IMG/VR virus record: IMGVR_UViG_3300012000_000020
Location: 1-39,458 of that record
Reading direction: 5' to 3' (one strand)
Source: a virus
DNA: 39,458 nucleotides
Part shown: positions 1-39,458 of the stretch, piece by piece
Layout of the letters: each line of letters opens with the position of its first letter
Position numbering within the stretch: the first letter of the stretch is position 1
Program-made: the position numbers and the translations under genes
Notes under the pieces: generated by a model
What the model was told of the DNA's origin: nothing
Databases searched by the model: none
Seen by the model: the letters and a program-made list of their open reading frames with translations, nothing else

Positions 1-2
1 CC

Positions 3-3000
3 GCTGGTGTCACTGGTGCTATTCGCGGTAGCGAAGAGAGCTCCAAGACCAAGACCGACAAGACGACTACTCCTCCTCCCGCTGCTCCGTCTACCGGACT
101 GGGCGAAGGAACCAGTGTCGATTCGATCGCCACCGAAACCAACCCCTCGAACATCAACATCGGCGCGGATGCGCTCGCCGGTCGCATGGGGATGCAGAAG
201 TGGATGAACTTCGTTGCTGCCATCTATCGCAATGGCACCGACGAGCAGAAGCAGACCATCGACTCGTACATTGACAGCACCAATTCTCGCGACAACTTCA
301 ATGACGCGATGAATAATCCTGACCGAGTTCAGGACGGAGACGAGCGCTTCCGGCTGGATCAGGAAGATCCGAGCGCTTACAAGCAGTCGGAATGGTTCCT
401 CGAGTCGGCAAAGCAAGCTTTGGCTCAAGGTAGCGAAGAATCGACCTCGCAAAACGCGCCAGGATCGACGCAAAGCGCAGCACCCACACCTACCCCTTCT
501 GAAAATGCCGGAACGCAACAGAGCGCGTCTGGTGAAGCCGGAAGCCAATTCAAGGGTGATGGGCTCGTTATTGCCCCCAAAGTGGGCGATAAGTTCGGTG
601 TTACGTGGAGGATTCCCATCCCCGGCATTTCTGACCAGGACGAATCGGTCAAGACTCCGGACAGAACATACACTCTGACCAAGGTAGAGCCGCAACTCGA
701 TGGCACCTACAACATTGAGTTCATGCGTCCGGCTCGCGGTGACCAACCAGAGAAGACTTACAACATCAAAGGCATTACCCGTAGCGGTAGGTTCGGCAAG
801 GGCAATGAGAGCATCGCTCGCTTCAAGACGGTCAAGGTCGGCAAGGACCCGATGACCGAGTTCTGGAGACAGCAGCTGGCAGAGAAGACTTTTGCCCTGC
901 AGTCGGAAGAGACTCAGGACAAGGAAGCAGTTGCCAAGCAAGTCGAGGACATCAAGAAGCGGCTCAAGTACGTAGACGACTACGCTGCCGCTGTCGAGGC
1001 ACGTCGCAAGGCAGAGGTTGCCCCGAAGGATGACGGTCTGCGCATGCGCACCAACCGTGAGGCTCCAAAGCTCGAGCTGACCACGGAAGAGATCAACCAG
1101 AAGTTTGAGGAAGCCAGGGCCAAGCTAGGCGATAGCCTTCGCAAGTTTGCACCAGGGGTGATGAACATCACTCCAGAAGATTCCCCGTCTGGCGCTCAGG
1201 TTCTGAGCGAGCTTGCGGATTACATGTACTGGCTCGTGCGCAAAGGTGTTCGTAGCGCAGCTGAGGCGATCGCTCGCACCAAGGCCAGCTTCGGTGATTC
1301 CATCAAGCCTGTCTCCGCGGCTGACATCAAGAAAGCCTACGAGACTGCTGTCGCCCGTGACCAGGCCGAGCGCACCAAGTCGAACCCGCTGGCGCAGGAG
1401 CGCGGCAAGCCGTCCACCGGTACTGCCACCAAGCAGACCGCCGAGCTCAAGAAGAAGCTCGAGGAGATCGACAAGCAGTTTGGCGGCAACCAGAAGGTTG
1501 CAGAGAGCAAACCCAAAGAAGTCGTTAGCGCTTCCGACAGCTACAGCACTGCAAAGTCCAAGGTCATCGCCAATCCCATCCGCCAGAACGCGGTTGAGCT
1601 GCGCGATGCCATGCAGAACCAGATGCAGGCCGAAGGCTTGCAGATGATCAAGGAGCGTGGTGGTCCGAAGAATGTGACCAAGGCCGACGTTGCCGAGATC
1701 GCTAACCAGCTGCAGGCGAAGTACGAAGAAGAGATCTCTGGTCTGCCTGAGCGAGTTCGCGACCTGTTTACTCAGCGCTTGCAGGATGTGGAGGCAACCG
1801 TCCCTGTTGAACGCAAGGGAGAGAAGACGCGCTTCGTCAAGACCAAGACCAAGGGTCCGTCAGCTATCGAGCGCATCAGTGCAGATGTCCTCGACTCACT
1901 GCTCGGCGTGGTGAACGAGAAGCTTGCACCGGTCATTAAGGAAGAAGAGGACTTCCGCGACACTGGCCAGCAGGCGTACAAGAATGAAGATCGCGTTGAG
2001 GTTCTTCCGGTCAAGAAGAAGAGCAACAAGCCTGTCTCGAAGGAAGTCAAGGAAGCCGCCATCAAGGCGCGTGAGCGTCAGATTGCTGCGCAAGACGCCA
2101 GAAACCGAACTCTGAAACGCAAGAGTGGTATACCGTCAGATGGTAGGAGCCTGCGTCAACGTGCGATCGACTCGATCGTTGCCGAGCTCAACGAGAAGCG
2201 TGAGAAGGAACGCACCCTCACCCTGCGTGAGATTCGTGGTGCCCTGACCGCTGCATTCAAAGCTGGCGACCACCTCACCAACAAGAACCTGTTCAAGGCT
2301 ATCGCCAATGGCGACTACCCGCAGAACTTCCGTGACCGCCTGACCTTCCCGCGCCTTACTTCCGCAGAAGAAGTCGAGGGCATCTTCAAGAAGATGCTTC
2401 CCGAGCTGCAGTCGCAGAAGAAGGAAGCGCCCAAGTCGCAGATCCAAGAGCGTCGTGAGCTCTCCGATCAGGAGAAGCGCGTCAACAGCTTCAAGTCTCG
2501 CTTGATGCGCATCACTGGTGGTGCCAACACCTCGATCACCAAGGCATACGACAAGACCGTCAGGGCTATCTCCGAAGAGCTGCAGGCCCTGCAGGCGCTT
2601 AGCTACTCGCTGCGCTACAACAAAGAGCTCAACGCCAAGGAGCTGCTCGAGAAGGTTGCAGAGAAGAAGCAGATGCCCCTTCTGAAGAGGGCACTCGAGG
2701 GTGACGAGACTGCGTTCCGCATGTCTGGCATCAACCTGTCTGTGGTCAACCAGCCCGATGCCCTTCGTTCCGCCATCAAGGAACTGGAAGAACGCCAACG
2801 TGCTCTGGTCAGCAACAACTCGTTCGCCCGTTCGGCTGAGGTGTTCCAGAACTGGTCGGAGATCTACCGCCAGGTGCAGGAGCTGCGCAAGGAAGCGACT
2901 GGTGTCCTGACGGAAGAAGAGGTCTCCAACCTCTTTGATCCCGCCATGGAGCAGATGACGTGGGTCACCAAGGAGAAGCAGCGCCTCGACAAGCTCGGCA

Positions 3001-6000
3001 TCGACAGCAACAACTTCGAGACCATGGTTGCCGCGATGGCCTCTGGCGAAGAGCGCACCCGCATGGCTCCTGCCGAGTTCTCTGAAGAAGAGACCGAAGG
3101 CGGCGTCACCGGCTTTGAGTTGGCCAAGTCCATCGTCTCCGACTTCATCAGCAAGAAGACTTCTCTCGATGACGTCCAGCGCGAAGTGCGTATGGGTATC
3201 GAGCAGGGTGAGTTCACCCACGAGGATGTCACCAGAGCCTATCGTGAGCTCGGCCAAGACCCGAGTGTTGAGCACATCACCTCTGGGGCGTACATCGCCA
3301 ACCAGTTCACGCTGAAGAGCTACCGCGAGAAGTTCGCTGGCACCTCCAACCCTGTCGGCACCTGGCTCGCATCGCTGCACAACTACCTGATGGAGGCTGG
3401 CGAGGCTGGCAAGGCTCGGTATGACTCCCTGAGCAGCTCCGAGAAGGCCATCTACAATCGGTACCTGAGCTCGCGCAATGCCTTGAAGGGCGACAAGCAC
3501 CTCTTCCTCGAGCTCTCGCTGAGCGAGGTTGAGGACACCAAGTCCATCAAGGATCCGGTGTTCCGCAAGGCTGTGGAAGAGTCGTTCCCCGACACCGACG
3601 AGCGCGTCGGCATGTGGATGGAGCAGATGTTCAATCTGGTCCACAACGGTCCTCAGACCCTTGATGACTTCATCCGCAACGCCACCCTCACCAAGGAAGA
3701 GAAGGCTCGGTACCAGCAGTGGGAAACCAAGTACCTGCGCTCCCTTGCAGTGAAGGCCGTCAGAGAAGCTCGCACGATCGCCGTTGGTCGCATCAACCAG
3801 GTGCCCAACGTGCCTGCCGTGCTGATGCAGAAGTACCGTGTGCTGGTCTCTGCTGCCAACGAGAACGTAGCTCGTGCCATCGAGCGCGAAGCGCTGCGCA
3901 TCTCTGAGGCTGTAGCCAACCTTCGCGAGACGATAAAGGTTGAGAAGAAGAACCTCGCCGAGAAGAGCCGCCTCGAGCAACCCAAGAAGGGGTATCGAGC
4001 AGTCCTCGAGGGGGCCGACGAGCAGGGCTTCTTGGTCTTCAAGCTAGACGAGAAGGTCTATCCGACCCAGGCAGAAGCCGAAGCGGTGGAGAACGCGGTT
4101 GGTGCTCGTGAGGTTGAGATCAAGAGCGACAAGACCCTGCGTGACACCTACAAGGAAGTCATCGCCAACCTTCTCAAGAAGATGGTGCGTCAGGCTGAGC
4201 TCACTGATCGTCAACGCGCCCTCGCTCTGGACGAGATGCTCTCCCTTGTGGAGGGCAAGGTTGGTCTGAAGCAGATGGACTTCAGCCCTGTGGACGCTAT
4301 CGCTGAGACTGATGCGATGGCACAGCAAGCGGCTGGCCGCTTCACCTCGGTTGATGCCCTTGAGCAGCTGTCTCAAGATGAGACGGGCCAGGTGCGCCAG
4401 GTCAACGTCAACGACGATGAGGAAGCAGACTTCGTTGAGTCCGAGCGTGACTTCACCGAGAACGCCAACCTGTCGCTTGAGAACCAAGAGCAGGCCGACG
4501 AGGAACTCGATGAGGGTGAAGTCGATCAGGCAGGACAGGTCATCGACGACAACCTCCGTGCCCGTCGCGGCGGCTTCTCAGGCGTGGTCACCGCGGCGCA
4601 CGTCATGGCCAAGGTCGAGGAGATCAAGGCCGATGCGGGTGGCAACCTTCCACCGATCGTTGTCGTTGGCAACATCTACCAGCTGCCCGATGGATTGCGT
4701 CAGCGAGCTCTTGCCAAGACTGGCTTGAACGGCGCAGCCAAGGGTCTGTTCGACACCGAGACCGGTACCACCTACATCTTCTCCGACTTCGTGTCCTCGG
4801 ATCAGGATGTCGAGTTCACCGTGTTCCACGAGATCTTTGGTCACTACGGGATTCGTGGCGTACTGGGCAACAAGCTCGATAGCTTCCTGAACCAGATGTA
4901 CAACAGCAATCCGCGCATCCGCAAGATGGCGGACGCTCTGATGGAGAGCGAGAAGATCGGCAAGCTGGAAGCCACTGAGGAGGCCCTGGCTGATCTGGCT
5001 GGCCTTGGTAGCCCTGCACCCTTGCAGACCTTCCTTGGGAAGGCTGCAGCGTTCCTCAGGCCCTTCCTGCCGCGTGTTGCTGCTTGGCTCGAGTCGAAGA
5101 TCGACGTCCGTGCCATCAAGGAAGTGGCTTGGATCCTCAAGCAGGCCAAGGACTACGGTCGCAACGGTGGCACCCAGGTGTTCAACGGTGTGCCCTCGGA
5201 GATCCGTCTGGCCGAGGCACCGCCTCCCTACGAGATGGTTGTTCGTCGTGGCAAGGAGATCGTCGGCTACGCTCGTTACAACCCGACCATGGACGACTGG
5301 TACGTCTTCACCAACAACGGCAAGGACGTACGCAACAATGGATACCAGACCGCAATCATTGATGATCTGGACCAGGTGCAGAAGATCTTGCATGCACAAG
5401 GTGGCAAGATCGAGATGCGCACCCGCAGTGCGTACTACGTGAACAGCAAGACTCCGCTGGACATCAACACCTACGGAGACTACTTCGATCCGAACACCAG
5501 CACCGGCTGGCGTAGGTTCTGGCGTAGCGCCACCATACAAGCGCAGAACGAGTATCTGCCGATCATGGAGCGTGTGAAGTTCTTGGAGAGCAAGTACGGT
5601 CCTTTGTCGGATCGTGAGAATCCTCTTAGGGCAATCATGCTTTACGAGTCGCGTACTGGCTCCGTGCTCAAGCAACTCAAGCGTGACCACGTGGACAAGA
5701 TCACCGCTCTGCTGGAGGTGCTTGGCAAGCAGGGTGGAGATGTAGATATGGAGTTCAAGGATGTCACCCGTACCGTCCATGACTGGTACCTGATGGCACT
5801 CCACGCTCCTGAGCGCAATGCCGTGGTTCGTCGTCTGCGCAAGCAGGGTATGAATGAGGAGCAGGCTCAAGCCGCTGCAGGCGTTGAAGAGAAGAACCCT
5901 GGCTCTGGTATCAGCGACAAGGAAGCCAAGGAGATCCTGGCCAAGATCCGTCAGGAGATGAGCCCTGATGCCATGAAGACCCTTGAGGCACTCTCTGCTC

Positions 6001-8357
6001 GTATGCAGGCGCTGAGCCGCGACAAGGTGCGCTACATGTACAACACCGGTCTGATCACCGCAGATCAGGCCGCTGCGCTCAACCAGTACAAGAACTACGT
6101 GCCTCTCAAGAACAGTGAGGTTGACGTCAGTCAACTTCCTGGTGGTCGCAAGCTCAACGTGCGTGGCACCGACATTCGTCGGTCAACTGGTCGCGGCAAT
6201 GGCAACATCGCTGACAGCGTGATCGAGAACGCGATTCTGGATGCCGAGTCCGTAAGTATCCGCGGCCAGAAGAACGTAGTGCTCAACACTATCCTGAACA
6301 TGCTCGAGCTCTACCCCGATCCGAACTTCGCATCGGTGAACGTGATCAAGTTCAAGACCAAGGTGCAGAAGGATGGCACCACCAGAGAGACTGCGCTGTT
6401 CCGTCAGGACGGTTCGATCAACCTGATCCCGATGTTCCAAGGGAAGGTGCGCGAGATCCCGAACTACGAGGTAGTAACGGAGCGCGATACCAACTACATC
6501 AACGCCGACAACGTGGTGGTCGCCAAGGTTGGTGGTCGTCCGGTGACCATGGAGTTTGCCGACACCAGCTTCGGCAGCTTCTTCAACTCCATCCACGGTG
6601 GGTTCAGCATCCCCACCGAAGACAACCTGGGCGCTCAGATCGCTGACGTTGTCAGCCGTGCTACCCGCCTGATTGGCCGGATGTACACCAGCTTTAACCC
6701 TGAGTGGATTCCGGTCAACGCAATGCGTGACCTTCAGTCCTCGCTGCTCAACGCAGTCACCGATGGGAAGATCACCAAAGAGCAAGTCGCTCTCATGCGC
6801 GAGAACATGCGCAAGGCAGCGAACGCTGCAGCTCACTTCTTCTACGGCGAAGAGAACAAGGCGACATGGCTGCGCAACAGGCTCAAGACGCCTGATGCCA
6901 AGATGATGGCCTACCTCGAGGAGATGGAGAAGGAGGGTGGCATCACCCTGTTCCTCGATCGCAGCAACTTCGAGGACGTATCCCGCAAGATTCGGATGGC
7001 TCTCACCGGCCCGAAGAACAAGCTGGAAGGCTTCGTCAGCAGCGCTCGTGATGTACTCGACTACGTCGAGATGATGGGCACCCCGCTGGAAGTCATGCCG
7101 CGTCTGGCGCTCTATGCTGCTCTGCGCGAGACCGGTGTGTCGCCCAGTGAGGCAGCACTTGCAGCCAAGGACATCACGGTCAACTTCAACATGCGTGGCC
7201 GTGCTCGCATCCTGCGCCAGCTGTACGTCTTCTGGGGTCCTGCCATCAACGGCACCGAGAAGATGTACCGCCTGGCCAAGGAGAACAAAGCCAAGTTCTC
7301 GGCTGTGGCCGGTGGTCTGTTCGTGCTCGGGTTTGTGATGAACATGATCGCCAGAGCCAACAGCCCTGGTGGAGACGACGACGACGAGCCGGATGCTCTG
7401 GACAAGATCCCAGTCTACAAGCGCTCGACCTCGATCGTGATCATTCCCGACATGCCTGGTGGCTCGATCCCCCTGCCCTATGGCTGGAACGCTTTCTACG
7501 CTATGGGCCATCACTTCGCCGACTACGTGCAAGGCATACAGCCCATGAGCACTGCTCTTGGCCGCGGTGTCAGCGCATTCGTGGAAGCCTTCATGCCGCA
7601 AGGCTCTGGCCTTGAGAAGGACGAGTGGTACAAGCAGCTGATCTCGGTGGTCTCGCCCAGTGTGTTGACGCCCATCAACGACCTGGCTTGGAACCAGAAC
7701 CGCTACGGTGCGCCGATCTACCGCGAGAAGGGTCCGTTCACCCCGTACGACGAGGCGGATGCGTACATGCACTTCGACTCCGTCTCCCCGATCACCAGAG
7801 GGTTGGCTCACACCCTCAATGACGCAACCGGTGGTGACCGGTACAAGGATGGGTTCCTCGGGTTCAATCCGGCCAAGGCCGAGTACCTGGTCCAGGCATT
7901 CAGCCCAGGAGCCGTTACGACGGTCTACAAGCTGGCCTCGACTGGTGTACGTTCCTTGGCAGGGGAAGACATCAAGCGGACGCCTATGCCCTTCGTGGAC
8001 AAGTTCAGCGCCTATGTTCCGCAGGGGTTCAACATGGCCGCTTACCGCCGCGTCTCAGAGAAGGTCGAGACCGAGTGGAAGCGTCTGACTGACCCCAACA
8101 TCTCAGCTGAGGCGAAGAAGGAGATCCGCGAGGAGTTCCCGCAGCTTGGCAGGATGCATGCGGTGTACAGCGCAACGCATCAGGATCTTCGGAAGTTGAG
8201 CTCTGCGATCAATGCGATCGAAGACAACCCGAAGATTCCCGATGCCGAGAAGGTGCGCCGCAAGAACGAGCTCAAGGCCCGTATGGAGAAGGTCTACGAC
8301 CGCTTTATGAGCAGGGCTATTGAGTCCGGCTTCAAGGAACAGGCTATCGGGGATTGA
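3..8357 (+). CDS. Giant polyvalent phage protein, 5' end outside window (metallopeptidase signature, LPD38-like C-terminus)
   Basis: The frame is open from the left edge, so the first in-window ATG (186) is not the true start; 2784 residues are visible. The N-terminal two thirds is charged, helical, coiled-coil-like sequence. Around visible residues 1609-1614 is HEIFGH followed by YG, and about 50 residues later EEALAD (1659-1664). This HExxGH plus EExxA layout is that of zinc metallopeptidases such as family M49 and of the metallopeptidase domains described in phage polyvalent proteins. The C-terminal 400 residues hold a hydrophobic segment (about 2433-2451), an acidic GGDDDDEPD run and a pattern I recall from large polyvalent protein-associated domain LPD38. 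Such proteins are usually carried in the capsid and injected with the DNA, acting against host defences. Peptidase activity is inferred. It ends 14 bases inside a convergent small gene. Confidence 0.85.
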   Translation, partial: AGVTGAIRGSEESSKTKTDKTTTPPPAAPSTGLGEGTSVDSIATETNPSNINIGADALAGRMGMQKWMNFVAAIYRNGTDEQKQTIDSYIDSTNSRDNFNDAMNNPDRVQDGDERFRLDQEDPSAYKQSEWFLESAKQALAQGSEESTSQNAPGSTQSAAPTPTPSENAGTQQSASGEAGSQFKGDGLVIAPKVGDKFGVTWRIPIPGISDQDESVKTPDRTYTLTKVEPQLDGTYNIEFMRPARGDQPEKTYNIKGITRSGRFGKGNESIARFKTVKVGKDPMTEFWRQQLAEKTFALQSEETQDKEAVAKQVEDIKKRLKYVDDYAAAVEARRKAEVAPKDDGLRMRTNREAPKLELTTEEINQKFEEARAKLGDSLRKFAPGVMNITPEDSPSGAQVLSELADYMYWLVRKGVRSAAEAIARTKASFGDSIKPVSAADIKKAYETAVARDQAERTKSNPLAQERGKPSTGTATKQTAELKKKLEEIDKQFGGNQKVAESKPKEVVSASDSYSTAKSKVIANPIRQNAVELRDAMQNQMQAEGLQMIKERGGPKNVTKADVAEIANQLQAKYEEEISGLPERVRDLFTQRLQDVEATVPVERKGEKTRFVKTKTKGPSAIERISADVLDSLLGVVNEKLAPVIKEEEDFRDTGQQAYKNEDRVEVLPVKKKSNKPVSKEVKEAAIKARERQIAAQDARNRTLKRKSGIPSDGRSLRQRAIDSIVAELNEKREKERTLTLREIRGALTAAFKAGDHLTNKNLFKAIANGDYPQNFRDRLTFPRLTSAEEVEGIFKKMLPELQSQKKEAPKSQIQERRELSDQEKRVNSFKSRLMRITGGANTSITKAYDKTVRAISEELQALQALSYSLRYNKELNAKELLEKVAEKKQMPLLKRALEGDETAFRMSGINLSVVNQPDALRSAIKELEERQRALVSNNSFARSAEVFQNWSEIYRQVQELRKEATGVLTEEEVSNLFDPAMEQMTWVTKEKQRLDKLGIDSNNFETMVAAMASGEERTRMAPAEFSEEETEGGVTGFELAKSIVSDFISKKTSLDDVQREVRMGIEQGEFTHEDVTRAYRELGQDPSVEHITSGAYIANQFTLKSYREKFAGTSNPVGTWLASLHNYLMEAGEAGKARYDSLSSSEKAIYNRYLSSRNALKGDKHLFLELSLSEVEDTKSIKDPVFRKAVEESFPDTDERVGMWMEQMFNLVHNGPQTLDDFIRNATLTKEEKARYQQWETKYLRSLAVKAVREARTIAVGRINQVPNVPAVLMQKYRVLVSAANENVARAIEREALRISEAVANLRETIKVEKKNLAEKSRLEQPKKGYRAVLEGADEQGFLVFKLDEKVYPTQAEAEAVENAVGAREVEIKSDKTLRDTYKEVIANLLKKMVRQAELTDRQRALALDEMLSLVEGKVGLKQMDFSPVDAIAETDAMAQQAAGRFTSVDALEQLSQDETGQVRQVNVNDDEEADFVESERDFTENANLSLENQEQADEELDEGEVDQAGQVIDDNLRARRGGFSGVVTAAHVMAKVEEIKADAGGNLPPIVVVGNIYQLPDGLRQRALAKTGLNGAAKGLFDTETGTTYIFSDFVSSDQDVEFTVFHEIFGHYGIRGVLGNKLDSFLNQMYNSNPRIRKMADALMESEKIGKLEATEEALADLAGLGSPAPLQTFLGKAAAFLRPFLPRVAAWLESKIDVRAIKEVAWILKQAKDYGRNGGTQVFNGVPSEIRLAEAPPPYEMVVRRGKEIVGYARYNPTMDDWYVFTNNGKDVRNNGYQTAIIDDLDQVQKILHAQGGKIEMRTRSAYYVNSKTPLDINTYGDYFDPNTSTGWRRFWRSATIQAQNEYLPIMERVKFLESKYGPLSDRENPLRAIMLYESRTGSVLKQLKRDHVDKITALLEVLGKQGGDVDMEFKDVTRTVHDWYLMALHAPERNAVVRRLRKQGMNEEQAQAAAGVEEKNPGSGISDKEAKEILAKIRQEMSPDAMKTLEALSARMQALSRDKVRYMYNTGLITADQAAALNQYKNYVPLKNSEVDVSQLPGGRKLNVRGTDIRRSTGRGNGNIADSVIENAILDAESVSIRGQKNVVLNTILNMLELYPDPNFASVNVIKFKTKVQKDGTTRETALFRQDGSINLIPMFQGKVREIPNYEVVTERDTNYINADNVVVAKVGGRPVTMEFADTSFGSFFNSIHGGFSIPTEDNLGAQIADVVSRATRLIGRMYTSFNPEWIPVNAMRDLQSSLLNAVTDGKITKEQVALMRENMRKAANAAAHFFYGEENKATWLRNRLKTPDAKMMAYLEEMEKEGGITLFLDRSNFEDVSRKIRMALTGPKNKLEGFVSSARDVLDYVEMMGTPLEVMPRLALYAALRETGVSPSEAALAAKDITVNFNMRGRARILRQLYVFWGPAINGTEKMYRLAKENKAKFSAVAGGLFVLGFVMNMIARANSPGGDDDDEPDALDKIPVYKRSTSIVIIPDMPGGSIPLPYGWNAFYAMGHHFADYVQGIQPMSTALGRGVSAFVEAFMPQGSGLEKDEWYKQLISVVSPSVLTPINDLAWNQNRYGAPIYREKGPFTPYDEADAYMHFDSVSPITRGLAHTLNDATGGDRYKDGFLGFNPAKAEYLVQAFSPGAVTTVYKLASTGVRSLAGEDIKRTPMPFVDKFSAYVPQGFNMAAYRRVSEKVETEWKRLTDPNISAEAKKEIREEFPQLGRMHAVYSATHQDLRKLSSAINAIEDNPKIPDAEKVRRKNELKARMEKVYDRFMSRAIESGFKEQAIGD

Positions 8358-8583
8358 CCCGATACTGCTTGATCAGGTGGAGGATGTCTTGGTAGACGTC
8401 TTCCCCCTGATCTGCCTGATCCGCTAGTCGGATCAAGGCATCCATGGTCATCCTGACCCGCCCCACTTCCCGCTGAATGGTCATAGACAGCTCGGTGTTG
8501 TGACGGACGAGCTCGACCAGAGCCCTGTCCTTCTGCTCTTGGGTCATGCCTTCGACTTCGCGAATGATGCTCTCAGTGTCCAT
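8344..8583 (-). CDS. Small helical protein of unknown function
   Basis: This 79-residue gene starts with ATG behind a strong AGGAGAG site seven bases upstream. The protein is acidic/basic and helix-rich (MDTESIIREVEGMTQEQKD...), with no cysteines or membrane segment, and I recognise no family. Its 3' end overlaps the stop of the giant rightward gene in convergent orientation. Direct repeats of TGTGCAGT lie just upstream and could regulate it. It is the last leftward gene beyond integrase and attP, so after integration at attP it would lie at the opposite end of the prophage from the integrase. Confidence 0.75.
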   Translation of the reverse strand: MDTESIIREVEGMTQEQKDRALVELVRHNTELSMTIQREVGRVRMTMDALIRLADQADQGEDVYQDILHLIKQYRVNPR

Positions 8584-8604
8584 GTTTCTCTCCTGTGCTA
8601 GATT

Positions 8605-8633
8605 TGTGCAGTCATCGTACTCAACTGTGCAGT
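8605..8633. repeat. Direct repeat TGTGCAGT x2
   Basis: TGTGCAGT occurs at 8605-8612 and 8626-8633, a spacing of 21 bases or two helical turns. It lies between the small leftward gene and attP. Possible roles are an operator for that gene or protein-binding sites of the integration complex. No convincing promoter hexamers were found here. Confidence 0.4.
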
Positions 8634-8672
8634 GTAAAGCTATGCGGTCTTTGGTGGCACGTTGAACGGAAA

Positions 8673-8770
8673 CAAGTACTTAACTGCATTACTACACATC
8701 CCGAACCAGCCTGTTAATCCGCAGGTCCCTGGTTCGAGCCCAGGTCGGGGAGCCAAGAATCAAGTACTTA
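8673..8770. repeat. Direct repeats CAAGTACTTA flanking the attP core
   Basis: CAAGTACTTA is present at 8673-8682 and again at 8761-8770, on either side of the tRNA-Asn fragment. Each copy contains the palindrome AAGTACTT. The placement suits arm-type integrase or accessory-protein sites, although the spacing to the crossover is asymmetric. Confidence 0.5.
8711..8755 (+). other. attP: attP core: 3' part of a tRNA-Asn(GUU) gene
   Basis: The bases fold as the 3' half of a tRNA. They give an anticodon loop CTGTTAA (GUU anticodon, 8711-8717), 3' anticodon stem TCCGC, five-base variable loop, a perfect T stem CCTGG/CCAGG around TTCGAGC (8728-8744), 3' acceptor strand TCGGGGA, discriminator G and CCA (8753-8755). 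The 5' anticodon stem, D arm and 5' acceptor strand are missing: the bases before 8711 do not pair. This is the classic attP of a phage that integrates into a tRNA gene at the anticodon loop and restores the 3' half. The integrase gene ends 34 bases away. Confidence 0.88.
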
Positions 8771-8789
8771 GCCCCGCTCGATATGACAG

Positions 8790-9848
8790 TCAGGCCACCC
8801 TGTGCAAGGAATGTACAGTGGCTCGACCGGCACGTTCCACCAGTCGGTCAATCCGACTCGCAGTTCCAGCAAGGTGCGATACATCGAGGTGTGCGTAACG
8901 CTGCACCATCGATGGATCCTCCCACCCACCGAGCTCTTGAATCCGATCTAGCGTCTCTCCGTCTTGCCTGAGCCACGAGGCCCAGGTGTGACGCAGATCG
9001 TGCCAGCGGAAGTCATCGACTGCGGCTTGCTGTAGCGCTGCTCGCCACATCTTCGGCGGGACATCCTTGTGCTGCAGTCCATCCCACCGCGGAAACACCA
9101 GCGTCTCGTGCTTCCCCTGCTGACCCCGTAGAACGCGCAGTGCCGTCTCGTTGAGCGGGATGGAGAAGGTGTTGCCGTTCTTCATCACACACCCAGGGAA
9201 CGTGGCGGTCTTGCGTTGCCAGTTGATCTGGCTCCACTGCAGACCAAACACGTTGGCTCGCCTGAGTCCGGTGGACACGGCAAACAGCGCCATGTTCTGC
9301 CAGTGCTCGGGCAGCGCGTCCAACAGGCGGAAGAGCTCGTCATGGGTGAGGTAGCGCAGCCGCTCCGTCTCCTCGAACATCGCAAAGACGGGATGCGATT
9401 GCAGCCACATGTACTTCCGAGCGCAGGAGTTAATCACCGCCCTCAAGAAGCTGAGGTATCGGTTGATCGTCGCCTTGGCGATCGGCTCCCCGTAACGGTT
9501 CTCCCGTTCACCCAACTCATCAACGATGTCGCCCACTACATCGGGCTCGATCTCATCGAGATACACGAGCTCGAGCTCTTTGAAGCGCTCGTCCCAGAAG
9601 GCACGGTAGCGTTCATCGTCTCGTCTGGAGCGCTTGCTCTCGTGATCTTTCATCCACCGATCGGCACCCTCTTGCCAAGTGCGCCGCGGCTTCTCGCCGA
9701 TCACTGATACCCGCCAGAGGCGAGCGCGTTCCATGTCGTGCTTCTCTTGGGCTTGACGTTCATCCTGCGTCTTGCAGGAGTTGCGATACGTCTTGCCGTT
9801 GATCGTGATGGAGTACCACCACGTCTTGCCTCTGAGGTAGATCGGCAT
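8790..9848 (-). CDS. int: Tyrosine site-specific integrase
   Basis: This 352-residue protein has the usual phage integrase length. The N-terminal 55 residues resemble an arm-binding region, residues 56-160 a SAM-like core-binding domain, and the remainder the catalytic domain. Visible catalytic residues are R196 (in STGLRR), H283 and R286 (HDLRHTW), W309 in the H/W position (GGWED) and Y318 (VQRYAH). It catalyses integration and excision through a covalent 3'-phosphotyrosine link. An AAGGAG site sits six bases before ATG. The gene is last in the leftward cluster, points into attP, and has its own candidate promoter with tandem repeats upstream. Confidence 0.96.
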   Translation of the reverse strand: MPIYLRGKTWWYSITINGKTYRNSCKTQDERQAQEKHDMERARLWRVSVIGEKPRRTWQEGADRWMKDHESKRSRRDDERYRAFWDERFKELELVYLDEIEPDVVGDIVDELGERENRYGEPIAKATINRYLSFLRAVINSCARKYMWLQSHPVFAMFEETERLRYLTHDELFRLLDALPEHWQNMALFAVSTGLRRANVFGLQWSQINWQRKTATFPGCVMKNGNTFSIPLNETALRVLRGQQGKHETLVFPRWDGLQHKDVPPKMWRAALQQAAVDDFRWHDLRHTWASWLRQDGETLDRIQELGGWEDPSMVQRYAHLDVSHLAGTASRIDRLVERAGRATVHSLHRVA

Positions 9849-9889
9849 ATCACTCTCCTTCTATGCCAACCACCAAAGACCGCCTTGAA

Positions 9890-9934
9890 AGTATAACAGA
9901 ATCTATCTCGAGTTATCTCGAGTTATGTTGAGTT
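9890..9934 (-). promoter_or_regulatory. Candidate integrase promoter with three tandem 10-bp repeats
   Basis: Read leftward, an extended -10 (TGTTATACT; hexamer at 9890-9895) lies about 42 bases before the integrase ATG. No good -35 exists at 17 bases. Instead the expected -35 region is covered by three tandem decamers on the plus strand, ATCTCGAGTT (9905-9914), ATCTCGAGTT (9915-9924) and ATGTTGAGTT (9925-9934). One-turn spacing across the -35 resembles activator sites such as lambda CII boxes, but the repeat sequence is different. Confidence 0.55.
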
Positions 9935-10229
9935 ACCTGCGGTCTCTGTGATTGAACTTCTCGTAGTCACTAGGCTTGGCCTTGCCCTCGAAGATCGCCT
10001 CGATGCACTTGGCGTACTGTCTGGCCAGGTCATCGCCGTAGATCCCACGCCACTTCTGGTAGAGCGCCTTGCGCTCTTTCTGCTTGTTGGCCAGAGCCAC
10101 CCCTTCCATCACGCGGTCGTAGAGGTTCTGCTGCGTCTTGATCAGCTGCTCCATCCAGATGCTTTCCTGCTCGAGGTCCTCGAGCGATGACAGTTCAGAT
10201 AGCCGCTTCATCTCTGTGCCGACACCCAT
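9933..10229 (-). CDS. Hypothetical charged helical protein
   Basis: This encodes 98 residues, rich in E, K and Q, with a probable coiled coil (residues 8-50) and a basic tail ending HRDRR. It has no recognised domain. ATG at 10229 lies 12-14 bases after an AAGGAGAGG stretch, slightly far, so the internal ATG at 10211 is a possible alternative. It overlaps the end of the preceding gene by 35 bases, and its stop codon abuts the tandem repeats upstream of the integrase. Confidence 0.65.
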   Translation of the reverse strand: MGVGTEMKRLSELSSLEDLEQESIWMEQLIKTQQNLYDRVMEGVALANKQKERKALYQKWRGIYGDDLARQYAKCIEAIFEGKAKPSDYEKFNHRDRR

Positions 10230-10386
10230 TGCAGCCGGTGTCCTCTCCTTTCAAGTCGTACATGCACTCCCGCGCCATGGTGAAGGGGATTGTCTTCATC
10301 ACCCTCCTGCCGTCTGGCGTCCACCCGTCTTGCACCTGAAGCGTGGGCAGGAAGTCCTTGCGGTTGTGACAGCCGTGGATACTCAT
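10195..10386 (-). CDS. Small Cys/His-containing protein
   Basis: The start is set at ATG 10386 because it overlaps the upstream stop as ATGA; this gives 63 residues. The N-terminal HGCHN and C-terminal ECMYD and GCNGCRHR hold cysteines and histidines that could bind a metal. It ends 'HRDEAAI'. I do not recognise the family. Its position in the chain of overlapping genes supports it as a real gene. Confidence 0.6.
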   Translation of the reverse strand: MSIHGCHNRKDFLPTLQVQDGWTPDGRRVMKTIPFTMARECMYDLKGEDTGCNGCRHRDEAAI

Positions 10387-10616
10387 GGCTCGCCACGCGA
10401 ACGAATAGCTGCGGCGCAGTCCATGCAAGCGCCGTTGTAAACCTGCTGTGTCCAAGCGGCAGTGGTTTCCTCACACACCTTCGCGCAAGCCTCACGCTCC
10501 GCAGCGGCGACCAGTTCAGCAAAGCGTTCCAGCGCGGCCATGTAAACGCCGTCACGGTTTGATGTAGTTACTAACTGGCACTCAACAGCCATACGGATGA
10601 TGTCATCGCGGTTCAT
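10383..10616 (-). CDS. Phage protein, short AKVCEE/AIRSRG type
   Basis: This 77-residue protein starts MNRDDIIRMA, has a central helical segment (ERFAELVAAAEREACAKVCEE) and ends CAAAIRSRGEP. That arrangement recurs in many small proteobacterial phage proteins of unknown function. Its ATG overlaps the upstream stop as ATGA and its stop overlaps the next ATG in the same way, so it is probably translated by coupling. Confidence 0.75.
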   Translation of the reverse strand: MNRDDIIRMAVECQLVTTSNRDGVYMAALERFAELVAAAEREACAKVCEETTAAWTQQVYNGACMDCAAAIRSRGEP

Positions 10617-10960
10617 AGCGCCACCCAGAACTTCTCTTTGCTCGTCTGGCGAACGCAGACAGCGCGTCCTTTCTTGGCCAGCTTGCGGATGGCTTGCGAG
10701 GTGGAATGGTTGGAGCAGTTCATCAGCCTCGCCACTCCGGTTGCGGAGAGCGGCTCCTTTGCGCTGCGCAACACTTCATGCACCGAGTCCATCGTCACCA
10801 ACTTAGTCGGAGCTTCGACCTCCTCCTCAGCTTCGTCATTGTCTGAACAGCCCGACCAAGCCTTGCCAAGCACGACCACCCTTTGACCGGTAGTCGGTGG
10901 CAGACGGAAGTTGCGGAACCACAGGTCAAACACGGATGGGTCTACGTTCTCAAATGCCAT
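10613..10960 (-). CDS. Winged-helix-like DNA-binding protein
   Basis: ATG at 10960 is chosen because it forms a TGATG junction with the upstream stop; this gives 115 residues (two GTG codons lie just before). Residues from about 55 (TMDSVHEVLRSAKEPLSATGVARLMNCSNHSTSQAIRKL split across helices) match a helix-turn-helix followed by a wing (GRAVCVRQ). The N-terminal half is acidic in the middle (DNDEAEEEVEAP). It is probably a transcription regulator, but it does not look like a CI or Cro protein and its target is unknown. Confidence 0.65.
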   Translation of the reverse strand: MAFENVDPSVFDLWFRNFRLPPTTGQRVVVLGKAWSGCSDNDEAEEEVEAPTKLVTMDSVHEVLRSAKEPLSATGVARLMNCSNHSTSQAIRKLAKKGRAVCVRQTSKEKFWVAL

Positions 10961-11268
10961 CACCACTTCTCCGGTATGTAGTCGTAGTCATAGTCGTCCT
11001 CGAGGAAGGCTAGGTCTTTCAAGTCTTCGATCTTTCTGCGAGCCGATGCAGCCTTCTGCACACTGAACTTCTGCTTAGGTTGAGGCTTAGGTCTGGGCTT
11101 AGGCTCAAGCTTGGCCTCCTGCTGAACGGGCACTGCTAGCTTCTTCGCTTCATCAGCCAGTATCTCCATGGTGGAGAACCGATGCCCACACGCCTTGCAC
11201 TCTCTTCTTCTGCGCTGTCCCCTTCTGTCAACGACTTGAGTTGCGCCGTCGCACTTGGGACACCTCAT
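10960..11268 (-). CDS. Zinc-ribbon protein resembling the NrdR N-terminus
   Basis: ATG 11268 overlaps the preceding stop (ATGA). The first 34 residues form a zinc ribbon, CPKC at 3-6 and CKAC at 24-27, with RRRRECKACGHRFST between. This is the pattern seen at the start of the nucleotide-reductase repressor NrdR. There is no ATP-cone. The rest is a PKPRPKPQPK-type linker and an acidic DDYDYDY end. It may bind DNA or RNA polymerase; the function is inferred only from the ribbon. Confidence 0.7.
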   Translation of the reverse strand: MRCPKCDGATQVVDRRGQRRRRECKACGHRFSTMEILADEAKKLAVPVQQEAKLEPKPRPKPQPKQKFSVQKAASARRKIEDLKDLAFLEDDYDYDYIPEKW

Positions 11269-11387
11269 CGCAACAGCTCGTAGAAGATGTAGACGATCAC
11301 CGCCACCGGTGCGATCGCACCAATGATTGCGCCAAGCAGCACGAACCCGATCCACAGGTCCCCGATAAATATCCTGAGTCCTCTCAC
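11265..11387 (-). CDS. 40-residue single-span membrane protein, GTG start
   Basis: The GTG at 11387 overlaps the upstream TGA (GTGA) and has GGGGAG six bases before it. The protein is almost all hydrophobic from residue 11 to 36 (WIGFVLLGAIIGAIAPVAV) with a positively charged N-terminus and ELLR end, so one membrane span is likely. It could be a small holin-like or host-membrane effector; nothing in the sequence decides. Confidence 0.65.
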   Translation of the reverse strand: MRGLRIFIGDLWIGFVLLGAIIGAIAPVAVIVYIFYELLR

Positions 11388-11713
11388 GTTCCTCTCCCCG
11401 CAAGCCGCGCAGCGGCTCGTTGAATGCTGTTGTTGAACCAACGACGGATGGCGTACTGGCGAATGACCGACACCGCTGTGTAGATCCATCCCATCCAGAA
11501 GTTCTCACCAAGGGTGAAGCTCGCGCCGATCATCGGAAGGATGAACAGGTTGGCTACGAAGTTCACCGAGAATCCGATGGCGATGTTGACCCACGCCTCG
11601 ATGATGGATTGACGCCTAGTCTGGCCGGTGCCCTGATCCGCGCTGTTGTAGACGCGGAAGGTGAACGCCGCCACAAAGACGGCGCACACAACCCCGATGA
11701 TCTGCAGCGTCAT
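11384..11713 (-). CDS. Small membrane protein, DUF7220-like
   Basis: This has 109 residues with an N-terminal span (residues 2-20), a QTRRQSIIEAWVNIAIGF segment, and two further hydrophobic stretches ending in YAIRRWFNN. The pattern 'Q-x-R-R-x-S-x-x-E-A ... R-x-Y-x-x-R-R' matches my memory of a phage membrane family (DUF7220). Function is unknown. It is coupled by overlap on both sides, to the DUF5664 gene upstream and the 40-residue membrane protein downstream. Confidence 0.75.
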   Translation of the reverse strand: MTLQIIGVVCAVFVAAFTFRVYNSADQGTGQTRRQSIIEAWVNIAIGFSVNFVANLFILPMIGASFTLGENFWMGWIYTAVSVIRQYAIRRWFNNSIQRAAARLAGRGT

Positions 11714-12144
11714 AGCTGATCGGTGTCAGCGATGGTGTAGTGCCGCGGGTCCTTGTCTGCGTAGCGGTCTATCACTTCCCCTGCCCTGCCATTGAGCTCG
11801 TAGTAGAACGGCTTGGCAGAAGGCGGACGGTCATCGGTGACCATGCCTTGCATCATCGCGTCTCGCAGCACCGTGAGCGATGCAATCGCCTTGGTGATGT
11901 GCGAGATACCCGAATCAGGGTCGATGTCCTCACCCTCCCACCAAGCCATCAAGTGGCGCAGGGTGCCGTCGTAATAGACAGAGGCTCTGACCCCTGAGGC
12001 GCGATAGTTGTGACGACCGTATTTGCAAGCACCCTCGAGCATGGCAACGCCAAGCTCTGCAAGGACGTTTGCAGGTACGGTAGACATCGGTGCCTTGCGC
12101 ACACCGACCATGTCCTTGGGATTGGTGGACTTGTTGTCGCTCAA
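11710..12144 (-). CDS. DUF5664 / dATP-dGTP diphosphohydrolase N-terminal family protein
   Basis: These 144 residues begin NPKDMVGVRKAPMSTVPANVLAELGVAMLEGACKYG (described by position 8-43), then a HLMAWWEGEDIDPDSG segment with acidic residues and a helix with a HITKA motif. This matches the DUF5664 family, relatives of which act as dATP/dGTP diphosphohydrolases (MazZ) and shape the nucleotide pool. The acidic EGEDxD motif would bind Mg2+. No PurZ partner is present here, so a 2-aminoadenine genome is not implied. Confidence 0.8.
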   Translation of the reverse strand: MSDNKSTNPKDMVGVRKAPMSTVPANVLAELGVAMLEGACKYGRHNYRASGVRASVYYDGTLRHLMAWWEGEDIDPDSGISHITKAIASLTVLRDAMMQGMVTDDRPPSAKPFYYELNGRAGEVIDRYADKDPRHYTIADTDQL

Positions 12145-12368
12145 TCGATCACCCCGCAGCGGTGATAGTTCTTCAGCGTACGCGACACCGACTTCATGGC
12201 GTCATTCCACCCCTTCTCGTACAGGCTCTTGGGTTCCATGTACATCACCAAGTCATCCTGCAGCGAGGCGATAGCCTTTGCGGTGGCATCGCGGTGCATG
12301 TTCCAGAACAGATGATTGCGCTTGAGTGCAAGCCAGCTTCTTACAAAACTAACTGGTGACAACCGCAT
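12141..12368 (-). CDS. Hypothetical basic protein
   Basis: The ATG at 12368 is preferred over a TTG at 12386 because GGGGAG sits six bases ahead of it; this gives 75 residues. The protein is basic, with RSWLALKRNHLFWNMHRD and an EKGWNDAMKSVSRTL helix typical of small phage proteins ending in a conserved 'GWNDA' region. It overlaps the glycosyltransferase 3' end by 20 bases and the next start by four. Confidence 0.65.
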   Translation of the reverse strand: MRLSPVSFVRSWLALKRNHLFWNMHRDATAKAIASLQDDLVMYMEPKSLYEKGWNDAMKSVSRTLKNYHRCGVID

Positions 12369-13143
12369 CCTTTTCTCCCCCGTCAATCAATGTCGTCTGT
12401 TTGGACTTAGCCCAAGGCATCACACCACCGTGATGGCCAACGAACTTGTGCGAACCCCAATGACAAAGATTCGTCCATGGTGCTGCATAGACTTTACCTC
12501 CAGCCTTCATCCAGAGTCTGCAAAAGTTCATGTCCTCGCTCCACATGTACCCTTCCTCATCAATGTAAGTGTTGAAGAAGTCAACTACTCCGGTAACGCC
12601 TTGCTCGTCTGTGTATGAAGGTAAGGTCTTAGTGAGCTTAGTGAAGACATCCCTCTTGATTAGCATAAATCCTGTTGCAACACCGTCTACCTCAACTGGT
12701 TCATCTCCATGTCCAACTGGTTGGCTGAACCTTGTTGGCAACTTGTTAGTTGCATAGACATGGATCTGATCCGCGGGAACACCTGACGTGCATGCCTCGT
12801 GAACCAAGCTCCAGTTGATCTCCTTGATCGGATAGATGCCGCCAATCAAGTCCTTGTCGGCAGCAACCATCCTGAACACATCCATTGCATCAAAGCCAAT
12901 ATCAGAGTCCAAGAACAGCATGTGTGTGCAGTCCGTTTGCAAGAACTTATGCACCAGTTCGTTTCTTGCCCAAGTCAGAATGCATGAGTTGTACAAAGCC
13001 GAAACTTCCAGCTTGATGCCACTTGCTTGACAACTCATTGCAAGGTTGATTAGGCCCATTGCGCAATCGCCAAACAGCTTGCTGTCGTAAGCTGGTATCG
13101 CGACGAACAGAGACACACCGTTGGGGATGTTGATTGTCCTCAA
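12349..13143 (-). CDS. GT-A type glycosyltransferase-like protein, TTG start
   Basis: The TTG at 13143 has AGGAG seven bases upstream, overlapping the previous stop, and no ATG fits; this gives 264 residues. The protein opens VSLFVAIPAYD, then MLFLDSDIGF (a DxD-type metal/nucleotide-sugar motif), GGIYPIKEI, VDGVATGFMLIKR and YMWSEDMNFCRLW, the order of a GT2-like GT-A fold. It would transfer a sugar to an unknown acceptor, perhaps DNA bases, a host surface glycan or a protein. It lies in an early recombination operon rather than among tail genes, which is unusual for a surface-modifying enzyme. Confidence 0.8.
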   Translation of the reverse strand: MRTINIPNGVSLFVAIPAYDSKLFGDCAMGLINLAMSCQASGIKLEVSALYNSCILTWARNELVHKFLQTDCTHMLFLDSDIGFDAMDVFRMVAADKDLIGGIYPIKEINWSLVHEACTSGVPADQIHVYATNKLPTRFSQPVGHGDEPVEVDGVATGFMLIKRDVFTKLTKTLPSYTDEQGVTGVVDFFNTYIDEEGYMWSEDMNFCRLWMKAGGKVYAAPWTNLCHWGSHKFVGHHGGVMPWAKSKQTTLIDGGEKDAVVTS

Positions 13144-13153
13144 GTCATGTCTC

Positions 13154-13405
13154 CTAGTGGACAGGAGGCACAGCTGCGCTGTTGACGAAGCGCTCTGCCA
13201 CACCATTGACGATCGTGTTGAAGTGACCGAGACACTCCGCGGCTTCCTCTTCGGTTTCCGTGCAGGAATCGATGAGCATCCCAGTCATGGTGCCGATCAC
13301 GATCAGCCAGTCAACCGGAAGGACTTCCTCCTTGTGATCGACAAGGAGGTTCCACCAGTCACGCGTGAACTGCTCAAGGACTTGCGTCTTGGCTTTGTTG
13401 CTCAT
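13154..13405 (-). CDS. Hypothetical small protein (MSNKAKTQVLEQF)
   Basis: ATG 13405 has GGGAGAGG just upstream; this gives 83 residues. It has a tryptophan-rich N-terminal helix (FTRDWWNLLVDHKEE) and later acidic helix TETEEEAAECLGHF. There is no recognised domain. It overlaps the end of the Xis-like gene by 32 bases and its stop codon lies in the ribosome-binding region of the glycosyltransferase gene, so the three are probably translated together. Confidence 0.65.
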   Translation of the reverse strand: MSNKAKTQVLEQFTRDWWNLLVDHKEEVLPVDWLIVIGTMTGMLIDSCTETEEEAAECLGHFNTIVNGVAERFVNSAAVPPVH

Positions 13406-13577
13406 CTTCCTCTCCCTGTTGGTATTGGCTGCGCAGAAACGCATCGAGGTCTTCCTTGTGGAAGCGCCACAGACGGCCAACCTTGCCGCACGGAATGCGC
13501 TTGGCACGAGCCAGATAGCGCACGGACTCTTCTGCAAGTCCCAAGTACTTCGCTGCTTCTTGTATTGACATCAACAT
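13374..13577 (-). CDS. Excisionase-type helix-turn-helix protein (HTH_17)
   Basis: This has 67 residues. MLMSIQEAAKYLGLAEESV then YLARAKRIPCGKVGRLWRF and HKEDLDAFL form the winged MerR/Xis-like HTH of the HTH_17 family, ending in an acidic/Gln tail. Members bind DNA as excisionases or small regulators. AAGGA precedes the ATG at 13577. Integrase is present elsewhere in the same operon, so a directionality role is plausible but not proven; it could also be a repressor. Confidence 0.82.
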   Translation of the reverse strand: MLMSIQEAAKYLGLAEESVRYLARAKRIPCGKVGRLWRFHKEDLDAFLRSQYQQGEEDEQQSQDASP

Positions 13578-13578
13578 C

Positions 13579-14403
13579 TCAAGATCCTTTCTCGGTCTGA
13601 TACTGTTTGCAGAAGGGTGCTACCTCGCAGAACTCCTCGCACCTGCGGTAGCCACCCTTGCGCTCTTCTATGAAGTAACCATCTTCTGGTTCTCCGAGTT
13701 GTTGTCGTTCTTCAACCACGCGGATGGCGCGCTTACCACCAACCTTCATCAGCGCGAAGGTGCTCCCCGCATACCAACGCTCCTCGTCGGTGCAGCGGGG
13801 AATCTCTCCGGCTTCTGCCTGTTGGTGCATGGCAACGCGTTCCTGAACGTAGCGACGCGTCTCATCGAGGTCCCAACATGGGACATCAATGACGATCACG
13901 TTGCTCTGTGGGTACTCAGGATTACGCTTTGCTTCGTTGCGCCGCCAATCGCGAAGGATTGCAACGATCTGCAGCTTGTCCACTGCATAACCGTTCTCAT
14001 GGGCGAGCAGTCTCAAGATGTTGAGCTGCCGCTCCCACGAGTCATCCCCTTTGGCTTTGTAGGTGGTGGTGACCTTCCAGTCTTGGAGGGTCTTATCCCC
14101 GAGGTGAAGGCGATCAAACTGACCGCTGACGCGCCAGCCATTTACGTCCATGTACAGACGTTCTTCAACGAGTGCTGAGGTCTGCGCACGTTCGAGAACG
14201 GTGTGAACGGCTTGGCCCATCAAAGACCACACGCGCTCTGAGACATCTTCGACGACGAAGTCCTTGAACTCCTTGTAGAGGACGCGCCGTTGTGGTGCAT
14301 CGATGAGCTTGGTGACGGAGATGTCCCCGCCGCCAACATAAGGGTCGTTCCTGACCGCGTTCACGAACGCATCAGGAAGACCCAATGTGTTGGTCAAGTT
14401 CAT
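13579..14403 (-). CDS. PD-(D/E)XK nuclease, RecB/Cas4-like
   Basis: These 274 residues start at an ATG two bases after the stop of a tiny membrane-protein gene. H67, D97 (SGQFDRL), D108 and K110 (LQDWK), and the ERQLN helix near 126 form the RecB-type nuclease core. The C-terminal third has C in PRCTDEERW plus CEEFCEVAPFC (CX3CX5C), a possible Fe-S cluster set; the N-terminal cysteine usual in Cas4 is replaced (IDAPQRR). It probably resects duplex ends for the annealing protein encoded in the same operon. Confidence 0.85.
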   Translation of the reverse strand: MNLTNTLGLPDAFVNAVRNDPYVGGGDISVTKLIDAPQRRVLYKEFKDFVVEDVSERVWSLMGQAVHTVLERAQTSALVEERLYMDVNGWRVSGQFDRLHLGDKTLQDWKVTTTYKAKGDDSWERQLNILRLLAHENGYAVDKLQIVAILRDWRRNEAKRNPEYPQSNVIVIDVPCWDLDETRRYVQERVAMHQQAEAGEIPRCTDEERWYAGSTFALMKVGGKRAIRVVEERQQLGEPEDGYFIEERKGGYRRCEEFCEVAPFCKQYQTEKGS

Positions 14404-14404
14404 G

Positions 14405-14542
14405 TCAGGCGACCAGATTGACGAACCAGCGACCCACCACGTAGGTGATGCCACCGAAGATGCCAAAGGCCACGCCGCACATCGCGTAGAAAGCGAGCAC
14501 GGCTAACCCGATGAGTGCTGCTTCAGAGATACGATCCATCAT
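14405..14542 (-). CDS. 45-residue membrane protein
   Basis: This gene was read directly from the sequence. ATG 14542 follows a TGAGGTG site, and its TGA lies one base before the nuclease ATG. The product starts MMDRISEAALIGLAVLAFYA and is hydrophobic to GGITYVVG, then RWFVNLVA, suggesting one or two spans. Its tight fit between two convincing genes and good ribosome site argue that it is real. Function is unknown. Confidence 0.7.
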   Translation of the reverse strand: MMDRISEAALIGLAVLAFYAMCGVAFGIFGGITYVVGRWFVNLVA

Positions 14543-14550
14543 GTGACACC

Positions 14551-14835
14551 TCAGAAGTCGATCTCAACGGGACCGTTGTCACGCTGAGGACGGTTGTAGT
14601 TACCACCACCACTGCCACCCTTGGGCTCCCACTTCTCAGCGATGGAGCCGCTCTTGTAGTCACGCCCACCCTTGGAGGTGCGCGACCACAGGGAGATCTG
14701 CATCTGATCTCCAGGTTGGAAGGTGACCGCCTTGTTGAAGGTCACGGTGCCCGTCTCGTCGGGGGCCTTCTCGTGCTTCTTGCGATCGTTGCTGAAGACG
14801 ACGACTTCGATGTCCGGCTTTTGATAAGCAGCCAT
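14551..14835 (-). CDS. Small basic protein with acidic tip, partner of the annealing protein
   Basis: This 94-residue protein has a conserved-looking core (PDIEVVVFSNDRKK, GDQMQISLWSRTSKGG), then a glycine-rich linker with NYNRPQRD and a C-terminal PVEIDF. The basic core, Gly/Arg linker and acidic-aromatic tip echo single-stranded-DNA-binding proteins, but I cannot confirm an OB fold. It starts three bases after the Sak3-type gene with AAGGAG upstream, so a role with the annealing protein is likely. Confidence 0.6.
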   Translation of the reverse strand: MAAYQKPDIEVVVFSNDRKKHEKAPDETGTVTFNKAVTFQPGDQMQISLWSRTSKGGRDYKSGSIAEKWEPKGGSGGGNYNRPQRDNGPVEIDF

Positions 14836-14838
14836 GTA

Positions 14839-15477
14839 TTACTCCTTTGCCTTTGCCTTGGCCTTGTCTTGCAACTTGGCCACAACCTCTGCCGTCTTGT
14901 TCAGCGGCAGCTTCTCGATGCTCTCGATCTTGTATGCATTGCAGATCGCCGAGAGCTCCACGCCAACCTTCTGTGCGAGGTTGGTAATGGTCTTGATCTC
15001 AGGCTCACCTACCAGAACCGCAGCAGCAGGTGCTTGAGTCTTAGCCACCTGCTTCGCAGGAACAGCAGACGCCTGATTGTTCTCATCTTCATCTCCCAAC
15101 GGGAGATCCTCTCCCGCATAGATGTACAACCCGATCCCGTGCAGGGCGATCGCCTTGGCAAGGCAACGCTGCATGGCGGTGTTGACCTGGAAGGCATCGG
15201 GGTTGGGGATGGGCTTGTTGCGGTGATCCATCACCGGCAGCTGAGCCGTGCGGGTGACGCCGAAGGCGGTGACCGTGCAGAACACCATGGCGGTATCGCC
15301 AATGTTCACGTACGGGACGCCATCGAGCGTGGACTCGTAGTGCCAGTGCGCAGCAGGGTCACGACGCAGCAGCTGGTCAACCGCCCACGCCCACGACAGG
15401 TAGGTCAACCCGTTCTTCTTCTCGACATATTCGTTGACGTTGATCGACGCCAAGTCTGTGTAGATGTTCGTTTCCAA
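14839..15477 (-). CDS. Sak3-type single-strand annealing protein (DUF1071)
   Basis: This has 212 residues. The N-terminal 125 contain INVNEYVEKKNGLTYLSWAW, QLPVMDHRNKPIPNPDAF and MQRCLAKAIALHGIGLYIYAGEDLP, the hallmark blocks of DUF1071 (Sak3) recombinases. A low-complexity Ala/Lys linker and a helical C-terminus (KVGVELSAICNAYKIESIEKL) follow. It anneals complementary single strands during phage recombination and repair. It is the first gene of the leftward operon, about 80 bases from the candidate promoter, and leads the nuclease and small partner. Confidence 0.9.
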   Translation of the reverse strand: METNIYTDLASINVNEYVEKKNGLTYLSWAWAVDQLLRRDPAAHWHYESTLDGVPYVNIGDTAMVFCTVTAFGVTRTAQLPVMDHRNKPIPNPDAFQVNTAMQRCLAKAIALHGIGLYIYAGEDLPLGDEDENNQASAVPAKQVAKTQAPAAAVLVGEPEIKTITNLAQKVGVELSAICNAYKIESIEKLPLNKTAEVVAKLQDKAKAKAKE

Positions 15478-15558
15478 AGTTCTCTCCTGAGTTACGTCAA
15501 GTAGTGCTGTTCTTTGTTCAGTGCTGTTGAACGATACAGTACTGCTATGACAGTTGCA

Positions 15559-15588
15559 ACTCTAGAACACCGTGTGCTAACTTGTCAA
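15559..15588 (-). promoter_or_regulatory. Candidate leftward early promoter
   Basis: Read leftward, a perfect -35 TTGACA (15583-15588) is followed after 18 bases by TAGAGT (15559-15564). A second weaker pair (TTGCAA, 17 bases, TATCGT) lies just downstream. The short palindromes GTTGCAAC (15553-15560) and CAGTACTG (15537-15544) overlap the region and could bind a repressor. Confidence 0.55.
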
Positions 15589-15629
15589 ACATCCAGTGAA
15601 GCAGAGACTTAGTTCGTACAATAATGACA

Positions 15630-15658
15630 TTCAACTGGACTGAATGTGGTTGTATATA
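15630..15658 (+). promoter_or_regulatory. Candidate rightward promoter overlapping a 21-bp dyad
   Basis: TTCAAC (15630-15635), a 17-base spacer and TATATA (15653-15658, with TG next to it) point to the primase operon. The dyad ACATTCA-N7-TGAATGT (15627-15647) covers the -35 and part of the spacer, a typical repressor-operator placement. Confidence 0.55.
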
Positions 15659-15676
15659 TAACTACAGAGATTGTTA

Positions 15677-15713
15677 TTGTTTGTATCTCTGCGCCCTTAT
15701 AGAAGGGCGCAGA
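15677..15713 (+). other. Leader hairpin element A upstream of the primase operon
   Basis: TTGTTTGTATCT (15677-15688) runs into a perfect 11-bp stem (15688-15698 with 15703-15713) closed by an ATAG loop, followed by a purine-rich ATAGAGATAAGTAAG tail. It would be in the 5' leader of the rightward transcript. There is no U-run, so it is unlikely to be an ordinary terminator. A related element with the same 12-base entry sequence occurs near 29330. Confidence 0.6.
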
Positions 15714-15745
15714 TAGAGATAAGTAAGTAAAGGGAGAGTGAGTTA

Positions 15746-17437
15746 GTGAAGAGTTTCTCTGACTATGGGATTGAACTTGGAGGTAAGTCAGGTGAGGAAG
15801 TCAAAGTCACCTGTCCACAGTGTTCTCACACACGGCGCAAGAAAAACTACCCATGCCTGAACGTGAACACGATCAAGGGCGCATGGCACTGCTGGCACTG
15901 CGGGTGGAGTGGCGGCTTGCTGCAGGGCGTCCACAACCGTCCGCAGCTCACGCAGAACCGCACGTACTACAAGCCAGAGTTCAAGCCTGAGGCGCTCTCT
16001 GGCAAAGCCGTGGAGTTCTTCAACAGCCGCGGGATCACCAACGATGTCTTGCTTCGCAACAAGGTCTCAGTCGAGACCGTGTGGATGCCTCAAGTCGAGG
16101 ACGAGGTCAGGGCTGTGGCGTTCCCCTACTACCGTGACGGCGAGGTGGTGAACGTCAAGTACAGGGATGGCGCTAAGAACTTCCGCCAAGTCGGCGGTGC
16201 AGAGAAGTGCCTGTACAAGATCGATGATGTTGGCCCGATCACGATCATCACCGAAGGGGAGATGGATGCGCTCTCGCTCGAGGTGGCAGGGTTCCCCTAC
16301 GCCATCTCGGTTCCCGATGGCGCTCCTGCTCCGGAGTCTAAGAACTACGACACGAAGTTCGACTACCTGAACGACCCCAAGCTCGATGAGGTCAAGACCT
16401 TCGTCATTGCGGTGGACTCCGATGCCCCTGGCAAGAAGCTCGAGGAAGAGCTGGCCCGTCGTCTTGGGCGTGAGCGCTGCCTCAAGGTGACATGGCCAGA
16501 GGACTGCAAGGACGCCAACGAGGTACTCATCAAGCACGGCGCAAGCGCACTCAAAGAGTGCGTCAATGCAGCCAGTCCTTTTCCTGTGGATGGCGTCTTC
16601 TCTGTCTACGACATCGTGGACAATCTGGAGCAGATCATCGAGGGCGGTCTCCCACAGGGCGAGGACACAGGCTGGCCTAGCCTCAACGAGTTGTACATGC
16701 CCTGCCCTGGCCAATGGACTCTAGTCACTGGCATCCCTTCGATGGGTAAGTCCGAGTGGCTCGATGCCTTGGCGGTCAACCTCGCAGAGCGAGCTGGCTG
16801 GGTCTTCGGCGTGTGCTCACCGGAGAACCAACCGATCGACTGGCATGCAGCCAAGCTCATCGAGAAGCGCATGGGCAAGCGCATCCGTCACAACGGACAA
16901 GCCAACTGCACCAAGGATGAGTTCTACGACGCTACCTCTTGGGTAGCAGAACACTTCCACTTCATCCTGCCCGAGCGTCCCACCTTGGACTCCGTCCTTG
17001 AGAAGGCTCGCACCCTTGTCAGGCGCAACGGCATGAAGGGTCTGATCATCGACCCGTACAACGAGCTCGAGCACATCGGGCGCAAGGAAGGGATTGCCGA
17101 GACGGAGTACGTCTCTCACTTCCTCACCACGCTACGCAAGTTCGCTCGGGAGCAAGGCGTCCACATCTGGTTGGTGGCGCACCCCTCCAAGCTTATGAAG
17201 GACAGCCACGGTACCTATCCGGTACCCGATGGCTACTCGGTGTCTGGCTCGGCTCACTTCTACAACAAGGCGGACAACATCATTGCTGTCCACCGTGATC
17301 CGACTAGACCCGACACCCCCAACGAAGTCCACGTGCAGAAGATTCGCAGCCGTTGGCTCGGCAAGCGCGGCACAGCCTTCCTGCGTTGGGACCCAACCTC
17401 TGGGCGTTATAGCGACAACGCCAACTACTACCGCTAG
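15746..17437 (+). CDS. Bifunctional primase-helicase (T7 gp4-like layout)
   Basis: GTG start with AGGGAGAG seven bases upstream; 563 residues. The order is a zinc-binding domain (C23, C26, C49, C52), TOPRIM primase core (ITEGEMDAL near 167, later VDSDAP), and RecA-like helicase with Walker A GIPSMGKS (about 329-336) and Walker B LIIDPYNE (about 431). WLVAHPSKL is a further helicase motif. It unwinds DNA 5' to 3' and makes primers at the phage fork. No phage DNA polymerase is seen in the window, so it may work with the host replisome. It is the first gene of the rightward operon. Confidence 0.95.
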   Translation: MKSFSDYGIELGGKSGEEVKVTCPQCSHTRRKKNYPCLNVNTIKGAWHCWHCGWSGGLLQGVHNRPQLTQNRTYYKPEFKPEALSGKAVEFFNSRGITNDVLLRNKVSVETVWMPQVEDEVRAVAFPYYRDGEVVNVKYRDGAKNFRQVGGAEKCLYKIDDVGPITIITEGEMDALSLEVAGFPYAISVPDGAPAPESKNYDTKFDYLNDPKLDEVKTFVIAVDSDAPGKKLEEELARRLGRERCLKVTWPEDCKDANEVLIKHGASALKECVNAASPFPVDGVFSVYDIVDNLEQIIEGGLPQGEDTGWPSLNELYMPCPGQWTLVTGIPSMGKSEWLDALAVNLAERAGWVFGVCSPENQPIDWHAAKLIEKRMGKRIRHNGQANCTKDEFYDATSWVAEHFHFILPERPTLDSVLEKARTLVRRNGMKGLIIDPYNELEHIGRKEGIAETEYVSHFLTTLRKFAREQGVHIWLVAHPSKLMKDSHGTYPVPDGYSVSGSAHFYNKADNIIAVHRDPTRPDTPNEVHVQKIRSRWLGKRGTAFLRWDPTSGRYSDNANYYR

Positions 17438-17446
17438 GAGACGGCC

Positions 17447-17875
17447 ATGCAACTGAAGATCAAACCACTTGTGCCCTATGCCATCCCGCCTAAGTACCAG
17501 ACTGATGGCGCTGCATGCTTTGACCTACACGCATGCGTTGGGATAATCATCCCAGGTGGCAAAGCTGCCACCGTCTCCACTGGTATCGCAGTGGAGATCC
17601 CTGATGGCTACGTGATGCTGGTGTACTCGCGCTCGGGCCATGCCTTCCGCAGCAACGTGCGTCTTGGTAACTGCGTCGGTGTCATCGACTCCGACTACCG
17701 AGGCGAAGTCATGGTGCGACTGATGAACGATTCCCAAGATCTGTTCGTCATCGAACCTGGCGATCGCATCGCGCAAGCCATGGTCATCCCCGTCCCCAAG
17801 GTCGAGATCGTTGAGGTGCAAGACCTAACCGACACTGAGCGTGGAACGGGCGGGTTCGGTAGCACTGGCAAGTAA
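17447..17875 (+). CDS. dut: dUTP diphosphatase
   Basis: This has 142 residues, normal for the trimeric dUTPase family. Motif I DGAACFDLHA, motif II RSGHAF, motif III GVIDSDYRGEV (catalytic Asp and substrate-selecting Tyr), motif IV GDRIAQAM and motif V RGTGGFGSTG are all present. It hydrolyses dUTP to dUMP and PPi, keeping uracil out of phage DNA and feeding dTMP synthesis. It starts nine bases after the primase-helicase with a GGAGA site. Confidence 0.96.
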   Translation: MQLKIKPLVPYAIPPKYQTDGAACFDLHACVGIIIPGGKAATVSTGIAVEIPDGYVMLVYSRSGHAFRSNVRLGNCVGVIDSDYRGEVMVRLMNDSQDLFVIEPGDRIAQAMVIPVPKVEIVEVQDLTDTERGTGGFGSTGK

Positions 17876-17884
17876 GGAGAAGAG

Positions 17885-18088
17885 ATGGAACTGTTTGACT
17901 ACGCACCGTACATGATCAAGATCCAACAGTCTGAGAAGGCCGCTCACGACCTGTTGCTTGAGAAGCGATACGAGGAAGTCCTGCCACACCTGAGCGAGAT
18001 TATGGTGGCTGCACGGATGACTCGAGCTTGGGTTATCGACAAGATTGAAGAGCAACAAGGTCACTCCTTCATGGAAAAGGAAGACTGA
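17885..18088 (+). CDS. Hypothetical helical protein
   Basis: These 67 acidic residues are predicted mostly helical (KIQQSEKAAHDLLLEKRYEE...), with no recognised domain. It follows dUTPase after nine bases with AAGGAGAAG before its ATG, and its last base is the first base of the next ATG. The pattern is similar to small host-interaction proteins in phage early operons, but no function can be assigned. Confidence 0.75.
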   Translation: MELFDYAPYMIKIQQSEKAAHDLLLEKRYEEVLPHLSEIMVAARMTRAWVIDKIEEQQGHSFMEKED

Positions 18089-18855
18089 TGATCTTCAAGC
18101 GAAAGCCTAAGGTTGAGTTCTTCTCGCTCACCCCTGAGATTGCACAGCTTGCACCCATCCTTCCTGCCTCCAAGGTGAGGCCAGGTTGGATGGACACAGC
18201 GGTGCGTGACTACTCGGAGAAGAAGAAGGATCCAGCCTACGGCATGGACAAGCTGGTCCACGTGGCTAAGTGCCCAGGCATCTACAACTTGGTGCGTCAC
18301 GGATGGGTGATGACCACATGGCAGGACATTGTGATCAGCACCAATGGCGACAAGTCATCGTTCAACTGGAAGACACCCGCCAATCAAAGGGCAATGTCAC
18401 CAGAGTCAGTAGGTGACATGGTTGGCTACCACCCGCCAGAGCAGTTCGCCAAGTTCTTCGGCGGGTTCGATGACTCGCTGCAAACACTGATCAAGTTGCA
18501 TACGCCTTGGCGGTGCATCGTGCCGAAGGGCTACTACCTTCTTGAAGGTCCAATGCCCTACTCCAATGAGCGTCGGTTCACCACTGTGCCTGGGTTCTAC
18601 TCGGCAGAGTACGGTGTGGCGCAGATGAACGTGCAGTTCAAGTGGCACGTGCTCGAGGGGGACACCCTCATCAAAGCCGGAACTCCTATCGCGCACTACA
18701 TGCTAGTGCCTAAGGAGCAAGGCGACCTAGTCGTTCAGTCCGCTACACCAGAACAGCTACTTGCTGAGAAGGTTACGCAAGCTGAACTTGCCAGACGCTT
18801 CGTGACCGATAGGTCTGCATCGAAGTGTCTCTTCTCAAAGCTCTTCGAGCGATAG
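18088..18855 (+). CDS. Conserved phage protein of unknown function (255 aa)
   Basis: The protein has LTPEIAQLAPILPASKVRPGW, CPGIYNLVRHGWVM, LIKLHTPWRCIVPKGY and GTPIAHYMLVPKEQ segments. I recall the same block order in proteins from many marine and environmental phages (possibly the DUF6065 family), without a known activity. It is predicted beta-rich, with a 'HTPW...P.G....' core that could be a double-stranded beta-helix, but the metal-binding residues are not clear. The C-terminus is helical and basic. Confidence 0.7.
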   Translation: MIFKRKPKVEFFSLTPEIAQLAPILPASKVRPGWMDTAVRDYSEKKKDPAYGMDKLVHVAKCPGIYNLVRHGWVMTTWQDIVISTNGDKSSFNWKTPANQRAMSPESVGDMVGYHPPEQFAKFFGGFDDSLQTLIKLHTPWRCIVPKGYYLLEGPMPYSNERRFTTVPGFYSAEYGVAQMNVQFKWHVLEGDTLIKAGTPIAHYMLVPKEQGDLVVQSATPEQLLAEKVTQAELARRFVTDRSASKCLFSKLFER

Positions 18856-18863
18856 GAGAAATC

Positions 18864-19244
18864 ATGCAGCGCATTTGTAGCTGGTTCACTGCGGTCTTGA
18901 TGTTGGCGGCTTACATCGTTGGTGTAGGCATTGTCCTCTACGCAATGGCGCGAGACGTGTGCGCTGCAGAGTTTGGTGTGAATGCAGGAGGTGGCTCGGA
19001 GGTGCGCATCTTCGATCGCCCATGCGCCACCGACAAGTCAAAGATGGGCGGTTACCTCAAGCCTAAGGTTGGCAAGAACATCTGGGCTTGCTGGATCTTC
19101 AGCAACGACAAGGTAAACATCTGGTTCGAGGACGGCTCGTTCCTGTCATTCCCTTGGAGTGAGCTGCACCCTGTTGTCGATGGCACTGAGTTCGTTCCGC
19201 CGAAGGCGAAGTATCCCGTGCGCAAGCGGTACATCGAAGCATGA
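18864..19244 (+). CDS. Membrane-anchored or secreted hypothetical protein
   Basis: ATG 18864 is chosen for the TAGGAGAAA site six bases upstream; this gives 126 residues. Residues 10-28 form a strong hydrophobic segment after a basic start, and CAAEFG (about 33-35) could follow a signal-peptidase cut. The remaining 90 residues are polar with Trp-rich KNIWACWIFSNDKVNIWFEDG, suggesting a small beta domain outside the membrane. The family is not recognised. Confidence 0.7.
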   Translation: MQRICSWFTAVLMLAAYIVGVGIVLYAMARDVCAAEFGVNAGGGSEVRIFDRPCATDKSKMGGYLKPKVGKNIWACWIFSNDKVNIWFEDGSFLSFPWSELHPVVDGTEFVPPKAKYPVRKRYIEA

Positions 19245-19537
19245 ACTACCGCAGCAAGAAGTGGTTGGAGGTTCTGCGTGAGGCGCCAGTGTGCTTCGGG
19301 TGCGGCAAGCACAACGATGGGACGGTGGTAGCAGCGCACTCCAACCAGCTTCGTGATGGCAAGGGCAAGAGCATCAAGGCACACGACTACCGCAGCGCAT
19401 CGCTTTGCTACACCTGTCACATGGAGTTGGACCAGGGTTGCAAGTGGAGCAAGCAGGAGCGTCGTGAGTTCTGGGAAGAGGCACACCGACAGACGATCGG
19501 GTGGCTCGTGGAGAGTGGGAGGTTGGTACTGAAATGA
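19241..19537 (+). CDS. HNH-type nuclease domain protein, DUF1364-like
   Basis: This 98-residue protein has CFGCGK (CxxC), VVAAHSN, a basic linker and SLCYTCHMELDQG (CxxCH). The two Cys pairs and histidines fit a treble-clef/HNH fold, close to the DUF1364 'nuclease domain' proteins found in the nin-like regions of lambdoid phages. It may cut branched or nicked DNA during recombination or packaging. It overlaps the previous stop by four bases (ATGA). Confidence 0.75.
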   Translation: MNYRSKKWLEVLREAPVCFGCGKHNDGTVVAAHSNQLRDGKGKSIKAHDYRSASLCYTCHMELDQGCKWSKQERREFWEEAHRQTIGWLVESGRLVLK

Positions 19538-19866
19538 ACATTGATCAGGTGTTGGACGAGTACTCGAAGATGTGTGATGGGTATGCCACCGCGAGGGCCC
19601 ATCGAACCTACCTCGAGGAGTACAAGAAGAGTCTGCTTGCCCTCCTCATGAAGGGCGCAGAACTGAAGGGACACAAGACCGTGTCAGCGCAGGAGCGCGA
19701 GGCTTACAGCGACAACGAGTACATCGCATGGCTCGGCAACCTCAAGGTTGCAGTCGAGGAAGAGGAGCGGCTGCGCTACCACATCAAGAAGACAGAGATG
19801 GAGATCGAGGTATGGCGTTCGAGGGAAGCGACGAACAGGTTCGAGAGGAAGGCGTACGGAGCTTGA
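19534..19866 (+). CDS. Coiled-coil hypothetical protein
   Basis: ATG 19534 overlaps the preceding TGA (ATGA), giving 110 residues. The second half (VAVEEEERLRYHIKKTEMEIE and on) is a strong coiled coil, and the first half is helical with conserved-looking YATARAHRTYLEEYKK. This resembles small phage proteins of unknown role that sit before resolvase genes. It has no cysteines or membrane span that would hint at a function beyond oligomerisation. Confidence 0.7.
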   Translation: MNIDQVLDEYSKMCDGYATARAHRTYLEEYKKSLLALLMKGAELKGHKTVSAQEREAYSDNEYIAWLGNLKVAVEEEERLRYHIKKTEMEIEVWRSREATNRFERKAYGA

Positions 19867-20003
19867 GCTGCGAGAGCTGCGTCCACAGCGTGATGAAGGC
19901 GCGGCTCATCGAGTTCAGGTTCTGCAACAGGTTCAAGGTTCCATGCCAGCAAAGATGCGTGGACTTCATGGAGAGGAAGGATGCCGGTAAACGGGAGAGC
20001 TAA
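19863..20003 (+). CDS. Cys-rich 46-residue protein, TTG start
   Basis: TTG at 19863 forms a TTGA overlap with the upstream stop. Cysteines at 3, 6, 21, 28 and 32 (SCESCVHS...FCNRFKVPCQQRCVDF) suggest a small zinc-binding fold. An upstream in-frame start at 19728 would run through the whole previous gene and is unlikely. Function is unknown; small Cys-rich proteins of this kind are common before Holliday-junction resolvase genes. Confidence 0.6.
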   Translation: MSCESCVHSVMKARLIEFRFCNRFKVPCQQRCVDFMERKDAGKRES

Positions 20004-20388
20004 GGGTGCAGCTGGTGAGCGTGAGTTCATCAGCCTCATGCGTGACTGGTGCGGGGATGTGATTGACGAAAACGTCAAGCGCAACCTTGAACAGGTGCGC
20101 AACGGTGGCCACGACATCGTTGGCCTGAACAACTGGGCAGTCGAGGTCAAGCGCTACAAGACTGCTGGTGATGCAGACATCAAGGAATGGTGGAGCCAAG
20201 CCCAGAGCCAAGCCGCTGCAGTCGGCAAGATTCCGGCCTTGGCTTACCGCCTTGACCGCAGGGAGTGGCGGGTGCGCGTCCCGCTCTATCACCTCTACCC
20301 AGGCATCCTGTGCAGCGATGTGGCGTGGACGGTGGAGCTCAGCCTCGAGGCGTTCGCCTTCCTGTATCGGGAGAGCCTAGATGTTTAA
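19981..20388 (+). CDS. PD-(D/E)XK endonuclease, Holliday-junction-resolvase-like
   Basis: This has 135 residues. KGAAGEREF near the start, then GGHDIVGLNNWAVEVKRYK gives E15, D45 and ExK (E55, K57), the active-site spacing of archaeal-type resolvase and related phage PDDEXK nucleases. It would resolve branched DNA before packaging. GGAG lies seven bases before ATG, and the gene overlaps the Cys-rich gene by 23 bases and the next gene by eight. Confidence 0.8.
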   Translation: MPVNGRAKGAAGEREFISLMRDWCGDVIDENVKRNLEQVRNGGHDIVGLNNWAVEVKRYKTAGDADIKEWWSQAQSQAAAVGKIPALAYRLDRREWRVRVPLYHLYPGILCSDVAWTVELSLEAFAFLYRESLDV

Positions 20389-20839
20389 ACATGCAGACCA
20401 GGCCCTCAGGTTCGCCTTCAGGATGCGTCAGAAGGATCTGATCAGCAAGCCTAGCCTTACCCCTTCACAGAAGGAGAAGAACCCAGCAGAGAGGCTCTCA
20501 GCGCACGACTTCCACGCTCAGGCAGGGATGTTGTTCTCATTCTTGGAGAGACGCCCTGTCCATGAGCAGTGCTACGCCTTCCTCATGTACGGAGATGACA
20601 GGGAGCGTGAGCTATCGGCAGGCGTATTCGCCTCCGACCTGAGCATGCCCAAGCACGTGAAGGATCGCAGGCAGATGAAGGCTGCGCTGCTATCCAAGAC
20701 GGTGCGTGGCTGTGCCAAGGAGCTAGGCATCTCAACCTACAAGGCGTGGCGCACCAAGCAGGCGCTGCATGGAATGCTCGAGCCGATCGCTATGCGCCTG
20801 TTCGTTGCGATTGAGGATTGGTTCGGCATCACGCAGTAG
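20381..20839 (+). CDS. Possible late-gene regulator with C-terminal HTH
   Basis: This has 152 residues and is the last gene of the rightward operon, the position of Q-type antiterminators in lambdoid phages. A C-terminal helix-turn-helix is plausible (TVRGCAKELGIST then KAWRTKQALHGML), and the middle has YAFLMYGDDRERE, a block reminiscent of antitermination-like proteins. I cannot assign it firmly, and there is no zinc-binding region. The 17-base repeat shared with 27257 begins three bases after its stop. Confidence 0.55.
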   Translation: MFKHADQALRFAFRMRQKDLISKPSLTPSQKEKNPAERLSAHDFHAQAGMLFSFLERRPVHEQCYAFLMYGDDRERELSAGVFASDLSMPKHVKDRRQMKAALLSKTVRGCAKELGISTYKAWRTKQALHGMLEPIAMRLFVAIEDWFGITQ

Positions 20840-20841
20840 GC

Positions 20842-20858
20842 TGCGTGGAATGAACGCG
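20842..20858. repeat. 17-bp intergenic repeat, copy 1
   Basis: TGCGTGGAATGAACGCG begins three bases after the stop at 20839 and is repeated exactly at 27257-27273. It contains the dyad GCGT-N7-ACGC, so a protein-binding site is possible. Confidence 0.7.
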
Positions 20859-20889
20859 ACCGGTGGGTGGCTCAAACAACAGAAGAACC

Positions 20890-20907
20890 CTCGCCCCTAA
20901 GGGCGAG
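20890..20907. terminator. Hairpin between convergent operons
   Basis: CTCGCCC and GGGCGAG form a 7-bp stem with a CTAA loop. It lies between the rightward 15.7-20.8 kb operon and the leftward small-gene block. The downstream tail is only moderately U-rich, so it may be a weak bidirectional terminator. Confidence 0.6.
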
Positions 20908-20947
20908 AGTCTATCTGCTGTGTTGTTATCGCGACGGGTAGGTGTTA

Positions 20948-21205
20948 CTACCAGAGGCTTGGCAGCACTTCGTATTTCCCCTGCTTCGTGTGCATATGCA
21001 GGGCTCCTGCGTCATTGCCTTCGTCATCCGACATTACGATCACGGACGTGCCGTTGTCCAGCGTGAAGATCAAGGGTCGGCCTTGGATCGTCAGGTCTTG
21101 CATCTCTTGGTCCGAGGCGTACTCGACGTCGATGATCTTGCGGTCAAGCATCAAGCTCTTGGCCGTCTGGTTCCACTTGGAAATCATCTCAACCTGCGGT
21201 GTCAT
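20948..21205 (-). CDS. Hypothetical protein, last gene of the leftward block
   Basis: This encodes 85 residues with a strand-rich core (KIIDVEYASDQEMQDLTIQGRPLIFTLDNG, then TSVIVMSDDEGNDAGALHMHT). It is acidic overall and no family is recognised. AGGAG lies eight bases before the ATG. It is separated from the amidotransferase gene by a hairpin, so it may be expressed by read-through. Confidence 0.7.
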   Translation of the reverse strand: MTPQVEMISKWNQTAKSLMLDRKIIDVEYASDQEMQDLTIQGRPLIFTLDNGTSVIVMSDDEGNDAGALHMHTKQGKYEVLPSLW

Positions 21206-21232
21206 GCGTTCACTCCTAAGTGAAGGGTAGAA

Positions 21233-21256
21233 ACCCCCCGGTTTTACCCAGGGGGT
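21233..21256 (-). terminator. Terminator after the amidotransferase gene
   Basis: Read leftward, ACCCCC pairs with GGGGGT with an inner GG/CC after one mismatch, then a TTTCT tail. It starts seven bases after the amidotransferase stop. Confidence 0.65.
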
Positions 21257-21262
21257 GTCTGA

Positions 21263-22213
21263 TCAGCTGACGACGTCAGCGTGAGTCCGATCGAACGTCT
21301 CCTGCGTGAAGGCATCCTCGATCCAACGAGCTGCCTCCTCAGGATCCGCATCGACCAGCTCCTCGACATCCTCAGCTTCAACCTCGTACCACTGCTGAAG
21401 GAAGAACTTCGCCTTGTGCGGAGCAGCGATGACCCAATCGACCAGCTGCTCGTTACCCCTGCGCCAGCAGTTGTAAGCAGCCTTGCACACCTTGCGGTAG
21501 CTCAGCTCCTTGCCGCCAACCAGGGGTACCACCTTGTCCTTGGTGTAGCTGGGCGAGCCCCAGGTATCACCGTGCTCAGCCGTGTAGTCATCAAGCAGGC
21601 TGCGGTTGTACCAGGAACTGCCGTAGGTGGTGCTGCTCTTGTACCGCTCGTAGTAACCGAACTTGCTGGGGCTCCAAGCGTAGGTGTTGGACAACCACAT
21701 GCCCATGTGATGGACACCAGAGCGCTCGTTCAGAATCACCGTGCGGCCATCTGCACACATGAAGCCGAACTTGTTGCTGCTTCCGATGGTGGATGCGATG
21801 AAGTCTTGGAAGTCCTCATCGAACAGCTTCTCCGGATCGGACTGCAGGATCGGGCGCAGGATGTACTCGATGAAGTGCCAGGTGTCCGACTTCTTCGGAT
21901 CGACTGGGTTGCTGCAACTGAGCACACCGTTGTGCGCCATCCAGATGTCGTCGGTCACCCGATACGGATGGCAGTTGTCCAGGTCCACGTCACCGTGCGT
22001 CTGCATGCGGAAGTGCAGGATGCACTCACGTCCGATGCAGTGCTCGTCGTAGAGCTTGATGATCTCTTCCGGACTGGCCAGAGTCTTGATCACTTCGATC
22101 TTGCCGTTCTCGGCAAACATGATTCCGAATCCATCGTTGTTCTTGGTGTAGACATCGAGGATCAGTTCGTTGGACATCTCCGCATCAGCGGGCTTGTGAA
22201 TCAGAAGACACAT
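21263..22213 (-). CDS. Class-II glutamine amidotransferase (Ntn hydrolase)
   Basis: This has 316 residues. Cys2, exposed after Met removal, is the nucleophile (MCLLIHKP). NDGFGIMF (26-33), HFRMQTHG (67-74), CHPYRV (81-86) and AHNGVL (93-98) are the glutamine-site motifs of the YafJ/GATase_4 family. It releases ammonia from glutamine or acts as a related amide hydrolase. The C-terminal 150 residues are phage-specific, with many Tyr and Trp, and may bind a partner. It starts three bases after the amidoligase stop, so the two are very likely cotranslated and work together on one amide-bond reaction. Confidence 0.88.
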   Translation of the reverse strand: MCLLIHKPADAEMSNELILDVYTKNNDGFGIMFAENGKIEVIKTLASPEEIIKLYDEHCIGRECILHFRMQTHGDVDLDNCHPYRVTDDIWMAHNGVLSCSNPVDPKKSDTWHFIEYILRPILQSDPEKLFDEDFQDFIASTIGSSNKFGFMCADGRTVILNERSGVHHMGMWLSNTYAWSPSKFGYYERYKSSTTYGSSWYNRSLLDDYTAEHGDTWGSPSYTKDKVVPLVGGKELSYRKVCKAAYNCWRRGNEQLVDWVIAAPHKAKFFLQQWYEVEAEDVEELVDADPEEAARWIEDAFTQETFDRTHADVVS

Positions 22214-22216
22214 GGT

Positions 22217-23668
22217 TCAGTTCCTTTCAAGACGAGATTCAATGTAGGGGCGAAGGTTCTTGGTCTCACGGTAGGCATCGCCTTCGTGGATGAACTCAAG
22301 GAACCGATCGGTGGTCAGGTGGAAGCCTGCCGGTGAAGCTGGTGCGGCGAAGTTGCGCAGCGCGTTGACGAACTCCAGTGCAGCCATCAGCGTCTGGTAC
22401 TTCAAGGTTCCCTTGAAGATCCGGAACTCGATGGTGCTGTTGTTCGTCACGTTGATCGCCTCGTAGCGATCGTTGGTATCCGAAGCGTGCTTCAGCTTCT
22501 TCTCCTTGATCTTCGAGTAACCGCAGCTATACCGACGCGCAACAGCACGGATGAGCTTCTCGTTATCCGGATGGTTAACGAAGGTGATCATCTTGTTGAG
22601 CTGGATGTGCGTCAGCGCACGGCGATCCAGATGCACATGGAAGCCGCAGCTGCTGGTGTTGTGCGACAACAGGTTGCGGCGCAGCTCCTTGTCTTCGGTC
22701 CAGGTCCAGAAGTCCTTGTGCAGATCAAGACCCATCGGCTGGGTGATGATCTCGAAGCCATAGGACAGCGAGCCGTCGTGCTCGAAGAACGCACGGTAGC
22801 CAACGTCACGGCCATCGTTCAGCTTCTCGTGCAGCTGAAGCGCCTTCTCCCCAGAGTTGCCATGCTTGACCTCGACCTCGAGCTCAGCACCCATGAAGCA
22901 GTGCTTGTTGATCTTGGTCCATTCGGATCGAATCGGGCTGAAGCTACCCTTGGACGAGTGATACCCGCGGATGATGTGCGGTGAACTGCCGCCGTACTCA
23001 CGATGTACATACATTTCCTCGTCGTCGTCCCACACGAAGTCACAGTTGTCACTGTGGATTGTGACCTCGTTGCCATCCTCGTCCAACGCATTGGTAGCGT
23101 AGTCGTTGTGGATGTAGCAATCCTCGTAATCCGACCAGGTGTAGTTCTCCTCTGCGCAGATACGACAGACGCGTTCATCTGCGGGGTACTGCGATTCGTT
23201 CGTGAACTCGTACCGTTCGCAGTCATTGCAGACGAAGACGACGTCGCAGTCGATCAGATGGTCATGTACCTCGTCGCCATCCGGCTTCCTGCCCAGCATC
23301 CGCATGATGCGGTTGAGTTCAGAGGTCGAATGAGCATCTTCCACTACGCCGCTACTCATCAAGTGGGCGTACACCATGCCGTACTCAGCACCCAGGAAGT
23401 CTGCATTGCTGATGGCATTCCGCAGGAAGGAATCGACAAAGTTGTTGTTGTCAATCCAGCGACGGTCACGCTTGCGCCAGCCGTCTGCTGCGTGCGAGTT
23501 GTGATGGTCGTAAGTCCCAGTCTTGTGGAACTTGTTGCTCACCTTGTGGTAAGTGTTATCGATGAGCTCGGCCAGTTCATCGGGGTGGTCCAGCTTCTTG
23601 TCGGCCATGCGACGAGCGGCCTTGCAAAGGATCTCGAACAAGCCGAGATCTTCGGTTGCACCTTTCAT
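22217..23668 (-). CDS. Amidoligase (COOH-NH2 ligase, glutamine-synthetase/GCS-like fold)
   Basis: This has 483 residues. An N-terminal 140-residue helical region precedes a zinc-ribbon-like segment (C147, C150, C168, C171) and an acidic stretch. The catalytic region has GAELEVE (260-266), EHDGSL (297-301), GFEIITQPM (304-312), CGFHVHLDRR (341-350) and TIEFRIFKGT (412-421), the metal and ATP-binding blocks of the Amidoligase_2 family. It would join a carboxylate to an amine, with the neighbouring amidotransferase supplying ammonia or trimming the product. The acceptor is unknown; a peptide tag, cell-wall precursor or small metabolite are options. AGGAG lies before the ATG. Confidence 0.9.
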   Translation of the reverse strand: MKGATEDLGLFEILCKAARRMADKKLDHPDELAELIDNTYHKVSNKFHKTGTYDHHNSHAADGWRKRDRRWIDNNNFVDSFLRNAISNADFLGAEYGMVYAHLMSSGVVEDAHSTSELNRIMRMLGRKPDGDEVHDHLIDCDVVFVCNDCERYEFTNESQYPADERVCRICAEENYTWSDYEDCYIHNDYATNALDEDGNEVTIHSDNCDFVWDDDEEMYVHREYGGSSPHIIRGYHSSKGSFSPIRSEWTKINKHCFMGAELEVEVKHGNSGEKALQLHEKLNDGRDVGYRAFFEHDGSLSYGFEIITQPMGLDLHKDFWTWTEDKELRRNLLSHNTSSCGFHVHLDRRALTHIQLNKMITFVNHPDNEKLIRAVARRYSCGYSKIKEKKLKHASDTNDRYEAINVTNNSTIEFRIFKGTLKYQTLMAALEFVNALRNFAAPASPAGFHLTTDRFLEFIHEGDAYRETKNLRPYIESRLERN

Positions 23669-23702
23669 TGGTTGCTCCTGGTTGTAAACATGGAGAGCGG
23701 CT

Positions 23703-23727
23703 GCGGCCCTCGTTGAGAGGGGGCGCG
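23703..23727 (-). terminator. Hairpin ahead of the amidoligase gene
   Basis: CCCTC (23707-23711) pairs with GAGGG across GTTGA, extended by GCG/CGC. It lies between the 54-residue gene and the amidoligase ATG. It could be an attenuator or RNA-processing site; a U-run is lacking. Confidence 0.45.
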
Positions 23728-23731
23728 GACG

Positions 23732-23896
23732 CTACGCTGCTGAAAGGTGATCCAGGTATACGAAGAGTTCTTCCTCGATCGGATCAGGGATCAGTTCGAG
23801 TAAGGAGAAGAGGAGTAATGCTTGGAGGATTCTTTCGAGGCGTACTGGATCATCCAGTGAGTTGATCAACTCAAGCTTGATGTGTTCTACCCACAT
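23732..23896 (-). CDS. 54-residue acidic protein, read from sequence
   Basis: ATG 23896 shares its A with the stop of the DUF3846-like gene (TGATG), a strong sign of coupled translation. The product starts MWVEHIKLELINSLDDPVRL, continues with an amphipathic leucine-rich helix (RILQALLLFSLLELI) and ends EEELFVYLDHLSAA. It is leucine-rich and acidic, predicted fully helical. It lies between the DUF3846-like gene and the amidoligase, so a link to that system is possible but unsupported. Confidence 0.7.
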   Translation of the reverse strand: MWVEHIKLELINSLDDPVRLERILQALLLFSLLELIPDPIEEELFVYLDHLSAA

Positions 23897-24270
23897 CAGA
23901 GGACATAGATGGAGAAGCTCGGCGCTTCCACGGTCACGGCGTTACTACCTGGGAAAGAGATGACGCCTTCCAACCATTCGATGTTGCACAGCGGTTCGAC
24001 ACTCTCACCCTCAGCGTTAGTGCCAAGGACGAGACCTTTGCCAGCGATGACCTGCTCGTAGTTCGGTTCCATCTTGATGCGGAAGTAATGCATCTCGGAC
24101 TGGTCCTTGAGCAGGCCCTCGTCATCCACGAACACGGTGTCCTCGTCGTCGTTGAGCTGGACGGCGGTGAAGTAATCACATCCGATCATCGGAGCGATGT
24201 CTTCCCAGTTGCCCGAGTAGTTCACTTCGGTGATCGCCTTCTCGAAGGGATCGATCAGGTATGCCTTCAT
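23896..24270 (-). CDS. DUF3846-like protein
   Basis: This has 124 residues. It begins MKAYLIDPFEKAITEVNYSGNWEDIAPMIG (first 30), then DYFTAVQLNDDEDTVFVDDEGLL and a beta-rich tail with GKGLVLGTNAEGES, the typical build of DUF3846 proteins encoded by phages and plasmids. Their role is unknown, and they often sit beside other small anti-defence-type genes. AAGGAG precedes the ATG. The start is two bases from the previous stop. Confidence 0.75.
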   Translation of the reverse strand: MKAYLIDPFEKAITEVNYSGNWEDIAPMIGCDYFTAVQLNDDEDTVFVDDEGLLKDQSEMHYFRIKMEPNYEQVIAGKGLVLGTNAEGESVEPLCNIEWLEGVISFPGSNAVTVEAPSFSIYVL

Positions 24271-24272
24271 TG

Positions 24273-24743
24273 CTACTCTCCTTGTTGATAGGTGTCAGTA
24301 CCGTAGGGCCAGGTCCTATCACGCCTGGTCCTACCATCGCGGAAGTAGTAGGCACCTTCGTACCCCTCCTTCTCGCACGAGAAGTGCAGCTTGAACCCGA
24401 GGTCTTGGTAGTGAGGGGCAAGCCGTTGGATAAACCGACGTGCGCTGTATCCCTCAGTGGTGAAGTGGACAGTGAAGAACGTTGGCTTGTCCGCGGTGAA
24501 CACCAAGTCATCGGGGTGGTTGGTGAAACCCCAGTAGTTCAGACGCCATTCTTGCAGCGTGGGGTAACCGTACATGTGCATGCGACGGAAGTACTCCTCG
24601 TCCGTCGTAGGTCGATCCTTCGGCAGGTCCTTAGGCTGCGCGAATAGATCATTGAATGGATCGCTGGTCTTGAACTTCTCTCGGAGAGGAACGACCAGCT
24701 TGTCCTCTCCATGGATGGTCAGCTTGTTGTTGACCTGTGCCAT
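24273..24743 (-). CDS. YubB/Api92-like ferredoxin-fold domain protein
   Basis: This has 156 residues. MAQVNNKLTIHGEDK at the start, a variable insert, then LQEWRLNYWGFTNHPDD, TVHFTTEGYSARRFIQRLA and GFKLHFSCEKEGYEGAYYF reproduce the YubB (DUF1281/Api92) pattern found on plasmids and in phages. The molecular function is not known. It is the second gene after the 69-residue protein and clusters with other small accessory genes. Confidence 0.75.
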   Translation of the reverse strand: MAQVNNKLTIHGEDKLVVPLREKFKTSDPFNDLFAQPKDLPKDRPTTDEEYFRRMHMYGYPTLQEWRLNYWGFTNHPDDLVFTADKPTFFTVHFTTEGYSARRFIQRLAPHYQDLGFKLHFSCEKEGYEGAYYFRDGRTRRDRTWPYGTDTYQQGE

Positions 24744-24745
24744 TG

Positions 24746-24955
24746 CTACTCCTTGCGTGGTCGCGTGGAAAGGTCGAGCTCGTTAAGCACCACCCTCGCC
24801 ATGGTCACGCCGATCTTGATGGCGGTTGGTTCGCCACTGTCGATGGCATTGACCAGGTGCTCGAGTGCATAGATAGACTTCATGCAGATGTCTCGAGCCT
24901 CGAGCTCGGCCTTGAAGTTCTGGATCAGGTTGTGATGGTCTCTGTCTGCAGTCAT
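24746..24955 (-). CDS. Hypothetical small helical protein
   Basis: ATG 24955 is chosen for AAGGAG four bases upstream; this gives 69 residues. The protein is helical (RDHHNLIQNFKAELEARDICMKSIYALEHLVNAI by position 4-38) and acidic, with a basic end (STRPRKE). No domain is recognised. It is the first gene after the hairpin at 24980-25005, suggesting a sub-operon start or read-through point. Confidence 0.65.
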   Translation of the reverse strand: MTADRDHHNLIQNFKAELEARDICMKSIYALEHLVNAIDSGEPTAIKIGVTMARVVLNELDLSTRPRKE

Positions 24956-24979
24956 GACTCTCCTTGTAGAAGGGGAGAA

Positions 24980-25005
24980 CACCGCCCCCGCAAGGGAGGG
25001 CGGTG
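24980..25005 (-). terminator. GC hairpin after the 132-residue protein gene
   Basis: CACCGCCC (24980-24987) and GGGCGGTG (24998-25005) make an 8-bp stem. Read leftward it is followed by TTCTCCCC, a weak U-tail, so termination is probably partial. Confidence 0.55.
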
Positions 25006-25013
25006 AGCGACCA

Positions 25014-25412
25014 TCACGCGTATGTAGCTTGATGCTGGAGGATCTTGTCGAGAGTGTTGAGGATCAGGTCCAGCTTGTCTTCCACCGTAGGTACGGCAAC
25101 CTTCCGCGCCTTTACCCTGCGATAGTGACTGACCATAGCCTTCGGCAGATCGGACATCAGGATGGGATACCCATTAGGGTTCGCGCCAACGATCTGCTCG
25201 CTGGCCCTATCCCAGTCCGACTGCAGGAACACGAGCATGTGGTCACGACCGATCTTGAAGCTGTCGATCGGCTCCATGCCCAGCCGCCTGACGAAGAAGT
25301 CCTGGCGACAGATACCTGCCATGTTGATACCACGGCTGCGCAACTCGTCGCAGATCCGTGCGCTGGACGTCTGATCTTTCTTCAGACGGTTGTCGAACAT
25401 TCCCACTTTCAC
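25014..25412 (-). CDS. Hypothetical protein (132 aa)
   Basis: The start is ambiguous: GTG 25412 is close to GGGAG, and ATG 25400 is the alternative. The protein has NRLKKDQTSSARICDELRSRG, FKIGRDHMLVFLQSDWDR and a long basic segment (HYRRVKARKVAVP) before a helical end. It is probably cytoplasmic with a nucleic-acid-friendly charge. The family is not recognised. It ends nine bases before the 24980-25005 hairpin. Confidence 0.65.
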   Translation of the reverse strand: MKVGMFDNRLKKDQTSSARICDELRSRGINMAGICRQDFFVRRLGMEPIDSFKIGRDHMLVFLQSDWDRASEQIVGANPNGYPILMSDLPKAMVSHYRRVKARKVAVPTVEDKLDLILNTLDKILQHQATYA

Positions 25413-25417
25413 TCTCC

Positions 25418-25756
25418 CTAGTAGATGGAACTCGAGGTCCCGATGAGGTGGTCCTTGCAGTGCTCGACCACCAGGTCATAGGCACGACGGGCCTTGCCAC
25501 CGATGTGCCATTCCTGAATGGCGTGGACGGGCAAGCCGTCCTCCACGCCCATGTAGTTGAAGCCGTTCTTCCAGTTGTAGATCGTGGCGACTGTGCCATC
25601 CTCGAACTGGATGACCCACTCGGCATCGGTCTTGTACCCATCTCCGGCAAGCGGCTCACCGAACAGATCGACCAGGCTGAAGTAACTGATCTGCATAGCA
25701 CCCTGCATCGATGTGCCGTTGATCAGGGTGAAGTCGGGTTGAGTCTTGAACTTCAT
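25418..25756 (-). CDS. Conserved small phage protein (FEDGTVATIYNWK type)
   Basis: ATG 25756 has AGGAG eight bases upstream; this gives 112 residues. The stretch GYKTDAEWVIQFEDGTVATI then YNWKNG, followed by EWHIGGKARRAYDLV, is familiar from many phage and plasmid proteins of unknown function and looks like a beta-sheet plus a C-terminal helix. It is coupled to the previous gene by an ATGA overlap. Confidence 0.72.
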   Translation of the reverse strand: MKFKTQPDFTLINGTSMQGAMQISYFSLVDLFGEPLAGDGYKTDAEWVIQFEDGTVATIYNWKNGFNYMGVEDGLPVHAIQEWHIGGKARRAYDLVVEHCKDHLIGTSSSIY

Positions 25757-25941
25757 GCGATGTACTCCTGACCCTTGGGGCGACGCTCGAGCTCGTTGAG
25801 CAACAGCCAGTTGTCGCCAAGGAAGTAGACGGACGAGAGCCACTGACGGCGCAGATGATTCACCGTCTTGCGCTGGCTCAATCCCTGAACTGGAAAGTTC
25901 TTCACTGCTCTGCGCATAAGCGCGTAACGACTGAGCTTCAT
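25753..25941 (-). CDS. Small basic protein
   Basis: ATG 25941 overlaps the preceding stop (ATGA); this gives 62 residues, strongly basic (KLSRYALMRRAVKNF, LSQRKTVNHLRRQW) with a hydrophobic SSVYFLGDNWLLL segment. It could bind nucleic acid or host proteins. No domain is recognised. Both ends are joined to neighbours by overlaps, which supports its reality. Confidence 0.65.
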   Translation of the reverse strand: MKLSRYALMRRAVKNFPVQGLSQRKTVNHLRRQWLSSVYFLGDNWLLLNELERRPKGQEYIA

Positions 25942-26117
25942 TGCATTACCCACTGATGAATGCCGCGGTGCGTGGCCTCGGCGTGAGCTGCGAGGGCGAA
26001 GCCGAACTCGTTCTTGGTCTCGGTCTCGTACAAAGCGACGAGCACCTCAGCGTCGGTCATGTGCTGCAGCTTTGCGAAGAACTCGCGCAGCTCCTGTTCA
26101 GTGAACTGATGTTCCAT
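25938..26117 (-). CDS. Small acidic helical protein
   Basis: ATG 26117 has AGGAGG six bases upstream; this gives 59 residues. The protein starts MEHQFTEQELREFFAKLQHM, continues TDAEVLVALYETETKNEFG and ends HRGIHQWVMQ. It is helical, with no recognised fold. The longer upstream extension is arginine-rich shadow sequence of the next gene and is rejected. Confidence 0.65.
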   Translation of the reverse strand: MEHQFTEQELREFFAKLQHMTDAEVLVALYETETKNEFGFALAAHAEATHRGIHQWVMQ

Positions 26118-26119
26118 GC

Positions 26120-26407
26120 CTACCTCCTGTTTCCATTGACGTTGTTGATGATGCGTTGCGCATCCTTTGCCAGCTGATCCATGCGGAATGGATCGTCTCT
26201 GGACTCGAGCAGATCGGAGAGAACCAAGAGCATGTCCGGCGCAGCGCAGATCAGACGTGCGTTGGCCAGGACTTCCTTGTTGTTCTCTCCGGTGCAGCAC
26301 ATCTCGCAGATGTCCTGTCCGTTGGACTCATCGGTTGGATCGATGGCGTAGACGAACACGCCGTGGCCGTCCTCTGCGATGAACTCCCAGCTACCCTGTG
26401 TGTGCAT
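26120..26407 (-). CDS. Phage protein of the 'ARLICAAPDML' type
   Basis: ATG 26407 gives 95 residues (GTG 26416 is possible). WEFIAEDGHGVFVYAIDP, a CEMCC patch, then ANARLICAAPDMLLVLSDLLE form the hallmark of a widespread phage family that usually ends 'ANARLIAAAPDLL'. Function is unknown. The N-terminal half looks like a small beta domain and the C-terminal half helical. Confidence 0.75.
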   Translation of the reverse strand: MHTQGSWEFIAEDGHGVFVYAIDPTDESNGQDICEMCCTGENNKEVLANARLICAAPDMLLVLSDLLESRDDPFRMDQLAKDAQRIINNVNGNRR

Positions 26408-26409
26408 GG

Positions 26410-26793
26410 TCACCACCAGCTGTCGTAGATGACGACCCGACCGTCCGCGATCTCATCGCGTGCAAGCCTGATGAACTCGAGGTCATTCTTGAGCGACTCT
26501 TCATCGGGCGGGTAGTTGCCGAAGAAGAAGCCGGTGGTCTCGGGCAAGTTGTAGTTGCGAAGGTCACGCTCGAGATCGAGCAAGTCATCCTCGGTCAACC
26601 GCACCGTGTTGCAGTTGAACGTCTCGCTTTTGCCACCCTTGCGGATGTACAGCTGATGCATCCAGCCATGAAGGTCGTGATGCTTGCGCCAGTAGAAGAT
26701 CTCGTATTTGTCTTCTCCGGTGAAGTCGAGGTCAACCTGTTGGTTTCCAGCATCCTTTGCGATGATGCTGTAGGCGTACATGTCAAGTCCCAT
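26410..26793 (-). CDS. Phage protein of the MGLDMY family
   Basis: This has 127 residues. The start MGLDMYAYSI, central IFYWRKHHDLHGWMHQLY and GFFFGNYPPDEESLKNDLEF are the diagnostic blocks of a common phage family whose members start MGLDMY. The role is unknown. The conserved His, Trp and Tyr around 38-48 suggest a binding pocket. AGGAG lies six bases before ATG, and the gene has a normal length for the family. Confidence 0.82.
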   Translation of the reverse strand: MGLDMYAYSIIAKDAGNQQVDLDFTGEDKYEIFYWRKHHDLHGWMHQLYIRKGGKSETFNCNTVRLTEDDLLDLERDLRNYNLPETTGFFFGNYPPDEESLKNDLEFIRLARDEIADGRVVIYDSWW

Positions 26794-26815
26794 TGCTATC
26801 TCCTGATGCCGACCT

Positions 26816-26989
26816 TCATCGCTCTCCCCTCATGCGGATGAGCAGATCCGCCTCGCTCGGCATGTGATCGAGGCTGGTGAACTCAGTGGTTGAGAGCAAC
26901 TCGATGATCGACTCACGTTCATCTCGTTGACCCTTGAGGTGCGCCAGGATGTACTGCGAATCCTGGGCGCGAAGGTTCTCCGCGTTCAT
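26816..26989 (-). CDS. 57-residue protein read from sequence
   Basis: ATG 26989 overlaps the upstream stop (ATGA) and has GGTGGAGG seven bases ahead. The product starts MNAENLRAQDSQYILAHLKG, then has an acidic helix and ends EADLLIRMRGER. It is helical and charged. It fills an otherwise unexplained gap between two leftward genes, and its overlap with the neighbour matches the rest of the operon. Function is unknown. Confidence 0.72.
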   Translation of the reverse strand: MNAENLRAQDSQYILAHLKGQRDERESIIELLSTTEFTSLDHMPSEADLLIRMRGER

Positions 26990-27240
26990 GCCCTGCCCTC
27001 CACCTGGTTGACGATGCTGGTGGCCAGGTCGCGGATACCCTGGTACACCTCGTACGGACGGGGGTGGCTCGGCTCCTGGTCGATCAACTCCTTGATCTGA
27101 GCGATCGCCTTGTAGATGGAGTCAGCGTTGTCCCTGATGCGCAGGGACTTGGCGATCTCGCGGGACTCCTCGATCTCTTCGATGAGGAACATCGAGCTGA
27201 TCTCCCCAAGCTCAGCGGGATCGATGTCGTACTGGTTCAT
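26986..27240 (-). CDS. Hypothetical acidic protein
   Basis: ATG 27240 has AGGAG eight bases upstream; this gives 84 residues. It starts MNQYDIDPAELGEISSMFLI, has a helical SREIAKSLRIRDNADSIYK segment and ends NQVEGRA. No domain is recognised. The 17-base repeat at 27257-27273 lies immediately upstream, so its transcription start may be controlled there. Confidence 0.68.
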   Translation of the reverse strand: MNQYDIDPAELGEISSMFLIEEIEESREIAKSLRIRDNADSIYKAIAQIKELIDQEPSHPRPYEVYQGIRDLATSIVNQVEGRA

Positions 27241-27256
27241 TGGTTGTCTCCTGAGG

Positions 27257-27273
27257 TGCGTGGAATGAACGCG
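27257..27273. repeat. 17-bp intergenic repeat, copy 2
   Basis: This is an exact second copy of TGCGTGGAATGAACGCG (copy 1 at 20842-20858), placed 16 bases ahead of the leftward ATG at 27240 and just before its ribosome site. The dyad GCGT-N7-ACGC is retained. Confidence 0.7.
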
Positions 27274-27312
27274 CCCGTTATGCCCGACCTTGGCCGCGGT
27301 AGCGCGAAGGTT

Positions 27313-27345
27313 TGGTGGCACCAGGCAGACGACCCAGTGCCACCA
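27313..27345 (-). terminator. 9-bp GC hairpin after the 145-residue protein gene
   Basis: TGGTGGCAC (27313-27321) and GTGCCACCA (27337-27345) pair perfectly with a 15-base interior that can itself pair in part. It lies just after the stop at 27354 in the leftward direction. The tail is AACCTTCG, so termination may be weak. Confidence 0.55.
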
Positions 27346-27353
27346 CCTTCCGG

Positions 27354-27791
27354 TTAGAACAGACCCTCTTCCTCATGGTCGGACTTCTTCGACGTGCGCT
27401 TCGGCTTAGCCTCAGCCACCGGCTGTTCCGGTTGAGCCACCGGAGCGTCAGCGGAGACGGTCTTCTCGAAGCGCTCGGAGAGAGCGTTAGCGAGAGCCTG
27501 CGCATCACCGTCGATGCGGAACTGTGCGAGCGCGGTCATCACCGCGATGCACGAGGAGATCTCTCGACGACCAGCACCAGCGGGACGCTTGCCGCCGAGG
27601 TAGTCGAGACGGCTCAGTTGAGCCGGAGTCGGAGCCATCATTGCGCGAGCGGTCTGCGCTGCGCTGATGAGGGCAGTCGCCTCACCGATGGTCAGCCCCT
27701 GCTTGGGGGCGATGCCGTATACGCCCAGCAGTTCGACTTGCTTGGCGGTTGCGGGGAGGGTGTTGCGGTTGACGACTACGTTGGTATCCAT
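27354..27791 (-). CDS. Hypothetical protein with repeated 'EATxLI' helix region
   Basis: ATG 27791 with AAAGGAG upstream gives 145 residues. LPATAKQVELLGVYGIAPKQG then LTIGEATALISAAQTARAMM, and again PTPAQLSRLDYLGGKRPAG, follow a pattern seen in phage and plasmid proteins: 'T..Q...L..LG......LT..EA..LI'. The C-terminus is Lys/Pro-rich and acidic (PKRTSKKSDHEEEGLF). The aromatic-acid tip hints at a binding tail, but function is unknown. Confidence 0.65.
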   Translation of the reverse strand: MDTNVVVNRNTLPATAKQVELLGVYGIAPKQGLTIGEATALISAAQTARAMMAPTPAQLSRLDYLGGKRPAGAGRREISSCIAVMTALAQFRIDGDAQALANALSERFEKTVSADAPVAQPEQPVAEAKPKRTSKKSDHEEEGLF

Positions 27792-27829
27792 GAACGTCTC
27801 CTTTAGAGGTTGGGTTGGATGTTGAGAGA

Positions 27830-27863
27830 GGGAATCCCCCCTCGTAGAGGGGGAGGGATTCCC
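27830..27863 (-). terminator. Hairpin after the 54-residue membrane gene
   Basis: GGGAATCCC (27830-27838) and GGGATTCCC (27855-27863) form nine pairs with a further C/G-rich inner stem. It begins two bases after the leftward stop at 27865. The U-tail is poor. Confidence 0.55.
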
Positions 27864-27864
27864 G

Positions 27865-28029
27865 TTAGTTACCGTTGGTGAGGGTGATGAGCGTTCCTGC
27901 CGCGATGGTGGCGGCACACCCAACAAGAGCCATCTCATGCCAGCCAACAACAGCTCCAAGGAACGCTGTTGGGATGGCGAACGCTGAGATGACGACTGCG
28001 ATTGCTCGAGCGATGCGGGTTGCATTCAT
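27865..28029 (-). CDS. 54-residue membrane protein
   Basis: ATG 28029 overlaps the upstream stop (ATGA) and has GGGAGG before it. Two hydrophobic stretches (ARAIAVVISAFAIPTAFLGA and ALVGCAATIAAGTLITL) predict two spans with short polar ends. Holin, superinfection exclusion or host-membrane effector are possible roles; nothing distinguishes them. Confidence 0.68.
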   Translation of the reverse strand: MNATRIARAIAVVISAFAIPTAFLGAVVGWHEMALVGCAATIAAGTLITLTNGN

Positions 28030-28211
28030 GCGTCCTCCCGCTTGAACCAGCCTTGGGTGAACAAGCCACCACCGCAAGGGATGAACTCCGGCGCATCGAG
28101 GCAGTACTCAGTCGGAGTGGTGAACCAGTCATCCGTCGCCCTGGCGAACTGGAGACGAAGGTTGCGAGCGGCATAAGCCACCGTGACGAGTTGCTGCGGG
28201 TTGTAGTACAT
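28026..28211 (-). CDS. Hypothetical protein (MYYNPQQL)
   Basis: ATG 28211 has GGAGG seven bases upstream; this gives 61 residues. It has AAYAARNL-type helix then a DWFTTPTEYCLDAPEFIPCGGG segment with two cysteines and an aromatic end (LFTQGWFKREDA). Possible small metal or nucleic-acid binder; family unknown. It follows the terminator at 28233-28248. Confidence 0.65.
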   Translation of the reverse strand: MYYNPQQLVTVAYAARNLRLQFARATDDWFTTPTEYCLDAPEFIPCGGGLFTQGWFKREDA

Positions 28212-28232
28212 GTGAGCCTCCAGAAAGAGAAA

Positions 28233-28248
28233 CGCCCCCGAAGGGGCG
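28233..28248 (-). terminator. Rho-independent terminator with UUCG loop
   Basis: Read leftward, CGCCCC-TTCG-GGGGCG is followed by TTTCTCTTTCT. This is the clearest terminator of the block, right after the stop of the 108-residue gene. Confidence 0.82.
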
Positions 28249-28254
28249 GTTGGT

Positions 28255-28581
28255 TCAGAACGGGATGTCGTCGTCCTCATCCGCGGGAGGCGGAACGACT
28301 GGACCATCCTTGAACACCTCAGGAAACGCCTGCGTGAGTGCTGACAGGCTCCAAAGAGCGACTTCCCGAGCAGTCATCATTCGCTCCAGGTTCTCGCTAT
28401 CAATGGCTTCGATGAGAAGATTGATGTCCCAGTAAGCGTGGAACACAGCCTCCTCACGAGTCGGAGGCGACTGCTCATCGTCCTGGTCCTCTGCACAGTT
28501 GTCGTAGGCAATCGGGTTGCCTTGGCTGTACATCGGGATGCGTGAGTCGGTGACTTCGTCAAGCCAGTCTTGGTGGTTCAT
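28255..28581 (-). CDS. Acidic protein with SSB-like DDDIPF tail
   Basis: This has 108 residues and starts behind AGGAGGT. The body is helical (HAYWDINLLIEAIDSENLERMM and on) with no OB-fold pattern, then a VVPPPADEDDDIPF tail. The last six residues equal the C-terminal tip of bacterial SSB, which docks helicases, nucleases and repair proteins. The gene is the first of the leftward block, so it would be expressed early and strongly. It may recruit or block host SSB partners, or be a divergent SSB; the first is my inference. Confidence 0.75.
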   Translation of the reverse strand: MNHQDWLDEVTDSRIPMYSQGNPIAYDNCAEDQDDEQSPPTREEAVFHAYWDINLLIEAIDSENLERMMTAREVALWSLSALTQAFPEVFKDGPVVPPPADEDDDIPF

Positions 28582-28804
28582 GCGACCTCCTGTCAGATTG
28601 AAGAAAGCTTTGCGGAACAGAGGGTTAGGGGAAGGAATAACGACTTGCGCCCTCGAAGAGGGGGAAGCAAGTCGGTTCAGCAGAGCTGAAGAGATGAGAA
28701 ACCTCCGCTAAGCCACTGATTGCGCTAGGGATTGAAGCCCGAAGGGGCGAGACGCGTCAGCGGCTCGATGCGCAGCACGAAAGCCCGACCCGAAGGGGAG
28801 CGCT
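28582..28804. other. Leader region of the leftward block
   Basis: No convincing gene. A strong hairpin (GACTTGC at 28642-28648 pairing with GCAAGTC at 28667-28673, with CCCTC/GAGGG inside) would sit in the 5' leader of the leftward transcript. Near 28736-28766 the plus strand reads CCCGAAGGGGC and later GTCAGCGGCTC (28756-28766), a pair of words also found at 36005-36039. I could not pick a clear promoter. Confidence 0.5.
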
Positions 28805-29224
28805 ATGACAAAACAACGGTTGCAGCAGCACAACGGCTGCACAGACCAGCTGCAGATGCAGTGTTTGCTGGGGGATCGACGGATTACTGATCCGCCAACC
28901 GTAGCAGGAGGGTGCATGGGTACCCCCAGGCGGACCCTACGCCGTAGGCAAGGGGGTGCTTTGGAACCAGCTATATCCCCTACCCACTCGGGAGTCTTCC
29001 TCCCATACCCCTCTGACGCGCTACAAGCGCCTCTGCTGCGTTCAAAGTGGTTGGGTGATACCTACCCCTCACCGGACCAAATGAATCGCTCTACGGGGGT
29101 CTTAGAGTCTCTTGTCCATTGTCATATAGCGGCGGTATGCTGGAGCCACGATGTACCCCAAGCGGTAGGTGGGGTTGTAACCGCCGCAGTGAGAGCTTGG
29201 CCTTTGTACGTTTCCACTGAGTGA
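28805..29224 (+). CDS. Doubtful ORF, 139 codons
   Basis: ATG is preceded by GGGGAG four bases away, but codon use is unlike the neighbours (frequent CCC, AGG, ATA, CGA) and the product (MTKQRLQQHNGCTDQLQMQC...) has no domain-like pattern. The DNA is full of short C/G runs. I list it as possible only; the stretch may be non-coding. Confidence 0.25.
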   Translation: MTKQRLQQHNGCTDQLQMQCLLGDRRITDPPTVAGGCMGTPRRTLRRRQGGALEPAISPTHSGVFLPYPSDALQAPLLRSKWLGDTYPSPDQMNRSTGVLESLVHCHIAAVCWSHDVPQAVGGVVTAAVRAWPLYVSTE

Positions 29225-29254
29225 TCTCACCGATTGGCCGCCGTAAGCGGCCAC

Positions 29255-29487
29255 TGTATATATATATATAAGTACTCTAAGTAGAGATAGAGATACTTAT
29301 GTAGATAGAAGGTTTGTAGTTGTATAGAGTTGTTTGTATCTATATACCTGGGCCCCTTTATAGGGGGCCCAGTATAGATAGAGAGAAGTTCTTATCTATG
29401 AGTAAGTATCTATCTACATAGATAAGTACTTCTACTACTAGGTTACTTACTAGTAGTACTAGTAGATATATATATAAGGGGGCCGAC
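29255..29487. other. AT-rich palindrome-dense region with leader hairpin element B
   Basis: It contains a TATATATATATA run, an ATAAGTACTCT/AGAGATACTTAT near-dyad, and TTGTTTGTATCT (29330-29341) leading into a CTGGGCCCC/GGGGCCCAG hairpin around 29349-29373. Next come a 17-bp arm pair with one mismatch (29384-29400 with 29417-29433), ACTACTAG/CTAGTAGT (29434-29441 with 29450-29457), and a second TATATATATA just before the gene at 29488. It may be an origin, promoter cluster or structured RNA. It is the most structured non-coding stretch of the window. Confidence 0.6.
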
Positions 29488-29643
29488 ATGTTGGAGATGG
29501 GATGTGAGCTGTTGGAGGGTGGAGCGTTGCATCTCACCTTCGACTCTGGGGAAGGCAACTATGCTGAGTTCAACTTCGACGATCTTGGCGATCTCGAAGG
29601 CTTCCTGATGGAAGTCCACGAGATGGCCATCTTGGGAGGATGA
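29488..29643 (+). CDS. 51-residue acidic protein
   Basis: Read from sequence. ATG 29488 follows AAGGGGG by five bases; the product starts MLEMGCELLEGGALHLTFDS, then EFNFDDLGDLEGFLMEVHEM and ends AILGG. It is acidic with a likely small beta-hairpin and helix. Codon use is like the other phage genes. It follows the palindrome-rich region and is directly followed by another small gene. Function is unknown. Confidence 0.65.
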   Translation: MLEMGCELLEGGALHLTFDSGEGNYAEFNFDDLGDLEGFLMEVHEMAILGG

Positions 29644-29763
29644 ATGGGTGTGCGTAAGTACGCAGTGCCTACCAAGGTGCTGCGCAAGGAAGCAAAGAAG
29701 AAGGGCAAGCTTGGTGAAGCAGCGCGGTATGCACTTTACTTACGACAGACGAATCGAAGTTAG
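29644..29763 (+). CDS. 39-residue basic protein
   Basis: Read from sequence. ATG immediately follows the previous TGA, with GGGAGG upstream. MGVRKYAVPTKVLRKEAKKK then GKLGEAARYALYLRQTNRS is strongly basic and could bind nucleic acid. The acidic/basic pair of tiny genes is a common phage theme (partner proteins), but no homology can be claimed. Confidence 0.6.
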   Translation: MGVRKYAVPTKVLRKEAKKKGKLGEAARYALYLRQTNRS

Positions 29764-30095
29764 GGAACTATTTTTCAAACACATACTCTGAGTTCTCGAC
29801 TCTGGTGTCACTGTCACTAGCGTTACTCCTCAGAGAAGTTCTTCAAGGGCCGAGAGATCGGCCCTCTTGTTTCCCTCGCCACACCTCTGCAGCCTCCCAC
29901 TCTCCTGGCGCATGTGCTCCCAGGGCGAGGATCTACAGCAGCCCCCTCTGGCTCCCGACGACTAGGTTACGCCCCGTCGCGTAAAGAAATCGGGTATGAG
30001 GTCTTTCAAAGAGCACTACCTAGCTCGCCAGGGTGAGTAGCCCTGGTCCGACGCCGCCCAGATTCGGGTGGCGTCTCTTACACGAAACGGGAACG
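29764..30095. other. Gene-free leader before the head operon
   Basis: About 330 bases with no convincing gene. It holds the terminator at 29846-29865, a CCAGGG/CCCTGG hairpin (30028-30046), and next to it GACGCCGCCC/GGGTGGCGTC (30050-30075). The last two hairpins lie just before the oxygenase gene and may be part of a late-transcript leader, an antitermination target or the packaging-initiation region. Confidence 0.5.
29846..29865 (+). terminator. Rho-independent terminator
   Basis: AGGGCCGA and TCGGCCCT pair over eight bases with a GAGA loop and a CTTGTTT tail. It would end the short transcript carrying the two small genes at 29488-29763. Confidence 0.75.
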
Positions 30096-30614
30096 ATGAG
30101 CTCGACCAGACTCGATGACCTGATCATCTTTCAGGCATCAGTGCTGCGCTTCAAGATCGATGGGATCGATCGGCCTGCTCTGGCAGGCGAGGTGCTGTCT
30201 AACCAGAAGCGTCTGAGCGACAACCCGCACATGTCCTTGTTCGAGGACACCGCCTTCGATCCCAAGCCTGACAGCGTTGGCGCTGCTCTCGTCAACGAGA
30301 TCAACAGCATCGCCAAGGGATGGGGCATGGCGATCCACGAGATCTGGTCGCAGATCCATCACCCGCGGGAGAGCACCGGACTGCACAACCATGTGGGTCC
30401 GGTGAACGTGGGCTCGTTCGTCTACTACGTGTCAGTCCCTCAGGGAGCTGGCGACTTGATCTTCCAGTTCGAGAACGACTCGTACACGGCGATCAAGCCC
30501 GAAGAAGGAATGGCTTTGTTCTTTGCTCCATGGGCGAAGCACAAGGTCGCGAAGAACATGTCCAGCGAGATACGCATCAGCGTTGCTGGCAACCTAACCC
30601 AATTACAAAACTAG
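30096..30614 (+). CDS. 2OG-Fe(II) oxygenase-like protein
   Basis: ATG 30096 (172 residues) is preferred over a GTG/TTG-type extension that would run through the leader hairpins, although its ribosome site is weak. IWSQIHHPRESTGLHNHVGP then GSFVYYVSVPQGAGDLIF, MALFFAPWAKHKV and EIRISVAGN follow the 2OG-FeII_Oxy_5 layout. Ligands would be a His in the HNH segment, the His of WAKHKV and the Arg of RISVAGN. It would hydroxylate a protein or small substrate using 2-oxoglutarate. It opens the head operon, just before the small terminase. Confidence 0.78.
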   Translation: MSSTRLDDLIIFQASVLRFKIDGIDRPALAGEVLSNQKRLSDNPHMSLFEDTAFDPKPDSVGAALVNEINSIAKGWGMAIHEIWSQIHHPRESTGLHNHVGPVNVGSFVYYVSVPQGAGDLIFQFENDSYTAIKPEEGMALFFAPWAKHKVAKNMSSEIRISVAGNLTQLQN

Positions 30615-30630
30615 TCTTCCGGAGAACACG

Positions 30631-30882
30631 ATGGCCGCAAGAAAGATGCGCCTCACTCACCAGGAAGATGTGCGCAAGAAGATCCAGTGCTCGCAGCTGA
30701 TCAACCGCTTGATGTCGCACATCGGTGGTGAGGTCGAACTGTCCAGCACTCAAGTGCGAAGCATTGAGATCCTGCTCAACAAGTCCCTGCCCAACCTGTC
30801 CGACGTCAAGGTCGAGCACAGCGGTGATGGCATCACCTTCAACCTGAACCTGGGCGAAGAGCCCAAGACTGGGGATGAGTAA
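30631..30882 (+). CDS. Putative small terminase subunit
   Basis: This has 83 residues. RKKIQCSQLINRLMSHIGG then VELSSTQVRSIEILLNKSLPNLSDV matches a short DNA-binding type found upstream of podovirus terminases: 'Q.s.lI.RL..h..Ge..ms.tQv.aa.iLL.K.LP.l'. It would recognise phage DNA and load the large subunit. The end shares bases with the next start (TAATG). It is shorter than typical TerS proteins, so the assignment is moderate. Confidence 0.7.
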   Translation: MAARKMRLTHQEDVRKKIQCSQLINRLMSHIGGEVELSSTQVRSIEILLNKSLPNLSDVKVEHSGDGITFNLNLGEEPKTGDE

Positions 30883-31373
30883 TGGGCACCGTGCCTGACT
30901 GGGTTCGTGCGAACCACAAGAAGAACGGCTACGCCGATGGCGGCGAGATCGTTGCCGAGGAAAGCAAGCCGAGCAAGCTCGACCTGACCGTCAACGGTGG
31001 CGGCAGCGGCGACGGCATCAAGAACTTCGGCATGGGCGGTCGGGCTGCGCTTCGCAAGGAGCTCTCCGATGACTCAAGCGTGGAGCTTGGCGCAACTGGA
31101 CACGCAGCTCGCTGGAGTACCAACGGCAAGAGCGGACGCGACTACGCCGTTGATGGCGTCGATGTGACCTACCGCAAGGGTGATACCTCCGTGAGCGTTG
31201 GTCGTGTGCTCAACAACACGAACCAAGACATGGGAACACCCAAGCCTGGCAACAAGGGCTGGACGTTCAATATCACCAAAGAGTTCGCCAATGGCGGCAA
31301 GGTCAAAGCAGAAGACTTTGTTGGCCTGGGCAAAGCCTACGACGAGCTCGAAGAAGACACCGAAGAAGAGTAA
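30882..31373 (+). CDS. YADGG-motif protein, beta-rich
   Basis: These 163 residues open MGTVPDWVRANHKKNGYADGG and later have FANGGKVKAED, two copies of a [YF]A[DN]GG motif shared with the proteins at 34823 and 35061. The middle alternates polar and hydrophobic residues (SSVELGATGHAARW, DVTYRKGDTSVSVG), as in beta-barrel or repeat beta domains. It has an acidic end (ELEEDTEEE). It lies between the terminase subunits and is probably a virion or assembly protein; function is unknown. Confidence 0.7.
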   Translation: MGTVPDWVRANHKKNGYADGGEIVAEESKPSKLDLTVNGGGSGDGIKNFGMGGRAALRKELSDDSSVELGATGHAARWSTNGKSGRDYAVDGVDVTYRKGDTSVSVGRVLNNTNQDMGTPKPGNKGWTFNITKEFANGGKVKAEDFVGLGKAYDELEEDTEEE

Positions 31374-31389
31374 ACAAGGCTAGGAAACG

Positions 31390-32823
31390 TTGAACATCAA
31401 CTACTCCCCTCCTGGGCGAGTAGCGAAGAAGTTCCATGCATCGGATGCGTTTGTCCGTGGGCTGATGGGGCCTGTAGGTTCCGGCAAGTCTTCTACCTGT
31501 TGCGTAGAGGTTGTTGCCAGAGCCCTCAAGCAGCGTCCGCACAATGGAGTTCGTCGCTCTCGCTGGGCCATCATCCGGAACACCTATCCGGAGTTGAAGT
31601 CCACCACGATCAAGACCTGGGAGTCTTGGTTCCCGCACGAGGTCGCACCGATCCGCTGGGATACTCCGATCACCTCCAATATGGTGATCCAAGACATCGG
31701 TGACGGTACGTCTCTAGAGCTCGAGGTCCTTTTCCTCGCTCTCGATCGCCCGACTGAAACTGGCAAGCTGCGCTCACTTGAACTGACTGGCGCGTGGGTT
31801 AACGAAGCTTCGGAAATACCGAAGGAGATCTTCGACATGCTCACCCAGCGGGTCGGGCGCTTCCCATCGAAGATCAACGGTGGTCCCAGCTGGACCGGTG
31901 TCATCCTCGACACCAACCCGCCGGACGATGACCACTGGTACTACAAGTTCGCAGAAGAGGATCGCCCCAAGGAGTGGGAGTTCTTCCGCCAGCCTGGCGC
32001 TCTTACGAGGTTGATCGATGGCGAAGAGGTTCGCTATGAACCGAATCCGGACGCCGAGAACATCTTCAATCTGGAACTCGGGTACCAGTACTACCTTAAC
32101 CAGGTGGCCGGTAAAGCCGACGATTGGATCAACATCTTCCTTCTCGGCAACTATGGCACGACGGCTGATGGCAAGCCGGTCTACCCAGAGTTCAAAGACA
32201 AGGTCCATACGGCGCCTGACTCGATCGAACCGATCAGGGGTCTGCCCATCATCCTGGGCTGGGACTTTGGGCTCACTCCTGCGTGCGTTGTGGCGCAGCT
32301 CACTGCGCGAGGACAGCTGATCGTTCTTCGAGAGTACGTCTCGGAGGACATGGGTATCCGCCAGTTCGCCAACGAGGTGGTCAAGCCTGCACTCATCAAC
32401 GAGTTTGAGGGCTTCCCGCGGATCTCTGTTGGCGACCCAGCTGGCGCTATCCGCGCACAGACTGACGAGCGCACTTGCTTCCAAGAGCTGCTCGAAGCTG
32501 GCATCGCCACTGAGCCTGCGCCCAGCAACGACTTCATTCCCCGTCGTGAGTCTGTGGCGTTCTTCCTCACGAAGATGGCCGATGGCCAGCCTGGCTTCAT
32601 TCTGGACCCCAGCTGCAAACAACTGCGGCGTGGCTTCAATGGTCGCTACCGCTACGAGCGGTTGAAGACCAGTGGACCGGCCAGGTACAGGGATCGTCCA
32701 ATCAAGGACGACATGTCGCACATCCATGACGCGCTTCAGTACGCGTGCTTGAAGATCAGATCCGGAATCGCACCAGCAAAGGCTCGGTCGGTTGTCGGTC
32801 GCTCCGCAAAGGGTTGGACGTAA
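31390..32823 (+). CDS. Terminase large subunit
   Basis: This is 477 residues, starting at TTG with AGGAAA upstream. Walker A GPVGSGKS is at 27-34, and AWVNEASEIP near 135 supplies the Walker B acid. ILGWDFG (about 291) and DMSHIHDALQY (near 445) contribute RNase H-like nuclease acids. It pumps DNA into the prohead and cuts it. The length and motif order are typical of podovirus or P22/T7-like enzymes. It overlaps no neighbour but is followed after three bases by the portal gene. Confidence 0.94.
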   Translation: MNINYSPPGRVAKKFHASDAFVRGLMGPVGSGKSSTCCVEVVARALKQRPHNGVRRSRWAIIRNTYPELKSTTIKTWESWFPHEVAPIRWDTPITSNMVIQDIGDGTSLELEVLFLALDRPTETGKLRSLELTGAWVNEASEIPKEIFDMLTQRVGRFPSKINGGPSWTGVILDTNPPDDDHWYYKFAEEDRPKEWEFFRQPGALTRLIDGEEVRYEPNPDAENIFNLELGYQYYLNQVAGKADDWINIFLLGNYGTTADGKPVYPEFKDKVHTAPDSIEPIRGLPIILGWDFGLTPACVVAQLTARGQLIVLREYVSEDMGIRQFANEVVKPALINEFEGFPRISVGDPAGAIRAQTDERTCFQELLEAGIATEPAPSNDFIPRRESVAFFLTKMADGQPGFILDPSCKQLRRGFNGRYRYERLKTSGPARYRDRPIKDDMSHIHDALQYACLKIRSGIAPAKARSVVGRSAKGWT

Positions 32824-32826
32824 ACA

Positions 32827-34812
32827 ATGAGTGTTTATCAGGGACGTGTTCCGGTAGAGGTCGAAGTCGAGGCCCAAGAACCGGACGAGATCAGGAACGC
32901 AGAGCTTCTTGAGTCCCTGCTTGCGGGGCACGTGAACGACTGCTGGCAACGTGCCAAGTTTGCCAAGACCGACATCACCGAGCGTCTGCTTCGCTGCGAG
33001 CGTCAGCGCCGCGGTGAGTACGACCCTGACAAGGCGCTCGAGATCAAGGAGATGGGTGGCAGTGACATCTTTATGATGATCACTGACATCAAGTGTCGGG
33101 CCGCTGCATCGTGGGTCAAGGACGTGATGCTCAACCCGCAGAACCGTCCGTTCGACCTCGAGCCCTCGGAAGTGCCGATGATCCCTCCGGAGATCCGGAT
33201 GTCGATCGTTGACATGGTCCGCATGGAAGCCGAGGAGTACGTTGCGCAAGGTGCGCAGCTTCACCCCGAAGCGTTCCGCACCCGCATGGAAGAGGTCCAC
33301 GACAGGGTCCTCAACCAGCTGAAGGAAGAGGCCAAGGACTCGGCTCGCCGTATGGCGGACATCATCGAGGACCAGCTCAACCAAGGCAACTTCCCGCAGG
33401 CCCTCGCCGACTTCATCGACGACTTCGTTACCTACCCCACCGCGATCCTCAAGGGTCCCACTGTGCGCCGCAAGAAGCGCCTGATGTGGGGGCCGGAGTT
33501 CACTCCGGTGGTGGTCTCCGACTTCGTGCGTGAAGTCGAGCGCGTCTCGCCATACGACATCTATCCCTCGCCCAACTCCTGCGGCGTGGACGATGGCTAC
33601 CTGATCCAGCGTCACCGCCTGAGCTCGCATTCGCTCGAGTCCTTCCTTGGCGTGCCTGGCTACTCGGATGACAACATCCAGAGCGCCCTGGATCACTACA
33701 GCCACACTGGCTACCGCTACCTCGAGTACGGCGACCAGCAGAAGGACAACCTCGAAGGCAAGTATCACAGCCGCCTGTACAACAACCAGGTCATCGAGGC
33801 GTTGGAGTTCTGGGGTCGAGTCGAAGGCTCGATGCTCAAGGACTTCATCAAAGACGTTGATGACTTCCGTACCTACGAAGTCAACGTATGGGTAGTCGGC
33901 AGCTACGTCATCAAGGCGATCATCAACCCCGATCCGCTGGGGCGTCGTCCTTACGACATCTGCTCGTGGGTGCCGATTCCTGGTGCCTTCTGGGGCAACG
34001 CCCTGCCCGAGATCATGCGCGATGTGCAGATCATGTGTAACGCAGCTGCTCGCAGCTTGGCGAACAACATGGCTATCGCGTCAGGTCCTCAGGTTGAAGC
34101 CACCATCGATCGACTGGCCGATGGCGAAGAGCTCACCTCGATGTACCCGTGGAAGATCTGGCAGACCACCTCCGACCGTACCGGTGGTGGCCAGCCTGGC
34201 ATCCGCTTCTTCCAGCCGAACATGCAGGCCGCGGAGCTCATGGGGATCTACCAGACATTCCTCAAGCAAGCTGACGAAGTCACTGGTATTCCGAACTACG
34301 TGTACGGATCCAACGCTGTGGCTGGCGCGGGGCGCACCGCCTCCGGTCTGTCGATGCTGATGGACAACGCAGCCAAGGGCATCAAGCAGGCGATCAGCTT
34401 CATCGACAAGGTCGTCTCTGGCGTCGTTCAGCGGCTGTACACCCATAACATGATGTACAACCCCGACCCCTACATCAAAGGCGACTTCCGCATCGTCTCG
34501 AAGGGGACCATGGGTCTCATCGCCAAGGAGCAGTTGCAGATTCGTCGCAACGAGTTCCTGCAGGCCACGGCCAACCCTGTGGATCTGCAGATCGTTGGCG
34601 CAGAAGGCCGCGCTTATCTGTTGCGCGAGCTCGCCAAGGGATTGCAGATGGACACCGACAAGATCGTCCCCTCGCCGGAGATGGTCAAGTTCAAGGCGCA
34701 GCAAGTCATGGCAGCGCAGGCCGCGCAGGCCCCATCTCAGCCACCCGCTCCCACATCGCTTGATGCTGCGGGAAACCCAGCTGGCGGGGTTGACGCCAAT
34801 CTAGTTCAGTAA
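32827..34812 (+). CDS. Portal (head-tail connector) protein
   Basis: This is 661 residues, the size of P22-type portals, and directly follows the large terminase. Blocks such as YDIYPSPNSCGVDDGYLIQR, RSLANNMAIASGPQV and GAGRTASGLSMLMDNAAKG are the clip, stem and wing regions typical of the family. The last 60 residues are Ala/Gln/Pro rich. It forms the dodecameric ring that DNA enters through and where the tail docks. Confidence 0.92.
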   Translation: MSVYQGRVPVEVEVEAQEPDEIRNAELLESLLAGHVNDCWQRAKFAKTDITERLLRCERQRRGEYDPDKALEIKEMGGSDIFMMITDIKCRAAASWVKDVMLNPQNRPFDLEPSEVPMIPPEIRMSIVDMVRMEAEEYVAQGAQLHPEAFRTRMEEVHDRVLNQLKEEAKDSARRMADIIEDQLNQGNFPQALADFIDDFVTYPTAILKGPTVRRKKRLMWGPEFTPVVVSDFVREVERVSPYDIYPSPNSCGVDDGYLIQRHRLSSHSLESFLGVPGYSDDNIQSALDHYSHTGYRYLEYGDQQKDNLEGKYHSRLYNNQVIEALEFWGRVEGSMLKDFIKDVDDFRTYEVNVWVVGSYVIKAIINPDPLGRRPYDICSWVPIPGAFWGNALPEIMRDVQIMCNAAARSLANNMAIASGPQVEATIDRLADGEELTSMYPWKIWQTTSDRTGGGQPGIRFFQPNMQAAELMGIYQTFLKQADEVTGIPNYVYGSNAVAGAGRTASGLSMLMDNAAKGIKQAISFIDKVVSGVVQRLYTHNMMYNPDPYIKGDFRIVSKGTMGLIAKEQLQIRRNEFLQATANPVDLQIVGAEGRAYLLRELAKGLQMDTDKIVPSPEMVKFKAQQVMAAQAAQAPSQPPAPTSLDAAGNPAGGVDANLVQ

Positions 34813-34822
34813 GGAGATTCAA

Positions 34823-35056
34823 GTGAAGAAGGGTATGAAGAACTGCTACGCCGACGGCGGCAAGTACGAGTCGGCCAAGACCATGAAGGATGAGGTCAAG
34901 TTCATGAAGAAGGGTGGCGCTCCCAAGTCGCTCGTGAAGCACGAGATGGACGAGCACGCCAAGATGAAGAAGATGGCCAACGGCGGCAAGGTTGCCGCTG
35001 CCGATCGCAAGGCTGGCGCCTTGAAGGGCAAGCCGTTCATGCCCAAGAAGGGCTGA
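34823..35056 (+). CDS. Lysine-rich YADGG-motif protein
   Basis: GTG start with AAGGAG five bases upstream; 77 residues, about one fifth lysine. Two motif copies occur: NCYADGGKYE (8-17) and KMANGGKVAA. It has VKFMKKGGAP and HEMDEHAKMKKM segments. This is a common type of tiny protein between the portal and scaffold genes of podoviruses from many environments. It could bind DNA or RNA inside the head, but its role is unknown. Confidence 0.75.
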   Translation: MKKGMKNCYADGGKYESAKTMKDEVKFMKKGGAPKSLVKHEMDEHAKMKKMANGGKVAAADRKAGALKGKPFMPKKG

Positions 35057-35060
35057 TGCC

Positions 35061-35696
35061 ATGAAGTTCGGAGACGATCGCTCGATCCTCGCTTGGATCA
35101 AGGAGCAGAAGGCCAGCAGAAGCGGCAAGCGTGCGGATGCTCCCAGTGAGAGCAGTCGTTCCCGTTCTGCTCCAGTCATGGGCAGCAACGCAAACATTCT
35201 TGATCAATCGACTCGTGCCGACGGCAGCTTCGATTCGAAGAAGTTCGCCAAGAACATGGACAACGCTTCCAAGGCGAAGAAGGCACGCGATGCTAAGTCC
35301 CCTCCCGCTTCTGAGCCGGTGAGCAACCCCAACCCTGCCTCTTCGCAGACCGCTGGCGTCAAGGGCTCTGTTGGTACGCAAAGCGGTCCGAGCGACCCTG
35401 AGACCGCGAACGACAGCACTCCCGCTCCTGCTGCGGAACCTGGCAAGAACATTCTTGAGTACCCGTCCCTGCAGGGCAAGGACAACCCGACAACGACCTA
35501 TGGCTCTCCGGATCGCACCGGACTCTTCGGAGAGAAGATCTCGCAGGAGAACTGGGACAAGATGACCCAGGCCAATAAGGAAGCTGGCTTCTACAGCAAG
35601 TTCGCAGACGGTGGCCAGGTCAAGAAGGTCGCTGGCGGTCCCAAGAGCGTTAGTGGTGGGCCGCAACACTGCGAAGCCATGCGCTTCCACAAATGA
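35061..35696 (+). CDS. Low-complexity protein with C-terminal FADGG motif
   Basis: This has 211 residues. After a basic start (MKFGDDRSILAWIKEQ) it is Ser/Ala/Pro/Lys rich with little predicted structure. The last 35 residues contain SKFADGGQVKKVAGGPKSVSGGP. Disordered, position between portal and scaffold: likely a head-assembly or internal protein. The family is not recognised. It overlaps the next gene by four bases (ATGA). Confidence 0.7.
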   Translation: MKFGDDRSILAWIKEQKASRSGKRADAPSESSRSRSAPVMGSNANILDQSTRADGSFDSKKFAKNMDNASKAKKARDAKSPPASEPVSNPNPASSQTAGVKGSVGTQSGPSDPETANDSTPAPAAEPGKNILEYPSLQGKDNPTTTYGSPDRTGLFGEKISQENWDKMTQANKEAGFYSKFADGGQVKKVAGGPKSVSGGPQHCEAMRFHK

Positions 35697-35920
35697 TTAG
35701 CAGACCATCAGAACGAGTCCTGTCCGCACTTGCCTCCCTCGAGGGGCATGCGGACTTTGATGTCGTCATGCAGTGGCTGCGTGAGTCACGAGAAGACCAT
35801 GCGAGTAATGGGATGTACGCGAAGGACGAAGTCCTTGTGCGTTGGTCCCAAGGCGCATTCCAGGCTCTCGATGGATTCATCAGCACTGCAGAGTCGGCTC
35901 GCAAGAACTTGAGGAAGTGA
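35693..35920 (+). CDS. Small helical head-region protein
   Basis: This has 75 residues. ERVLSALASLEGHADFDVVMQWLRES, then VRWSQGAFQALDGFI and a helical end. Proteins of this build often sit before the scaffold gene of podoviruses. Function is unknown. After it comes a 130-base gap with small dyads (GCGTCG/CGACGC near 35932-35945, CCTGG/CCAGG) and CCCGACGGGGC...GTCAGCGGCTC, words also seen at 28736-28766. Confidence 0.72.
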   Translation: MISRPSERVLSALASLEGHADFDVVMQWLRESREDHASNGMYAKDEVLVRWSQGAFQALDGFISTAESARKNLRK

Positions 35921-36049
35921 TTCCTCAGTAGCGTCGTTCGACGCACATACGACCTGGCGTAACCAGGAAACCGAGAACACCGCATCAGGACACATAGCAA
36001 AGACCCGACGGGGCTTGCGAACTGTCTGTCAGCGGCTCACGGAGATTCC

Positions 36050-37003
36050 ATGTCTTTACCGAAAGCTGTTCGAGAGCAGGAAGCCCAGGCTAACGCTCTC
36101 TACGAAGAAGTCTACGCACAACCGCAGAACACAGAGTCGGAACCGAATCCTGAACTTGAAGCGCGGCCAGACCCCGAACCTGAAGTAGAGCCCAAGGGCC
36201 TACAGCCGGAACCTGCAGCGCAAGAAGTTCACGAAGAGGATCCTCAACCGGAACCCCAGTCTGAACCTGTCGGCTCCCATGACGAATGGGAACACCGCTA
36301 CAAGGTACTCAGTGGCAAGTACAACTCTGAAGTCCCGCGTCTTGCCGCGGACAACCGCGAACTCAAGTCGATGCTCAAGCGGATGGAATCGGAGATTGAA
36401 TCTCTGAAGAAGTCCCCCAAGCAGTCGCGTGATTCGCTGTTGAGCCAGGAAGAGATCGAAGAGTACGGAGAAGGGTTTATCGACGTGGTTCGTCGCGCCG
36501 CTCGTGAAGAGATCGCGCAGAAGGACCAGGAGATCGAAGACCTCAAGTCCCGTATCGAAGAGCTCTCCAGCAAGACCACCAAGACTGTCGAGATCGATTT
36601 CTACGAAGAGCTTGGTCGTGTGGTCCCCGAGTGGGTTGCCATCAACGACGACAAGAACTTCCACCGTTGGCTCGACGGGATTGATGAACTGACGGGTCGT
36701 CCGCGTCAGGCGCTCCTGAGTGAGGCCGAGGCGGATCGTGATGCGAAGCGTGTGGCGAACTTCTTCAACGCTTTCAAGAAGGCAAACAAAACGTGGGCGG
36801 CAACCGCAAACCAGTCGCTCGAATCGCAAGTTGTGCCTGAGCAAAGCGTTAAGCCCTCCTCGCCTCCGGCGAAGAGGATCTGGACCCGAGCTGAGATCAA
36901 CAGCTTCTACGCCGACTATCGGCGTGGTGCGATCGACGACAAGCGAGCAGTTGCCCTTGAAGCAGACATTCAGGCGGCACTGATTGAAGGTCGTGTCCGA
37001 TGA
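36050..37003 (+). CDS. Scaffolding protein
   Basis: These 317 residues begin with a Glu/Pro/Gln-rich acidic stretch (PEPEVEPKGLQPEP...), followed by long coiled-coil helices (SMLKRMESEIESLKK, EEIAQKDQEIEDLKSRIEELS). The end is a basic helix-turn (TRAEINSFYADYRRG). This is the standard make-up of scaffolds, with a capsid-binding tail at the C-terminus. It is placed directly before the capsid gene. It guides prohead assembly and then leaves. GGAGATTCC precedes ATG. Confidence 0.85.
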   Translation: MSLPKAVREQEAQANALYEEVYAQPQNTESEPNPELEARPDPEPEVEPKGLQPEPAAQEVHEEDPQPEPQSEPVGSHDEWEHRYKVLSGKYNSEVPRLAADNRELKSMLKRMESEIESLKKSPKQSRDSLLSQEEIEEYGEGFIDVVRRAAREEIAQKDQEIEDLKSRIEELSSKTTKTVEIDFYEELGRVVPEWVAINDDKNFHRWLDGIDELTGRPRQALLSEAEADRDAKRVANFFNAFKKANKTWAATANQSLESQVVPEQSVKPSSPPAKRIWTRAEINSFYADYRRGAIDDKRAVALEADIQAALIEGRVR

Positions 37004-37040
37004 CCTAAAGCAAGCCGCCATTTGACAAGAGGTAACTCAA

Positions 37041-38063
37041 ATGGCTTACGCAGCAAAGACTAGCCCGACCGCTCTCCTGCCGTCGGGCACCAACTATCCG
37101 CAGTACTCGAGCTCCGGCAGCGCCGGTAAGTTCATCCCCGAGATCTGGTCGGGCAAGCTCCAAGTCAAGTTCTACAAGAGCACCGTTCTCGGTGAGATCA
37201 CGAACAACGACTGGGAAGGCGAGATCAAGGGCCAAGGCGACAAGGTCTACATCCGCGGTATCCCGACCATCACGGTTCGTGACTACCAGAAGGGCCAGTC
37301 GCTCACCAACGAAGCTCCGACCAGCACCCCGCTGGAACTGAACATCGACAAGGGCAAGTACTTCGCCGTCGTTCTCGACGACGTTGACGCTGTCCAAGCC
37401 GATGTGAAGATGATGGACGTCTTCACCAACGACGCTGCCCAGCAAATGAAGATCGCTATCGACAGCGATGTTCTGAACGGTGTCTTTGCCGATGCTCATG
37501 CATCGAACAAGGGCGCTACCGCTGGTCTGATCTCCGGCAACCTGAACCTGGGTGCTGCCAACGCTCCGCTCGTGATCACCAAGGATGGTGCTTCGTCCAC
37601 CACCGCAGTGCTCGACGCGATCCTCCGCGCTGGCCAGGCTCTGGACGAGCAGAACGTTCCGGAAGAAGGTCGTTGGATGGTGATTCCGGCTTGGATGAAC
37701 GCGCTGATCAAGAACAGCGACCTGAAGCAAGCCTACCTCACCGGCGATGACACCTCGCCGCTGCGCAACGGCAAGATCGGCATGATCGATCGCTTCACCG
37801 TGTACGTCAGCAACAACCTGACCTCGGTCCTCGACCTGGGCTCGGGCAACGCTGTTGGCGGTACCGGCGCTGCTGCTGACCGCAACTCGTGGCACGTTCT
37901 CGCTGGCACCCGCGATGCGATCTCGTTCGCTTCGCAGATGACCAACGTCGAGACGATCCGCTCGGAGCTGACCTTCGGCAACATCGTTCGCGGTCTGAAC
38001 GTGTACGGCTACAAGGTCACCAAGCCGGAAGCTCTGGTTGACCTCTACGTCGCCCAGGGTTGA
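37041..38063 (+). CDS. Major capsid protein (HK97-like fold)
   Basis: This has 340 residues. It starts with a short N-terminal stretch MAYAAKTSPTALLPSG, then FIPEIWSGKLQVKFYKSTVL, GDKVYIRGIPTITVRDY and WMVIPAWMNALIK, consistent with HK97-fold coat proteins of P22/T7-type podoviruses. Its codon use is strongly optimised, as expected for the most abundant virion protein, and a strong terminator follows. It follows the scaffold gene after 37 bases with AAGAGGT upstream. Confidence 0.92.
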   Translation: MAYAAKTSPTALLPSGTNYPQYSSSGSAGKFIPEIWSGKLQVKFYKSTVLGEITNNDWEGEIKGQGDKVYIRGIPTITVRDYQKGQSLTNEAPTSTPLELNIDKGKYFAVVLDDVDAVQADVKMMDVFTNDAAQQMKIAIDSDVLNGVFADAHASNKGATAGLISGNLNLGAANAPLVITKDGASSTTAVLDAILRAGQALDEQNVPEEGRWMVIPAWMNALIKNSDLKQAYLTGDDTSPLRNGKIGMIDRFTVYVSNNLTSVLDLGSGNAVGGTGAAADRNSWHVLAGTRDAISFASQMTNVETIRSELTFGNIVRGLNVYGYKVTKPEALVDLYVAQG

Positions 38064-38079
38064 TCTGAGTAGTTAGATT

Positions 38080-38101
38080 GAGGGGGACTTCGGTCCCCCT
38101 C
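38080..38101 (+). terminator. Rho-independent terminator after the capsid gene
   Basis: GAGGGGGAC-TTCG-GTCCCCCTC is a perfect 9-bp stem with UUCG loop and a TTTCATTCC tail. It can reduce transcription of the following head genes compared with the capsid gene. Confidence 0.88.
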
Positions 38102-38122
38102 TTTCATTCCTAGAGGAAACCA

Positions 38123-38377
38123 ATGAGAAAGCTTCTTCGCCAGAAAGGTTCTGGCCATCTTTATGTCTGGTCCCCGCAGCTTGCTGCGCGTGATGACATG
38201 GAAGAAGTGGAAGTGCAGCAACCGACCGCTAAGGTCGAAGAACAACCCGAACCAGTAGAGCAGGCGCAAGAGCCTGAAGCCCACAAGCTTGCCCAGAAGT
38301 TGTTCAAGCGCAAGCGCGGTGGCGGCATGCAGGACGACGTCGGCGCTACTGACGAACTTTCCATCAAGCTCAACTAA
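38123..38377 (+). CDS. Small protein after capsid
   Basis: These 84 residues start MRKLLRQKGSGHLYVWSPQLAARDDMEEVE (first 30), a familiar opening for small proteins after the podovirus capsid gene. It continues with a Glu/Pro/Gln-rich middle and KLFKRKRGGG. It may decorate or complete the head. GAGGAAA lies before the ATG, and its last base is the first base of the next ATG (TAATG). Confidence 0.72.
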   Translation: MRKLLRQKGSGHLYVWSPQLAARDDMEEVEVQQPTAKVEEQPEPVEQAQEPEAHKLAQKLFKRKRGGGMQDDVGATDELSIKLN

Positions 38378-38772
38378 TGGCTTACACCAAACCTCAACTG
38401 CGCGAACGGCTCAAGGACAAGATCCTCGCCGGTTCCAAGGGCGGCAAGCCTGGTCAGTGGTCGGCCCGTAAGGCGCAGCTCCTAGCTCAAGAGTATGAGG
38501 ATGCTGGTGGTGGCTACAAGGGTGGCAAGACGGAGTCCCAGCAATCCCTGTCCAAGTGGACGGATGAGAAGTGGGGCACGAAGTCTGGCAAGCCATCCAC
38601 CCAGGGGCCTGGCGCTACTGGCGAGCGCTACCTGCCAGAGAAGGCAAGGAAGGCGCTGTCTCCTGCGGAGTACGCAGCCACCACGAAAGCCAAGCGTGAA
38701 GGCACAGCCAAGGGCAAGCAGTTCGTTGCACAGCCTAAGGAGATTGCCAAGAAGACCTCGAGGTATCGATGA
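38377..38772 (+). CDS. DUF5872-like basic protein
   Basis: This has 131 residues. GQWSARKAQLLAQEYEDAGG then YKGGKTESQQSLSKWTDEKW and GTKSGKPS are the hallmark of the DUF5872 family, found in phages and large DNA viruses. The rest is basic with YLPEKARKALSPAEYAATTK. Function is unknown; its basic charge and head-operon position suggest nucleic-acid binding in the virion. It overlaps the next gene by four bases. Confidence 0.82.
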   Translation: MAYTKPQLRERLKDKILAGSKGGKPGQWSARKAQLLAQEYEDAGGGYKGGKTESQQSLSKWTDEKWGTKSGKPSTQGPGATGERYLPEKARKALSPAEYAATTKAKREGTAKGKQFVAQPKEIAKKTSRYR

Positions 38773-39080
38773 AAGCAAAGGACGTCAAGAAGGAAGGCGG
38801 AAAGCTTCAGTACCGCGGTCATGAGTTCCCAGGCTTCAACAAGCCGGTGAATGCTCCCGCAGGAGACAAGCACAAGAAGATGGTTCTCGCCAAGAAGGGC
38901 GATGACGTCAAGCTGGTCAAGTACGGCCTGCGAGGCTACGAAGACTTTACGCAGCACAAGGATCCCAAGCGTCGTGAGAACTACCTCAAACGCTCGGGCG
39001 GTATCAAAGACAAGAGCGGCAACCTCACTAAAGACGATGTGTTCAGCGCCAATCATTGGGCGCGTAAAGACCTCTGGTAG
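38769..39080 (+). CDS. Small basic head-region protein (HKKMVLAKKGD type)
   Basis: This has 103 residues. KHKKMVLAKKGDDVKLVKYG, then HKDPKRRENYLKRSGGIKDK and FSANHWARKDLW. I recall related proteins in many environmental podoviruses and cyanophages: 'KKM.V..K.GDKVK...FGD...k.dnp.RRk.f..Rh.c...k....A.yWsck.W', of unknown role. The aromatic WARKDLW end is well conserved in type. Confidence 0.75.
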   Translation: MKAKDVKKEGGKLQYRGHEFPGFNKPVNAPAGDKHKKMVLAKKGDDVKLVKYGLRGYEDFTQHKDPKRRENYLKRSGGIKDKSGNLTKDDVFSANHWARKDLW

Positions 39081-39088
39081 GAGCAATC

Positions 39089-39458
39089 ATGGCACTCACT
39101 GCAGCAGACATCCTTCAACGCGCAAGCGACATCATTCAAGACCAAACGAATGTTCGCTGGCCGACTTCCGAGCTTCTTCGCTACCTGAACGACGGTCGTC
39201 GTGAGGTTGCCATCTCTCGCCCGGACCTCTACGCCACGACAGCTGTTGTCACTTTGGCCAACGGAACTAAGCAAGATCTACCAACTGACGGCTCGCGCTT
39301 TCTGGATGCCATTCGCAACATGAGTGGGACGTCTCCGAGCTTCATCGCTGGCCGCGCCGTGCGTGTTGTTGAGCGCGAGATTCTCGACGCTCAGAAGCCT
39401 GACTGGCACACAGAGACTGGCTCTTCCGTCGTTCAGCACTACATGTTCGATGAGCGCA
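39089..39458 (+). CDS. Head-tail adaptor-like protein, 3' end outside window
   Basis: 123 codons are visible. MALTAADILQRASDIIQDQT then RWPTSELLRYLNDGRREVAI, ANGTKQDLPTDGSRFLDAIRNM and a C-terminal region beginning EREILDAQKPDWH follow the DUF6682-like adaptor or tail-connector family seen after podovirus capsid genes. It would sit under the portal. GGAG precedes ATG by four bases. The rest lies beyond the right edge. Confidence 0.8.
   Translation, partial: MALTAADILQRASDIIQDQTNVRWPTSELLRYLNDGRREVAISRPDLYATTAVVTLANGTKQDLPTDGSRFLDAIRNMSGTSPSFIAGRAVRVVEREILDAQKPDWHTETGSSVVQHYMFDER

Follow-up and report, generated by a model that had tools for sequence, protein, structure and literature searches.

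The region between positions 21263 and 23896 of the window, i.e., the whole stretch of 39,458 nucleotides from IMG/VR record IMGVR_UViG_3300012000_000020 that was analysed here, raises the question of what a phage-encoded amidoligase and the class-II glutamine amidotransferase (GATase) beside it may amidate. Iyer and colleagues are said to have predicted such amidoligase systems. As the preliminary description of the locus had pointed out, the pairing of Amidoligase_2 enzymes with glutamine hydrolases is a known one: phage pairs of this kind have been noted since 2009 (Iyer 2009), and published examples include those of mycobacteriophage Marvin, OM43 phages (PMC10580990), LUZ24-like phages (PMC3890496), and Phage-ZRK32 (PMC10945688). 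The roles proposed in the last three publications are a cell-wall change against superinfection, secondary metabolites, and nitrogen metabolism, and none of these accounts of the OM43, LUZ24-like and Phage-ZRK32 pairs reports a tested substrate or a shown activity.

The genes of the locus are transcribed from the minus strand in the order DUF1281_C (Api92-like), DUF3846, 54-residue protein, amidoligase, GATase and 85-residue protein (Table 1). The two enzymes are separated by three bases, and both this spacing and their coordinates had been given correctly in the preliminary description. That the block is expressed early may be inferred from the gene layout only.

Table 1. Features of the amidoligase–GATase locus (positions are those of the window).
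Feature	Position	Strand	Length	Remarks
Api92-like DUF1281_C ferredoxin-like domain protein	24273–24743	−		Pfam, 21.9 bits, just under the cut-off of 22.8
DUF3846 protein	23896–24270	−		Pfam, 44 bits; recurrent neighbour of the pair
Small protein, third module member	23732–23896	−	54 aa	Family motif W-x2-HV-x-LEI ... RL-x2-I ... LIP
Amidoligase (GS-like carboxylate-amine ligase, Amidoligase_2)	22217–23668	−	483 aa	Pfam PF12224; N-terminal helical region, 1–140; C4 zinc finger, C147/C150/C168/C171; catalytic domain, ~250–483
Class-II (Ntn) glutamine amidotransferase	21263–22213	−	316 aa	Nucleophile Cys2; residues 1–180
Protein downstream of GATase	20948–21205	−	85 aa	Neighbour clustering

Profile analysis assigned the amidoligase to Pfam Amidoligase_2 with a score of 34.4 bits (curated cut-off, 22), and the PHROG assignment agrees with Pfam for the families of both enzymes. 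In an alignment of 60 amidoligases, clostridial ones included, residues E262/E264, D298-G-S300, E306, H344/H346, R379, R401, E414 and R416 are invariant. The AlphaFold (AF2) model based on this alignment (mean pLDDT, 84.7) matches glutamine synthetase (Foldseek; E-value, 1e-5), and its residues 254–483 can be superposed on YbdK (Z, 12.3; rmsd, 3.9; 212 aligned residues), while further matches of the structural alignment (~250–483) were to plant glutamate-cysteine ligase, GmaS and Dop/PafA. Among solved structures no sequence relative was found, all matches being at chance level. A search of IMG/VR with the single amidoligase sequence likewise gave no match, and viral relatives were found there only when the alignment was used as the query. 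An unrelated fold, as well as the loss of the Glu/His/Arg set in relatives, was looked for and neither was seen, so that the earlier assignment to Amidoligase_2 stands on profile, invariant catalytic residues and predicted fold alike. The protein is a predicted glutamine-synthetase-fold enzyme with a complete active site, for which ATP-dependent amide formation is predicted.

The reading of the adjacent gene product as a class-II amidotransferase was borne out in the same manner: it scores 32.3 bits against Pfam GATase_4 (cut-off, 23), and M1-C2, R69, H94-N95-G96 and D110 are invariant in 43–45 relatives. A profile search of the PDB led to GlmS (1xff; E-value, 7e-6), and the model (mean pLDDT, 84.5), which has an Ntn-hydrolase fold of the GlmS/PurF type, matches 1xff (E-value, 7e-6) and EgtC. 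The extra C-terminus, put at 150 residues previously, is real and comprises ~135 residues here, of which 190–232 are modelled as disordered and 239–313 as a mostly confident helical domain. Neither enzyme contains a membrane-like stretch (maximum 19-residue hydropathy <1).

The pair is most likely a two-subunit enzyme that would work as a glutamine-dependent carboxamide synthetase. The GATase would convert glutamine to glutamate and ammonia by means of Cys2, the amidoligase would phosphorylate the carboxylate of a substrate with ATP, and ammonia would then displace the phosphate to give a primary amide. The transfer of ammonia between the subunits is very probable, and an amide is also probably the product. 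The enzyme would be made in the cell infected (or lysogenised) by the phage, and the host cytoplasm would be the site of action.

The association of the two genes is near-obligate in viral loci. With the amidoligase as probe, a GATase gene was found next downstream on the same strand in 79 out of 80 viral loci, and the GATase probe recovered an amidoligase gene directly upstream in 79 of 80, the two sets not being independent because many contigs are common to both; the single exception in each set runs off the contig end. In a relative located on a C. difficile plasmid, the next annotated gene codes for a nucleotidyltransferase and not for a GATase, so that some members may obtain their ammonia from another source. 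Plasmid carriage was dismissed as a general context for the relatives, since only five plasmid records hold one. The kind of pair is a known one; the present analysis shows that its two genes remain together in many diverged phages and that gut bacteria carry it as well, at loci of mobile appearance.

In bacterial genomes, the pair is present in the kept order in 66 out of 80 loci, a resolvase family is nearby in 43/80, and a DUF960-family gene, typically directly upstream, in 26/80. The clostridial chromosomal loci share with the window the gene order as well as the invariant cysteines and catalytic residues; they differ in having DUF960 and resolvase neighbours, mostly six CxxC motifs in the amidoligase (two in the window), and a far more diverged GATase, which mostly scores weakly against the phage profile (15–42 bits) and in the one case checked was confirmed as Pfam GATase_6. 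A conjugative-element context was rejected: the nearest relaxase lies ~140–250 kb away in two closed genomes, and the clostridial loci are therefore best described as resolvase-linked. The occurrence of the same pair in phages and in resolvase-linked chromosomal loci argues against a role in the virion or in lysis and for action on the host cell, which weakens the virion target considered in the preliminary description. Host modification, superinfection exclusion or counter-defence is thus the most likely role, rather than virion building, and a host-modification role as such has, in our estimation, an even chance of being correct.

Several observations concern the clostridial loci themselves. 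On the Ruminococcus bicirculans chromosome (L256/L257, ~1,674–1,707 kb), the pair is found in an apparent defence island together with a SIR2-domain protein near the ThsA models, a type II DNA methyltransferase, a type I restriction enzyme, and GTPases of weak LeoA similarity. A known anti-phage defence system was rejected as an identity of the pair, as PADLOC models match neither enzyme nor the clostridial pair. In Clostridium sp. MD294 (L259, 2429–3490), the GATase gene is directly followed by a gene for a CxxC-rich protein, possibly a partner or paralogue, whose family is present in 6 of the 80 genome loci.

The feature that may link the pair to a particular target is the zinc-finger region. 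The CxxC...CxxC extension described earlier is indeed present at the N-terminus of the amidoligase, but, contrary to what had been thought, it is not unusual: all four of its cysteines are retained without exception in the 60-row alignment, and no fewer than 99% of 70 distinct viral/phage amidoligases have them. This finger is followed by two degenerate finger-like repeats reaching approximately residue 225, and two clostridial N-termini pass the Pfam LIM cut-off (35.4 and 28.8 bits vs. 22.9). LIM domains are protein-interaction modules, which points to a target that is a protein or peptide; since nucleic acids are bound by zinc fingers as well, the finger is no proof of a protein target, and this step is the weakest link of the favoured explanation. 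Target recognition is most likely carried out by the invariant LIM-like C4 finger and not by the catalytic domain, and the small protein described below would possibly contribute to it. A protein or peptide substrate, whose probability we place slightly below even, is more probable than a free metabolite. The favoured explanation as a whole, in which a glutamine-dependent carboxamide synthetase with a finger-chosen target serves host modification, exclusion or counter-defence, is about evenly balanced between being right and wrong. In any case, the analysis defines a tight finger-bearing subfamily with a fixed candidate element for target recognition.

The finger also bears on two other substrates. 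It is unlikely that the pair amidates a small carboxylic metabolite, be it for auxiliary metabolism or to yield a small effector aimed at a defence enzyme, and a free metabolite would not account for the finger domain. YbdK, glutamate-cysteine ligase and GmaS, all of which act on small substrates, are nevertheless among the closest solved folds, the Phage-ZRK32 pair has been published as a nitrogen-metabolism auxiliary gene (PMC10945688), and the pairs of LUZ24-type relatives adjoin ATP-grasp and gamma-glutamylcyclotransferase (GGCT) genes (PMC3890496). Neither GGCT (PF06094) nor RimK-type ATP-grasp (PF08443) was found in the 56.7-kb IMG/VR record, which may be incomplete, while the positive controls worked; the record accordingly carries the two-enzyme core only, unlike the extended cassette of LUZ24, tf and StenR_269 (COOH-NH2 ligase, amidoligase, GATase, ATP-grasp and GGCT), with which it shares Amidoligase_2 and class-II GATase, there located in the early region. 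The profile of the second COOH-NH2 ligase (PF14395) gave no match in the record and none in the controls either.

A further alternative, which we regard as rather unlikely, is amidation of a carboxylate in a peptidoglycan precursor (cf. MurT/GatD and AsnB-type enzymes), with the effect of blocking superinfection or lysis by rivals. The chemistry would be identical to known precursor amidation, cytoplasmic cell-wall precursors are possible substrates, and clostridia and mycobacteria, which are hosts of the wider family, carry such cell-wall amides. MurT/GatD, however, combines a Mur-ligase fold with a GATase of class I, and is thus a different enzyme pair; moreover, one would not expect an invariant LIM-like finger where the substrate is a small, soluble sugar-peptide, and the family is also found in phages of Gram-negative hosts. 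A cell-wall role has been put forward in the literature for phiEco32, and is mentioned there for OM43 phages and clostridial prophages as well.

The third member of the module belongs to a previously undescribed family of ~57-aa proteins, a new element of the system. The 54-residue ORF begins within the stop codon of the DUF3846 gene, one base being shared (TGATG), in agreement with the coupling noted earlier, and this overlap, together with the existence of homologues, identifies it as a real gene. No relative above chance was found in Pfam, PHROG, NCBIfam or the PDB, and there was no match among cultured phages. Of the 70 distinct viral loci, 17 encode a member, whose gene usually follows that of the GATase within 20 bases; the copy of the window precedes the amidoligase instead. 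With the small protein as probe, all of the 16 recovered loci (on contigs that largely overlap the earlier viral set) carry the gene of this GATase, and the amidoligase gene as well wherever the contig reaches. The 54-residue gene is thus a recurrent partner of the pair, whereas DUF3846, conservation of which had also been proposed as a check, is only an occasional one (7/70 distinct viral and 12/80 bacterial-genome loci). The 85-residue protein has homologues in 10 of these 70 distinct viral loci, where their genes mostly follow that of the GATase. The hairpin reported between the 54-residue gene and the amidoligase gene was discarded as a regulatory element, since its folding is matched by that of shuffled sequences (z, −0.71; equally good folds in 43/200 shuffles) and it has no U-run.

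On the amidoligase tree, presence of the small protein changes 8 times, compared with a shuffled mean of 15.3, some of the changes being due to cut contigs. By this pattern and its absence from most pairs, the small protein is an accessory partner that has long shared the history of the pair, and not a universal substrate; the latter was rejected, even though the gene is missing in some cases because the contig ends there (e.g., L023, L025, L029 and L045). It is very improbable that the small protein is a tag that becomes amidated at its C-terminus or conjugated, as Pup is by the GS-fold ligase PafA. The amidoligase fold is common to Dop and PafA, the small protein was seen only with the amidoligase–GATase pair, and the C-terminus of several members reads GGE, GGK, GGL or GG. 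The C-terminal tail is, however, the least conserved part of the protein (LSAA in the window; SDL, KSE or HRP in others), which excludes the conserved GGE/GGQ of a Pup-like tag, the gene is missing from most pairs, and a conjugation ligase would need no glutaminase partner. The small protein is, however, a candidate adaptor. A three-component protein-modification system, in which it would act as adaptor (or substrate) and, together with the finger, direct the enzymes to a specific host protein, where an Asp/Glu or C-terminal carboxylate would be turned into an amide and a defence or host factor neutralised, is improbable; if true, it would represent phage-encoded glutamine-dependent amidation of host proteins.

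Relatives of the pair were compared in individual phages. Gp105/gp106 of mycobacteriophage Marvin (cluster S), a distant relative, have the same order, the same two families and CxxC motifs in the amidoligase, with identities of 29% and 27% by tblastn; in contrast to the window, there is an annotated gap of 79 bases and no gene of the new small-protein family was recognised alongside. Adjacent pairs were also found in podovirus ctgrD200 (MW202733, Manatee Spring; 42–45% identity, integrase nearby) and in OM43 phages MEP401 and MEP402 (28–38%), but no member of the 54-residue family was recognised in these three, and MEP401 does not align at all four finger cysteines.

The 56.7-kb record encodes a tyrosine integrase, terminase, podovirus-type connector, major head protein and endolysin, and is therefore best read as a temperate podovirus. 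Among the proteins scanned, which represent part of the genome, there was no gene supporting DNA hypermodification. Elsewhere in the window, positions 186–8357 (+) encode a 2723-aa protein, the first ~1780 residues of which have no PHROG match, while the last ~900 match phrog_14770 and phrog_616 (functions unassigned). The product of 11710–12144 (−) contains a dATP/dGTP diphosphohydrolase N-terminal domain (Pfam, 84.8 bits); the label of its best PHROG, "endolysin; inhibits RNA polymerase", looks misleading. A glycosyltransferase-like protein with a weak Anp1 match below the cut-off is encoded at 12349–13206 (−). Finally, a metallo-phosphoesterase gene lies among the late genes on the plus strand (L003, 7922–8881; genome positions 47321–48280), and such a gene has also been reported for OM43 phages, a group in which the pair is present in some members.
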